Of a stretch of 64,000 nt of DNA, positions 1 to 64,000 are shown piece after piece; the stretch's first letter is position 1, and each line of letters opens with the position of its first letter. The notes beneath the pieces are model-generated. The model did not search any database. It was given only the letters and a program-made list of their open reading frames with translations, and was not told where the DNA came from. The position numbers were made by a program, and so were the translations under genes. Source of the DNA: Diphasiastrum complanatum (lineage: Eukaryota > Streptophyta > Lycopodiopsida > Lycopodiales > Lycopodiaceae); assembly GCA_029204225.1 (NCBI GenBank), contig MU831971.1, positions 29,833 through 93,832 of the forward strand, given 5' to 3'.

Positions 1-760
1 TTGTATGCCTTGTGATATGGAGAGTATCCAATAAAAATTGATTTTCTGCTTGTGATGTCCAACTTCTTCTTGAGATCTTTAGGGATCTAAGCATAGGCAA
101 TGCAACCAAATACTCTAAAATTTTTGAGTAATGGTTTTGGTCATGTCCACACCTCATAAGGTGTTTTGCCATCCAGGGCTTTGTTGATGGATCAATTTTG
201 TAAATAGGTAGCTGTATTGATAGCTTCTGTCCAAAATTTCTTTGGAAGAGAGGCATGAGCCAGCATGTGCTTGGCACTTTCAACTAGTGTCCGATTCTTC
301 CTTTCAGCTACAACATTGGACTGTGGTGAGTAGTTTGTTGTATATCATTGGTGTATCTTGTTGGCCTTGTAGAATTTTTTAAATTCTGTGGAGATAAATT
401 CTCCCCCTCCATCTGAACGTAGTGCTTTGATCCTTCTCTGGGTCTGATTTTCTGCAGATGCCTTGACCTGCTTGAAGAATTTAAATGCCTCTAATTTATT
501 CTTCAAAAAGTAAGTAGTAGTCCATCGTGAGAAGTCATCGATGAAGGTAAGAAAATATAGTGTCTCCCCTATGGTAGCAGTTTGCATCGGGCCACAAATG
601 TTAGTGTGTATAAGGTCTAGCAAATTTCTAGAAGTGTGAACTGAGTCAGAAATGAATGGACTTCTAGCATGCTTGCTGATAATATAGCTTTCGCATGGAG
701 AACTCGATTTGCTGATTTGAGGCAGATCTTGTACCAAACTTTTGTTATACACAAATTTAG
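1..760 (-). pseudogene. Ty1/copia integrase fragment, decayed
   Basis: Read on the minus strand from about 760 downward, this encodes the end of a copia integrase zinc-binding module (a CxxxxISKHARSPF-like stretch), then the catalytic core with FLTFIDDFSRWTT and ALRSDGGGEFIS. Below about 345 a frame change leads to an AERKNRT motif (near 290-310) and the GKTPHEVW and FRVFGCIAYA region that normally follows the core. The first catalytic aspartate, usually in an HTD motif, reads HTN (near 590), so the enzyme would be dead even without the frameshift. The window edge cuts the 3' part. Near 755-765 the copia sequence stops and gypsy integrase on the other strand begins, so two unrelated elements are joined here. 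The family is clear; exact limits are not. Confidence 0.85.
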
Positions 761-1364
761 TACTCTCTACTATCCTAGAGGGAATGGCCAAGCTGAATCT
801 TCCAATAAGATTCTTTGCACCATTATGACAAAGACAGTTGAAGCGAGTCAGTATGATTGGGAACATAAACTGTATGCAGCGTTATGGGCATTCAGAACTG
901 CTTACAAAAATAATACAAATCAAACAACTTTTCAATTGGTTTATGGTCAAGATGTTGTCATGTCAATTGAATTTCTAATCCCATTCTTACGCATAGCAGC
1001 AACAGAACGATTAAATGATGATAAGTCTTTACAACTCCGTCATGAAGCGTTGCACAAATTATGTGAAACCCGATTGATGGCAGTTCATGCCTTAGCAGCA
1101 GAGAAAGCCCACTGCAAGGCATGGCACAATCGTCGATTGCAAAAAAAAGATCTGAAAGCAGGAGATCTTGCATTGATGTACAAAACCAAACTGATCAAGG
1201 GAAAGTTGAAGTTTACCGGCGAAGGCTCGTATAAAGTAAAGAAAATCCTGAACTATAGCGCAGTAATTCTTGAGCACTTGGATGGAAAAGAATTTGATAC
1301 TCTGGTGAATGGCAACCGATTACGCAAGTTTTGGCAGCCTGCTCCGCCAGTTCAGCAAGCCTGA
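669..1364 (+). pseudogene. Ty3/gypsy integrase C-terminal fragment (relic 1)
   Basis: The open frame of 231 codons carries the C-terminal part of a gypsy integrase: YYPRGNGQAESSNK (near residue 40, the region of the catalytic glutamate), then AYKNNTNQTTFQLVYGQ, a basic helical stretch, the SH3-like C-terminal fold (GDLALMYKTK, GEGSYKVKKIL, AVILEHLDGKEFDTLVNGNRLRKFW) and a stop. The first 30 or so codons are the antisense of the adjoining copia fragment, so true gypsy homology starts near 762. No reverse transcriptase or protease is present upstream; the element is truncated. A second, more decayed copy of the same family lies at 4604-5014. Confidence 0.85.
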
Positions 1365-1885
1365 TCTCAATGGTTTTTTTTATTTTTATTTGTTTTTCAA
1401 TTTTTTGTTTTCAGTACTTAAATTGCTGAGTTTTTTTGGAAAAAGACAGTTAAAAAAAAAAAACAAAAGAAAAGAAAAACAAAAATTGAGCAAAGACTGA
1501 TGAGCAAAAGTCAGAAAGTCATCAACATGGGAGAAAGGAAGCACATTATTTTTTGATGAAAAATGCCTTAGAAAATCACTATTTAAGTTAGATTTGGCCT
1601 ATACAGTACCAGAAACCTTCGCTGAGCTCTCAGACTGTACAGTCACTCTAGATTTATCTAATTTGAGGTGGGTAAAGATTCCTGTCAAAGGAAAATCCAG
1701 TTTTTGAGTCAGACGAAAGATCAATAATATGTCATTTTGGGAACCTTCGCCGAGCACCTTACCCTCATTATGAACCTTCGCCGATCTGCTAGATGATCTT
1801 AAAATGTCCAAATTAGGTTGTTCATAGGTTCAGATTGTGACAGAAACATTTATGACAGTACCTGGGCGAAGACCCTCCTGGGCGA
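1365..1885 (+). other. Post-integrase spacer with CCTTCGCCGAG-type motifs
   Basis: This noncoding spacer follows the gypsy integrase. It begins with a T-rich then A-rich stretch and a GATGAGCAAAAGTCA segment that is also found after the second integrase copy (near 5155). It contains several copies of an AACCTTCGCCGAG-like motif (near 1612, 1740, 1770 and 1880). The same motif recurs in the spacer at 5280-5610 and in the 149-bp repeats at 54.4-55.6 kb. I see no gene in it. Confidence 0.6.
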
Positions 1886-1889
1886 AGGT

Positions 1890-2873
1890 AACAGTATCCC
1901 CCACCAAAACTGGTGGCGGCCCCATGACACCTGCAAGATGCAGTTATTGGGGACTTTTATTTGCTTTGCACCAAATCTTTATTAAATGGTACTGCACCTT
2001 CTTCATAAAGTCGAGGTGAGCAGTATTAAAATCCAAGTTGTGTGTCAGAAAACAACGATGGGCTCCAACAATCCACTTTGAGATTGTCCATGATTGAAGC
2101 GTGATTCCCAGGAGCCTCCCATCATTGCTGCACGAAAGTATAAATGAGCAACCAACAATTGATCTTTGATTTGCTCTGAGGCCATCAGCTTATTTGGATC
2201 GAATGCTAGAGGAGGGAGGCAATCGTCCCATCTGGTTGCCACTAACGCCAACAGAGTTAGATCTTTTGCAAACATTGTCGATTGTCGCACCGTTGGATCT
2301 GGAGAGTGGACATACTCTCTCTGATAGGCTTGTAAGGCTCGGTGGAAGTCCACTGATATGGTCCAGCTGTAGGGCTGATGGATGATTGGCCAATTGGGCA
2401 TATGGATTGTGATTTTGTCCATAGTCAATCCCAAATCTTTCCATTTATTTCTTCTCGACATTGGCACATAATAAGGGTCGAACCGCAATGTGCAGATCAT
2501 TGGTGAGGTCAATGTATGGCTTGATGGCCTGTTTTGCCTGCTTGTGATTGGGTGAGGTCTGTGTACCGGATGCTATACCTATGGCTGCAAGGGTGGCCTC
2601 AGTGACACGCACCTTGTGTGTTGCTCCTTGAAAAGTGATTTAAAGTTTGGATTTCTCTTCCTTCCACGTACTAAAGGCAAGAGTGATGAAATCCATATTG
2701 ATTCTGTTGGAAAAGGCTCTCTCATAGATACCCATTGCAGTGAGCAGAGGCTCCGCAAGGGTCATCCATTGAGTGACCATGCTTGTGCTAGGAAGGATCA
2801 TGATGTCCATTGCAGATGGGACATCACGATGGATAGTATAGCACGGAGACTGGGAAGTATTGGTAGAAGACAT
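1890..2873 (-). pseudogene. Accessory ORF of the gypsy relic, inverted and internally deleted (relic 1)
   Basis: On the minus strand an ATG at 2873 opens a frame (MSSTNTSQ...) whose first 85 or so residues match the start of the ORF at 5841: SLPSTSRVAEWM there, ILPSTSMVTQWM here, and LLTAMGIYERAF versus LLTAMGVHEYAF. A TAA stops it near 2640, but the frame continues with THKVRVTEA. It then jumps to the C-terminal domain (MDKITIHMPNWPIIH, TRWDDCLPPLAFDPN, AAMMGGSWESRF) encoded near 2425-2090. The roughly 2 kb present between these parts in relic 2 are missing. The homology runs on through a GGTGGGGGATA polypurine-like tract near 1905-1890 and then ends. The whole block is inverted relative to the integrase at 669-1364, unlike relic 2. 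Function is unknown. Confidence 0.7.
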
Positions 2874-3193
2874 GATGAGCAAAAAGAAAATGTAAGACGC
2901 GTGAAAGTATATCAGAAAGCAAGTCAGAAAGTTTGGAAGGTTTTGGTCGCGGGAAAAATTTGCAAGAGCTTCGCTAGCACAAGTGAGGAATGAATTGAAT
3001 TCAGCAAACTTATAGGTGAATTTGGTGGGTCTATTACACTGAATACTAGTTTGGCTAATCAGTTCTGAACAAAAGTTTGCAAGCATGTACAGTACTGTGA
3101 AATTAGACTATAAAAATCTCGATGAAGGTTTTTGGAGATCTTAACCTATCAGGCGAACGTTTTCCAAGGATGGCGAAGGTCAAATCTGAAAAC
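2874..3193. other. Leader of the inverted accessory ORF; no gene seen
   Basis: The minus-strand sequence upstream of the accessory ATG resembles the region just before the ATG at 5841 (AAGCTCTTGCA and pyrimidine-rich tracts are shared). It ends in more GGCGAACG and GGCGAAGG motifs like those of the spacer. I see no independent gene. Confidence 0.5.
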
Positions 3194-3819
3194 AAAATGG
3201 CAGTTTTGGACCATCAACGCTAGCACTGATGGTCCAGAGCTGTCATTTTTTTCATGTCAATCAGCCAATCTATAGTGAAAGCTGTTAAGCAAGCTATGTG
3301 GAAGAGGTCATGGGCAGACCTTCTAAGCAGATGCTGGATCTACTAATGTACCAAATTTTTTGGTAGCGAACAAATTATGTTAAGCAAAACACTTTCAACG
3401 GTTCCATCACGACACAATGACTAACTTCCAAAGTTGTCACAGTAGTTGATTTTTGGTTTGCATACAGACATAGAGGACATATGCGAGTTTCACGGGTTTT
3501 TGAACAACATGAATTGACACGATTGCTCCAACAAAATCGTAGACAATGAAATCAAAATGACAGCTCCGGACCATCAGCGTTGGCGCTGATGGTCTGGAGC
3601 TACCATTTTTCCTTACGTTTATTAACATTTATGAGCTTGTTTTTGACCAAGACAGTTGACAATGAAAAAAAAATGATAGCTCCGGACCATCAGTGCTAGT
3701 GTTGATGGTCCGGAACTGCCATTTTTTGTTGCATGTTTTAACAAAGTCTCGAAAAAAGCAAAAAAAATGGTAGCACTAGACCATCAGCACCAGCGTTGAT
3801 GGTCCGGAACTGCCAATGT
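3194..3819. repeat. Four 56-bp imperfect hairpins with a shared core
   Basis: Four inverted repeats, each 56 bp by my count, lie at 3194-3249, 3554-3609, 3670-3725 and 3764-3819. Each starts AAAATG and ends CATTTT (the fourth ends CCAATGTT). Each has arms of about 27-28 bp built on CCGGACCATCAGCG and its complement CGCTGATGGTCCGG, with almost no loop. The arms differ by a few mismatches between copies, many of which are G-T-compatible or matched on the other side. The sequence between copies is unrelated. Such units could give rise to hairpin RNA or be fold-back/MITE-like insertions; nothing here shows transcription. Confidence 0.85.
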
Positions 3820-4600
3820 TTTTTAAATCTAGAAGAATGACAATCTATAAATACTATAATTCTTCGTCCTCAGGTGGCTTCTGGGCTGTGGAGTTTTGTT
3901 GTTGGCCTCTCTTTATGAGTTCTGTGGTGGTTTTTCTTCTCATAGTTGGTGTTGCATTTTCTTGTGGAAAAAGCATGGTGTTTTTCTTGTCTCTACTGGT
4001 GTGCTAAATTGGTCGTTCTAGTCTCTCCTTGGCTTTTGACAAGATATTGTATGTTTTCTTTCTCCTTTTTTACTGTAGTAGTTTGTTAGCTTTCTGTTTT
4101 GTTGCTTTTCTGGAGAGTTCAAAAATTGATTTGTCTGTTGTCTTCCTTCTTGTAATTCATTTTTGCTTTTGCTATTAGGCCTCTTGTCTGATATTTTTCT
4201 TGTCTTTTATAAATTCCTGCAACCTTCTCTCTTCTGGAAAACTCAGTAAGCATCCCTATAAGATACACTTGAGATTAGCACGAATGACCAAACAAGCTAT
4301 AAAATTTGGAAAAGGACAATACTTCGAAGTGCTCACCATATCTTGTTCCAACACCTTGACATCGTCAAGAGAAATCTAAGGTTTCTCTCACATCCAATTC
4401 TCAAATGTGTAAGTCCTGTTGATTGATATATGCTGATGTCATTTGTGGAACAAAGTCACTTAGCTTGTAACCATTGTGCATCACCCGACCCAAAACCTGA
4501 TAGTATATATATCAAGACATTAACCCAAAATTAATAAAAAACATTCTTGTGTACTCCTGCAAGAACATCACATTGTACTCCTACAAGATGAAAACCATTT
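3820..4600. other. Intergenic stretch, no gene seen
   Basis: This is T-rich DNA with no long frame of recognisable type. A short ATATATAT run occurs near 4505. The segment before 4604 repeats a TACTCCTGCAAGA / TACTCCTACAAGA motif. It may be the leader or LTR remains of the second gypsy relic, but I found no PBS. Confidence 0.4.
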
Positions 4601-4603
4601 GAG

Positions 4604-5014
4604 ATGTGCTTTTTTAGTCTTATGGCCAAGATCAATCCTTTAGAAAGCAAACAGTTGGATGCAGTACAACATGATATGCCAGAGCATTTCAAACACTATG
4701 CTTTGGATGATGCGAAATCTTTACAAATGCGTCATGAGGCTTTGCATAAACTATGTGAAACCAGATTGATGGCATTCCATGCAGTAGAGAAAGGCTGTCA
4801 GAAGGCATAGCACGATCACCGCTTACACAAAAAAGATCTGAAGGAAGGAGATCTAGCATTGATGTATAAGACCAAATTAATCAAAGGTAAATTTATAGGT
4901 GAAGGATCTTATAAAGTAAAAGAAATATTGTCCTACAGAGCAGTTATTTTGGAGCACCTACATGGAAGACAATTTGACACCCCTTTGAATGGCAGCCAAC
5001 TACGCAAGTTTTGA
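4604..5014 (+). pseudogene. Ty3/gypsy integrase C-terminal fragment (relic 2)
   Basis: The translation repeats the C-terminal integrase of relic 1: SLQMRHEALHKLCETRLMAFHAVEKG, then a TAG stop near 4808 at a position that reads TGG in relic 1, then KKDLKEGDLALMYKTKLIKGK, GEGSYKVKEIL, AVILEHLHGRQFDTPLNGSQLRKF and a terminal stop near 5012. The upstream half of the core is absent. This is a truncated, inactivated copy in the same orientation as relic 1. Confidence 0.8.
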
Positions 5015-5840
5015 CAGCCAATTCAACCAACATGATTAAGGATCTCATCATTTTTACTTTTATTGTTTTACAAATTTTTTTGTTTTTCACTACTTGGTTG
5101 ATTTTTTGTGGAAAAGACAGTATGAGAAAAAAAAAAGAGAAAAAGAAAAAAAAATGATGAGCAAAAGTCAAAAAAGTCGTCAGATCAAAAAAAGATGAAG
5201 GAAAATATTTTCAAGAATCATATTTTGATGGAAATTGGCTTTAAAAATCACTTTTCGTCATATTTTGAACAAATAGAGATAAGGACCTTTGCCAAGTTGC
5301 CAGATCATGCGTCTAGTTCAAATTTATCTAGGTTATCTTGCAGAGGAAGTACTTGTTTTGAAGTTAGACGAGAGTTCAGAAGCTTACCACTTTGGAAACC
5401 TTCGTCCAGCATGTAACCATCATTATTAACCTTTGCTGACCTGAAAAATGGATTCAAAATGTCAAAACTAGGTTGTACAAAGGTTCAAATCCGAAAATTT
5501 TCATTAAATGTAGTACCTAAGCAAAGGATGCTTTTAGGCAAGAGCTCCAAAACCTTCGCTGAGACTAGTGGTCAGAAATCTTCGCCGAGATTTTTGGAAG
5601 TTATGTTAATACTATTGTACATGTCTGCAAATTTTTGTCCATAACTGATGAGCCAAACTAGTACTTTGTCTAATGGCTCAAAATTAGCTTATAAAAGGGC
5701 TGAATTCGATTTCATTTCTCACTTGTGATAGCGAAGCTCTTGCACAATTTTTTCCACAATCGAACTTTTCCAAAGCTTTTATATAGCCTTCTGATATACT
5801 TTCAACTCTTTTTTAGTTTCAATTCCTACCTTTTTTCATC
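5015..5840 (+). other. Post-integrase spacer of relic 2
   Basis: The spacer aligns by eye with 1365-1885, including the GATGAGCAAAAGTCA segment, a run of (C/T)CTTCG(C/T)C motifs near 5400, 5550 and 5580, and the AAAATGTCAAAACTAGGTTG line. It then extends into a pyrimidine-rich leader before the accessory ATG at 5841. No gene is seen. Confidence 0.6.
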
Positions 5841-8672
5841 ATGTCTTTCAGCATACTAGTAATTCACTGCGCTTTGTTGTTAAACATGATGTTCCAACTG
5901 CAACAGACATCCTGTCGCTTCCTAGCACAAGCAGGGTGGCTGAATGGATGAACCTTGTTGAGCCTTTGCTCACAGCAATGGGGGTCCATGAGTATGCCTT
6001 TTTCAATAAAATAACTATGGAGTTTATTACTATGGCTTTAAGTACTTGGGATGAGGATAAGTCCAAATTTTTTATCACCTTCTAGGGAGCTACCCACAAG
6101 GTGCGGGTCACTGAGGCCGCCCTTGCTGCCATAGGGATTTCTACAAGGACACACCTTTCACCAAACCACAAGCACACCAAGAACATCATAAAGCCTTTTA
6201 TGGACACTACCATAGAGTTGTATTGGACCAATGATGGTTACCTGATAGAGGCCATTAGAGATTTTGCCCTCTAGGTCGTGCCGCATAGTTATTGAACAAC
6301 TTTTTGATGGTTGGCAACCTTAGGAAGGAAAGAATATCATCTCAGATCCTCCATCGCCTGGTAGAATATAGCAATAAGTTAGATCAAAGACTCTTGGAAC
6401 CTTATAACTAGATCAAGACAGTCTTTGGGGAGCTAAAGAGAGTCATTAAGGGTAACACCAAACAGCAGTTCGTTGTTGGCTCTATTCTATCCTCCTTAGT
6501 CGCCTTGTATCTCAATAATAAGATCCATGGATTTTGTGCCGAGTCAGTGCTAGCCACCTATGAAGTAGCACCAGTTGAATCCTCCTACCAGACATCCAAC
6601 TCACAAAGTCATAGATGTGTATGCAACGAGATTGTTATTCTCGACTCGCCTCCCACGACTCATCGTCGAACTTGCCAACCATCATCAACTACGCTACCAC
6701 CCCCCGATGCCTCTCGCACTACACTACCTATCCCATCTACCACTGAAGCTTCCCTAGCCACTGATTCCTCACAAGGGCCTTCTATGACCAATGGATCAAC
6801 CATTCCAATCACAGCAGCCCAAGCCACCTCACCCCCACAAACCACAACAATTTATGGATATGTTCGATGATTTCGATCCCCTAGGGACAGGTGAACTATT
6901 TGTGATGCCTCAGAGCCCTGCGCCCTTTGAACTACAATCCCCAGGAAGAGGATTCAAACAATTCCATGAAATTCTTGATACATTTGATACAACACCACAA
7001 TAGATAGACCGAGTAGATCCACAAGATCAGACACCATATATAATACGGATCGTTCATGTGGTTGTATCCCCAAAGCAGTTTGATGCCATTGTGCCAAATG
7101 GTTATGCCATGCAAGAACTCAAGGCCAATCTAGACAAGCTCCTTCTGTTCCTTCTGTTGTTGTTGTTGCTATTGCTACTACACCCGTGGATTCTGGTGAT
7201 GCACTTGGTTTAGTTTCACACGTTGCATGAGTGATCCAGACCATGATATGAAAAGACTACTATGGAGAAGTGCATCTTCGAATTGGAATTCGAAAACACT
7301 CTGATTAGCCAAAAATTCATCCAACTAAATTGATAGCTAAATATCACCAAACAACACGAAGAAAAGTCAGAAGCAGAGTTGAAAAAGGCCAAGCAATCTA
7401 CAGAGACTTTGGAAGGTTATGTGGCCACACTCCATAATACTTTGACAAGTGCAAGAACAAGTTGATAGGGCCGTTCAAGATGCCAAACAATAGGTGTTAC
7501 TAACACAAGGGCAACTAGACATGGCAAACCTTGATTGAGACACTTATCTCGAAATACAAGTGCCACAGACTGTGACCTGTTTCACCAAAGGAGGTCAGAC
7601 ATTTGTTCAGAAAGGTCGAGACATATCACACCTCATTGGCCGAATTTCAAAACCGATTTGATAGATTCAAATGGATGGCATTGGCTTAGTTGACAAAAAC
7701 AAAGTCCAAAATCAAAGAATATGAAAAAGCCGCTGCTTAGGTCTTAAAGACAATCCCTCAAATTCAAGTACCATTGTTGCCTCAGTTTTTGCCATTGCAC
7801 CAGCATCAGGGTCAAGAGGATACTGGAATGGATCGAGGGGCAAAAGGCAAAGACATCACACCAATGCAGGATACCGAAGCGGGCCCATCTACATCAACGA
7901 CAAGGCCCTTATTCCAGAAACCAATTTCATCGAATTTCTCCACCAAATAGAAAAGTATATATGTAATGAGTGAGAATATAGCCACATGATCCAAACATTT
8001 TTACATCAACATTCACATGAGTCCTCGAGGGGTGGATGGGTGATCAAATTCAAAGCTTCAAAGATTGAAATTGGCAAGAAATTGGATAAGCTACCCGCAT
8101 TGGGTGAGCAACCACCATGGCGCAGAATAGTTTTTGAGAAAACTCCAAATTCAATAAGTAACGAGCCCTTGCCAGTTCAGAATGTATCCTTACTACATTC
8201 TAATGGATAAAATCACTACCCATGTCCCAAATTGGCCCATAATCCACCAAACTTATAGTTGGTCGATTGTAGTGGACTTCAACAGAGCCCTACATGGCTA
8301 TGGATATGACTACAAGACATCACCAAATCTGACCATTAGGCAATCAGCTATCTTTGCAAGTGACTTGACCAAGTTGGTGTCAGTTTTCACTAGATGGGAT
8401 GATTGCTTACCCACATTGACTTTCGATCCAAATTCCTATGATGTCCGACAAGGTCCAAGATCAACTGCCTATAGCTAGATTGTATTATCGAGCTGCGATG
8501 CTAGGTGGATCTTGGGAGTCCAAATTTACAGCGTGGGCGACCTCCAATTGGATTGTCGGCATGAACAAGTGCCGCACAAGTCCGATTTTAGCACAGAGCG
8601 CCTGGAGTTCATGGAAAAGGTGCAAAATCACCTGATAAAGGTGCAAAGAGAGGCCAATCAGAGCCCCAAATA
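5841..8672 (+). pseudogene. Long accessory ORF between gypsy integrase and 3' LTR (relic 2), decayed
   Basis: A broken frame starts at the ATG at 5841. Its parts in order are an N-terminal globular region of about 130 residues (SLPSTSRVAEWMNLVEPLL, FITMALSTWDEDKS, then THKVRVTEAALAAIGIS), an alpha-helical region (LEPYN to KQQFVVGSILSSLVALYLNN, about 6300-6560), a Pro/Ser/Thr-rich linker (about 6590-6850), a charged helical, coiled-coil-like part (KSEAELKKAKQSTETLEGYV, near 7360) and a C-terminal domain (MDKITTHVPNWPIIHQTYSW, TRWDDCLPTLTFDPN, YYRAAMLGGSWESKF, 8205-8520). The C-terminal domain is also present in relic 1. Several frameshifts and stops interrupt it, and many stops are TAG. The segment with VRVTEAALAAIG resembles the start of plant mobile-domain or transposon-protein folds only loosely. 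I do not recognise the function. Confidence 0.7.
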
Positions 8673-8706
8673 AATAATATCATGGTGTCATGGGACTGCC
8701 ACCAAT

Positions 8707-8720
8707 TTTGATGGGGGATA
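8707..8720 (+). other. Polypurine tract of gypsy relic 2
   Basis: TTTTGATGGGGGAT lies just before a TG that opens a plausible LTR. The same tract occurs in the inverted relic 1 (TTTTGGTGGGGGATA on the minus strand near 1900), which supports a conserved plus-strand priming site. Confidence 0.6.
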
Positions 8721-9012
8721 TTGTTGGAGGGTTTGTGGATCCCAAGGCAATCCTAACCCTAGCTAATAAGTGAGAGGGATTTGGCACCCTATGTGTGTAA
8801 GTCCAACCCGATGATCACATAGTTATTTGATTAATTACAAGTTAATAAAAGGACTTCAGGTCTTTTTACAGGACTTCTAATATCATAGAACCTAAAAGTC
8901 AAGTTATGGAATAAAAGAGGTTCTCACCAATTTTCAAGTGGGTGCTCTCCAAAACTCAAATTTAAATAGTTAGGGAAGTAGAACTTGGCCAATAGGGTTT
9001 GAGGCCAATCCT

Positions 9013-9022
9013 CTATATATAG
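9013..9022 (+). promoter_or_regulatory. TATA box in the relic 2 LTR
   Basis: CTATATATAG is a good plant TATA element and sits about 290 bp inside the LTR, where the U3/R boundary is expected. Activity is not shown. Confidence 0.5.
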
Positions 9023-9248
9023 TGGTAATTTCAAATCATTTGTACATGTTCTCTTCCTTTCAAGACAAGCAGGTTGCTCTTACTGAATGGAAAAGGAATG
9101 TCATTGCTCTCCATCTTTCTAACTCTAATCTCATGTTTTCTTTGGATTTGCTATTTGTTGGATTTGATGCTTATTGGGATTGATCATTATTATGCTTCTT
9201 GTGAGAGAGAAAGGGAGAGAGTGATTTTCTATCGTTGTGGATTAGAGT

Positions 9249-9312
9249 TAATGGATGTAGTGTTAATGGTGTAGTGTTAATGGATGTAGTGTTAATCGAT
9301 CTTAGTGTTAAT
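9249..9312 (+). repeat. Short tandem repeat of GGATGTAGTGTTAAT
   Basis: Three to four imperfect copies of a GTAGTGTTAATGG unit follow one another. They explain the repetitive short frames here (NGCSVNGVVLMDVVL type), which are not genes. Confidence 0.7.
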
Positions 9313-9436
9313 ATGCACATGTTGGATATTAAGATATGCTATTGCTCTCATGGGAACGGACCTCCGTATGACAAGTACCTTCATCTCCTTGATGCTTGTG
9401 TGCTTGGATCTAGGGTTGAGGGTAGGATATGAAATG

Positions 9437-9575
9437 CCCACTACAAATAATTGATATAGAGAATAGTGTCCACATTGGATGCTTCAATATTTCTTACATC
9501 AATTTTACATATCAAGATGTAACTAGAACATGAAGAATCAAATAGAATGTAAATGCAATGATTCCTCCATGTTTT
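9437..9575 (-). repeat. Dispersed repeat X, copy 1
   Basis: The reverse complement of this segment matches 40,250-40,392, including GATTCTTCATGTTCTAGT, AAAATTGATGTAAGAAAT and GGACACTATTCTCTATATCA. In both places it lies next to fragments of the same copia family as element A, so it may be part of a derivative of that family. Confidence 0.7.
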
Positions 9576-10110
9576 CAACTTTGAAGTCTCTGTAAAATAA
9601 TAGCAACAAACAATAAATGTGAGTAATCAACCATTGCTTGTATGTCTCCTCCACTTTTGTCCTTCCTTGATATGTCTTCCCCATGAAAATCAATGAATGA
9701 GACTCCATCTCCATTTTTCCATAAGATATGATTAACCATTGATGAATAGATCATGAATGAGTGATATAATGAGCCTCCAATGGCTTCATTTCCATCAGCA
9801 AAACTAGCCAAGAATGCTAGTACAACTCCACCATGTAGCTAGTTTCACCATATCTTGACAATTTGCATACATTCACTTGAGATTGCTCAAACATGAGATA
9901 GAACAAGAAAAGTAAACTTGAATAACACTTCCTTGCTGCTCCTTTGACCTTACTTGAGTCTTCTAACACCTTCAAAAATAGATCCAAAACATCTTTGCCG
10001 ATTGACTCTCCTTTGATGCTCTTGACTAGCTCCAAATTGTCACCTTCCCTTTTGTGTAGTTGAAGCCCTTTGAGATCAAAAACTTGAACTTTCAGTTGAC
10101 CATCAAAGTC
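9575..10110 (-). other. Unidentified minus-strand coding-like segment, possible captured sequence
   Basis: Downstream of the copia pol fragment the minus strand encodes DFDGQLKVQVFDLKGLQLHK, then ELVKSIKGESIGKDVLDLFLKVLEDSSKVKGAARKCYSSLL and further residues to a stop near 9817. This is not reverse transcriptase, which should come next in a copia element. A second short frame (9811-9575) has no similarity I recognise. It may be host sequence or another element fused to the copia fragment; I cannot assign a product. Confidence 0.35.
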
Positions 10111-10113
10111 ATA

Positions 10114-11450
10114 CTAGGAATATTTTCTCAGATCCATTAGTTGATCCATTCCACGAAAACGACCATCCACTTGCATATCATCATCTATACAAGAAAATTC
10201 ACCGAAGTATGTGAGAAATACAAAATGAATAACTTCCACTTGCTTACCATTCTCATTATATGTGAATCTCAAAGGTTGTTGCATTTGCCTTGATGTCCTC
10301 TTTAGCTTTTGATTTAAAGTAGGCTCTTCAACATCAACATCCAAAGTATCATCAACAATTTCATCATCAAGAATGTTATATCCAATATCCACACCACCAC
10401 TAGAAGACACTTTTGGAAAGTTTCCCTCATAAGAAATGACCTCTTCCAATGACCACTTTTCTAGTTGAAGGAATAAAAACTTTGTAAGATTTTCTTACCT
10501 CACTATAACCAACAAAAACACCTTTTTTTGAAGATGGATCCTCCTTGGTTCTATCATCAAGAGTTATGGTGATATAACAAATGCATCCAAAAGTTTTGAA
10601 AAACTTGACACTCGGCCTTCTACCAAACAACATCTCAAAGGGTTTTTTCCATCCAATATTGCACTCAACCACCTATTGCATAGAAAATTTGCACACAACA
10701 AAGGTTGATCCCAAAACGGTTTAGGAAGATTTGCACCTAACCTCATGGCTTCGGCTCCTTCACATAAAGTTCTATTCTTCCTCTCAGCCTCTCCATTTTG
10801 TTGTGGTGTCCTTGGTCTTGTGTACTCCCTCTTGATCCCATTTGCATCACAAAATGCCTTGAACTTGGTAGAAATGTATTCACCACCATTGTCACTCCTC
10901 AAGCACTTGATCTTGGTAGAGAATTGGACCTCCCTTGCAATCTTAAACTTGACAAAGACATCAAACACCTCATCTTTTCTTTTTAGTAGATAGACCCAAA
11001 AAAATCTACTGAAGTCATCAATAAAAGTCACATACATTTTAGCACCTCCATTGCTAATTGTAGTAACACCATGAATATCCGAATGCACAATTTGAAAAGG
11101 CTTAGTAGATCTAGATGTAGATCTCTTGTAAGGTAACCTATGTGACCTAGATATAGCACATTGCTCACAAACATGATTCAACCTTGTAAGAGATTTAGAA
11201 ATACCAAAAACAGCTTCCCTTTTTGCCATCACCTCCAATGACTTGTAGTTGAGATGCCCCAATCTCTTGTGCCATACATCTTGCATTGACATTTGCTCTT
11301 TTGCTATACATCCAACTTGGTTAGCAACAACACAAGCATCAATTTTAAACAATTTATCTTGCCTCTTCCCTTTTGCAATGAATTGATCCTCTTTCTTGAT
11401 CAAACAAGCATCACCGCAAACTCCACTTTGAATCCCTTGTCAAGAATTTG
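10114..11450 (-). pseudogene. Copia pol fragment (integrase region), relative of element A
   Basis: On the minus strand the frames 11403-10564, 10672-10427 and 10449-10114 together follow the element A polyprotein from just after the protease to the linker before reverse transcriptase. They include HKRLGHLNYKSLEVMAKREA and CEQCAISRSH of the HHCC module, VTFIDDFSRFFWVYLLKRK, CLRSDNGGEYIST and AERKNRTLCEGA of the DDE core, then a CICYITITLDDRTKEDPSS region. Two frame changes (near 10,660 and 10,440) break it. Homology to element A ends near 10,150, within the stretch that reads SCVDE there. No LTR is found on either side. Confidence 0.85.
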
Positions 11451-11560
11451 ACTCACACTAAGAAGATTCTTAGTAATAGATGGAATGAACAAAACATCCT
11501 TCAAATTGATATTCCTATTGAAAAGAGGGCCCATTAAAGTTTAAAGGTCAATTTTTTTTA
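11451..11560. other. Border of the copia fragment
   Basis: The first part still resembles element A just upstream of its integrase (SQILDKGFKVEF region and KDVLFIPSITKNLL region on the minus strand) and is interrupted near 11,530. The copia match ends there. Confidence 0.5.
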
Positions 11561-12545
11561 TATCTAAGGACCACCCCAAGAGTAAGACATGGCAACTCAT
11601 TTGTGAATTTGCGTTCAAGGTTGCCGTCAGAGCGATAGAAGCATTCATTCGATGACCTTCTATAATCTCGCACACAGACAACAACAATCCACTTTCTGTC
11701 CAGGTAATATTTGTAATATTTTAGTTTTTAAAAGTTTTTCTCTATGCTCAGCACAATATTACAAAGGTTTAGTTTATTTAAAAAGATAAAGATCTTATGT
11801 TTAGCATAGCATCGACGATTATTGTGCCGCAATCAAGAGAAATGTTCAATTTCTTTTAAATTTTATGCTAAGCATAGAAAATTTTGTTATTTTGCAACTA
11901 TTGGCTATGCTCAACATAGAAACCTTATTTCCTTGTTCCCAAGTCTCATGCTAAGCATAATACCTCTTCACTCCTTAAGTGGTTATGTTATGCTCAGCAT
12001 AAGATATTCCGGAATTTCTCCCGAGTTCTATGCTGAGCATAGCGTGCTTTCTCACTACATGCGGTTATGTTATGCTGAGCATAGGATCTCCTCTTTTGTT
12101 CGCCTGGGTTCTAGAACTTGGGAGAGATTAAGAGAATATCTTATGCTAAGCATAACATAATCACTTAAGGATTGAAGAGGTGTTATGCTCGGCATAAGAC
12201 TTGGGAGCGAGGAAATAAGGTTTCTATGTTGAGCATAGCCAATAGTTGCAAAATAAAAGAATTTTCTCTGCTCGGCATAGAAAATACAGTCTTTTCTTAG
12301 CTTAAAAATGTTTACAAAACCTAAAAATTCAAACAAAAATATTCTTAATCAAATTTTGGGTAAATTTTTTTCAATCAAACTCAAATTTCAAAAGATTTCC
12401 TTGTTAAAATTCTAATAAATTGCCAATAATAAATGTATTTTGCAGACTTAGAGTGAAACTTTTGCGAAATTAAGGATGTCGAAGATTTTTTTTCGGATGT
12501 CAGGTCGGCTCAGGATGTTCCCTTGAAGGACAAAAAGAAATAGAT
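11560..12545 (+). pseudogene. Broken exon-intron-exon gene of unknown family
   Basis: An exon-like frame (about 11,562-11,703) reads SKDHPKSKTWQLICEFAFKV followed by AVRAIEAFIR, a TGA, and ISHTDNNNPLSVQ, and ends at CAG before GTAATAT. A 742-bp interval (11,704-12,445) ends TATTTTGCAG, a good plant acceptor. The next segment reads EIKDVEDFFSDVRSAQDVP and KDKKK before a stop. Stops in both parts suggest a pseudogene or a wrong exon model. The putative donor and the intron content resemble those after the exon at 63,471-63,850. I do not recognise the protein. Confidence 0.4.
11743..12279. repeat. Phased array of 13-bp palindromes, TATGCTNAGCATA
   Basis: Twelve perfect or near-perfect copies of the dyad TATGCTNAGCATA start at 11743, 11796, 11864, 11906, 11947, 11989, 12029, 12071, 12142, 12184, 12225 and 12267. 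Within two blocks the spacing is 40-42 bp, about four turns of B-DNA. The two blocks are also arms of a larger inverted repeat: 11,862-12,010 matches the reverse complement of 12,135-12,290, so sequence between the palindromes is conserved too. A lone copy (TATGTCGAGCATA) lies at 12927-12939 and two more at 63,862 and 63,918. The array lies inside the putative intron. It looks like a protein-binding array or fold-back structure; this is inference. Confidence 0.85.
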
Positions 12546-13440
12546 GTTTTATTTTACAAAAGGTGTAAATAACAGTAAGCTTCAATGTTTATCCATATTG
12601 CTAAGAAGAGCAGAAGAGGTGATAGTCCATTTCAAGTGCAAGGTAGAGTCCTTGCCGATCATCTCGATGATTGTGAAAGCAAGAGGGCTTTGTCACTGTT
12701 CTTGTGAAAGAACTTAACAAAAGTCGTTCGATATCCATTTTGGACGAGGGAATGTTTAATATTTGAGTTTGCAAAGACGATGCCGTTAAAACGTATTTTG
12801 ACAAAGCCCTTGTGACATTGATATGAACACATTAAAATGAATAAATTATAAATTTTTACGCAGACCATCAATCTCGTTTGGAATGAATTAGATTATATAT
12901 TATTTGGTACTATAATAATTCCAATCTATGTCGAGCATAGATTACTTTATGAATACTCGAAGTTTTTGAAGAAACATTTTGTTTCTAATGCCAAAGCTTT
13001 GCTAGCTTTCAATTGTGGACCTTTGACAAGGGGCGACACGACATGACACAACATGACACGAATGGAAATCAGTCATGCTCCTCAATTGATCAAAAAGATC
13101 AGCCATGTACCAAGGGGTACAACTATTTGATCTGATAACATGACATCATCAGAAGTATTCTAGATCGTGGCTAATCTGCCACTCTTGTAATTCACAAATT
13201 AGTTGTAGATGTTTAATCCTTCTAATCTGTAAGTTACAGGAATGCAACACGAAATTGTTCACGAGATATATACTTTCTGTTTTCATGCATAATGTAAGTC
13301 TGAAGTCTTATGCTAGTAAGCAAGACAAGAATGAGACACGAAAAGATTCAGAATACGAATCCGCTTGCATGCGAGATAATTCTGTAATAGGATCTGTAGA
13401 TCCAAAGTCCGCTACTAAGCGAGACTCAAATTCGTAAGAA
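12546..13440 (+). other. Coding-like remnant without identified product
   Basis: Between 12,600 and 12,830 the plus strand reads short phrases such as GDSPFQVQGRVLADHLDDCE and SKRALSLFL with stops between them, possibly continuing the broken gene upstream. From 12,840 to 13,440 I see no gene. One palindrome copy (12,927) is included. Confidence 0.3.
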
Positions 13441-13769
13441 AACTGTTTTTCTCTCACGCCAATGCACTGCGTGGATCTGCATCAAAAAAATCAATAGATG
13501 ATTTTGTAGCTGTTGTGCACATTATTAATCTAGATTATTGTATGATCTGGAATTTATGTTTGTCTAATATTATTCGTGTGTCTAATTCTCTTGTTCTTTC
13601 AATTTTGAGTCTTGGTTTGATATTGGTGAATGCTACATTAATTTGTTAACGTAGATCAGCTATGTCTGACTACTCTCTGAAGGATTGTAGGAGTGATATA
13701 GCCGACAGTGACCAATGATCACATCTGAACTGCTGACGAACTGATTGCATTTGTGAATCCTTTCACTTT

Positions 13770-13795
13770 GCTTCGCTTCGCTTCGCTTCGCTTCA
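13770..13795 (+). repeat. (CTTCG)n pentanucleotide microsatellite
   Basis: About five uninterrupted CTTCG units occur here. Nothing else of note was seen in 13,441-13,860. Confidence 0.85.
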
Positions 13796-13859
13796 ATTCG
13801 CTACAAGGATAAATCAATTTCAGAGGCTCTCCTAGGTTTTATTTCGAAGATAGTCTCAC

Positions 13860-14000
13860 GCTTGACCTAGCTACACTGTCCAAGGCAAAGGAGATGTGGG
13901 ATACACTGCTCACGAGATTTCAAATAAAATCACGAAGTCAAATAATGATGCTGGAAGATCAGCTGACAAATCGACCTCACTTCTTTTGTAAGAAAGATGA
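13860..14000 (+). pseudogene. Weak copia gag remnant
   Basis: The plus strand reads TLSKAKEMWDTLLTRFQIKS and then RSQIMMLEDQL. AKEMWDTL resembles the conserved region of copia gag proteins (SAKEAWDAL in other elements of this window). It is short and has no zinc knuckle, so this is tentative. Confidence 0.4.
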
Positions 14001-14053
14001 AGGATCTATTTCTATCACTACACAATTCTGGAGCACAAAATGCAGTGGGTGAC

Positions 14054-14113
14054 TCCATAAACATGTATTCCCAACCTGTCAGTGGGTAACTCCAATCCGA
14101 TATTCAGCTACAT
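14054..14113 (+). repeat. Dispersed repeat Y, copy 1
   Basis: A 58-60 bp segment containing GTGGGTAACTCCAATCCGAT and CAGCTACATATGTAACC recurs at 30,966-31,029 with about five differences. The flanks differ. The two copies bracket the nested element cluster at 14.2-30.9 kb. Confidence 0.8.
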
Positions 14114-14175
14114 ATGTAACCAGACAAAGATCAAGAAGATCAACGTTCAACACAGAGAGCAATCCTACCACTAAC

Positions 14176-14828
14176 TGTGAAAAACTCAGATCCAAAAGAT
14201 GCTAAAGTTTCATAAAGATCTTGGCCATGGAAGTTATGCACATCTAGATTGAAAAAATGATAGAAATTGTGATGTTAAGCATACTAAACATCAACTAAAC
14301 ATCAAAATCTGATCATAAGCTTCCACAAACAGAAACTTGCTGTCCCTGTCCGTACTTCAGAGCCTACAACCTGCATTTCACACGTGTGAAGCCATAGCAA
14401 CAAAGAAATCACAATTCTAGTGGCTAGAATGCAAGATATGAACAAAAAAGTGAGAGAGAAGAAGATGGATCTTCAAAGAGCATAACATTCATTCAATAGA
14501 ATGAAAATGAGATGTGTACATACTCGTGGAGATGGCTATTTATAGCAGCCATAGTGCCTCTTGGCCACTTGTCTTATGATAGGCTAAAATTGGGGTCCAA
14601 TAGGATTCACCCATATACCTAGAAATTTGGTCAAATAGGAATGCACCAAATTATGAGCCAATAGAAGAGCTCCACACTCGACCTCCTCTAATTAATGTGA
14701 CCTCAAAAGTAGTGTACACATACTTTGGGCCTCTACATACATGTATGAACCTATCTCTAACTTTTATTTGGCCATAGGCCTACAAAATCTCAAGTTAGGA
14801 AAATACTACTAGTTGACAATTTTTCACA
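14176..14828 (-). repeat. 3' LTR of element A
   Basis: The terminal inverted bases are TGTGAAAAA and TTTTTCACA. A TATA box (minus-strand CTATAAATAG, 14,536-14,545) and a 14-bp palindrome TTCACACGTGTGAA (14,377-14,390) lie inside. It is preceded in the sense direction by the polypurine tract GAAGAGGGAG (14,829-14,838). The gag-pol stop codon is formed by the first bases of this LTR. Confidence 0.95.
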
Positions 14829-17800
14829 CTCCCTCTTCAACTAGTTTTAGCATAGATTTAGAAAGTACACCAAGACTTGTTCTATGCTTGAAAAATAAGT
14901 CCTTTCCCAATGCTTTGGTAAAGATATCAGCCACACATTCCTTTGATGGGACATGTTCAAGCTTGATCTCTTTTGCCAACACTTGTTCTCTCACAAAATG
15001 GTAAGCCACCTCGATATGTTTGCTCCTTGCATGGAAAACCGGATTGCTTGCTAGACTTTGGGCTGAAAGGTTGTCACAAAAGATGATTGGACTCTCTGAA
15101 AAATCCAGCAAATGAAGCTCCATAATCATCCTCTTGATCCACACCATCTCCTTTGTGCATGATGTCAAAGCTTTGTACTCGGCCTCACTAGAAGAAAGTG
15201 ATATAGTTGCTTGTTTCTTCGACATCCATGAGATAGCTCCATCACCTATGAAAATAGCATGTGCATTTATGGATTTTCTATCCATAAGGTCTCCTGCAAA
15301 ATCTGAATCTGAAAAACCAAATAAGTTAGGTGATGAGCCTCTATAAACAATGCCAAAATCTTTTGTTCCCGAGATGTATCTCAAGATCCTCTTTCCTAGT
15401 TTCCAATGTTCTATGCTAGGATCTTGCATGAATTGGCTTAATCTACCAACACAATAAGATAAATCAGGTCTTGTGATGGTTAGATATATAAGAGAACCTA
15501 TTAGCTTCCTATAGAGAGTAATGTCCTCGAAGGATCTTTCATTACCTCTTATAGTTAGCTTTACATGTGATTCCATAGGTGTATCAATAGGATTTGCATC
15601 TACCATATGAAATCTATTGAGAATAGAAATAGCATACTTCTCTTGTGAAATAAAAGTGATTTGAGAAGTTCTAATTACTTCTATTCCTAAGATATAGCTC
15701 AAAAGACCAAGATCATGCACTTCAAATTCCTTTTTTAGTGCTTTCTTGATATCTTCTATATCTTCCTTGTTCCCTCCACTTAAAATAATGTCATCCACAT
15801 AAATTAGAAGGATTGTAACATCATTAGCACTAATTCTAAAGTAAAGTGAATGATCATACTCACTCATAGTGAAGTTTTGAGAAAGTAGAAAAGAGTTAAG
15901 CCTAGCATACCAACTCCTTGGTGCTTGCTTAAGACCATACAAACTTTTTTGTAGAAAACACACATGATTAGGCTTGCTATGAGAAACATAGCTCTCGGGT
16001 TGCTCCATGTAGACTTCCTCTTCAAGATCACCATTCAAGAAAGCATTAGAAATGTCTAATTGCCAAAGATCCCATCCATAAAGAGTTGCAAGGGAAATGA
16101 TTACTCTTATGCTCACCATCTTTGCCACGGGTGCAAAGGTTTCCTCATAGTCAATGCCATGCTCTTGAGCATAACCTTTAGCCACTAACCTTGCCTTCAA
16201 CTTGTTGATAGATCCATCTTGATTTGTCTTTACCTTGAAGATCCATTTGCATCCAATTGCACTTTTGCCCTTTGGAAGCTCCACCAATCTCCATGTGTTG
16301 TTCTTCATAAGTGCTTCAAACTCAAGATCCATTGCTTGGATCCATTCCTCTTTTTGCCTTGCTTCATCTACACATGAAGGTACATCAAAAGAAGTTAGGA
16401 AAGCATAGTTGGATCCATCCACCACTTGCTTACCTTTGCCATCATAAGTGAGCCTTGAGGGTTTCACTTTATGCCTTGGAGTTCTCCTTGGAATTTGACT
16501 TGAAGAGGCTTCTTCAACATCCACATCCAATGTGTCATCAACTCCATTGTCATCAAGCACATTAGTTGCAACAACACCATCATCACTTGAAACAACTTTT
16601 GGAATGTTACCTTCATCAAAAATGACATCCCTACTTGTGAACACTTTCTTGATTGAAGGAACATAAATCCTATATGCTTTGCTTACTTCACTATAACCAA
16701 CAAAAATGCCCTTTCTTGAAGATGGATCCTCCTTAGTTCTATCATCAAGAGTAATGTTGAAGTAGCAAATGCATCCAAAAGTTCTTAGAAACTTGACATT
16801 AGGCTTCGTACCAAACAAAGCTTCAAAAGGGGTTTTTCCTTCCAATACAACACTTGGCCATCTATTGCATAGGAAATTTGCACACAACAAAGCATCACTC
16901 CAAAAAGGTTTAGGAAGATTAGCATTCAATCTCATTGCCTTTGCACTCTCACACAAGGTTCTATTCTTCCTCTCGGCCACTCCATTTTGTTGTGGTGTTC
17001 TTGGACATGTGTACTCCCTCTTGATCCCATGCTCATCGCAAAAGGCTTTGAATTTGTTAGAAATGTATTCACCACCATTGTCGCTCCTCAAGCATTTGAT
17101 TTTGGTTGTAAATTGAGTCTCAATAGCAACTTTGAACTTGACAAACACATCAAACACCTCATCCTTGCTCTTTAGTAGATAAACCCAACAAAATCTACTA
17201 AAATCATCAATGAAAGTTACATACATCTTAGCACCTCCATTGCTAATTGTAGTAACACCATGAATATCCGAATGCAAGAGAGAAAAAGGCATCTTAGATC
17301 TAGATATAGATCTAGTATATGGCAATCTATGTGATTTAGACAAAGCACATTCTTCACAAACATGATTCAAGCAAGTAAGAGACTTGGGAAGTCCCCTTAC
17401 TACCTCCTTTTTGGCTATTACCTCCAAGGCCTTGTAGTTGAGATGTCCCATCCTTTTATGCCATACCTCTTGAATTGACATTTGTTCATTTGCCATGCAT
17501 CCAACTTGGTTAGCAACAACACATGCATCAAGCTTGAACAATTTCCCTTGCCTTTTCCCTTTTGCAATGATACTACACCCCTTTTTGATCAAGCAAGCAT
17601 CACCATCAAACTCAACTTTGAATCCTTTGTCAAGCATTTGGCTTACACTAAGTAAGTTCTTGGTAATGGATGGAATGAGCAAAACATCTTTCAATTCTAT
17701 ATTCCTATTTGTAGAAAGTGAAATAGGAATTGTGCCAATCCCCTTGATTGCACACTCACCATCATTTGCGGTATAGATTACCTTCCTATCACCATCAAAT

Positions 17801-18774
17801 GCCATTAAAGATGAAAAATACTCTTTATGATATGTCATATGAGAAGTGGCTCCACTATCAATCCACCAAGGATCAATGTCTCCATGATTAGCCAACAAGC
17901 AAGATGACATAACAAAAGCATCATTTGAAAGAAGCTCATCCCCACCCTCATCAATAGTTAGATTGGTTTGCTTTTCCCCTTGATCCCTCTTTTTCTTAAA
18001 ACAATCACTAGCAAAATGCCCTTTGACTCCACAATAGAAACATTTTAGCTTAGATCTATCCTTCTTTTTGCCAAAAGTAGAGTGCTCACCTTGGTCTTGC
18101 CCTTTAGACCAATTGCTTTTACCTTTGCCCTTGAACTTGCCTTTAGAGAACATTGCCTCCTCTTCTCCTCCTTGAGATGTAGAAGATGCTCCCACTCTTG
18201 CTTGCAACCTGAATTCTTCAGCCAACAAGACCTCTTGCAAGTCTCCAACACTTGGTAAACATTTTTGGATAGCATAACTTTGAACAAGATTAGCATGATC
18301 ATCCAACAAGCCATTGAGAATCACTTGAACAAGCTCCTCATTATTTATGCCATCATTAATGCATGCTAACTCATCATTCAATGCTTTAACTCTCAAAACA
18401 AAAGCATGTCCATTCTCACTCTTCTTTTGCATACAAGAAAAGATTTGCCTTCTTAAAGTCAACACTCTAGAAGTAGACTTGGATTCATAAACCTTCTTCA
18501 AGGCTTCCCAAGCTTCACTAGATGATGTGCACTTACCAACCTCTTTGATAAGCTCATTTGTCACATTCATCTTGATCATGTGAAGGGCTTTCTTTGCCCT
18601 CTTGTCATACCTCAATTGTTCTTGAGGTGCCAAAGGTCTCTCCTCCACACCTACAACAATATCCATCAACTCATTCATCTCAAGCAAAGACTCCATCCTT
18701 ACTTTCCAAGTAGAATAGTTGAGGGAGGTAAGCCTATCATTGCTTTCCAACATGTAGCCTCCATTTGTAGCCAT
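14824..18774 (-). CDS. Intact copia gag-pol polyprotein, 1316 residues
   Basis: This single frame encodes everything the element needs to copy itself. Gag occupies the first 240 or so residues, ending in a basic region and the zinc knuckle CFYCGVKGHFASDC (near 243-256). The aspartic protease has WWIDSGATSHM (near 301). Integrase shows the HHCC module (HKRMGHLNY near 436, CEECALSKSH near 470) and the DDE core with HSDIHG (about 498), LRSDNGGEY (about 561) and GVAERKNRT (about 601). Reverse transcriptase runs from WIFKVKTNQDG (about 841) through YVDDIIL (about 990). RNase H includes SDSDFAGD and SSSEAEYKAL (about 1155-1200). There are no stops or frameshifts and all catalytic residues I can check are present. 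The frame crosses the polypurine tract and stops at a TGA inside the LTR. The start is the first ATG of the conserved gag start (MATNGGYMLES). Confidence 0.97.
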   Translation of the reverse strand: MATNGGYMLESNDRLTSLNYSTWKVRMESLLEMNELMDIVVGVEERPLAPQEQLRYDKRAKKALHMIKMNVTNELIKEVGKCTSSSEAWEALKKVYESKSTSRVLTLRRQIFSCMQKKSENGHAFVLRVKALNDELACINDGINNEELVQVILNGLLDDHANLVQSYAIQKCLPSVGDLQEVLLAEEFRLQARVGASSTSQGGEEEAMFSKGKFKGKGKSNWSKGQDQGEHSTFGKKKDRSKLKCFYCGVKGHFASDCFKKKRDQGEKQTNLTIDEGGDELLSNDAFVMSSCLLANHGDIDPWWIDSGATSHMTYHKEYFSSLMAFDGDRKVIYTANDGECAIKGIGTIPISLSTNRNIELKDVLLIPSITKNLLSVSQMLDKGFKVEFDGDACLIKKGCSIIAKGKRQGKLFKLDACVVANQVGCMANEQMSIQEVWHKRMGHLNYKALEVIAKKEVVRGLPKSLTCLNHVCEECALSKSHRLPYTRSISRSKMPFSLLHSDIHGVTTISNGGAKMYVTFIDDFSRFCWVYLLKSKDEVFDVFVKFKVAIETQFTTKIKCLRSDNGGEYISNKFKAFCDEHGIKREYTCPRTPQQNGVAERKNRTLCESAKAMRLNANLPKPFWSDALLCANFLCNRWPSVVLEGKTPFEALFGTKPNVKFLRTFGCICYFNITLDDRTKEDPSSRKGIFVGYSEVSKAYRIYVPSIKKVFTSRDVIFDEGNIPKVVSSDDGVVATNVLDDNGVDDTLDVDVEEASSSQIPRRTPRHKVKPSRLTYDGKGKQVVDGSNYAFLTSFDVPSCVDEARQKEEWIQAMDLEFEALMKNNTWRLVELPKGKSAIGCKWIFKVKTNQDGSINKLKARLVAKGYAQEHGIDYEETFAPVAKMVSIRVIISLATLYGWDLWQLDISNAFLNGDLEEEVYMEQPESYVSHSKPNHVCFLQKSLYGLKQAPRSWYARLNSFLLSQNFTMSEYDHSLYFRISANDVTILLIYVDDIILSGGNKEDIEDIKKALKKEFEVHDLGLLSYILGIEVIRTSQITFISQEKYAISILNRFHMVDANPIDTPMESHVKLTIRGNERSFEDITLYRKLIGSLIYLTITRPDLSYCVGRLSQFMQDPSIEHWKLGKRILRYISGTKDFGIVYRGSSPNLFGFSDSDFAGDLMDRKSINAHAIFIGDGAISWMSKKQATISLSSSEAEYKALTSCTKEMVWIKRMIMELHLLDFSESPIIFCDNLSAQSLASNPVFHARSKHIEVAYHFVREQVLAKEIKLEHVPSKECVADIFTKALGKDLFFKHRTSLGVLSKSMLKLVEEGV
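14829..14838 (-). other. Polypurine tract of element A
   Basis: On the minus strand GAAGAGGGAG ends directly at the LTR TGTGAAAAA. It encodes the last residues of the polyprotein (EEGV), so priming site and coding sequence overlap. Confidence 0.85.
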
Positions 18775-19371
18775 GTTGCAATGATTGATCTCTGATCTTT
18801 GACCTGTTCCAATGCACTAAGCACTCTCTTGAATCAACAAATGAAACACAAGAAGAAATCACAAAGATTTGGAACCTAAAACCTTACTTTTTCTCTCTTT
18901 TCCTCACTTTTTCCTTAATTTTAGCCACTAGTTTTATGATTTCTTGATCAAACCAAGACCAAACCTCAATATACTTGCTTTTCCCTCACTCCTAAGATTG
19001 AAATACACTCTTGAATCATTCAGCAAACTGAAAATCAGAGGGTTACATCAATTTTGAAGTTTTTGACATGAAGAAGCAAGAAATTGAATCAAAAAACTAT
19101 ATGCTAGAATGGAAAACTAATAGGATCTTGTTGGATCTTGCATCTCCCTCTTTCCAAAACAATTTTTGTCTCCTTATTCTGATAAGTACAGAGGGAATTC
19201 GCCCTACTTCAATTGAAATGCATACAAATGATGTTTTGATCACAAAGATCCAATTTCTACACATAAATCAACAAGATTTTTAGCTAGAAACTTGATTGGA
19301 ATGCTACAAAAGCAAACTCGCCCACAAATCTCTTCTAAATCTGGCAAAACCTGCACATTTGGCCGCCTAAT
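18775..19371 (-). other. Leader of element A between PBS and gag
   Basis: About 600 bp of noncoding sequence separate the PBS from the gag ATG. Only short frames are present. I see no further structure. Confidence 0.7.
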
Positions 19372-19383
19372 GCTCTGATACCA
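19372..19383 (-). other. Primer-binding site of element A
   Basis: The minus strand reads TGGTATCAGAGC directly after the LTR end CACA. It is complementary to the 3' end of initiator tRNA-Met, the usual copia primer. Confidence 0.9.
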
Positions 19384-19435
19384 TGTGAAAAACTCAGATC
19401 CAAAAGATGCTAAAGTTTCATAAAGATTGGTATCA
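19384..19435 (-). repeat. 52-bp duplication of the U5 end at the 5' LTR-PBS junction
   Basis: Between the PBS and the full 5' LTR there is a second copy of the last 44 bp of the LTR (19,384-19,427), followed on the plus strand by TGGTATCA (19,428-19,435). That octamer is part of the PBS sequence in inverted orientation. The 3' LTR has no such duplication. Confidence 0.9.
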
Positions 19436-20088
19436 TGTGAAAAACTCAGATCCAAAAGATGCTAAAGTTTCATAAAGATCTTGGCCATGGAAGTTATGCA
19501 CATCTAGATTGAAAAAATGATAGAAATTGTGATGTTAAGCATACTAAACATCAACTAAACATCAAAATCTGATCATAAGCTTCCACAAACAGAAACTTGC
19601 TGTCCCTGTCCGTACTTCAGAGCCTACAACCTGCATTTCACACGTGTGAAGCCATAGCAACAAAGAAATCACAATTCTAGTGGCTAGAATGCAAGATATG
19701 AACAAAAAAGTGAGAGAGAAGAAGATGGATCTTCAAAGAGCATAACATTCATTCAATAGAATGAAAATGAGATGTGTACATACTCGTGGAGATGGCTATT
19801 TATAGCAGCCATAGTGCCTCTTGGCCACTTGTCTTATGATAGGCTAAAATTGGGGTCCAATAGGATTCACCCATATACCTAGAAATTTGGTCAAATAGGA
19901 ATGCACCAAATTATGAGCCAATAGAAGAGCTCCACACTCGACCTCCTCTAATTAATGTGACCTCAAAAGTAGTGTACACATACTTTGGGCCTCTACATAC
20001 ATGTATGAACCTATCTCTAACTTTTATTTGGCCATAGGCCTACAAAATCTCAAGTTAGGAAAATACTACTAGTTGACAATTTTTCACA
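19436..20088 (-). repeat. 5' LTR of element A
   Basis: This 653-bp copy appears identical to 14,176-14,828. It contains the TATA box at 19,796-19,805 and the CACACGTGTG palindrome at 19,639-19,648. Confidence 0.95.
19796..19805 (-). promoter_or_regulatory. TATA box driving element A
   Basis: Minus-strand CTATAAATAG lies about 285 bp inside the 5' LTR in the sense direction. It is a consensus plant TATA element, so U3 would be upstream and R downstream. Confidence 0.7.
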
Positions 20089-20093
20089 CTAAC

Positions 20094-20413
20094 TACTAAA
20101 TCAGAAAACAATCAAGAACCAGATTAATTACTGAAACAGGAAACAAGATTCAAGAAAGTAGATTCCTAACAACATTTTAACAATCTAAGAATCAAGAAAC
20201 ACTCATCACTTGATGCTTAGACTACTCAAGAACAATCAAGAACTGGGTTGTAAGGGAGTATGCAAGATCTATACCACAAACCAGCTATCTAGTTTACTTG
20301 AATGCTGATTACTACAAGATTCCACAAACAAGAACTGAATGCTAATCCACAACTAAGCAAGAAACAAGAAACAAGAACCTAGTTAATCCACAATGCAAAG
20401 GAATCAAGCATGC
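20094..20413. other. Stretch between element A and the gypsy gag-protease relic
   Basis: AC-rich sequence with many AACAAGAA and CAAGAACC phrases and no gene. It was continuous with 14,114-14,170 before element A inserted, because the CTAAC duplication joins them. Confidence 0.6.
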
Positions 20414-23400
20414 TCATAGTGGTTCTATGGCCTCACTTACCATATCGTCGTCGATTGTATCCCAGACTTCGTCGGGATACACGTCCCAAGTATATACTTT
20501 GGGTTTGGGCATGTATGCTTGTATGTTTGGTACTTTGAATGTTAGTTGGACATGGGCCAACGGTCCTGGTGACTTGATCGCCTTAGGAATGACTTTGGAC
20601 GGATAACGTTGAGCATCTAGATAGAAGAGTACATGATCATCCATCATTTCGACATCATCCATGGCAAGAATAACTTCTTTCGAAACATGGGCAATAGAGA
20701 CACTAGGTTCTTCTGGGCACCAAGCTATAGGAATGGGGTCTATCATCATAAGCGAGATGATGGGTGTGTCAATGTCTGTTGAAGATGGAAGAATATCCAC
20801 ATCTTCTGCAGCCGTTTCGATACAACATCATTTGGAATCCGCACAGTCCACGGTGGCTAGTGCATGACCCCAATTGATTATGTCCGTGATTCGTGTATAG
20901 TGGCCTTTTGGTTGGATCGGGACACTGTCTGGTTCATCATATGTTGTAGATGACCAATCATCGTATACCTTGGCGGGCTTGACATGGCCATTTGAGTCAA
21001 CAATGACTCGTTTATCGTGGTTGCCAAAGGTGATTTTGCTATTCTTCCAGTCTTGGACAACACCTGCCATCTGGAGCCAAGGTGTACCAAGAAGCAGTTT
21101 ATACGTATTGGCATCTTCTGGTAGGTCTAAGATGACACAATCGATGATAAACTTGACACGTGCTATTTGAACTTTTATATTTGATAAATGACCAGCAGGG
21201 TTAGTAACTCATTGATCAGCCATACGAAGTTTATATCATGGTTGATCGAGGGTATTGAAGCCCCATGACTTTGCCAATGACAAAGCCATTATATTAACGT
21301 CTGATCCGCTATCGAGGATAGCAGATTCTGCGGGGTAATCTTTATAGGACAAAGGTAGTGTGATGCTATTCCCCTTACAATACCTATATTTATCAGATTC
21401 ATAGAAATCTGAGGAATTTCAGGAATCTCTTCTGGTTTTCGCTGTTCATCAGGAATAGGAGACAGCTGAAAACTATGATGAATATAGCGTTGAAGCCCGG
21501 TGAAGGATTTGATAGCACTATGGAACGACATGGTGAGTTGAGCTTGCAGGAGGTTGGCAAATACTTCAAGTCCCTGTAGGGATTGCTCCTTTACGGGGAT
21601 ATGAGCTGATAACGGACTTTCCGTATGTTCTTCCTCTCGCAAAAATTCATCTCGAAATTCGTTGTATTGCCTTTGTTCCACCTTTGGGTCTGGGTAATCT
21701 TTTGATAATGTGGAGGCCGTCAAATGGCTTCCATGTGGGTTATCGATTTTCCATGGTTTTGCTGTTGTTCTTGATGTTGGCGTTGTGCTCTAGTAAGAAC
21801 TCTAACAGGTTTGGATGTGATATGACGTGCTGGAAAGATCATGTTAGGTTGTTTAGGATAGTCTTTGAAGCTATGTTTGCGAACACAGTCAGGACATTTC
21901 ACATGGTATTGGTTTTTTTGACTTTACAGTCACCCATGAAATGTCCTGTTTTGTCATAGATAAAGCAGCGGTTGCTCATTGGTCCGGTGGCGATAGCGTA
22001 ACCATGTTGGATGGCTAGCTATGTTGGGTTTTCTGGTGAAGTGGAATACTCAGCTTGTTTGCACAAACATGAGTTGTCGGTTTGATACTGGTGATGGCTA
22101 GATGATGGAATTGATGTATCATGATGATATGAGTGATCGTAGGAGTTTTCTACCAGGTGTGTGTGGGCAGACTCTCGAGGATGTCTATGTTTTTGTGCTC
22201 CTAGATCTTGTTGTCCTCGTGGTGGTGGTCTAAAGAGTGCCAGCTGTGGTTGAGGTTCATGTCTAGGTTGTCTGGGAAATCCTATATATGGACATGGTTG
22301 TTTCATGGTGGATATGGCGTGTGTTGTTGCTGTGAAACAAATGGTTGTCGAGGAGGTTGATAATGTCCTCCTGACTGGTTGTGAGGCTGATTCCTCGAGT
22401 TATAATAGCAATAAAGGGAGGTATGCCCCATAAAGTTGCAGATTTCACATTTGATCAAGGAGGTGTCTGGGACCGGTTGGTATGAAGGGCACTCATTGCC
22501 AGTGTGTGTACCTTGGCAGTGAGGGCACCACGTGTTCTCTCGTCTCTGATGGATTTGGCCAGTGGGTAACTAACTTGGCATCGAACTTTGGATAGACTTA
22601 AGAGTGTTTTGAAACTCTTTTGTGAGTTTCTCCATCTGTTGTTGGTGTTGCTGGTTAAGCAACTCCATCTGTGTCTTCCATAACTATTCTCGTGTGTCAT
22701 CGTTTGGTCAAGCTTCTTGGATAGCAGGATGTGCTCTCCGTTCACGTGGTTCATCCACATCTGAGCCCTCGTCTTCTTCCCGAATGGCATCAGACATGGC
22801 TTGTTTCAATGATGTATATTCATCATTGGAACAAAGTTCACGTCGTATCCATCGTGGGAGTCCATCAAGGAACCAAATGATGAGCATAGACTCAGTAGGT
22901 TGCTCTTGTACCTGACTTTTTAATCGTTTAAATCGTTCAATGTAGTCATGTACTTTTTCTTCTTTTGTCATTTTGATATTACTTAGTTTGACAAAAGGAC
23001 TTTCTATCAAGCGAAAAGGCTTGAACCGTCTGATAAAGGCCTCTTTCAAGAGTAACCAGTCATGTTTATCTTCACGATCAAGGTTAAAAAACCACTCTCG
23101 TGCATGATCGATCATGGTCACCGAGAAGAGTTGTACCATGGCCTCTGGTGATGTCTCGCCATAGCCGTCATAGGCATATTTGCAAAAGCTCCATTTAAGT
23201 GAGCTTGTGCGTGTGAGGATTCGGCAGCATGAAATTATGGTCGTTCGTATGGAGCTTCATAATGCATAGGTTCCCATCTGTCAAATGCGTTGGTGGATGG
23301 CTCTTGGACTTGGGATTTCATCCGGGAATACTTGTTAAATCGGGCCTGTTCGGTAGATGGGGAGACCATCTCTAGTGGATAGTCCTCTGTAACATTCGGA

Positions 23401-23420
23401 TCGTAGGGACGATCCATGAT
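20414..23420 (-). pseudogene. Ty3/gypsy gag and protease, decayed
   Basis: On the minus strand, 23,139-22,708 encodes a retrotransposon gag domain (DHAREWFFNLDREDKHDWLL, FKPFRLIESPFVKLSN, EEKVHDYIERFKRLKS, WFLDGLPRWIRREL). After frame changes come three zinc-knuckle-like motifs: CPHCQGTHTGNEC (near 22,500), CEICNFMGHTSLYC (near 22,430) and CFIYDKTGHFMGDC (near 21,950). Next is an aspartic protease (AILDSGSDVNIMALSLAKSW near 21,310-21,250, LLGTPWLQMAGVVQDWKNSK near 21,090-21,030). The last frame (20,800-20,414) is acidic linker sequence. Reverse transcriptase and integrase are missing, so the element is truncated or its 3' half lies elsewhere. Several frameshifts and stops show it is dead. Confidence 0.85.
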
Positions 23421-23509
23421 AGCTCGTAGAGTGCCGTAGGATTGTGTAAATATGTCCGTAGACTCTGGTTACGGTGGATACGGTTGTTGTAATGCGGTGG
23501 TTGTGGTCT

Positions 23510-23841
23510 GTTGCGGTCGATTGAGGTCCGGCTCAAGTCGAGGTTTAAGTTGGCAGTCGGTTAAGAGGTGACTGTGGCCTCTAGTTGAGATTCGAGGTCA
23601 GTGCTCCGGTTGAGATTTAACTGAAACGCTCCAGTTGAAATTTCACTGAAACGCTTCGGTTGAGATCTAATGGGACACGTCGGTTGAGATGCGAGCAAGT
23701 GCTCTGGTTGAGATTTGAGCAGAGTGCTCCGGTTGAGATGTAATGGAACACGTCGGTTGAGATGCGAGCAAGTGCTCTGGTTGAGATTTGAACAGAGTGC
23801 TCCGGCTGAGATCTAATAGAACACATCGGTTGAGATGCGAG
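23510..23841 (-). repeat. 24-25 bp minisatellite, left part
   Basis: About ten imperfect copies of a CGGTTGAGATNTGAGCAGAGTGCTC-like unit form the leader of the gypsy element. The last copies show a higher-order pattern in which three variants (ending AAGTGCTC, AGAGTGCTC and AACACGT) repeat every 73 bp. The array continues after element B at 30,163. Short frames in it are by-products of the repeat. Confidence 0.85.
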
Positions 23842-24637
23842 TGACAAAATTTTCAAAATTTACACGTGTGGGGAGTGTCCACAAGAGTGACTGACCTTAA
23901 TTAAGCTTTGTGATTGGCACTATAACTTGATTCTAGATTGATCAACAAAATCTAGTTCAGAAGAAATGGCTAATCCACAATCTAGCATGCTAATCAACAT
24001 AATATAATAGCAATGAATCAAAGAATGAATAAAAATACAAGATTTCAATGTATGAGCACTAGCCTCAACACGAGTTAGAGAGAGAGAGAGCTAGAGAGAT
24101 AACAAGCAGTATTTGTTTAGATCCAAAATGGCATGAGATAGCTACAAAACTTTGGTTCTTCATGGCATTGATTGTGAGAGCTACACATATTTATAGAGTT
24201 TGAGGTAGCTCGAGGTAGAACCATATCTATCCACTCCAAAATGACATCTAAAGTGACATCTAGAGTCTATGTGACATTTGTCACTTGTCATGCATGAAAT
24301 TCTACCAACTTTTTACAAGTGTACTAGTTCTAACTAGAAATGTCCAAATCATCATTCTTGTGTCCATTAAACTTTGTGCATGCCTTGCATGTCACTATGG
24401 ATCACTTACAATAAATGCATGTGAGTTGCCACGAGTTTCTACAAGCATAATCATGCTAATTCTATGTCTACAAACTATATGCAAGTTGCTTTTATCAAAC
24501 TAGATAATACATAACCATGTAGCTTGGGTTCTATGTAGGCCAAACTTGGCATTTTTCATTAATGAGCTACATACTTGCATGGTACAACATTTGTAGCAAG
24601 CCAAGAAATCAATATGGATTGTTTTTCAATTTTAACA
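23842..24637 (-). repeat. 3' LTR of element B
   Basis: It starts TGACAAAATTTTCAAAATTT on the plus strand and ends TTTTAACA. It keeps a TATA-like minus-strand CTCTATAAATATG (near 24,187-24,199) and contains ACACGTGT near its end. Confidence 0.9.
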
Positions 24638-24654
24638 CTCCTCCTTAGAAAAAT

Positions 24655-27600
24655 CTATATTGATCTGAACATGGATCTTGGTATAACTCCAAGGTTGGCT
24701 CTATGCTTGTTGAAGGAACTTTTGCTCAAAGGTTTGGTGAGCATATCTGCAATGCAAGATGATGTGTCGATGTGCTCCAATATGATTTCACCTCCAATGA
24801 GCTTCTCTCTCACGAAGTGATGTGCAACTTTGATATGCTTGCTCCTTGCATGGAATATTGGGTTGTTGGCAAGGGCTTGAGCTGAAATGTTGTCACACAT
24901 GATCATAGGTATATTTTCTTCCATAATTATCTTTAGCTCCACTAGTAACCTCTTGATCCAAAGCACTTCCTTTGCTGTTGTAGTGAGTGCCTTGTACTCA
25001 GCTTCACATGATGAGAGTGATACAGTATCTTGCTTTTTGGAAAGCCAAGATATCAAGTTTCCTCCAAGATATATGACATAAGCACTTGTAGATTTTTGAT
25101 CTGCTCTATCACTTGCAAAATCCGAGTCAAAATAACCAATAATAGAAAGATCTTCACTTTTATACAATAAACCAAGATCAAAAGTTGAAGATATATATCT
25201 AAGCACTCTCTTGGCCTTTTTCCAATGATAAATTGAAGGATTTTGCATAGCCTGGCTCAACTTATGAACACTAAAGCTTATGTCAGGTCTAGCTATTGTG
25301 AGCCAAATTCAGGAGCCTATAAGACTTCTAAAAAGTGTGATGTCCTCGAAGGATCTTTCATCACCTTTGTTAGAGTCCTTTACATTTTGCTCCATAGGTG
25401 TTTCTATACTCTTACAATTCAACATATTGAACTTTTTAAACATTGAAAGAGCACACTTAGATTGACATACAAAAGCTTTATCTTTAAGAAAGTCAATCTC
25501 TAATCCTAGAATATAGTGAATTTTTCCAAGATCTTGCATCTTGAACTCTTTTCCAAGTGCAATCTTGGTTTCCTCAACTAACTTGATACAACTTCCTGTC
25601 AGAATGATATCATCAACATAAATAAGAAGGATGACAATATCTTTATCACAAAACTTGACATATAAGGAAGGATCATAGTTACTAAGATTAAATCCTAGTG
25701 ACTCAAGGAAGGTGTTAAGTCGAGAATACCATGACCTTGGAGCTTGTTTTAGTCCATATAAACTTTTGAAGAGCAAGCAAACTTTTCCTTCATCATGGAT
25801 GAACCCAATAGATTGATCCATATAGATCTCTTCTTCTAGATAGCCATTAAGAAATGCATTAGAAACATCTAGTTGAAGAATTTGCCAATTGAAAAAACAA
25901 AATTATGATTCTAATTGACACCATCTTTGCAACTGGGGCAAAGGTCTCCTCAAAATCCAGTCCATATACTTGAGCAAATCCTTTAGCACAAAGCCTAGTC
26001 TTGTACTTGTTGATTGTGCCATCTTGATTATACTTGATTCAAAAAACCATTTGCAACCAATGGTATGCTTTTTGGATGGAAGATCCACAAGCTCCCATGT
26101 ATTATTGGCCATCAAAGCATCATATTCTTCCTTCATGGCAAGATATCATTCCTTTGAGTTGATAGCATCATATACATCCTTTGGCTCTTCATGAGAAATA
26201 AAATAGGCACAATTAGTGGAGCTGATTTCCACTTGCTTTCCTCTATCTTCATAGGTAAGCCTTCTAGGCTCAGATCTTTCTCTTTGAGATCTCCTTGGTT
26301 AAAAAATTTGAGGTGACTCCTCCTCAAATCTCGACCCCATCTCTCCATGATGATTGGAGTATCTTTGTGAGAATCTTTGAACTCAGCCTTCTCAAGAATG
26401 TATTTTTGATCTTCATGGAATATCACATCTCTACTCTCAATTGTAGTTGAGGTAGAGGGAACATAGATCCTGTAAGCTTTCTTGTTGGATGCATATCCAA
26501 CCATGATCCCTTTAACAGAATTAGGATCATCTCTTTTCCTTGTTTCCAAGGGCATATTAACAAAGCAAGTACAACCAAAAACTCTAAGGTGATCTACCTC
26601 AGGTTTTTTCTGAAACAAGACTTCAAAAGGTGTTTTTCCAGCAAGAGCATTGTGAGATAATCTATTGCACAAATAGTTTGCACAATTTATAACTTCACCC
26701 CAATATTCAATAGGCAAAGAAGCTGCTACTCGAATTGCTTTAGCACATTCACATAAAGATCTATTTTTCCTCTCAGCTACTCCATTTTGGGATGGAGAAT
26801 AGGCACAAGAAAATTCTCTCTTTATTCCTTCACCTTCACAGTAATTATGAAACTTGTTGGAGATATATTCACCTCCTCCATCGCATCTTAAAGTTTGAAC
26901 TTTGCAAGAAAACTGTTTTTCTACATAAGCTTTGAATTTAAGGAAGTGATAAAAAACCATAGCCTTTGAAGAAAGTAGATACAACCAAGTGTATCCAGTA
27001 AAGTCATCAATAAAGGTAACAAAACATGTTGCACCACCAATACTTTTAGAAGAGAAAAAATGTACATCTGAATGTATGAGTTCCAATGGATAAGTAGTCT
27101 TTATAAAAGACTTCTGATATGGCTTTCTGTGTGACTTTGCAATGGCACAAGCCTCACAAGGCTTGAAATCTTTAGAAAGAGATTTTGGAAGACCAAAAGC
27201 CTTCTCCTTCTTAACCATAGAAGACATAGATGTAAAGTTAGGATGTCCCAATCTTCTATGCCGCAGCTCCTCCTTAGATAACAAAGCAACTTCACAAAGG
27301 TTTGCATTCTCATAAGAATTCAACTTAAAAATTCCACCACATCTAGTTCCATCAGCAAGGATCTCATCTTTTCTCTTGATAAAACAAGTATTGGAGTTGA
27401 ACTTTACATCACAACCATTATCAAGCAACTTTCCCACACTAATTAGGTTCTTTGTAAGTTTTGGAATGAAAAGAACATTAGAAAGTGCAAGAACTTTTGA
27501 AGAAGCAAGTTTCAATGGAATGTTGCCAATTCCTTCTATTGGACACTCATGATCATTAGCTATGTAAATAGATCTCTTGAGTCCTTTGAAAGGTAAGATT

Positions 27601-28607
27601 GAGTCAAATGACTCCTTTGAACAACACATATGTGAAGAGGCTCCACAGTTTATGTACCAAGCTCCATGTTTCTTGAAAGGTGATGAAGAAAAACTGGACA
27701 CCATAAGTGATCCTTCTCCATCACTTGCAACAGAATCTTCTTCAATCTCTTTGGAGAGATTAGCTTGTCTGAGTTGATTTTTCTTCTTAAAGCAATTAGA
27801 GGCATAGTGCCCCTTTTTGCCACAGAAGAAGCACTTCACTTTCTTCTTCTTGGTTTTTGAGTTAGAGGGATGAGATGTTTCATCCTCTTCACCATCTTGA
27901 TCTCGATCTTTGGCTTTGTCTTTGTTGTATGCTTGAGAGAATTGGTTCTTACTCCTTCCTTTTGGCTTGCCTTTGACAAAGAGGGCTTTGTGAATTCCAC
28001 CATGTTCAAGTTTGTTCATCCTGGAGAGTTTATAGCTTTGTCTAGATTCTTCAGAAATAAGAATTCCTTGGAGCGTTTCTAGATTAGGTAACTCCTCCTT
28101 AATAGCAAAAGACTGAACAAGATTATCATAGTCATCTCTCAAGCCATTCAGTATGACTTGAACCAGCTCAACTTGGTTAATGGTAACACCAACACAGGAA
28201 AGCTCTCTATGTAAATCTTTAACTCTCAGAACATAGTTAGATGCACTCTCTTCAATTCTTTGGAAACTTTGAAAAATCTGATTCCTAAGAGTGAGTATTC
28301 TAGAAGTATTTTTTGCTTCATAGATGGTCTTTAGTGCATCCCAAGCTTCTTTGGCTATAGTGCAAGATCCTATCTCTCTCAAAATTTCATTAGATACATT
28401 CATCTTAATGAAATGTAGAGCCATTCTAGTTCTCTTCTTATATTTAGGAATTTCAACCTGTGCTTGAGGCTCCTCCTCAACACCAAGCACAATATCCATA
28501 ACATCCTGGAGAATCAAAACAGACTCCATTCTTAACTTCCAAATTGAGTAATTAGAAGTGTTTAGTCTTTCACTAACTTCTAGAAGATATCCTCCCTGAG
28601 ATGCCAT
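24655..28607 (-). pseudogene. Element B gag-pol, broken
   Basis: The first frame (28,607-26,133, 824 residues) holds gag with the zinc knuckle CFFCGKKGHYASNC (near residue 256), a protease region, and integrase with RCDGGGEYIS and GVAERKNRSL. In the protease the usual DSG active site reads NCG (AWYINCGASSHM, near 317), so the catalytic aspartate is lost. Reverse transcriptase starts in another frame (26,136-25,903, then a second shift). It continues at 25,821-25,309 with YGLKQAPRSWYSRLN and the intact IYVDDIIL motif. A TGA interrupts it near 25,309, and RNase H follows at 25,260-24,655 (YFDSDFASDRADQKSTSAYV, SSCEAEYKALT). The order is copia. The copy cannot make a full polyprotein. Confidence 0.93.
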
Positions 28608-29365
28608 TATAATGAAGACTTCTTAGTTATTGGATTGAGGTATGTTTGAGCTTGTTCCTTTCAGACTTGAAGTTGCTGCTCTCTTCACTATAGGTATTTT
28701 CAAGGTTGAACTACCTTCCTATGTGAAATACTTGCAACTATATTTGAGATGAATCTCAAATATTTCACAAGACAAGTTTTCTAGATCAGACACAAAAAGT
28801 GGTCTAAGACACTTTGACTGGTTTGAATTCTACTTTTGGCACGTGTGAAATGCTTCAAAAGAAAACACTATTGACACTCAGAAGGCTCAAAAAGTGTTCA
28901 AATACTTCAAACTCAGTCTTGATCTATAGTTTCTTGTGTTGGATGCTCAAAACAATGAATTTAGAACAAAGTATAATTGAATCAAATCAAAATGCTGTCA
29001 CTCGGATTTTGGACCTATCCATATCCTCTTTAAGAGCTTATAACTCTTGCTAGACACATCAGATTGATTTGATTTTGATTTCTATGGATAGTACAGATCA
29101 AATGCTTTTCATCAAGCTATAACATTGCTATCTTTGGATCTATAAGTAAGGAGAACAAAGGGACTGAAAAACACAAATTTTCACGCGTGTGGAATTCCAG
29201 AATTCCGTACTTCCTCAATTCAGGTCTAAAAATTTAGTTCAAGTCTAATTTGATCCAAATACACTTCAGAGAAAGGTTAGAAAAAGTGCAAAAACTATTT
29301 TTTTGCTTGATTTAGCTCTCAGTTTCTTGTACAATTAGAGTTGTTAGCATGCAAAGCTTAATGTG
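28608..29365 (-). other. Leader of element B
   Basis: Roughly 750 bp between the PBS and gag. Only short frames occur (for example 28,814-29,053 on the plus strand) and I see no gene. TCACACGTG-like and TCACGCGTGTGG segments lie at 28,838 and 29,183. Confidence 0.6.
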
Positions 29366-29377
29366 GCTCTGATACCA

Positions 29378-30162
29378 TGACAAAATTTCTAGAATTTACA
29401 CGTGTGGGGAATGTCCACAAGAGTGACTGATCTTAATTAAGCTTTGTGATTGGCACTATAACCTGATTCTAGATTGATCAACAAAATCTAGTTCAGAAGA
29501 AATGGCTAATCCACAATCTAGCATGCTAATCAACATAGCATAATAGCAGTGAATCAAAGAATGAATAAAAATACAAGATTTCAATGTATGAGCATTAGCC
29601 TCAACACGAGTTAGAGAGAGAGAGCTAGAGAGATAACAAGCAATATTTGTTTAGATCCAAAATGGCATGAGATAGCTACAAAACTTTGGTTCTTCATGGC
29701 ATTGATTGTGTGGAGAGCTACACATATCTATAGAGTTTGAGGTAGCTCGAGGTAGAACCATATCTATCCACTCCAAAATGACATCTAGAGTCTATGTGAC
29801 ATTTGTCACTTGTCATGCATGAAATTCTACCAACTTTTTACAAGTGTACTAGTTCTAACTAGAAATGTCCAAATCATCATGCATGTGTCCATTAAACTTT
29901 GTGCATGCCTTGCATGTCACTATGGATCACTTACAATAAATGCATGTGAGTTGCCACGAGTTTCTACAAGTATAATCATGCTAATTCTATGTCTACAAAC
30001 TATATGCAAGTTGCATTTATCAAACTAGATAATACATAACCATGTAGCTCGAGTTCTATGTAGGCCAAACTTGGCATTTTTCATTAATGAGCTACATACT
30101 TGCATGGTACAACATTTGTAGCAAGCCAAGAAATCAATATGGATTGTTTTTCAATTTTAACA
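29378..30162 (-). repeat. 5' LTR of element B
   Basis: It matches the 3' LTR except for small indels and substitutions. The TATA position reads CTATAGATATG on the minus strand instead of CTATAAATATG, so the promoter is probably weakened. Confidence 0.9.
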
Positions 30163-30395
30163 GCGAGCAAGTGCTCCGATTGAGATTTGAGCAGAGTGCT
30201 CCCGTTGAGATCTGAGGAGAGTGCTCCGGTTGAAATCTGAACAGAGTGCTCCGGTCGAGATTTAACTGAACACTCCGGTTGAGATGTGAGCAAAATGCCC
30301 CAGTTGAGAACCAAGCGGAGTGCTCCGGTTGAGATGTGATAGGAGTGCTCCGGTCGAGTTTTGACTGAACACTCCAATTGAGATTTGAACGATGA
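30163..30395 (-). repeat. 24-25 bp minisatellite, right part
   Basis: About nine copies of the same TTGAGAT...GAGTGCTCCGG unit as at 23,510-23,841 continue here after the target duplication of element B. They show that the array was one block before insertion. Confidence 0.85.
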
Positions 30396-30403
30396 GTGGC
30401 TAT

Positions 30404-30416
30404 GTAACGGTGCCAA
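30404..30416 (-). other. Probable PBS of the minus-strand gypsy element
   Basis: The minus strand reads TGGCACCGTTACA, two mismatches from the tRNA-Asp-type site TGGCGCCGTTGCC used by many plant gypsy elements. It lies between the minisatellite leader and a region that behaves like an LTR. Confidence 0.5.
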
Positions 30417-30489
30417 ATGTTCACTGATTCACTGAATCTGTGAACACGTTCTTTTTATCTCTTTCTTTTTCTTGGATTACTTTACTTCT

Positions 30490-30633
30490 TGTTGGAATAT
30501 CAATCCACACTCTAGAGAGAACTATCAAACAGGGCGAATAGCTCAGTGGTAGAGCATCCCATCCGGTATGAGGGAGGTCCTGGGTTCGAATCCTAGTATG
30601 TCCATTTAAATTATGATTTATGGATTTCTAACA
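30490..30633 (+). repeat. 5' LTR of the TRIM
   Basis: 144 bp, TG to CA, ending directly at the PBS. The tRNA-like part occupies positions 43-115 of the LTR. I see no TATA box. Confidence 0.93.
30532..30604 (+). tRNA. tRNA-like sequence inside the TRIM 5' LTR
   Basis: The 73-nt segment has an A box TAGCTCAGTGG (30,539-30,549) and a B box GGTTCGAATCC (30,583-30,593), both matching Pol III consensus. A 4-bp D stem (GCTC/GAGC), a 5-bp T stem (CTGGG/CCTAG) and a T loop TTCGAAT are present. The acceptor stem pairs except at one position. The anticodon arm is irregular: four pairs (TCCC/GGGA) and an 11-nt loop, so a working tRNA is unlikely. If the loop were regular, the anticodon position would read CGG. 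I read it as a tRNA-derived promoter module. Confidence 0.6.
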
Positions 30634-30749
30634 TGGTATCAGAGCCAAGTTAGACCTAACAGTTCATGGTGTCAAAGCCATGGTTAGGTGGCCCAAGTTG
30701 TGGGGCAGGTGACAACTAGGACCCCAACCAAGTGTGGCTTGAGGAGGGG

Positions 30750-30893
30750 TGTTGGAATATCAATCCACACTCTAGAGAGAACTATCAAACAGGGCGGATA
30801 CCTCAGTGGTAGAGCATCCCATCCGGTATCAGGGACGTCCTGGGTTCGAATCCTAGTCTGTCCATCCATATTATGATTTATGGATTTCTAACA
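30750..30893 (+). repeat. 3' LTR of the TRIM
   Basis: 144 bp, about 94 per cent identical to the 5' copy by my count. It starts after the polypurine tract. A TTTT run that could stop Pol III lies just outside it (30,895-30,898). Confidence 0.93.
30792..30864 (+). tRNA. tRNA-like sequence inside the TRIM 3' LTR
   Basis: This is the second copy, with the B box GGTTCGAATCC intact (30,843-30,853) and the A box reading TACCTCAGTGG (one change, 30,799-30,809). Here the acceptor stem pairs along all seven positions (GGGCGGA with TCTGTCC, two G-T pairs), better than in the 5' copy. One D-stem pair is lost. Confidence 0.6.
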
Positions 30894-30965
30894 CTTTTGT
30901 TGTTACGGATCTTTGTGGTTCTTCTTTTTATTAGACCTGTTACAGAGCAGAAGCATTACTCATGT

Positions 30966-31029
30966 TTAAACATGTATTCCTAGTCTGTTAGTGGGTAACT
31001 CCAATCCGATACTCAGCTACATATGTAAC
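30966..31029 (+). repeat. Dispersed repeat Y, copy 2
   Basis: It matches 14,054-14,113 from ACATGTATTCC through TACATATGTAACC. The match ends abruptly on the right. Confidence 0.8.
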
Positions 31030-31317
31030 CCTTTAGTTCCTATAGATACTACACATCCACCACCTCCTCCTTCTCCAAATTTTTATACATATATAGATTC
31101 GGATGATTATCTTAAATTTGAGAAAGACATATCCGACACTATAGATACAATTGGTACTCCTTTTTGTTTTAGACTAGATGAACTTGATTTTAGTATTAAT
31201 TTTAAAGTTCTAGATTGCTTGGATCTCAAAGACAGACGGGCTTCTATCAGTGATCCTATGATAGAGTCCGAGCTTTACCCTCTTGCAATATGGCATTGCA
31301 AGAGATTCATCCAATGA
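30991..31317 (+). other. Unidentified ORF beginning in repeat Y
   Basis: The frame (108 codons, starting at a non-ATG codon in the repeat) reads NPILSYICNPLVPIDTTH, a proline run PPPPPSP, then an acidic region FYTYIDSDDYLKFEKDISDT. No family is recognised. It may be the start of the spliced-looking gene that follows. Confidence 0.3.
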
Positions 31318-31380
31318 GTTGCTGGTGCTGAGTAACTTTCTGCTTCAGGCCCTCAAGAAAAATAATGACACATTGTCACA

Positions 31381-32104
31381 GTGTCTGACAAGTGGATTCA
31401 CACCAGCAACAAAGTATCTGCTCATCCCTTATCATACGAAGTAAGATATATTAAATGCTTCTTGCTGTTTTACGCATTAACATTGGCATTGTCAATGGAA
31501 ATAGTTCTCAGAATTGCAGCTAAAGAAATTTCAATCTTATTTTGTAGTGACCACTGGAGTTTAAACTTGATCTCTATTAAGAGATCTGTAGATAATATTA
31601 TTAAAGATTTTTGTGTCAAGATGAATTCGACGATAAATACGCATAAGGATGTAGATATATACCTTCCATATCTAAGTAAATATATTCCTACAGATGTTCC
31701 CCATTCCGTGGACTGGCAGATCGTCAGTTTGGAGGTAAACTCTGCCTTTCTTAATAGCATTTTGAAATCAGTATTCTAATGTAATTGTTTCATTCTAATT
31801 CACTATGCTTCATAATTGATTTCTTGTGTGCTAAATTATTTTGCAGTCACCCCAGCAAAATGATTCATTCAGCTGTGGGTGGTACACATTATACAATGAA
31901 AAGTTATTTTTTTGAGTGGTTCAACCTTTAGCAAGATGTATGATACATGAATGTTCTATTTTGTAGTTTACACTTCCTGAGTACACATCAAGCCAGGTGT
32001 ACAGATTTAGACAAGAAATTATCCTGAGTATACTGGCTAGGGCAAGGCTTCAGCCTCCCGTTATTGATGATGGTGCAAAGGATGATGTAGTTATACTAAA
32101 TTAA
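31381..32104 (+). other. Spliced-looking coding segments of unknown family
   Basis: A frame of 132 codons (31,381-31,779) reads VSAHPLSYEVRYIKCFLLFY and later NTHKDVDIYLPYLSKYIPTD. A second segment begins after a good acceptor (TATTTTGTAG, ending 31,968) with FTLPEYTSSQVYRFRQEIIL and ends near 32,103. The interval 31,780-31,968 is AT-rich as plant introns are. I do not recognise the protein. Confidence 0.35.
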
Positions 32105-32555
32105 GATCAGAACAAATACAGATAGCATAGAACAAAAATGCATGTATAGAATTCATAGATAAATATACATTGATATATCAAATGCTGCTCCAGTTTATGA
32201 ATTTGGGAGCACAAAATACATGTACTGATGCCCAACTTGGGCTTTCATTTATTGAATGAAAGAGTGTATACACAGATTTTTACTAACGTTTATTTGAAAC
32301 TATTGTTCCCCCACAATGGTGATTGTTGTAGGTGGATCTTTGCAGCACGTTATCAGCTCCTGTCTTTTTCACATCTGTGACATGGCAAATATTAGTGAAT
32401 ATGCAATTGTAAATGATGACATTTTTTATTATTTTGTTCTATTTTGAAATGGCAATAAACCTAAAGTACTTACGAGTCTTCCGTTGATGATAAATCTGAA
32501 ATATATTGGTAGATTGGTTTGTAATAGCATGGGCTCTGTTCTAATAAAATCAAGC
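32105..32555. other. Intergenic stretch, no gene seen
   Basis: AT-rich sequence between two convergent unknown coding regions. No repeat or gene was recognised. Confidence 0.5.
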
Positions 32556-32557
32556 TT

Positions 32558-33803
32558 CTAATGCTCTTTCACCTCAACCATAGTCAAATATTCCTCATTG
32601 TAGATAATGCTTATCTCCATTCGTTTTGTGTGACCATTTAGTTCAAAGTTTTGATCCAGTGGTAGCCATGTACCTTTAATTTTCTTGTATCTCTGGTAGC
32701 TAAATGTGAGACTGAGCATTTGCTTTTCGATATGATAACAAAAGATCATTGAGGACTTTTTAATCCTACATTCTATGTCATTATTTGTTTTCCTATCCCA
32801 GTCTTGATCCATGAGATTTGACAAACTCTCATCTGATAAATCCTTGCAAACAAATAAAGTTGGTGTCCTCTAGCACTCGAGAAAAAATAAACAAATATAT
32901 GTAATGAGATAAACCAACTTAGGTGAACAATTTTCGAGCCTGTGCTTATCTTCATAGCATTTCTAATATCAATGAGTAGCTTGCATCTCATGGATTCAGA
33001 AACAATGCTGTCAGGAGTAGGCCACTCATCACTTTGAAAAGTAGGCAATGGAATTGCTTCGAGCTTGCCAAAACTTTTATCTGTTTGTGGCGTATATAAA
33101 GATTCATAAAAATAGACACCACAATCTGCAAGTTTCTTTGGACTTCTTCTTCTGTATTGCAGTTTTTCAACATCAGAGTGAATCACGTCTAATATTCCTG
33201 CAAGTGATTGTGCGGGCTCCCATTCACTTATGCATGATGGATATAAATTTGAAAGAAAAAAACAATGTTGAAGCATTTAAATCATAATCTGAAGAGCATC
33301 AATAAAGAAAATCACCTATGATTGCTGTAGAGTGCATATGTTTTGATATACTTACAATTACATTTTTGATGATCATGAGGATTGATATCATGTACTTTGA
33401 TTTTTGAATGCATATATACATGTTGTACTAAGACTTCTGATAAGGATTGACCTCCCGGGATAGTCTTAAACTCCAAAATTTTTGCTTTCCAATAAGATTT
33501 GTAAGTCATTTTTGCTCTTTTCTTTTGTCAAAAATTGCCCTTTGATGATGGATGCAGCAATACCCATGAGTTCTTCGTATATTTTGTTGGCTTCTAGTTA
33601 TCAACTTCATCTTTCTCATTGTAAAGAATCACAGACTCGATTGTAGATCTGGGTCTCCTTGCCATTGCTATTTTCAAAGCTTGGGCGCCAAAAATCTCTC
33701 TGATATGATACTTAATTTCAATTTTTTGTATCACATTTAATTTGATGTGAATGCCAACATAGTCACAGTTACTGCGTATACCATATTTTATGTAATTGTA
33801 CAT
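32558..33803 (-). other. Putative multi-exon gene of unknown family, minus strand
   Basis: Four coding-like blocks follow each other on the minus strand: 33,803-33,594 (YHIREIFGAQALKIAMARRP, ESVILYNEKDEVDN), 33,560-33,330 (MGIAASIIKGQFLTKEKSKN, then LVQHVYMHSKIKVHDINPHD), 33,276-32,930 (SLAGILDVIHSDVEKLQYRR, FGKLEAIPLPTFQSDEWPTP, RCKLLIDIRNAMKIS) and 32,875-32,558 (RTPTLFVCKDLSDESLSNLM, DQDWDRKTNNDIECRIKKSS, to a stop). The gap before the last block is AT-rich and ends TGCTAG, a fair acceptor. Some joins need a frame change, so it may be decayed. I cannot assign a function. Confidence 0.4.
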
Positions 33804-33907
33804 ACTATATTTCTATAACTGTAACTAGTATAGTTGAAAAATTTCATTATACTAACCAGCATAGTCAAGTAAATTTAACTTGAGGTATTGACATCGGACA
33901 GATTAGC

Positions 33908-33965
33908 ATGTGTCGGGCAGGAAGAAAAACCAATGGGATACGTCCATGCTGCCCGGACACAAATT
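33908..33965. repeat. Inverted repeat TGTGTCGGGCAG / CTGCCCGGACACA
   Basis: Two 12-13 bp arms, 28 bp apart, could form a hairpin in otherwise AT-rich DNA. This may be one end of a MITE. No target duplication was recognised. Confidence 0.6.
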
Positions 33966-34481
33966 GCAAAGTTTTTTATATTGCATTTTTATTTTTTAGT
34001 TAATTTGAACTACGTTACGTAGATTTCAAATCTGTGCATTTCGATTGGGCCTGGTGACGGTCGAAACTAAAAAATAAAAAATAAAACTATCTTTACGAAG
34101 GGTCATTTTGATATTGAGAACTCCTCTAATGGAACCTTGAGTATCAAGATGGAGCCATCAAGGCTCAATTATATGGATCAAGCAAGGCAAGTTGTCTTTG
34201 GCAACATTATTTATGCACTTAATATTTTAATTGATGTATCTTCAAGTGCACAAAATGCCTTGGAATCCATGGCTTGGCATGATGTTTAGTTTTGAAGTGT
34301 GCTACATGTATATAGACACATTTATGGAACATCTTGTAAGGGATCCTCTAAGAGGTGGTGAAATATCCTTAAAGGACATCATTCTCTATTGGAGTCTCAA
34401 AAGTTCCTTGTTTGTAGCTGGATTTTTTAGACACTTCTAAAAGCTTTCATTCATCTATGAAGAGAGTTGTAAATAGATCAA
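33966..34481. other. Region before the 34.5 kb LTR, no gene recognised
   Basis: One short frame (34,231-34,440) reads MMYLQVHKMPWNPWLGMMFS and ends LKSSLFVAGFFRHF. It matches no retroelement domain I know. It may be internal sequence of the element that owns the LTR at 34,497. Confidence 0.3.
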
Positions 34482-34496
34482 GCTAATTTTGAGGAG

Positions 34497-35192
34497 TGTG
34501 AAGAATTGTCAAAAATTGGCAAATCTAGCTTGATCAAAAACCATGTAGAACTTTGTAAATATTGTGTGTAATTGGGTTCCACACATGGAAGGCCAAGATG
34601 CCACGTGGCAACCCACTCCTAATGTAGGTTAGGTCAAGTCAAGAGAGTTGTTCATGTCTATTTGGTGGTCATCCCTACTTTATAGGACCTACACCTAAAT
34701 TTAAGGTGAAAATTTGACCAACTAGCTACCTACCAAGCATAACTCTAGGATCTAGGCTAGGGTTTCATTTTAGGGCAAGAAGAGTGAGTTAACTTCTTTA
34801 TTACATGCTGGCATTTCACCTAAATTCAAGAAGGAAGTCGAATTTGCTATGTATTCCAAGCTCCCATAGTGAGAAGATAGAATATTTTTGGAGCTCATTG
34901 GCAATCTCAAGTTAGTTCACTATGTACATTGAGTTTTTGTGATCCAAATGAAACCAAATCAATTTCTACTTGTTTCTCAGATTGAAGGCCGTACTAAAGC
35001 CTGTAGTACACACGTGTGGGCTTGTATTTCAATGTTGATCAATTTGATTGATAATGCTTGTTGTTTGTCAAATTGCCAATCTAGATCAACTTTTTTGTGT
35101 CTAGTTTTTTGATAGATTGTTAAGCAAGCATCCAATTACTCTTGTGGATATTTTGTAGACCCATTTATGGTCCTAAAGTATAGTACTTCACA
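34497..35192 (+). repeat. Copia-type LTR, 696 bp
   Basis: The segment starts TGTGAAG and ends CTTCACA and is preceded by a short polypurine tract (TTTTGAGGAG). Its first 285 bp match 57,761-58,042 closely. Near the end it has CACACGTGTGG and ACTCTTGTGGATAT, which resemble the U5 end of element B (ACTCTTGTGGACAT). No PBS or target duplication is visible, so it is a 3' LTR of a truncated element. Confidence 0.75.
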
Positions 35193-35389
35193 TTTTTAAC
35201 AATAAATGCCAAATTGGCCCTATCCACTTACGACACCTAGGAGCTTGACAAAAAAACTTTGTCAACCCCATAAAGCTAAGATAGATAACTTTTTGTAATT
35301 TTCACATTCTATGCTCACCCAATCATTCACACATATGAAAGGGCCTATAATAATACCTATGATGAAATTGCTTGTGTAGGGGAATCCTA
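35193..35389. other. Short interval, nothing recognised
   Basis: AT-rich DNA between the LTR and the next coding-like segment. Confidence 0.4.
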
Positions 35390-36258
35390 AAGTGATATGT
35401 CCTACGACACAGCCAAAGAAGAGCAGAAATGGTCTACACCGACAAGTGTTGTTGATCCCACATCTATCATGGATTGACAACAAATGGCACAACCATTAGC
35501 AATGCAATAGCAGGAAAAAACAATAGCAGATGTCAAAAAAGACTCCAAGAATCTAGCCCAACAAAGAAGGGCACTAACGCCACCTGTGAAAAGAAGGACA
35601 ACCACACCACCACCCCTATGGGCAGGAAAGGTGCTTTGTAGGATGCAAACCTTCCTTCTTTGACATCGAAGAAATTCATGAATCCCAAAGTGGTTCAAGG
35701 AGATCATTCAAAAATATAAAAAATCCACTAAGTTTTTTATCCCCAAAGCTCCCATGGTTCGAGTAATTAAGCAAATCATGGATAAATTTCATGTCAATTT
35801 GAAGGCCATTGCAAATAAAGTTGTATCAACAATTCAAGAAGCTACATAAATGTATCTCACTTTTTTTTTTTTTTGAAGATGTCTTTCTATGTGCAATCAT
35901 GAAAAAAGAGTTACACTACTATCCAAGGATCTTATGTTGGCATGCATACTTAGAAGAAAATAGTTTGCATTTTGTGATAAAAGAACACCTTCTGTATAGA
36001 ATTTATGTGTTCTTGATTATTGAGATTGATGTCGAGCCCAACCAAATTGGACATTCTTTTTCGTGATATGGTCTTATTGGAAGAAACATATTGTGGTCCC
36101 ACCAATTTACCAAATTCTTCATGAACTACTCATTACTTTTCCCTTCATTATTGAACTTGCTACCAAGCCCAACCCAATTGGACATTCTTTTTCATCATAT
36201 TGGTCTGGAGTTGCTTTGCCTTTGAATGACTTTAAACACCAAACATTCTTTGCTTAAA
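35390..36258 (+). pseudogene. Decayed coding segment of unknown family
   Basis: The plus strand reads DTAKEEQKWSTPTSVVDPTS, then stops TGA and TAG within a Q-rich part (QQMAQPLAMQ, QEKTIADVKKDSKN), then RRTTTPPPLWAGKVL and WFKEIIQKYKKSTKFFIPKA and DKFHVNLKAIANKVVS. After a poly-T run the frame is lost. It ends with a tandem duplication of an ATTGGACATTCTTTTTC segment (36,043 and 36,177). It resembles the helical accessory ORFs at 5.8 and 40.9 kb in style only. No family is recognised. Confidence 0.35.
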
Positions 36259-36556
36259 AATGGGTTGAACCAAATATCATATAATCACATTTGGCTAAGG
36301 AACTATAGAATGAGCAAGACAATGATTTGTTGAACTTATCAATATAATGTTTTCTCTTTTGCTCCTTTTAGAATCATGTCGTGCTATACCAATCTAAATT
36401 TGATGGATACATGTAGTATTTATGTCATTCCCCAAGGAGATAGCACTTAAAAGTTGTTAAATTGGTACAGTCCTAACTTATTTTAAATGAAATAGAGTCG
36501 AATAAAAATCTGGTTGCCAGTAAACATTTTATAAGTAACCAGTATTACTTTTGGTG

Positions 36557-37450
36557 TGGTGTGTGTTGATAAATGAATTCCAAACAACAATCTTCCTCTA
36601 TCAAACCGAATGAAAAACGTTCTGCAAATGAAGTGTTATCAGAGTAGCTTGAATGAATTACACTCTGACTGATTAAGTTGTCAGCAGGGATTTGTGTTAT
36701 GTTCGATGCAGACGCGTACAAACTGACAAAAAGTTAATCTTATTCTTGAACTAATGTGTTTTAGACAGAAGTCCTCAACAGCTAGTGTCCAGTCACGGTT
36801 AAAGAACTCAAGTAGTTCACGAATATTCTTCGTTACTAACATGAACACGAATAAATAACTTAGTTCCTCAGGAAGAGACTAACATTTCACATGCATACAT
36901 ACTTCTCTTATCAACAACTATGGAAAACTGCACCAAGGGATACTTTACTCGAATGTCGAATACAAAGTATTTGTGCAGATGGGTAAGTGAGTTTAAAGAC
37001 AGTTCTTTAGATCAACTTCACGGAAACAGAACAAATGACAGTAATGAACTATTGTACTGTCTGACCAAAGAATGGTTTAAGCAATGCATACGAAATTGCT
37101 AGTAGATCCGAAATCACTCACACACAGCAGTGCGAAGAACAGAGATTAAAAGAAATAACTCTAGACGCTCTATTCACTTCTCCAATCTCACAATACAGAA
37201 ACTCTCTGTCTCTCTCTCAGTGGTGTGAGAATGAAGCGTGTCTTCTTTTTATATCCTACGGAGCAAACAAACACACCAACTATATTTTTTGTTCCGTCGC
37301 TGCATTTACAAATTCTAGTTAACATATAAGTTACAAGTACATGTAATTGTACAATTGACGGTTCATTGTGACGATTCAAATTCAGTCGCTTCGTATTCCA
37401 AGCGTCGTTTCATTCTAGGAGGTCATGTCTTTAAATAAAAGACAGGTCCT
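36557..37450 (-). repeat. LTR of family F, minus orientation
   Basis: The reverse complement aligns by eye with 42,840-43,570: AGTGAATAGAG, CTCTGTTCTTCGCACTGCTG, TAAAGAACTGTCTTAAA and GATTGTTGTT occur in the same order. A TATA-like AGGATATAAAAAG lies near 37,245-37,257 on the minus strand. Borders are approximate and no internal domain is attached. Confidence 0.7.
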
Positions 37451-40249
<2,799 letters not shown>

Positions 40250-40392
40250 TTGCGCATGGTGGAATCATTTCATTTACATTCTAATTGATTCTTCATGTTC
40301 TAGTCACATTTTTACATGTAAAATTGATGTAAGAAATAGTGAAGCATCCCAAGTGGACACTATTCTCTATATCAATTATGGTTGTTTCTATT
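40250..40392 (+). repeat. Dispersed repeat X, copy 2
   Basis: It matches the reverse complement of 9437-9575 over about 130 bp with scattered differences. Just downstream is an element A-like RNase H fragment. Confidence 0.7.
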
Positions 40393-40485
40393 TTGAGCAT
40401 TACATGATCGTTGAAAGGAGATCTATTCTTAGAAAGAAGATCATTCTTATGATGGATCAAAGTTCTATTGGCAAAAACTATGCTA

Positions 40486-40845
40486 GGAGCACTGGAAGCT
40501 AGGAAAGCGAGTTTTGAGGTACATCATTGGAACTCGAGATTTTGGCATATTGTATGAGGGATCATCACCTAATATTTTTGGATTTTCAGATTCGGATTAT
40601 GCTGGAGATGTAATGGATAGGAAATCCATTAGTGCTTATTGTATTTTCATAGGTGATGGAGCTATATCATGGATGTCAAAGAAACAAGCCACTATCTCAT
40701 TGTCATCTAGTGAGGCCGAGTACAAAGCTCTTACACATTGCACAAAGGAGATGCTATGGATCAAAAGTATGATCAAGGATCTTCACTTGCTAGATTTTTC
40801 AGAGAGCCCAATCATCTTTTGTGACAATCAATCATCCCAAAGAAT
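40486..40845 (+). pseudogene. Copia RNase H fragment, close to element A
   Basis: The frame reads EHWKLGKRVLRYIIGTRDF, GFSDSDYAGDVMDRKSISAY, AISWMSKKQATISLSSSEAE and ESPIIFCDNQSSQRMASK. This follows residues of about 1125-1250 in the element A polyprotein closely. It breaks off near 40,845, before the HARSKHIEV region, and continues in the same frame into unrelated sequence. Reverse transcriptase is absent upstream. Confidence 0.9.
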
Positions 40846-42507
40846 GGCATCCAAAGCTGCTTTGTCTCTGAGCACAAATGCAGGGTCATTCACAGTCGAT
40901 CTCACGAAGCTGAACTAGCTCCAAGGCCAGATGCTCGAAAATTTTCGAGTCGAGTTCTTACAACCGCTCGAGGATGCAAAGGCTCTTGTCAAGGAAGAGT
41001 TGGCTGAGCTGATGGAGCTCTCGAGTGATGCCACCCCATTTTGCAACGGGCCCTATGCACATGATGAATACCTTCAAGCCCTTCTTCGAGTTGATGACCT
41101 CACACAACAAATCCAAGCTGTGCTTGTCTGCACTGGAGCCTCAGACCATCCAGAATTCTTGGAGGTTGTAGCGAAGATTGACCAGCTCGAATAGGAGTTG
41201 TCGAATCTTAAGCAACAAATGGAAGATCAGAAGCTGGCTGCTGAGTTGCAAACTCAGAACTTGGCAACTACATCTACTCAGCCAAATCGAATGCAGCGAA
41301 ATCAGTTGAAGGTATGTGCTAACAGATTCTGTGCATTTGCTGAACGCTTCTAGAAATGGTGTCCACATGCTTTTAATATTGAGTTGCAATGGCGTGTGGA
41401 TTACATGATGCTACCAGGCATAGTAGGCATCGCCTTCGACGAATGGAAGCGACCTTGGGAGAAGGACGACTTTCTCTGGTTATGGGCCTAGCTCTCTATC
41501 GAGCAGAAAAGATGTCTCTGCTGGGGCATAATCCAGGGTAAGTTCCAGGTTGTACCTTTCGGATCAGCAGAGTTATACATAGGCTCTTCAGCTATGTATG
41601 CTCTCGAATATCTTCATATCAAAGAACTTCAATTTTTGCGAAACGAAGATAATAAGCGACATTTTTGGAAGCGAAAGTCACAGTTTCAGGTGTACAAACC
41701 ACAAACTGTTGCGGATCTAGGCGCATTTGACGATGCAGGTTTGCCGATTAATATAAATATGGCTTATTCAAAATTATTTAGTCTTTATGTGGATTGGGAG
41801 CGAAACCTTGCAGAATATTTTGCGGAGATTTGACATGATTTGCAAGATAGAAGGAAGTCATTCCGTTATAAGCAATCATGTACATATACGTTTTGGCAGT
41901 TTGGTACCTTTGCGGCGAAGACATTATTTTTTGTTCAGAATCTTTATGTTAAAAACAATTTTATTAGATTTTCAGCTCATTACTATAAAGAAATCACTCT
42001 ACATAGTGATTCAGACGAAGATACCAAGTTAACCTAGAGCTGTTTGATGGAACATTACTCCCGGTTAAGTTAGAAGAATTCGGCAACTTGCTAGTTGGCC
42101 GCTATACAAAATCAAAAGAAGACTTGCTCTTGATTGAAGCTCAACAGAACTTGGAGCTTGCTCAGAAATTATATGAAGAACTGAATCATTCATGAATATT
42201 CATTTGTGCCTTTGTCGTGGTGATGTTTCTATGGGATGCTGACTTTTTGAAGTTTAAAGATGTTTTGAAGTTTGATTCCAGTTTTCATCAACAATTCAAA
42301 GATCAACTCAAAACAACCTATTCAATTAAAGAAACAGCAAGATACATATTCTCTAAGACGAAGAAATATCTAAAGGACGAAATACACAAAGAAGTATCTT
42401 TTTGCCTCAACAAAAATTTGATGAACAAGAATGTTTCTCGAATAATCCTCGAAATAAAGATGATGTGTTCACGAGGACGTTTCACATTTGAGGAAAGGGG
42501 TATGTGA
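40846..42507 (+). pseudogene. Accessory-type ORF of an LTR element, with isolated stops
   Basis: One reading frame continues from the RNase H fragment to about 42,037, interrupted by TAG at 40,916, 41,192, 41,351 and 41,489 and TGA at 41,831. It encodes a helical region (ENFRVEFLQPLEDAKALVKE), a coiled-coil-like stretch (ELSNLKQQMEDQKLAAELQT), and a compact region with VDYMMLPGIVGIAFDEWKRP, FQVVPFGSAELYIGSSAMYA and NINMAYSKLFSLYVDWERNL. After a frame change near 42,030 it reads ELFDGTLLPVKLEEFGNLLV and ends near 42,195; a further frame reaches the polypurine tract. It lies directly before a PPT and LTR, as does the accessory ORF at 5.8-8.7 kb. I recognise no family. Confidence 0.6.
42487..42502 (+). 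other. Polypurine tract of the family F element
   Basis: TTTGAGGAAAGGGG lies directly before TATGTGATG, where the LTR begins. It supports plus orientation. Confidence 0.7.
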
Positions 42508-43575
42508 TGCCACGAAAATGTTAAATATTGAATATCAACATACATATGGCATGATATACTCAAAAATGAAGATATGAGCTGGTTAAGTATAAATCATGAA
42601 GATGCCTAAGTCATTTTTCGGGAATATATCTCCTAAGTACTTGCCTTGTAATTAAGGGCAAGACCTTTAGAAGGAAAAGACATTGCCTTGGATAACCTTT
42701 ACTAGGTCGTCCATACGAAATGACTAGATACGAACATGTTAAACTAGAGTAACTTTAACTCATAGTTAAGTATACCTCCTATGGTATAGTTGAACGTATT
42801 TTCAGTCTAATTGTTAACTAGACCCTTTCGCGGGAGTGACGCACCTATTGTTTAAGAGGTGTGTTTGTTCGTCCCGTAGAACATATATAGATCTCACACT
42901 TCAGTCTCGATCATCGAGAGAGAAGAGTTTATGCTTATGTAAGAGATTGAAGAAGTGAATAGAGTTCTGTGAGTTATTCTCTCTTATCTCTGTTCTTCGC
43001 ACTGCTGAGTGTGAGTGATCTTGAGTCTGCTAACAATCTCTAACGCATTTCATGAATTACTCTTTGATCAGACAGATGCTCTAGTGCATTACAATCGTTT
43101 GTTGTGTACGTAAAGCATGCTCTAAAGAACTGTCTTAAAACCATCTTATTTGTCTGTCGTGAATACTTTCTTTTCAGCACTCAAATAACAACTATCTTTG
43201 GTACAGTCTTGCACGATCATTGAATAAAGCTGTATGTATACATATGAGATGACAGTCCCTGACTGAAGAATTGAGTCTTTGATCTGTTTTCCTTATTGGC
43301 ATTGACATAAGTTTCTAACGTGTTCTAAAACTCTTCGTGTTCTTTGACCATTAAGTTGGGCTTTAGTTATTGAGGACTTCTGTTTAGAAACGATTAATTT
43401 GCGAATGCGATTAATTAATTGTCTGCACAGTTGCGAATACATCAAATAATTCTCGATTCTCTGTTGACACCTTAATCAGCCAGAGTGTAGTACTGCTGTA
43501 CTACTGTGATAACATCTCATCTGTAGAACACACTTCCTTCAATTCGATAGAGGCCAGATTGTTGTTCTGAATTTA
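42503..43575 (+). repeat. LTR of family F, plus orientation
   Basis: The LTR begins TGTGATGCC after the PPT. It has a TATA-like ACATATATAGATC near 42,882-42,894 and matches the minus-strand LTR at 36,557-37,450 in its second half. The end, near ATTGTTGTTCTGAATTTATT, is approximate. Confidence 0.65.
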
Positions 43576-44109
43576 TTAATATTACCCATCCCAAACATAA
43601 GTAATGGTGAAATGCACGCCAAGGACAAAGCATTACCTTACCATCTGTCATTGTTTCTTTATACTGTCAACGTATTTCTATTGCATTACAACGTTCATAG
43701 GCGCTTTGAATTCTTCGACGGGCTCAGTTTGCAGGAGCGGCTGCTTCAGAGCTTCTTGCATTACCTATTACTGGATCTATTTTAGTTAGTGATTTACATC
43801 AGACAGTTGGTTTTGAATAATTAGCTTACTATTTTAAGTTATACTTAGCTATTGGATAGCTTAGTTCATTTTTGCCATTTTACAGTATTATTTTAAATAT
43901 TTTAATCTTCTTGTATGATCATGGGTTTTCCCATCATTTTTAATAAAAGCAGGGATATTATTATTATGTCTAGAAACTTTAGAAGCTTTACATGGTTAAA
44001 AGCAATTATCAGGAGTCTTGATGAATCAAGATTGATGCATGTTTCTAAAAGAGTAGTGAGTAAAAAAAACCACACATGAAATTGTTCACATTTCATAGAC
44101 AAAGAGCCA
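43576..44109. other. Interval without recognised features
   Basis: AT-rich sequence with only short frames on both strands. Confidence 0.5.
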
Positions 44110-44560
44110 AATTTACACGGTTATCTTATATGTGTATGATATGCTTATTACCATCACATACAATGAAAATTTAATAGACGTAAAAAAGAATATAATGCTC
44201 CATGAGTTTCCTAAAATGAAAATTAAAGAAAGTATTTATGCACATATCCATTGAAATCTGAATATGGTATGTTAGATTTAGTGAAAATAAATATCTAGGG
44301 TGTCATATCTCTAGTTGACTCAACGTTACTCATAGTCAACTACCAGTCCAGATATATTGTATGCGGTTAAATCTTAGCTAGAGCCGATGTCATTAACAAT
44401 TTGCTAGAGTTGGTCCTCCCTAGTCGAATATTTGTTAATAATATTGTATGAAGCATCCCACCTAGAGATGGAGTGAGTAGGCCTATGAAGTGGTAATTTT
44501 TTAAAGTGAACTAGATGAGGTGTCACGATACACTAGATCAGTGCTCGAGAAACCTCGCTT
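44110..44560 (+). pseudogene. Copia reverse transcriptase remnant
   Basis: A short stretch reads LICVYDMLITITYNENLIDV followed by KKNIMLHEFPKMK. This resembles the YVDDLLI...N...I..LK..F.M.D part of copia reverse transcriptase with the active-site residues changed. A CTAGGGTGTCATAT and AAGCATCCCACCTAGAGATG region follows. It is strongly decayed and the assignment is moderate. Confidence 0.45.
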
Positions 44561-46259
44561 CTCAATTTTCTAAAGACTTTTACTTATAAAAAGGTATATA
44601 TGCTTGTATCAAAAAAATCGTCAAACATTTTATGATGCCGATTTTTAAGAAAACTTGCCAGTTCCATTCCTATAGTTTGCTGATTTTCTCGAGAGTAGAA
44701 TGCATGAGTGGTACAATATATCTATCTATCTCAACCTCTCGCACATGGTGCTAGTGTTTTGCCTTCTTGCTTGTAGAGATCTTGTGTGATGTGGTGTGGT
44801 GGAGGCAATTTTTAGATCCTCTCTTTTTTGGGTTAGATTATTGTAGTCACTACACTTGAGATTGCTTGATTTTAATTAATATTAAAGGCTGTTTGAGGGG
44901 TATAGAGTATAAAGCCATAGCTGGATCAAAAGCATAAGGATGATCTATTCGGCAATTGGAGCAGTTAGGAAGTTGAGGGAAGGAGGTTGTTTTTGCTATG
45001 AAGGTCATTCTTGCCCTTTCAGCTCATGCAAGACTGTAGCAAAATACAACGAGTATTACCTGCTACAGTTCTTAGCGTAAATTGGTTCAGAATCTTGCTT
45101 GCTTTTGGGCACCTTGTTAGGGCTTTGGGAGCTACTTGAGACAGAGATTGGGAGCCAGGAAAATTTCCCTGGTAACTAACTGGCTCTCCAGCTGGGCTCC
45201 AGCAATTTCTGAGAAGGAATTGCTTGGAAATTCCTATCTTAGCAGCAATGGAGGCTTCCGTCTCTTCCCGACTCCCAAGGCAGACTCGGTAGCTACTAGG
45301 CCTTTTCTAGAGGTCTTTGGGCAGAAACTTGGACTGTCCACTTGATTGTCAGCTCTCAGTAGCCGAGCAAAAGTTTCTTTGTTGATTTTTGAGTCGAAAA
45401 CATAAAAAATTTAGCGTTTTTGACTGCGTTTCGGGGGTGGTGGACAATTCCAGCGATTTTGACCTAGAATCGATGGCAAACCTCTGCTTTTTGACATTGA
45501 GAATCTGACATGAATTTCGGTGGACAAAGTCGATGAGACAAGGCTGGGGTATCAACGATTCTGATTCGAAATCATAAGTAGATTCTTGCTTCTGAACAGC
45601 GAAGTATCCTGACAGGATTTGTGACACAAAGTCGTGGTCTGTTATGAGTTTTTGGCTATTTTTTTGTCAGCTGTAAACAGGCTTTGGATGATGGTGCTTC
45701 TTGTTTGTGCAACGACCCTTATTCTGACAACATTTGGGTCTTCTGCTTGTGGTATTTTCACATGCTAAATAAAAAATTGTCTCTGTGTTCGTATTATCGG
45801 ACCTAAACTCCGTTTTAGTCAACAATACTTGCTCTGGCAATAACGAAATGATTTGATAATTCTCTGAAGCGAAAACTTTAAAAAGTTGAGGTTGTCAAGG
45901 CATAACTGAGATAGCTAAAAGCCTTAACTTGTATTGCAGTAGTTTGGGTGAAGTTATTGGGATGGTCAATAACCATGTTCTTTTGAATTTTATTGTCCGT
46001 TTCTGATCAAGAAATAGAAAATTCCAATGGCAGTTTTAGAAGAACTTAGAATGAGAGAGAATTCCAGAAATTTGTAAATATATAGGCAATGGCATCCGTC
46101 CTGCAAACTTGGTTGAATTGCTAAACTAGAATTCTAAAATGGAATTGGGGTAATGCATGTAGCTGCTTAACTAATTCTAGAGACGTCAAGTGAGGAGTAA
46201 GTTATACACATACGAGCATTCTTTTTTGAAGTTTTATGTTCCTAGTTCAAATCAGGGAT
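44561..46259. other. Interval without recognised genes
   Basis: Several short frames occur (for example 45,136-45,345 on the plus strand), none with a family I know. No repeat structure was seen. Confidence 0.5.
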
Positions 46260-46262
46260 GAG

Positions 46263-46393
46263 GGTCCAGGATGGACACAGACACGGGGCGGACGCGGACG
46301 CGTCCTTTTTTCTTTGCTATTATATATATATATATATATATATATAAAGCGTGTCCGGGGTGGACGCGTCCGGACCCGGACGCGCGTCCTCAT
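46263..46393. repeat. GC-rich fold-back around a (TA)n core
   Basis: GGCGGACGCGGACGCGTCC (46,287-46,305) and a complementary-style GGACGCGTCCGG...CGCGCGTCC block (46,361-46,389) flank a TA run of about 29 bp (46,318-46,346). The CpG-rich arms stand out in AT-rich DNA and can pair with each other and with themselves. Confidence 0.75.
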
Positions 46394-46474
46394 TCGGCGG
46401 ACCCTTCATCTTTGGTTCAAAGATAAGTAATTGAGTTTTAGCCCTATCAAGATATCATGGCTAGAAACACACTA

Positions 46475-46600
46475 TGGAATGGTGGGCCGGGGACATGCCA
46501 TTTTGCCCAGTAAGGATTTCCAAAATCTTTTCGGGCCTCGCCTAAAAAATTCTGGAAATCCTTACCGGGCAGAATGGCCTGTGCCCGGCTCCTTTCCATT
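46475..46600. repeat. 126-bp inverted repeat (MITE or fold-back)
   Basis: Two arms of about 57 bp (46,475-46,531 and 46,544-46,600) pair with few mismatches and a 12-bp loop. Shared blocks are TAAGGATTTCCA, GCCATT and CCGGG. Frames on both strands here (46,431-46,670 and 46,447-46,734) are products of the symmetry. A CCATTGCGTAATGG and a CCATTACAGTATAGTAATGG palindrome lie close by (46,597 and 46,803). Confidence 0.85.
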
Positions 46601-47500
46601 GCGTAATGGATACTCTGACATCTTCCAGATGTACATTGTGAAGCATAATGAGCACTTTGACTTTTTTTAGACCAGTAAAAAACTACCATGTGGCAACCTG
46701 CTGACGCCTGATGCAAAGCTGGAACGCGCACCACAAAATCTCTAACAAAAACAAATGCATATTCTGCTTTCTAAAATGTTCAAAAACCAGGCAGAACGGT
46801 ATCCATTACAGTATAGTAATGGTTGAGATGGGTGAAAAAACTCTATTTCTTGAAAAGCCCACAAGATTACAAGAAACATAAATTGACAATTGATAATAAT
46901 TATTTGTTATAACAAATTGGACAAGATGTCATTGAACTTCACGAAAGCAATAGAAAGAGAGATAAACACTTGCAATATTAATATGATCTCTTACAATCTT
47001 TCACTTCAAATCACTTGGGCTATCAACCTAAGATGTTTTATGGGATCATAAACATAGGAAACTTGAAGTATTGGAAGATTGGATACATCGTGTAACTTCA
47101 ATCTGCACACTGTACCAAAAGATAAACACATACCTTTGGTCTCCCTTTTTTGGAGAAAAAAGCCTCCTCTAATTAGTGAAGTGACTCACACATGGCATGG
47201 GCCGGTTTCAATGAGCAATTATTGTTAGCCTTCAGGGTCATGGACAATTTACAGATTATAAAAGTTTCATAAATTATCATATGGGTAGCCATGGCTTGGA
47301 TACTTATCTCAAAGAGTTCATCTATTTCTTAACAAAGGTGTCTATTTTTGGGCAAAAATTGGCCGAAGTGGCAATCCTTTTAGGATTGTCATTTGATTAT
47401 CAAAATGAGTGCAAGAGTAATATCTTGACTTCTACGAATGGCGTTATATCAGTGTCACAAGCTTATGAAAGTATGATGTTGGCTTCCTGTAATCAAAGTC
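46601..47500. other. Interval without recognised genes
   Basis: A short plus frame (47,281-47,508) begins MGSHGLDTYLKEFIYFL and has no recognised family. Nothing else was seen. Confidence 0.4.
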
Positions 47501-47936
47501 AAAATTGAAAACATCCCAAACCAAAATTGCTATGCTTGTTCTTCATTTTGTCTGAACTTTCTAGCTGCTCTTTATGGTAATAGACGATCAACTTTTAGTC
47601 TTGTCTTTTGCGAACAATTCGCGACTTATTATCAGTCGAGCACAGTCTAGCTCTTCGTGAATCATTTGCGATAGATAATTTGTCTTGCAATTCACGACAA
47701 ATTATTCATCTAGCGCTTCATCCATTGAATGTTTGGCTATGTAATCTAGAATGACTGTGATTTCTATCACTAAAGTTCTCTTCATTCTGATAGGCGTAGT
47801 CATGCTTATGGAGAGAGTCAAATAATTCATTCTGTTGCGCACAAACATTTTCTGTTCGAGTTCGCTTCTCGTTCATTTCTTGTTCGAGTTCGTTTCTCAT
47901 TCGTGTTCATCATTTATTCTCCCCTTCTCTCGAACA
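47501..47936 (+). repeat. Probable end of the 5' LTR of element C
   Basis: The right border is fixed by the CGAACA end directly before the PBS. The start is not visible; I could not align this stretch with the sequence after the element's polypurine tract, so one of the two LTRs is truncated or strongly diverged. It contains TTCGCGAC / GCGAACAATTCGC motifs. Confidence 0.4.
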
Positions 47937-47949
47937 TGGTATCAAAGCT
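47937..47949 (+). other. Primer-binding site of element C
   Basis: TGGTATCAAAGCT differs by one base from the initiator tRNA-Met site TGGTATCAGAGCT and lies directly after a CA. Confidence 0.75.
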
Positions 47950-48085
47950 ATCTTCAGCTTGATTAGCTTCCACAGTACAAGACTCTACTAGCCGATAGAG
48001 TAATTGTTTTCTTGTTCTGTAATTATCAGATTTTCATATTTAAGTCACTGATGCTTTCTCCTATCACTTAGACTGATTCTTCCAC

Positions 48086-51000
48086 ATGGATTCCCAAGGG
48101 AAAGTCAGTCCTATCATGGACAAGCTTGATGGAGCCAATTATCATCTATGGAAATTTAAGATGAAAACTGTACTAATGGCAAAAGAATCGTACGACGTTG
48201 TTACAGGTGCAGAAGGGAAACTCGAAGCGAACGACGCAACAATTGCCAGATGGAAGCTGAAGGATGGAAAAGCTTTCACGCAAATCATTCTCAACATCAC
48301 GGATACCCAGATCGACCATGTATCCGAGGCCTAGACATCGAAAGAAGTCTGGGACATCTTGAGCACACTATACGAAGTGCGAGATATAGTTCCAAGCTAC
48401 ATCTCAGGAAGAGATTCTACTCCCTCAAGATGACGAATGGTGATTCTCCGTAGAATCACATTAATCAATTCAAGAACCTGCTAAGACAAATGGCCGCTGT
48501 CGGATCCGTCATAGACGATCAAGACGCAGTGATGCAACTGCTTACAAGCTTGCCAAGTTCTTACGATAGCTGGGTGATGATCATCACGACTCATCCAGAA
48601 TTGACTCTTTCAAGAGTCATTACTATGTTGTTGGAGGAAGACATGCGAAGAAACGAAGCTTTGAGTTCCTCAGCTGATTCTCACACCTTGAGCACGACAA
48701 AGCAGAAGAAGGCAAACGGCCCAAAGCAATCAAAGCCATACCAGAAACCAGCTCAACACAAGGAACAATTGAATCTGCAGACAAAGAAGAAGCTATTCTG
48801 TAGATACTGCAAATGAAACAACCACAAAATTCAAGACTGCCGAATACATCAAGCGAAAAAAAATAGCAAGGGACAGTCGAATCAAGTGGCAAATGCAGCT
48901 GTAGAAGCTCCACAGCCTATTCAAGAAGCAGATCATGATGCCTTCATGACCAACCATCAAGAAGCATCTGGCGACAGTTCTTGGTTCCTAGATTCCGGAG
49001 CCACTCAGCACATGACTAGCCTCATTGGCTGTTTCGAGTCCTATACACCTTACAGTACCCAGAAGTTCGTTCACCTTGGCGACAATAGCACACAAGCTAT
49101 TAAAGGTGAAGGCACTGTAAGATTATGCTTTGCAAATTATCAGTCTAGGCTACTGTCTAAAGTCATGTATGTACCAAAGTTATCTACGAATCTGCTCTTT
49201 GTAAGCAGAATCACAGATCTAGGACACAAAGTAGAATTCGAATGTGATCAATGTAAAGTAGTTGATAGGACAGACAAGATCCTAGCACTCGGAAAGAGGC
49301 ATGGATACTTGTATAAATTAAGTCATTGCTTTTCTACCTCTAGTCAGGCTCTCAGTACTTCAATTCATACAAATGAAGGTTTACTTTGGCATTATAGACT
49401 TGGTCATTTAAATCATGCTACTGTACAACAATTGTCTAGACAATCTATTGTTCTTGATCTCGACAATCCTCGCGAAAAAGTTAAGTTACCTGTCTGTTAA
49501 GACTGTCTAGTTGGTAAACAGACTAGGAAACCATTTAAGTCAAGCCATCAGCATATTGCTAGAGGATTGCTAGATGTTGTACATTCAGATATTTGTCGCC
49601 CGATGATCCTTCGTTGAAGAATGCCAAGTACTTTATAACCTTTATTGACGAATTCTCCAGAAGGACGATGGTATTTCATAAAGAAGAAATCAGAAGCTTT
49701 CAACTGCTTCAAAATCTTCAAGGAGCGTGCAGAAAAGGTGATTGGAAGGACAATCAAGGCCCTAAGGTCAGACAACGGTGGAGAATACATCTCTATCGAG
49801 TTTAAGGAGTACTGTCAAAGCCAAGGCATTGAGAAGCAGTTCATCACTCCTTACAGTCCTCAGTCTAATGGCTTAGCTGAGAGGAAGAACTGTACTCTGG
49901 TCAAATTTGCTAAATGTATAGCAGCATGCTATCACATGCATCGTTGCCCAAGAGATTCTGGGCTGAAGTTGTCTCCAGTGCAGCTTACATCCAGAACAGA
50001 TGTCCGACCAAGGCCCTCTCAGACAAGACACCCCACGAGGTGTGGACAGGCTCTAAGCCTTCTTTGAAGAACCTAAGATTGTTCGGGTGCATTGCCTATG
50101 CGCAGATCCCAAAAGACACAAGGAAGAAATTGGACTTCCAAGGTCTCAAGACCATCCTGATCGAATATACTTCATCTGATAACACCTACAAGCTGTACGA
50201 TCCTGATACCAAACAAATCTTATATAGCCGAGATACAGTCTTTATCGAGGATCAATTCGTCGACCTCAAAGACAAGGATATTGCTCAAGAAGAACCTACA
50301 TCTCCTGCCATTGACACGACAATCCGAGCTTCTGGCTCAGGCGTGTCTATTGTCGACCCACTTCGAGACAGCGAATCAGACGAAGATGTTGCTTCTACCC
50401 AGCAACACGTCCCAGGAGTGGTTCATCAGTCGAATCCTCCCAAAAGATCAAGCCGAGTGTGCACATAGCCCACAAGGTATACTCCTGAGTCTTGTCTCTT
50501 AATGCAGGAACCGACGACAGTAGAAGAGGCACTTAGCCAATCAAACTCTGATCTCTGGAGAGAAGCCATGGACAGAGAGTATTCCTCTCTGATCAAGAAT
50601 CAGACATGGTCATTAGTCAAAGCTCCTATTGGCTGCAATATTATTGATTGCAAATGGATCTTTAAAATCAAATATAATGCCAACGGAGCAATTGATCGAA
50701 GGAAGGCTAGACTAGTAGCACAAGGATTCACTCAGATCTCGAATGTCGACTACAGTGAGACTTTTAGTCCAGTCGTCAAACATTCGTCGATCCGAATGCT
50801 CTTGTCTTATGCTGCAGCTATCGACCTCGAAGTACATCAACTCGATGTACAAACAGCCTATCTGAATGGAGTTATACAAGAAGATATCTACATGATCCAG
50901 CCCAAAGTATACGTTCTGGAAGGCATGAAGAATCATGTCTGTAAACTCGATAAAGCACTGTACGGCTTGAAACAGTCTGCTAGAGCTTGGTTTCAGAGAA

Positions 51001-52163
51001 TTAACACATTTCTCATTGAACAAGGATTTAGACCAAGCACTGTTGATTGCAGCATTTATTCAAAGTCAGTGCAACAATCCTTCATTATCATCACCTTGTA
51101 TGTTGATGATACGTTGCTCTTCAACAACAATGCCAATATGGTCAAGGATGCAAAACAGATGTTGTTCTCGGAATTTGACGTGACTGATCTGGGCGAAGCT
51201 CACTCCTGTCTTGGAATTCAAATCCATAGAGATAGAGCAAATCGACTGATTCACATCACTCAAAAAAAGTATCTTTACAATGTTCTTAACATATACAATC
51301 TGATGAATTGTAAATTAGCTCACTCACCAATGGATCCAGGCTTGCATCTATCAAAGGACCAATGTCCCCAGACCAATTAGGAAGAGGAGCAGATGAGAGA
51401 ATATCTGTATCGATCGATACTTGGATCTCTCATGTACGCAATGGTCTGTACAAGACCAGATATCTCTTTTGCTGTAAGCTCACTCAGCCAATATAAGGCT
51501 AATCCTGGCATTACCCATTGGAAGGCTCTTATTCGAGTCGTGAGATATATTCGAGCTACCATGGACCAGTGCATCTGCTATGGAGATGTTATCTAAAGCT
51601 ATTGTGGAGAGGGAGATCCACAAGACCATGTGGGCTATTAGACGCATACCAAGTGGGAGTCGACAATCTTCATCAGCTCAGTGGCTATTCTGATGCAAGC
51701 TGGGGAGGAGATGCAGACAATCGTAAATCCACATCTGGATTTACATTCTTATTCAACGGCGGTCCTATTTTCATGGAACAGTCGTAAGTAAACCTCTATC
51801 ACACTTTCTTCTATTGAAGCAGAATACATTCCTACTTCTCAATCTATTAGGGAAGCGTTTTGGTTGAGAAATTTGCTGTCAAACATCAATTTGTATCAGT
51901 ATAGCCCCACAATTTTGTTTTGTGATAACCAAAGTGCTATTGCCTTATCGGCCAACCCTAGATTTCATTCTAGGAGTAAGCACATTGAGATCATATATCA
52001 CTACATCAGGGGCAAGGTTCTTGACAGGGAGGTAAGCTTAACGTACTGCAGAACACAGGACATGGTTGCAAACATTTTCATGAAAGCACTCAGTATTAAT
52101 GCACACAACAAATTTTGTGCATTGCTCAGTCTAAAGATCAAGGCATTCACAGATCCAGATTAA
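48086..52163 (+). pseudogene. Element C copia gag-pol, broken
   Basis: The gag start (MDSQGKVSPIMDKLDGANYH) is at 48,086. A TAG ends the first frame at 48,334, inside the EVWDIL region. A zinc knuckle (CRYCK...HKIQDC, 48,800-48,842) is split by TGA. The protease motif WFLDSGATQHM is intact (near 48,982). Integrase shows WHYRLGHLNHATV, TFIDEFSR, ALRSDNGGEYIS and GLAERKN across frame changes. Reverse transcriptase (50,502-51,380) includes WIFKIKYNANG and LYVDDTLLF. RNase H follows at 51,393-52,163 (SDASWGGDADNRKSTSGFTF, FCDNQSAIALSANPRFHSRS). At least six stops or frame changes make it inactive. Order and motifs define copia. Confidence 0.93.
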
Positions 52164-52174
52164 GGGGGGGGGGG
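52160..52174 (+). other. Polypurine tract of element C
   Basis: An AAGG-G tract with eleven Gs directly precedes TGTTGGATTC, the start of the 3' LTR. Confidence 0.85.
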
Positions 52175-52605
52175 TGTTGGATTCACTCCTTCTACTCTCC
52201 TAAATCCCATATTTAATATGCCTCCATTCTTGCTGCATATTTACTAACGTTGTCACGCAGCTTGCATATTTACATGCAAATTCGCACAGACAAATAAAGG
52301 GCGAAAGAATCGCGAACATTGTGCTTTTATATAGGTTATGGTGACAGGCAAAAAGCGGACACTATCCTACAAAATGTCGAAGGTGGCACCCTGTAAATCT
52401 TATCCTAAGGCCATTCGTAAGAGTGACCCACTTTTCACATCATCACCAACGTTCACTTCAGCACTGGCTGACGTCGCACCCTTTTTACGCTCACTCCATG
52501 CAGTTGCGCAATCAGGAGATTACAAGAACGACTAATTAGGCACGTCCTAACGATATCATGTCGAAGCTTTCTAAAAAATATGTGGGTCTTTGTCTATTGA
52601 TGAAC
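52175..52605 (+). repeat. 3' LTR of element C (end uncertain)
   Basis: It starts TGTTGGATTCACTCC. A TATA-like CTTTTATATAGG lies at 52,324-52,335. The LTR must end before the copia integrase relic that begins near 52,610 on the other strand, so it is probably truncated. Confidence 0.6.
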
Positions 52606-52609
52606 TTTT

Positions 52610-53260
52610 TATTTTAACATCATATAACATGTAAGCTATTCCTTCATCATCATAGCCAAGAAATAAATACTTTGTTGCCATGAAATCCAATTGTTTTCAC
52701 ATATTTTTAGGAATGTGTGCATAAGCTATACTCCCAAAGACTCTAAAATAGCTCACACTAGGTTTTTTACTTGAGAAAGCCTCCTCTAGTGCACCATACT
52801 CCATCATTATATGAACTACTACTCCCCAAAATGAGTTACATAACTATTTTGCCTTTACCATACTTCAAGCACACTCAACTATAGTTTACTTTTTATGTCC
52901 ACAACACCATTTTGTTGTGGTGTATTAATAGTTGTGAATTTTCCCTTGTTCATTATACTTGCAAAAAATTTGGAACTCTATAGAGAGATACTCTCCCCTT
53001 TTTATTTGAATGTAGGATCTTGATCTGCTTCCATGTTTGATTTTCCACATGTGCTTTGGATTACGTAAGGTTCTCAAGAGCATCACTCTTATTCTCTAGG
53101 AAATAGAACCAAATATTCTTAAAATAGTCGTCAAAAAAATTTAGAAAGTAACTTGCTCCTTCTATTGATTGGGTTTGCACAAGCCCACAAAGCTTTTTGT
53201 GTCTCAACCATTTGGAAAATGTTATGTGCCACTAACGTAGAACAAAGACCAAATATAAAT
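52610..53260 (-). pseudogene. Copia integrase relic, minus strand
   Basis: The minus strand reads TPQQNGVVDIK near 52,920, where a copia integrase has its catalytic glutamate region. It then reads ALEEAFSSKKPSVSYFRVFG, SIAYAHIPKNM, a TGA, and KQLDFMATKYLFLGYDDEGI between 52,790 and 52,625. This is the integrase C-terminal region that contacts the GKTP motif. It is decayed and has no LTR. Confidence 0.8.
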
Positions 53261-53775
53261 ATGTTCTTGTTCTCCCCGTCTGCTTGAATGCGCAAGATCG
53301 GCGGCAAATTAAAGCGTGATGTATGTAGCTTTTTTATTGCTCACATTACTGATGTGACAACTTGGTTACTATTATGAAGATGCAAGATATCGATCCATAC
53401 ATCACACAACAATTTGTATCCATGAACTAGCACTCCACAAACATGAGTTTATAAAAAATGCTTGCCCTCCAATCTAGGAGGTGTCCTCCTGCAACAAGGT
53501 AATGTTATTGTACTTTGATCCATGTTGTCAATGATAAGGCACACCGATTGGTCAGAATGCAATCTTCACATGAATCATGTGAGTGCCCTAGTGCTTTCTT
53601 AGCACCATTAGATTTAAGTTGTGTTTATTTGAAGGGCTTGGATTAGAATCCTTGTCCAAATGAAGTGGCCAATCAGAGTGAAGGAGGCTAACCTCTAAAA
53701 TCTGTAAGAGGGAGCCATTTCGTTTGTATTGTATCTTCTATCTTTTTCTTAATAAAACTCTGCTAGTTTCACTTC

Positions 53776-53778
<3 letters not shown>
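53261..53778. other. Likely gypsy LTR sequence
   Basis: No gene is seen. An AATAAA (near 53,752) and the position upstream of a gypsy PBS suggest that the stretch up to about 53,990 is mostly LTR. The start is undefined. Confidence 0.4.

Positions 53779-53849
<71 letters not shown>
53779..53849 (+). repeat. (CT)n microsatellite
   Basis: A CT run of about 70 bp within the presumed LTR. Confidence 0.97.
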
Positions 53850-53850
<1 letters not shown>

Positions 53851-53992
53851 GGTTGGGTGTGAATAGCTTTGGGAAGGTGCTCGGGCCTCCAAAGCCTCTC
53901 TCAACCTAGGCATTTTCTCTCTCTTTGTGTGCTATGCAGGTGAAGGCGAGGTTGCGCTCCCAGCAATGAACCCCATACTACAACCGACACTA

Positions 53993-54006
53993 TAGCGGCG
54001 CCGTTG
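53993..54006 (+). other. Primer-binding site of a gypsy element (tRNA-Asp type)
   Basis: GCGGCGCCGTTGCCAGGGA matches the plant gypsy site TGGCGCCGTTGCCGGGGA with few changes. It marks the start of the internal region of a plus-strand gypsy element. Confidence 0.75.
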
Positions 54007-54289
54007 CCAGGGAGCGCCAACACTTGCCTTAGCCGGCATAGACATCACTTTCTCCTTCTCTCACTCTTCTCTTTTCTTTTCCCTTCATTTTTCATCACAA
54101 AAATCGAGTTTTTTAGCTTGTTAGTGGTAGTTAGTGTGGATTAGAGTTAGTGGGGTGTGGATTAGTGTTAGAACTGTAGATTAGAACAACCCTTACTAAA
54201 GAAAAAATAAAAAACAAACAAAAAAATCAGAAAACCATGAAAAATCTGTTTTTGGTGGGAAAATAGACGGGAAAAACATATTAGAGGCA

Positions 54290-55640
54290 ATAACTTTGTA
54301 CTGCTCCACAACTAACCTTCGCCCCTTTGACAGTACCTTTTGGACACTGTTGGAACCTACATAAAAGTGGCGAAGGTTAATTCCCAACCATTTTTGAAAA
54401 AACCGCAAAACATTGTCAAAAAACCCATAAAAATTGTATTTTCTCTCTATTTCCTGGGAATTAACCTTCTCTCACCTGAATTTAGCTAAATCTGTATCAG
54501 AGAAGGCTAATATCAGCTCGATGAACATTTTCTCTCTAGGATTTGAGAGAAAATTGTCAAAAATAGAAAAAAAGCCATAAAATTTGTATTTTCTCTCCAT
54601 CCCCTAGGAAATAACCTTCGCCCACCTGAATTTAGCTAAATCTATATCAGATAAGACTACTATCAGCTCAGCAAACATTATCTCTCTAGGATCTGAGAGA
54701 AGACTGCCAAAAATAGCAAAAAAGCCATAAAATTTGTATTTTCTCTCCATCCCGGGAATTAACCTTTGCCCACCTGGATTTAGCTAAATATGTATTAGAG
54801 GAAGCTATTGTCAGCTCGGCGAAGGTTATCTTTCTAGGATCTGAAAAAAAATTGCCATTGTATTTTCTCTCTATCCCCTAGGAATTAACCTTTGCCCACC
54901 TGGATTTAGCTAAATCTGTATCAAAGAAGGCTAATATCAGCTCGGCGAACATTATCTCTCTAGGATCTGAGATAAAATTACCAAAAATAGCAAAAAAGCC
55001 ATAAAATTTTTATTTTCTCTCCATCCCCTGGGAAATAACCTTTGCCCACCTGGATTTAGCTAAATCTGTATTAGATAAGACTACTATTAGCTCAGCAAAC
55101 ATTATCTCTCTAGGATCTGAGAGAAAACTGCCAAAAATAGCAAAAAAAGCCATAAGATTTGTATTTTCTCTCCATCCCCTGGGAATTAACCTTTGCCCAC
55201 CTAAATTTAGCTAAATCTATATCAGAGAAGGCTATTGTCAGCTCGGCAAATGTTATCTCTCTAGAATCTGAGAGAAAACTGCCAAAAATAGTGAAAAAAA
55301 CCCATAAAGTATTTTCTCTCCATTACCTGAAAAATAACCTTTTCCCACCTGGATTTAGCTAAATCTGTATCAGATAAGGCTACGATCAGCTCAACAAACA
55401 TTATCTCTCTAGTATCTGAGAGAAAACTACAAAAAATAGCAAAAAAAGCCATAAAATTTGTATTCTCTCCATTACTTGGGAATTAACCGTTTCCCACCTG
55501 GATTTAGCTAGATCTGTATCAGAGAAGGCTACTTTCAGCTTGGCAAAGGTTATCTCTCTAGGATCTAAGAGAAAATTGCCAAAAATAGCAAAAAACACCC
55601 AAAATATACACCTTTTTCTTGATTTTTTGAGATCTGCTCT
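54290..55640 (+). repeat. About eight 149-bp tandem repeats
   Basis: The marker TTTAGCTAAAT starts at 54,481, 54,631, 54,779, 54,905, 55,055, 55,206, 55,354 and 55,503, a period of 148-151 bp with one short unit of 126. Each unit holds TAACCTTCGCCCACCTG, TAGCTAAATCTGTATCAGA, CAGCTCGGCGAA and TCTCTCTAGGATCTGAGAGA. The CCTTCGCC and GGCGAA motifs also occur in the gypsy spacers at 1.6-1.9 and 5.3-5.6 kb. The array lies between PBS and gag. Confidence 0.9.
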
Positions 55641-56260
55641 GAATTAACCTTCAGTGAGATTCTCATAGTTAGATCTGACCCCGATCTGGCTTCTTGAGAT
55701 TCTTGTGAAGATCCAATGGACAGATCTAGAGAGATCTAAGAAAAAGTGACGAAAGTGCTCAAAAACTGAGTTTTTTCAAGATTATGCAAAAACTGTCCAT
55801 CAGAAACCTTCGCAAACCTCATAATAGCTAGATCTAGTCTATATCCAGCTACATTGGGAAGTTCTAAGGTTAGATCTACTCCGATCTTAAGAAATCTCAA
55901 AAAAACCACAAAAAACTACCAAAAATGGGCAAAAATACACTAAAAATGATCATGTTCTCTTAATTTTCCTAAATCTGACGGCTCAAAACTCAATCCAAAT
56001 TGGTGATAGTTGAATTATACTGTGTTTCAGCTACTTTCAGATTTTGCTTCAGATCAGATACTCAGATCTTGAAATCTTAGAGAAACAGTCCTAAAAAGTG
56101 CTCGATTTTAGCAAAAATCTTCTTAGAGAAGTTTCATCAGATCTAGCTCAATCTTCATCCTTTTTTCATATTATTACATGCATCTATCTTTTCCTCCATT
56201 AGTATGCTAAGATAACAGCCATCTATTGCCATTTATTCACACAACTCCCTCCTGTCCTTT
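55641..56260. other. Gypsy leader after the tandem array
   Basis: AT-rich sequence with repeated AGATCTG and CTCAGATC phrases, apparently decayed repeat units. No gene was seen. Confidence 0.5.
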
Positions 56261-56263
56261 TGA

Positions 56264-57106
56264 TTGTCCTTGGTTTCTTACTTCTTTTCTTCTCTTGTTC
56301 ACAAAAAAAAAAAAAAACAAGTGGGACACCACAGTTGTACAAACCTTGAAGCAATTACATACATCACGATAATACTGCATTCCATCCATGACTACCGAGT
56401 TTGTGAGATTATTGTATTTCAGATGTTTCCTGATGAGACAGTTCAACAATACACCAGACGAATGTTCGATCTGGTAAAATGTATTGATCTATTGAGCCCA
56501 TAGACCATAATGCAAAACTACTATATCGGATTACTTGACAAGATCAAATCTGGTATGAAGAAGTTTGCATCCTACACTTCATTGCCACAAATCTGTCAAG
56601 ATGTTGTCATTATGGAGAATCTTATCTTGAAGAAGAGAGTAGATCACTCCTATCCAAACGCAGAAATATCCGATGGGGAATCATGAAAGTCTAAAAAGTT
56701 CATGCTAGTCGAGCAGACAAAGGCAGAAGGCTACGAATCATCAGGGTGTGCAACAGAGTCAAACAGATCGAGTGCAGCAGAAGACCAAGAACCTTGCACT
56801 TCAAACTGTCAGCAAGATTATGCTCGCGCAATTCAGTTTTTTGAGAAGGATGAATGTACATACTGCTTCGGCGGTCATCCAAGTACAAGATGTCCAATCA
56901 AGAATCCACACTTCTTACAAAGGCAAAATTTAGAGCAACAAGTTCGACAGCAAGATCCAGAGTTTCACTGGTCACAAGCAGAATCAAGCCGACAAGGAGC
57001 TCACCAAAGCATTGACCAAGAAGTTTGGGCAATTATCCAATGCCCGGTGATTTTTTTAGTATGTTTAATAACCTTCAACCACTTACTCCCTTTGACAATT
57101 ATGTAA
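56264..57106 (+). pseudogene. Gypsy gag fragment with zinc knuckle
   Basis: One frame, interrupted by a TAG at 56,501 and a TGA near 56,684, reads MFPDETVQQYTRRMFDLVKC, YYIGLLDKIKSGMKKFASYT and DYARAIQFFEKDECTYCFGG, with the knuckle CTYCFGGHPSTRC (CX2CX3HX4C). The same spacing occurs in the minus-strand gypsy gag (CPHCQGTHTGNEC). After 57,106 the frame ends; protease and the rest of pol are missing because LTR fragments of other elements begin at 57,146. Confidence 0.65.
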
Positions 57107-57145
57107 ATATGTCAAAAGGAAGAGGCCCACCTTTAGGGGATTCTA

Positions 57146-57760
57146 TGTGAAAATTCACATGTGTGGGAATGCCCTAATGTGTGAAATTGATCTTCTAAGC
57201 AAAGCTTTTGCACTTTTGATCATCTATTTGATTGAAATCCAAGATCAATGACAAATTCTAAGGCAAAGAGGCAAAGTTACATGCATACACTCATACCAAC
57301 AGTGTTTTACACGTGGGAAAAGTGCTTCATGAAAAAACTAAGGCAAATTAAGCTCCTCTCCTCAAGTAGAGAGAGAATAGACCAATTTGCTCTCGGGCAG
57401 AGAGAGAAGGAAATACACACAAAACTTGATTGCTCTCAAATTGACTCAAAAACTCACTTAGAATTATGATGGGAATGAAAGTACATATAAAACTCGTGGA
57501 GATCCATGCTTCAATCCTATTGGACCCCTCAATCATAGCCTCTTTAATCCTATTGGATGTGTGATGTAGCATTCCTCACTTTTGATTGGACCCTTACAAC
57601 ACATCTCTCTCTTATGATTGGACCCTTTGACTTTTGCCACCACATAGGGTGCATCACTCATCAAACCTAAAATTGACATGTGTAAGCAACCTAACTAGCT
57701 CGAGTTTGTCATCCTTGACTTTTGGCCTAATCAACTAGAAACAAGTGTACTTGACTTTTT
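57146..57760 (-). repeat. LTR fragment related to elements A and B, minus orientation
   Basis: The segment starts TGTGAAAATTCACATGTGTG on the plus strand and shares the order of landmarks with the LTRs of A and B: a CACATGTGTGG motif near the terminus, a GATCTTCTAAGCAAAGC stretch as in element B, and CTCGTGGAGAT with a TATA-like region as in element A. It ends where another LTR starts at 57,761. Confidence 0.55.
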
Positions 57761-58042
57761 TGTGAAGAATTGCCAAAAATTGGCAAATCTAGCTTGATCA
57801 AAAACCATGTAGAACTTTGTAAATATTGTGTATAATTGGGTTCCACACATGGAAGGCCAAGATGCCACGTGGAAACCCACTCCTAGTGTAGGTTAGGTCA
57901 AGTCAAGAGAGTTGTTCATGTCTATTTGGTGGTCATCCCTACTTTATAGGACCTACACCTAAGTTTAAGGTGAAAATTTGACCAACTAGCTACCTACCAA
58001 GCATAACTCTAGGATCTAGGCTAGGGTTTCATTTTAGGGCAA
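57761..58042 (+). repeat. Partial copia-type LTR, same family as 34,497
   Basis: It starts TGTGAAGAATTG and matches 34,497-34,781 with only a few differences, including CCACACATGGAAGGCCAAGA and CTAGGCTAGGGTTTCATTTT. The match then stops, so the U5 end is different from that copy. It lies upstream of the element E gag. Confidence 0.8.
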
Positions 58043-58289
58043 CACTACAAGAAAGAGACCTTAGTGAGTTTCTAGAGACAATAAAATCCATTTCTTGGCA
58101 AGATTTGTTTGAAAGTAGTTTTCACTTCATCTTATCTTCATTCTAACTTTGTGAGGGAGTGATAGAACTATGATTATAAGTCCACTTGTTGGATTAGAAA
58201 TCAAATTTGAGTGAAACATTGCAAGTGTGAGACCTTTGTGAGTTTCAAGTCAATCAAATCTATTTCTTGTTTGTAGAAGTCACTGTAAG
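58043..58289 (+). other. Leader of element E
   Basis: A GAGACCTT(A/T)GTGAGTTTC segment occurs twice (58,076 and 58,229). No primer-binding site was found. Confidence 0.4.
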
Positions 58290-60328
58290 ATGGGATCTGC
58301 TGGAGCATACCTTCTAGAAGCTAGTGAGAGATTGAATTCTACAAATATGCTATTTGGAAGGTTAGGATGGAGTCACTCTTGGTGCTCCAAGACCTTTATG
58401 AGTTCTTGATTGAAGATGAAGATGAACCTCTGGGTGCACAGGAGTTAGCTAGATACAAGAAGAGATCTAGGCTTGCACTTCATTATGTGAAGATGAATTT
58501 GAGCAATGACTTGTTGAGAGAAGTATCAACATGTACTAGTGCTAAAGAGGCTTGGGAGTCTTTAAAATGAATCTATGAATCTAGTAACACTTCAAGAGTA
58601 CTCATGCTTTCAAATCAGACTTTGCAAAGCATGAGGAGAAGTGAGGAGAGTGCACCGGATTATGTACTTAGAATCAAGTCTCTAAATAGGGAGTTGGTTT
58701 CCATTGGAGTGAAGATTCATGATGGAGAGCTTGTACAAATTTTCCTTAATGGCCTAGGAGATGACTTTGCAAATTTGGTCCAAAGTTTTGCCATCCAAGA
58801 CACTTTGCCAACTATAGAAGGACTTCATAGTGTATTAGTGGCTAAAGAGTGTAGGATGCTCCATGCAAAATCTAGGATGAGTTCCTTGTCTTGGCAGGAT
58901 GGTGATGAGAAATCCAATTTCTCATTCAAGGGCAAAAAGAAGACCAATGGAAAGAAAAAGCATCAAAAGGAGGCCGAAGAAGAGGATGATGCATCAATCT
59001 CAAAGGACAAGTCAAAGCAGAAATGCTTCTTTTGTGGAAAGAAGGGGCATTATGCATCTGAATGCTACAAGAGGCTAAGAGCACAAGTGGAGGAGGACAA
59101 ACAAGGAAACCTTGCAAAGGAGGAGGAGGATGAGGATGAAGTAGATGTATTATTGATGGCATCTACATCCTCACCAACAAGCAATAGCAATTCAAGAGAC
59201 AATTGGTGGATTGACAGTGGGGCTAGCTCCCACATGTCTTGTGAAAAGGACTTCTTCTCAACCTTACACTCTTTCAATGATGTTAAAAGATTTTTCTTTA
59301 TTGTAAATGATGAAGAGTGTAGGATAGATGGTGTTGGAACCATCTCTTTGTGTCTAGAATCCTCAAAATGCATGGATCTAGAAAATGTCCTTCATGTACC
59401 ATCAATCACCAAGAATATGCTTAGTGTTGGTCTACTCTTAGAAAGTGGTCTGGATGTCCACTTTAAGCATGGTGTTTGTTTCATCTTGAAGAATGATGTT
59501 TGCATTGCAAAGGGATTTAAACATGGAAGATTGTTTAAGTTGGAAGCTAGTGTTGTTTTTGAAAGAATGAGCTTGGCAAAGGAGGAGATCACTCAAGAGG
59601 AGATCTTGGCAAAGTGTGATTTTGCTTGTATTGAGGAGGAGCATAAAAAAGTTGAAGATCTTGAGGATCAGCCTCAAAGTATGAGAGTTCCAAGGGAGTC
59701 CTGAATGACAATGGCCGAGTCATCAAATTGCATACAAATTTTCTATTCAAGTGTGCATCTTGCAAGGATGGTGAGCATTGGAGAGTCTACTATCTTTGAG
59801 TACTTGTTGGATAGTATTAGTAGACATGGAGTGACTTGTTGCTTATCTTTAAGATCTATGGTGTTTAGTACTCTTTATGACAAGACAATGAAATTACATG
59901 CTTTCAAATCTCCATTTGTTGTTGATAAAGCAATTTCATTGGATAACTATTTTTGTAATAGTTTGAATAGTGTCATAAAAGATGAAACATCATTTCTATT
60001 GGAAATCTTTGGGTCCACATGCTTTGAGCATGATCATTCCAATTTAAGGACCAAAGATTATTCTATTTCAATGATAGGAATAATGGTAGTGTTTTGCTCT
60101 TCAAGTAGAGATTGTAGAATCTACTTGTTTTTCATCAAAGGAGTTGTCAATGGTGGAAACATGATCTTTCAAAAGTGGAAGATTTGTAAACTTGAAGAAG
60201 GACCTTTGGATCAACACCTTATTCAATTCATTGATGGTTTGGAGTCAAGTCAAGTGGAGGAACAGGCTCAAGAGCCGAGGACTCCAAGAACATTAGAGGA
60301 GTTCTCAATATCAAAAAAGCCCCCTTAA
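58290..60328 (+). pseudogene. Element E: copia gag and protease with a shortened pol
   Basis: An ATG at 58,290 (MGSAGAYLLEASERLN) starts gag; a frame change follows near 58,345. From there a single frame runs to 60,328 with only two stops, TGA at 58,568 and TGA at 59,702. It encodes gag (SAKEAWESLK), the knuckle CFFCGKKGHYASEC (near 59,030), an acidic linker, the protease motif WWIDSGASSHM (near 59,205) and its C-terminal part. The integrase zinc module, DDE core and reverse transcriptase are missing. The last 207 codons contain LEIFGSTCFEHDHSNLRTKD, which resembles the integrase C-terminal region (VFGCTCFVN...R.K.DP). It looks like an internally deleted, non-autonomous element. No 3' LTR was found. 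Confidence 0.8.
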
Positions 60329-60825
60329 GAAATGCCATGTAGGATATAGAAAAATATCAAAATAAAAAAAATTATATTGTTTATTTGCTTGCCCACACCA
60401 CTTCCAAGGCCTCCCCAACTTCCCAATGATCTACCCACAATGTCTATAGTCACTGTTAACAGTTTGCAGTATAACTTGACTAGATTCAAAAATATTCTCT
60501 CCATTGGTTACAAAAAGGGCAATATTTTTTACTGGATCTAGAATATGACTGCCATCCCCAAAATTGAATCAGGAGAAATCGCAAAATGTTTACATATGCA
60601 TTCCTTCCATGAGAATGGAAATATGAGTGCCAACTACCTATTGGAATGAAAAAATGAGCGGCATTTCCAAATTTGAATCAAGCATACAAGCATGGAGATT
60701 GGATTGATCGTACATAGTATATAATATAATATAATCAAAGATGAGTATTTTGTTTTGCTTCATAGAATCTGGTCATAGTACTTTGATGCAACTAATTACT
60801 CTATTATTTTTTTGATGATGACATT
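60329..60825. other. Interval without recognised features
   Basis: AT-rich, with short frames only and an ATAATATAATATAATC run near 60,720. Confidence 0.5.
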
Positions 60826-63120
60826 GTATCATCTACATGTGGATATCCCTATTGATTTGGCACCTTTGCAGAGAAGAGGAGGCAAAGGAATTCAAATATC
60901 TGCTGAGGATCGTTCTTGTTACAAGGAAGAAGGAAAAAAAAAACTTGGATTTGTGGATAGATGGAACATTATATCCACAAGAATCCAAGCACTTTGACAC
61001 ATCCCACATTCTCTTCAATAACTCATTTAGTTACATGGATATGCAATGGGCATAGTGGATTACTAGGATATTGTGAAAGATTGCAAAAACCATGGAAAAC
61101 AACTTTATATGAATAAAGTTCACTTTTAGAAGGTGAGTTAATTCGGATATCCTCTTATTGTCAGAATAGAGATTGTCATCTCAAAAGACATTAGAAGAAA
61201 ATGAACAACTTAAAAAAAATAATGAATCATTACAGAAGGTAACAATCAATATCAAATCTGAACTAGAGCAAATGCAATCAGTCTTACAATCTATTTGTAT
61301 TGAAAACTTACAATTAATAAATGATGTGGAATTTGGCAAAAAAAAAGGCTGAAAGTAAGAAGTGAAAGCGACAAAGTTACAAGGATATTCAAACGCTTTC
61401 AGAAGGAGGTTATTGAAATAGAAGGATCTGTGCATTCAAGTAAGCATATTCTAATTTTTGTAAGTTTTTCAATGACATTTGGATTTAATTTCAACTATGG
61501 TGATATTCTGTTAACTATCTATTTTTTTTGTAGATCTGCATTAGTAACTCCTCGGAATATTAAAAGACAATGCTTCACTAGGATGTCATTGGGCACAATA
61601 TTGACTTGCAAATCCACTGAGCGTATCATGATGAACAATAGGAATTTCAAATGTAAAGTGTAAAAATAGCAGAGTCTTTGATTGTGGACATTAAAAAAAA
61701 ATTAGATAAGACTATATTTCAGGGTGCTTATGATTTTGCAAGCATTAGCAGGGAAGCATATGAAACAATATTTAAACTAATTAGAGAAGCTTTTTAAACA
61801 AGTTCAAATTAGAAAAGTCCCAATCCCTAGGACATATCACTTGAAGAAAGAGAGGGATACATTAAACATAGGTATGCATAAGATCACTGGAACTCCATTT
61901 CATATTGAGGAGGTGTATGAAACTGATGGAAGATCGATATTCTATAATTCATCAAACAATTTATTTGTTGATCTAAATTACTTGCTGAGATACATTGTCA
62001 CATTCTATGATATAACCTATGAAAAAGGTGAATGGCATAATAATCATAGTACTTAAGTTAGATGAGTCAGAAATTGTGAAAGGGCAGAAGATGGAGAGGG
62101 TTAGTATAACTCTCATGAATGGTGCTCTATTACAAACAGAGAACCAAGAAGATTTCAGATTCAGTGTCCAGTCAGAAAATGATATATGGTGGTTGGCAAC
62201 GTTTCAGGTAACTAGCCTCATTATTACATTACATTCATTGAATAGTATTAGTACATTGTAAACTAAGTCTGATTAATTTTTTGGACAGGTGTTGAAAAGA
62301 GGATCATGATATATTATCATTGGATATTCTCAAGGACATCTTATCCTAGGATCATCAAGGACCATATGGATGGAGGACTTCTCAATGTTCTAGGAGTAGG
62401 AGACTTCAATGTTGAATGGCACTTAGCAGGTGATTTGAAAACATTGAAATGTATGTATAATTGTCTCTCACAGTGCTACATCAAAACACCCTTGTTTGTA
62501 CTGCATGAAAATGGCAAAAGATGTAACTAGGAATACATGAATTACTAGAGAATATGCAGATCCAAACTGGAACCTGTGCTGCCTATCCCCTTAAAAAATG
62601 TGCATGTTTGCACTCTTCATGCAGAAGTTAGATTAATAGAAAAGATCATTTATCTTCGTATATTTTTTGCTTGGAATACTAAGCCAAAATCATTAGCAAA
62701 GGAAGCTATCTCTCGATTAGAAGATGTTTTATCAAAAGCAGGACTCCATAAAGGACATGTCAAAATTCAAAAAGATGAAAGCCTTTCTCAGGAAAGAATG
62801 GGAATATGCAACTAAGCCAAGCATAGGAGGAGCAAAGCATGTCGTTTCCTATCAAATCATACTGGTAAGGCTTCTAATATTCAACACTCAGTCTGGACAG
62901 ATATTATTGCTGCCACTCAGGACTTCAAGAAAGACTGCAAAACCAGAGTACTAAAAGTTGATGTATGGAAAAAGCTTGATTAGTATGATTGCTATTTTAA
63001 GAAAAGAAAATACTCTGATATTGATAAGAAAAGCTGTCCAAAGGACTTGTGTCGAGTTTTGTTAAAGCAATATCAAAAGCATGGGGAGAAGATCACATCA
63101 CTCATTACATGGTTAGAATA
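60826..63120 (+). pseudogene. Broken intron-containing gene, transposase-like family with GDLK and CxxC motifs
   Basis: The coding pieces in order are: CREEEAKEFKYLLRIVLVTR and DLWIDGTLYPQESKHFDTSH (60,860-61,040); a coiled-coil-like part (NEQLKKNNESLQKVTINIKS, 61,200-61,330) ending near 61,438 at a GTAAGC donor; after an acceptor (TTTTTTGTAG) SALVTPRNIKRQCFTRM; then ITGTPFHIEEVYETDGRSIF and DLNYLLRYIVTFYDI; KLDESEIVKGQKMERVSITL with SVQSENDIWWLATFQ; GDLKTLKCMYNC and, in another frame, SKHPCLYCM (62,430-62,510); LPIPLKNVHVCTLHAEVRLI (about 62,578-62,640); and KAGLHKGHVKIQKDESLS with KPSIGGAKH. Frameshifts and stops break it. From memory it resembles a widespread uncharacterised family with a [KLxGD...]-[GDxK]-[PCxxC] layout, possibly an RNase H-fold transposase. 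The identity is not certain. Confidence 0.5.
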
Positions 63121-63470
63121 AAAATTTTCAAAATGCTTTCAAATTTTCATATATATTTAAATCCAAACATAATGACTAACGTTAGTTGAAAGATTCATCT
63201 GAGAAATCTAAACTTCTAGAGATCAATTCATAAAACAAATTTTTTTTAGAGAAACTACGTTAATTATGGATATAGACTAGTGTGATCGACCTCCTATCGA
63301 TCATTCCACTGGAGATCGACCAATGGAGGTTCAATAGCCTAATGACACACATGTACATAATTAAAAAATTAAATTTAAAGATCATACGCAAGCAATTGTG
63401 AGACCTTTTGTTGTTTTGGTAGATCCGGCTGAATGTAGACATGTTTTCGAATTTGATTTTTCTTCTTTAG
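63121..63470. other. AT-rich stretch before the last exon
   Basis: Contains a GATCGACC/GATCGACC repeat with intervening CATTCCACTGG (63,275-63,320). It ends TTCTTCTTTAG, a good plant splice acceptor. No gene was seen. Confidence 0.4.
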
Positions 63471-63850
63471 ATTCTTATCATTTTTTTTGTTTTGGGCGGC
63501 CTTCATGAATTACAAGCCAAAAAACAATTGTCTCAGGAGTACCCTCATGTAGCTTCTTTCCGGAATGTTAGTGCCATTGCTTTTGATGGGTTGACAGTGG
63601 AAGAAGCTAAACTTCTTACCTGGGACCATAACATTGACCAAGACTATAGGATGAAAATGGCGGTCATCCAGAGGATTAGGTTTTTTCACAAAGAATTTGT
63701 CAGAGTTTCCAAAGCTGGAGATTTTAACAAATTGGAGCTGAAAGCACTTTGTGCCCAAGAAATAGGCCTACCATTTGATTCTAAGAATCCGATGCAGAGC
63801 CTTATTAAATATTATAATTTTTACCAACTTGCATTTCGTAGTGGCTAGGT
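63471..63850 (+). other. Exon-like ORF of unknown family
   Basis: After the acceptor at 63,470 the frame reads GGLHELQAKKQLSQEYPHVA, SFRNVSAIAFDGLTVEEAKL and MAVIQRIRFFHKEFVRVSKA, ending FRSG and TAG directly before GTAATTACTTT. The TAG-GTAATT junction resembles the CAG-GTAATAT donor at 11,703, so this may be an exon whose last codon has mutated. The composition looks like a real protein. I recognise no family. Confidence 0.45.
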
Positions 63851-63861
63851 AATTACTTTAC

Positions 63862-63930
63862 TATGCTTAGCATAGAATGTTTGGTTCAAAAGTTTTTAAT
63901 TCAGGTACTAGCTTTACTATGCTTAGCATG
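63862..63930. repeat. Two further TATGCTNAGCATA palindromes
   Basis: TATGCTTAGCATA (63,862-63,874) and TATGCTTAGCATG (63,918-63,930), each followed by GAATGTTTGGTTCAAAAG or a near copy, lie in the presumed intron after the exon. They repeat the signature of the array at 11.7-12.3 kb and may continue beyond the window. Confidence 0.85.
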
Positions 63931-64000
63931 AAATGTTTGGTTCAAAAGTTTTTAAAATTTAATTAATAAAATTTTCAAATTTTTTAGTATTTTGTCTTCT

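Follow-up and report, generated by a model that had tools for sequence, protein, structure and literature searches.

A 404-bp element at positions 30490-30893 of a 64-kb stretch of DNA from the clubmoss Diphasiastrum complanatum (referred to here as the window) raises the question of whether a tRNA-like segment in each LTR of a miniature retrotransposon could act as a promoter for RNA polymerase III (Pol III). The window spans 29833-93832 of contig C453, and the host (Lycopodiales, Lycopodiaceae) is borne out by a protein encoded on contig C1 (L041:1679-2575, minus strand), which has 99% identity over 94% to O6H91_01G003900 of D. complanatum. The sequence-only reading had taken the locus for a TRIM, and this identification is secure. 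The two LTRs surround an internal region bounded by a primer-binding site (PBS), TGGTATCAGAGC, and a polypurine tract (PPT), GAGGAGGGG, and the whole is flanked by a near-perfect 5-bp target-site duplication (TSD; Table 1). We take the PBS to be of the initiator tRNA-Met (iMet) type. The LTRs differ at 8 positions over 144 nt (94% identity) with no gaps, and the longest ORF overlapping the element has only 62 amino acids.

Table 1. Features of the TRIM, in window coordinates
Feature	Position	Strand	Description
5´ target-site copy	30485..30489	+	CTTCT; 4/5 identical to 30894-30898
5´ LTR	30490..30633	+	144 bp, TGTT...AACA; 94% to 3´ LTR
tRNA-like segment, 5´ LTR	30532..30604	+	73 nt; Rfam RF00005, 45.1 bits; ARAGORN tRNA-Thr ggt
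A box, 5´ LTR	30539..30549	+	TAGCTCAGTGG; read from sequence
B box, 5´ LTR	30583..30593	+	GGTTCGAATCC; read from sequence
PBS	30634..30645	+	TGGTATCAGAGC; directly 3´ of 5´ LTR
Internal region	30634..30749	+	116 bp, non-coding
PPT	30741..30749	+	GAGGAGGGG; directly 5´ of 3´ LTR
3´ LTR	30750..30893	+	144 bp
tRNA-like segment, 3´ LTR	30792..30864	+	73 nt; Rfam RF00005, 38.9 bits
A box, 3´ LTR	30799..30809	+	TACCTCAGTGG; one departure (one G lost)
B box, 3´ LTR	30843..30853	+	GGTTCGAATCC; read from sequence
3´ target-site copy	30894..30898	+	CTTTT; 4/5 identical to 30485-30489

The tRNA-like character of the LTRs, first noted in the sequence-only reading together with A and B boxes, was recovered by Rfam. 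Both segments align end to end to the tRNA model (gathering score, 29 bits; E values of 2.2e-6 and 1.1e-4 when the full window was searched), and nothing else within the 64 kb reaches an Rfam gathering score. The B box is exact in both LTRs, and the A box of the 3´ LTR is one base off. Fourteen hand-picked 10-kb stretches of the same genome (140 kb) gave no Rfam match. ARAGORN, run with the bacterial code, called no tRNA in 20 such stretches, and made a single call in the window, a tRNA-Thr in the 5´ LTR only. Both boxes were found in 0 of 100000 random 144-mers generated as a control. Chance resemblance to a tRNA, for which nothing but the irregular anticodon arm speaks, is barely credible against these E values, the empty 140 kb and the random control. 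Two further features described by the sequence-only reading, the irregularity of that arm and the lack of a TATA box, were also seen: the anticodon arm has a 4-bp stem and an 11-nt loop, and TATA is absent from the + strand of both window LTRs. No Rfam match to 5S rRNA, the hallmark of Cassandra, was detected in the element; a tRNA was found instead.

Alternatively, the tRNA-like fold might have no promoter role and work in the RNA, where it could serve RNase P/Z processing, packaging or protection. The acceptor stem (6/7 pairs in the 5´ LTR and 7/7 in the 3´ LTR, with G-U counted and the pairing read by eye) and the T arm, on which tRNA processing enzymes depend, are better formed than the anticodon arm, which speaks for such a role. 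However, the folding energies of the two segments are not outstanding relative to shuffled sequences (z of 0.19 and -0.41), so the case for a tRNA lies in consensus rather than stability. A part in priming is further opposed by the finding of Kojima (2024; PMC10886601) that, in his families, the tRNA-like part is not complementary to the PBS. We therefore regard an RNA-level role as quite improbable.

To what extent is this one copy representative? A search of the 1.745-Gb assembly (5176 contigs), in which 40 of 1210 first-look candidates were scored, returned at least 45 family matches; with so few of the candidates scored, the family is probably larger than counted. Forty loci (L001-L040) were taken, of which L002, L003 and L005 were dropped as segmental duplicates with flanks common to others, leaving 37 distinct loci. 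L029 and L030, which both have the TSD GTGGC and are perhaps another duplicate pair, were kept among the 37. Because the loci were picked by likeness to the window copy, age and conservation are skewed toward young, similar copies. Within this set, 5-bp TSDs are perfect at 30 loci, carry one mismatch at 5 and are lacking at 2 (L007 and L024, where the outer LTR is incomplete or an array continues). Equal-length LTR pairs, present in 31/37 loci, differ at 0-8 of 144 sites (mean 2.8). Head-to-tail arrays that share LTRs within one 5-bp TSD were found at L018 (three LTRs) and L027 (five LTRs), and L007 also has three LTRs.

The tRNA-like segment is present in all 37 distinct loci examined, which rules out a later insertion into the window copy alone, the outcome that the sequence-only reading had named as fatal to the promoter idea. 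The tRNA-structure prediction that it had also called for gave at least one ARAGORN tRNA in 37/37 loci, mostly Thr(ggt), with Pro, Ile and Arg among the rest. The anticodon call is thus unstable among copies, and this instability, together with the irregular anticodon arm, makes a functional tRNA unlikely.

LTR elements of this kind have a name. Helenus, described by Kojima (2024; PMC10886601), comprises TRIMs with tRNA-derived sequence in their LTRs from fungi, animals and plants, and the same article proposes the name TRIMp3 for TRIMs with Pol III promoters. The earlier impression that a tRNA-based equivalent of Cassandra was undescribed therefore does not hold, since Helenus was published in 2024 with a plant example from Selaginella. 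The clubmoss element fits the description: at 404 bp with two 144-bp LTRs it lies within the size of a TRIM (<1000 bp), its PBS and PPT bound the internal region, and the Helenus box patterns TRGCY..YGG and GGTTC each occur in 71/75 full-length LTRs of the distinct loci, box A of the window 3´ LTR being one base off. The TSDs also agree, as Kojima gives 5-bp TSDs for plant and fungal Helenus (PMC10886601); the window copy itself matches at 4/5 positions. According to that article, no plant other than Selaginella moellendorffii has a characterised Helenus family, and its Helenus-1_SMo shares with the clubmoss element tRNA-derived sequence in both LTRs, the two box motifs, a PBS, a PPT and a lycophyte host (PMC10886601). 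The two differ in host, a clubmoss here, and in size (LTR 144 and internal region 116 bp, against 120 and 85 bp), a comparison made on published descriptions. Tandem arrays are a further likeness to Helenus, reported by Kojima for one zebrafish family, LTR-11_DR (PMC10886601). We conclude that the clubmoss element is a new family of Helenus-type TRIM, a kind already published in 2024. Among the papers listed in the literature searches we found no earlier report of a clubmoss TRIM with tRNA-like LTRs; Repbase and the article supplements may already hold the family. Nor did the literature searched yield papers on TRIMp3 or Helenus beyond PMC10886601.

Cassandra, which had been put forward as the known parallel, is indeed the right one: the LTR of this TRIM contains a Pol III promoter, its PBS is the same, and it too forms tandem arrays with common LTRs (PMC7215508). 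In contrast, the Cassandra promoter is derived from 5S rRNA and its LTRs are described as holding Pol III terminators (PMC7215508), whereas the clubmoss promoter candidate is tRNA-like and TTTT occurs in 0/37 elements. Ajax, another TRIM with a small-RNA-gene promoter in the LTR, differs in being 5S-derived and comes from two nemerteans (PMC10886601). tRNA-derived SINEs (SINE2) resemble the clubmoss element in their tRNA-like head with A and B boxes, but they are moved by non-LTR elements and lack LTRs, a PBS and a PPT. The clubmoss TRIM has all three and is not a SINE.

Retention of the boxes across copies, a check suggested at the outset, was scored over the 75 full-length LTRs with a tRNA-type A box (variable D-loop length) plus GGTTCGANTCC. 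The A-box pattern is present in 71/75 LTRs, GGTTCGANTCC in 69/75, and both in order in 65/75; at least one LTR has both boxes in 36/37 loci, and every full-length LTR has both in 27/37. In conservation, the A box ranks low among the stretches of these young copies, which counts against strong constraint. Minor alleles per site average 1.67 in the A-box region, compared to 0.26 in the 5´ LTR flank and 0.34 in the other flank, and the 11-nt A-box window is intact in 55/75 LTRs, compared to a mean of 64.6 for windows matched in G+C, and is outdone in conservation by 127 of 134 windows. The B-box window, scored at LTR positions 95-105 and thus shifted by one base from the motif (94-104), is intact in 70/75, near the mean of 68.4 for its G+C class. 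Given that G>A plus C>T make up 64/106 changes among the LTRs, part of this variation reflects deamination-type decay of inserted copies in a G+C-rich stretch. No selection on, or special protection of, the A box was seen in these young copies, all from loci resembling the window copy. The window copy also carries differences of another kind, in common with L002 and L003: at three of the 8 sites that distinguish its LTRs (30801, 30830 and 30836) the 3´ LTR has a C in place of the G of other copies, a change outside the common G>A/C>T pattern of decay.

The weak conservation of the A box bears on a reading in which the tRNA-like segment is a passenger. A SINE or tRNA pseudogene would have inserted into an LTR of an otherwise ordinary TRIM and been copied along with it, with Pol II transcribing the element from a weak promoter that lacks a TATA box. 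An A box no better kept than its flanks in young copies speaks for this reading. Against it, amplified copies still show a recognisable acceptor stem, D arm and T arm together with both boxes, and Cassandra and Helenus show that promoters of this type have been captured recurrently (PMC10886601). A duplication flanking the tRNA-like segment, as might be left by a SINE inserting into the LTR, was sought in the window 3´ LTR; only 4-5 nt repeats were found, and these are unconvincing. The passenger reading also draws on termination, because the element has no Pol III stop of its own. Taking both sides together, we consider it unlikely.

With TTTT absent from all 37 elements, a Pol III transcript could end only beyond the 3´ LTR, in the flanking DNA. 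Many tRNA-derived SINEs end their RNA in a like manner, at T runs outside the element. The first TTTT downstream of the 37 loci lies at a median of 90 nt and within 200 nt in 30/37, compared to 113 nt and 28/37 for an upstream control of equal length, and by these counts, which carry no statistical test, terminators are not clearly nearer downstream. Only 9% of 404-bp stretches of the window are free of TTTT, and simulation from the dinucleotide composition of the element gives absence in a fraction of 0.52. Since about half of the simulated sequences are likewise TTTT-free, the absence permits, and does not prove, Pol III read-through.

The enzymes that move the element would have to come from elsewhere, and the PBS offers one route to them. 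The sequence-only reading had pointed to a PBS in common with Copia, and this agrees with our scan: the 291 kb of sequence examined contain TGGTATCAGAGC at 20 further places, of which 8 are followed by Copia-type coding motifs in a simple motif scan, and none by a clear Gypsy motif set, the only such motif being FIDD, which is common to Copia integrases here. The remaining words have no motif or too little sequence downstream. The PBS words in L001-L003 belong to the window's Copia or its duplicates, and that in L060 lies 3´ of Gypsy ORFs. TSD length also fits Copia, as Kojima argued for fungal Helenus (PMC10886601). A common PBS is, however, not decisive for the partner, given that Cassandra has the same one (PMC7215508). 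The longest match to the TRIM, 17 nt, falls at the PBS of a Copia (L044:2241, minus strand; E of 1.7e-4 in L044 alone), which makes this Copia a lead for a candidate autonomous partner. Searches with PBS and LTR-start words found no element in the 291 kb that has TRIM sequence beyond the PBS region, and nothing convincing past the 17 nt of L044.

Copia elements also lie in the window itself. The nearer one is on the minus strand, with LTR stretches at 23842-24546 and 29378-30071 that are 95-99% alike, an ORF at 26133-28607 and a PBS at 29377; its nearer LTR stretch ends approximately 400 bp from the TRIM. A 25-bp minisatellite (GAGCAGAGTGCTCCGGTTGAGATTT) lies on both outer sides, at 23579-23846 and 30165-30388, as if this Copia had inserted into a minisatellite array. 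Another, at 14824-18774 (minus strand), retains an open polyprotein frame of 1316 amino acids with gag, zinc knuckle, integrase and reverse transcriptase domains. For a Copia polyprotein of the window, the best near-full-length relatives among the best 120 of 378 matches are only 36-38% identical, as would be anticipated in a lineage from which few sequences are known.

The best reading of these observations is that the element, a Helenus-type TRIM, is probably transcribed by Pol III and moved in trans by the enzymes of an autonomous element, most likely a Copia. This explanation starts from the LTR-retrotransposon anatomy, the tRNA-like segment in every locus examined, the many copies and the small LTR-LTR divergence, from which we infer the steps of transcription and copying. 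In this model, Pol III, recruited via the A and B boxes, would initiate a short distance 5´ of the tRNA-like segment of the 5´ LTR, and its transcript would cross the internal region and the 3´ LTR to stop at the first T run in the flank. LTR sequence 3´ of this initiation point could then serve as the repeated R region. The reverse transcriptase and integrase of the autonomous element, most likely Copia, would copy the TRIM from the iMet primer site, and insertion would generate the 5-bp duplication. Transcription of Helenus by Pol III was proposed by Kojima, who states that it is not yet shown (PMC10886601).

A bolder suggestion, which we offer tentatively, is that the family may be a recently active Pol III-driven LTR element without an internal Pol III stop, each transcript ending at a T run in its own flank, such that a SINE-like RNA end is combined with LTR-type copying. 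Together with the Selaginella family, it may represent a lineage of tRNA-driven TRIMs that has persisted for a long time in lycophytes. Helenus in plants, so far a single Selaginella family in Kojima's account (PMC10886601), now includes a second order of lycophytes. Young copies are numerous in this assembled genome, which makes the clubmoss family a good plant test bed for the idea that Pol III drives Helenus. Finally, ARAGORN calls a tRNA inside 37/37 loci, so elements of this kind may inflate the number of tRNA genes counted in such genomes.
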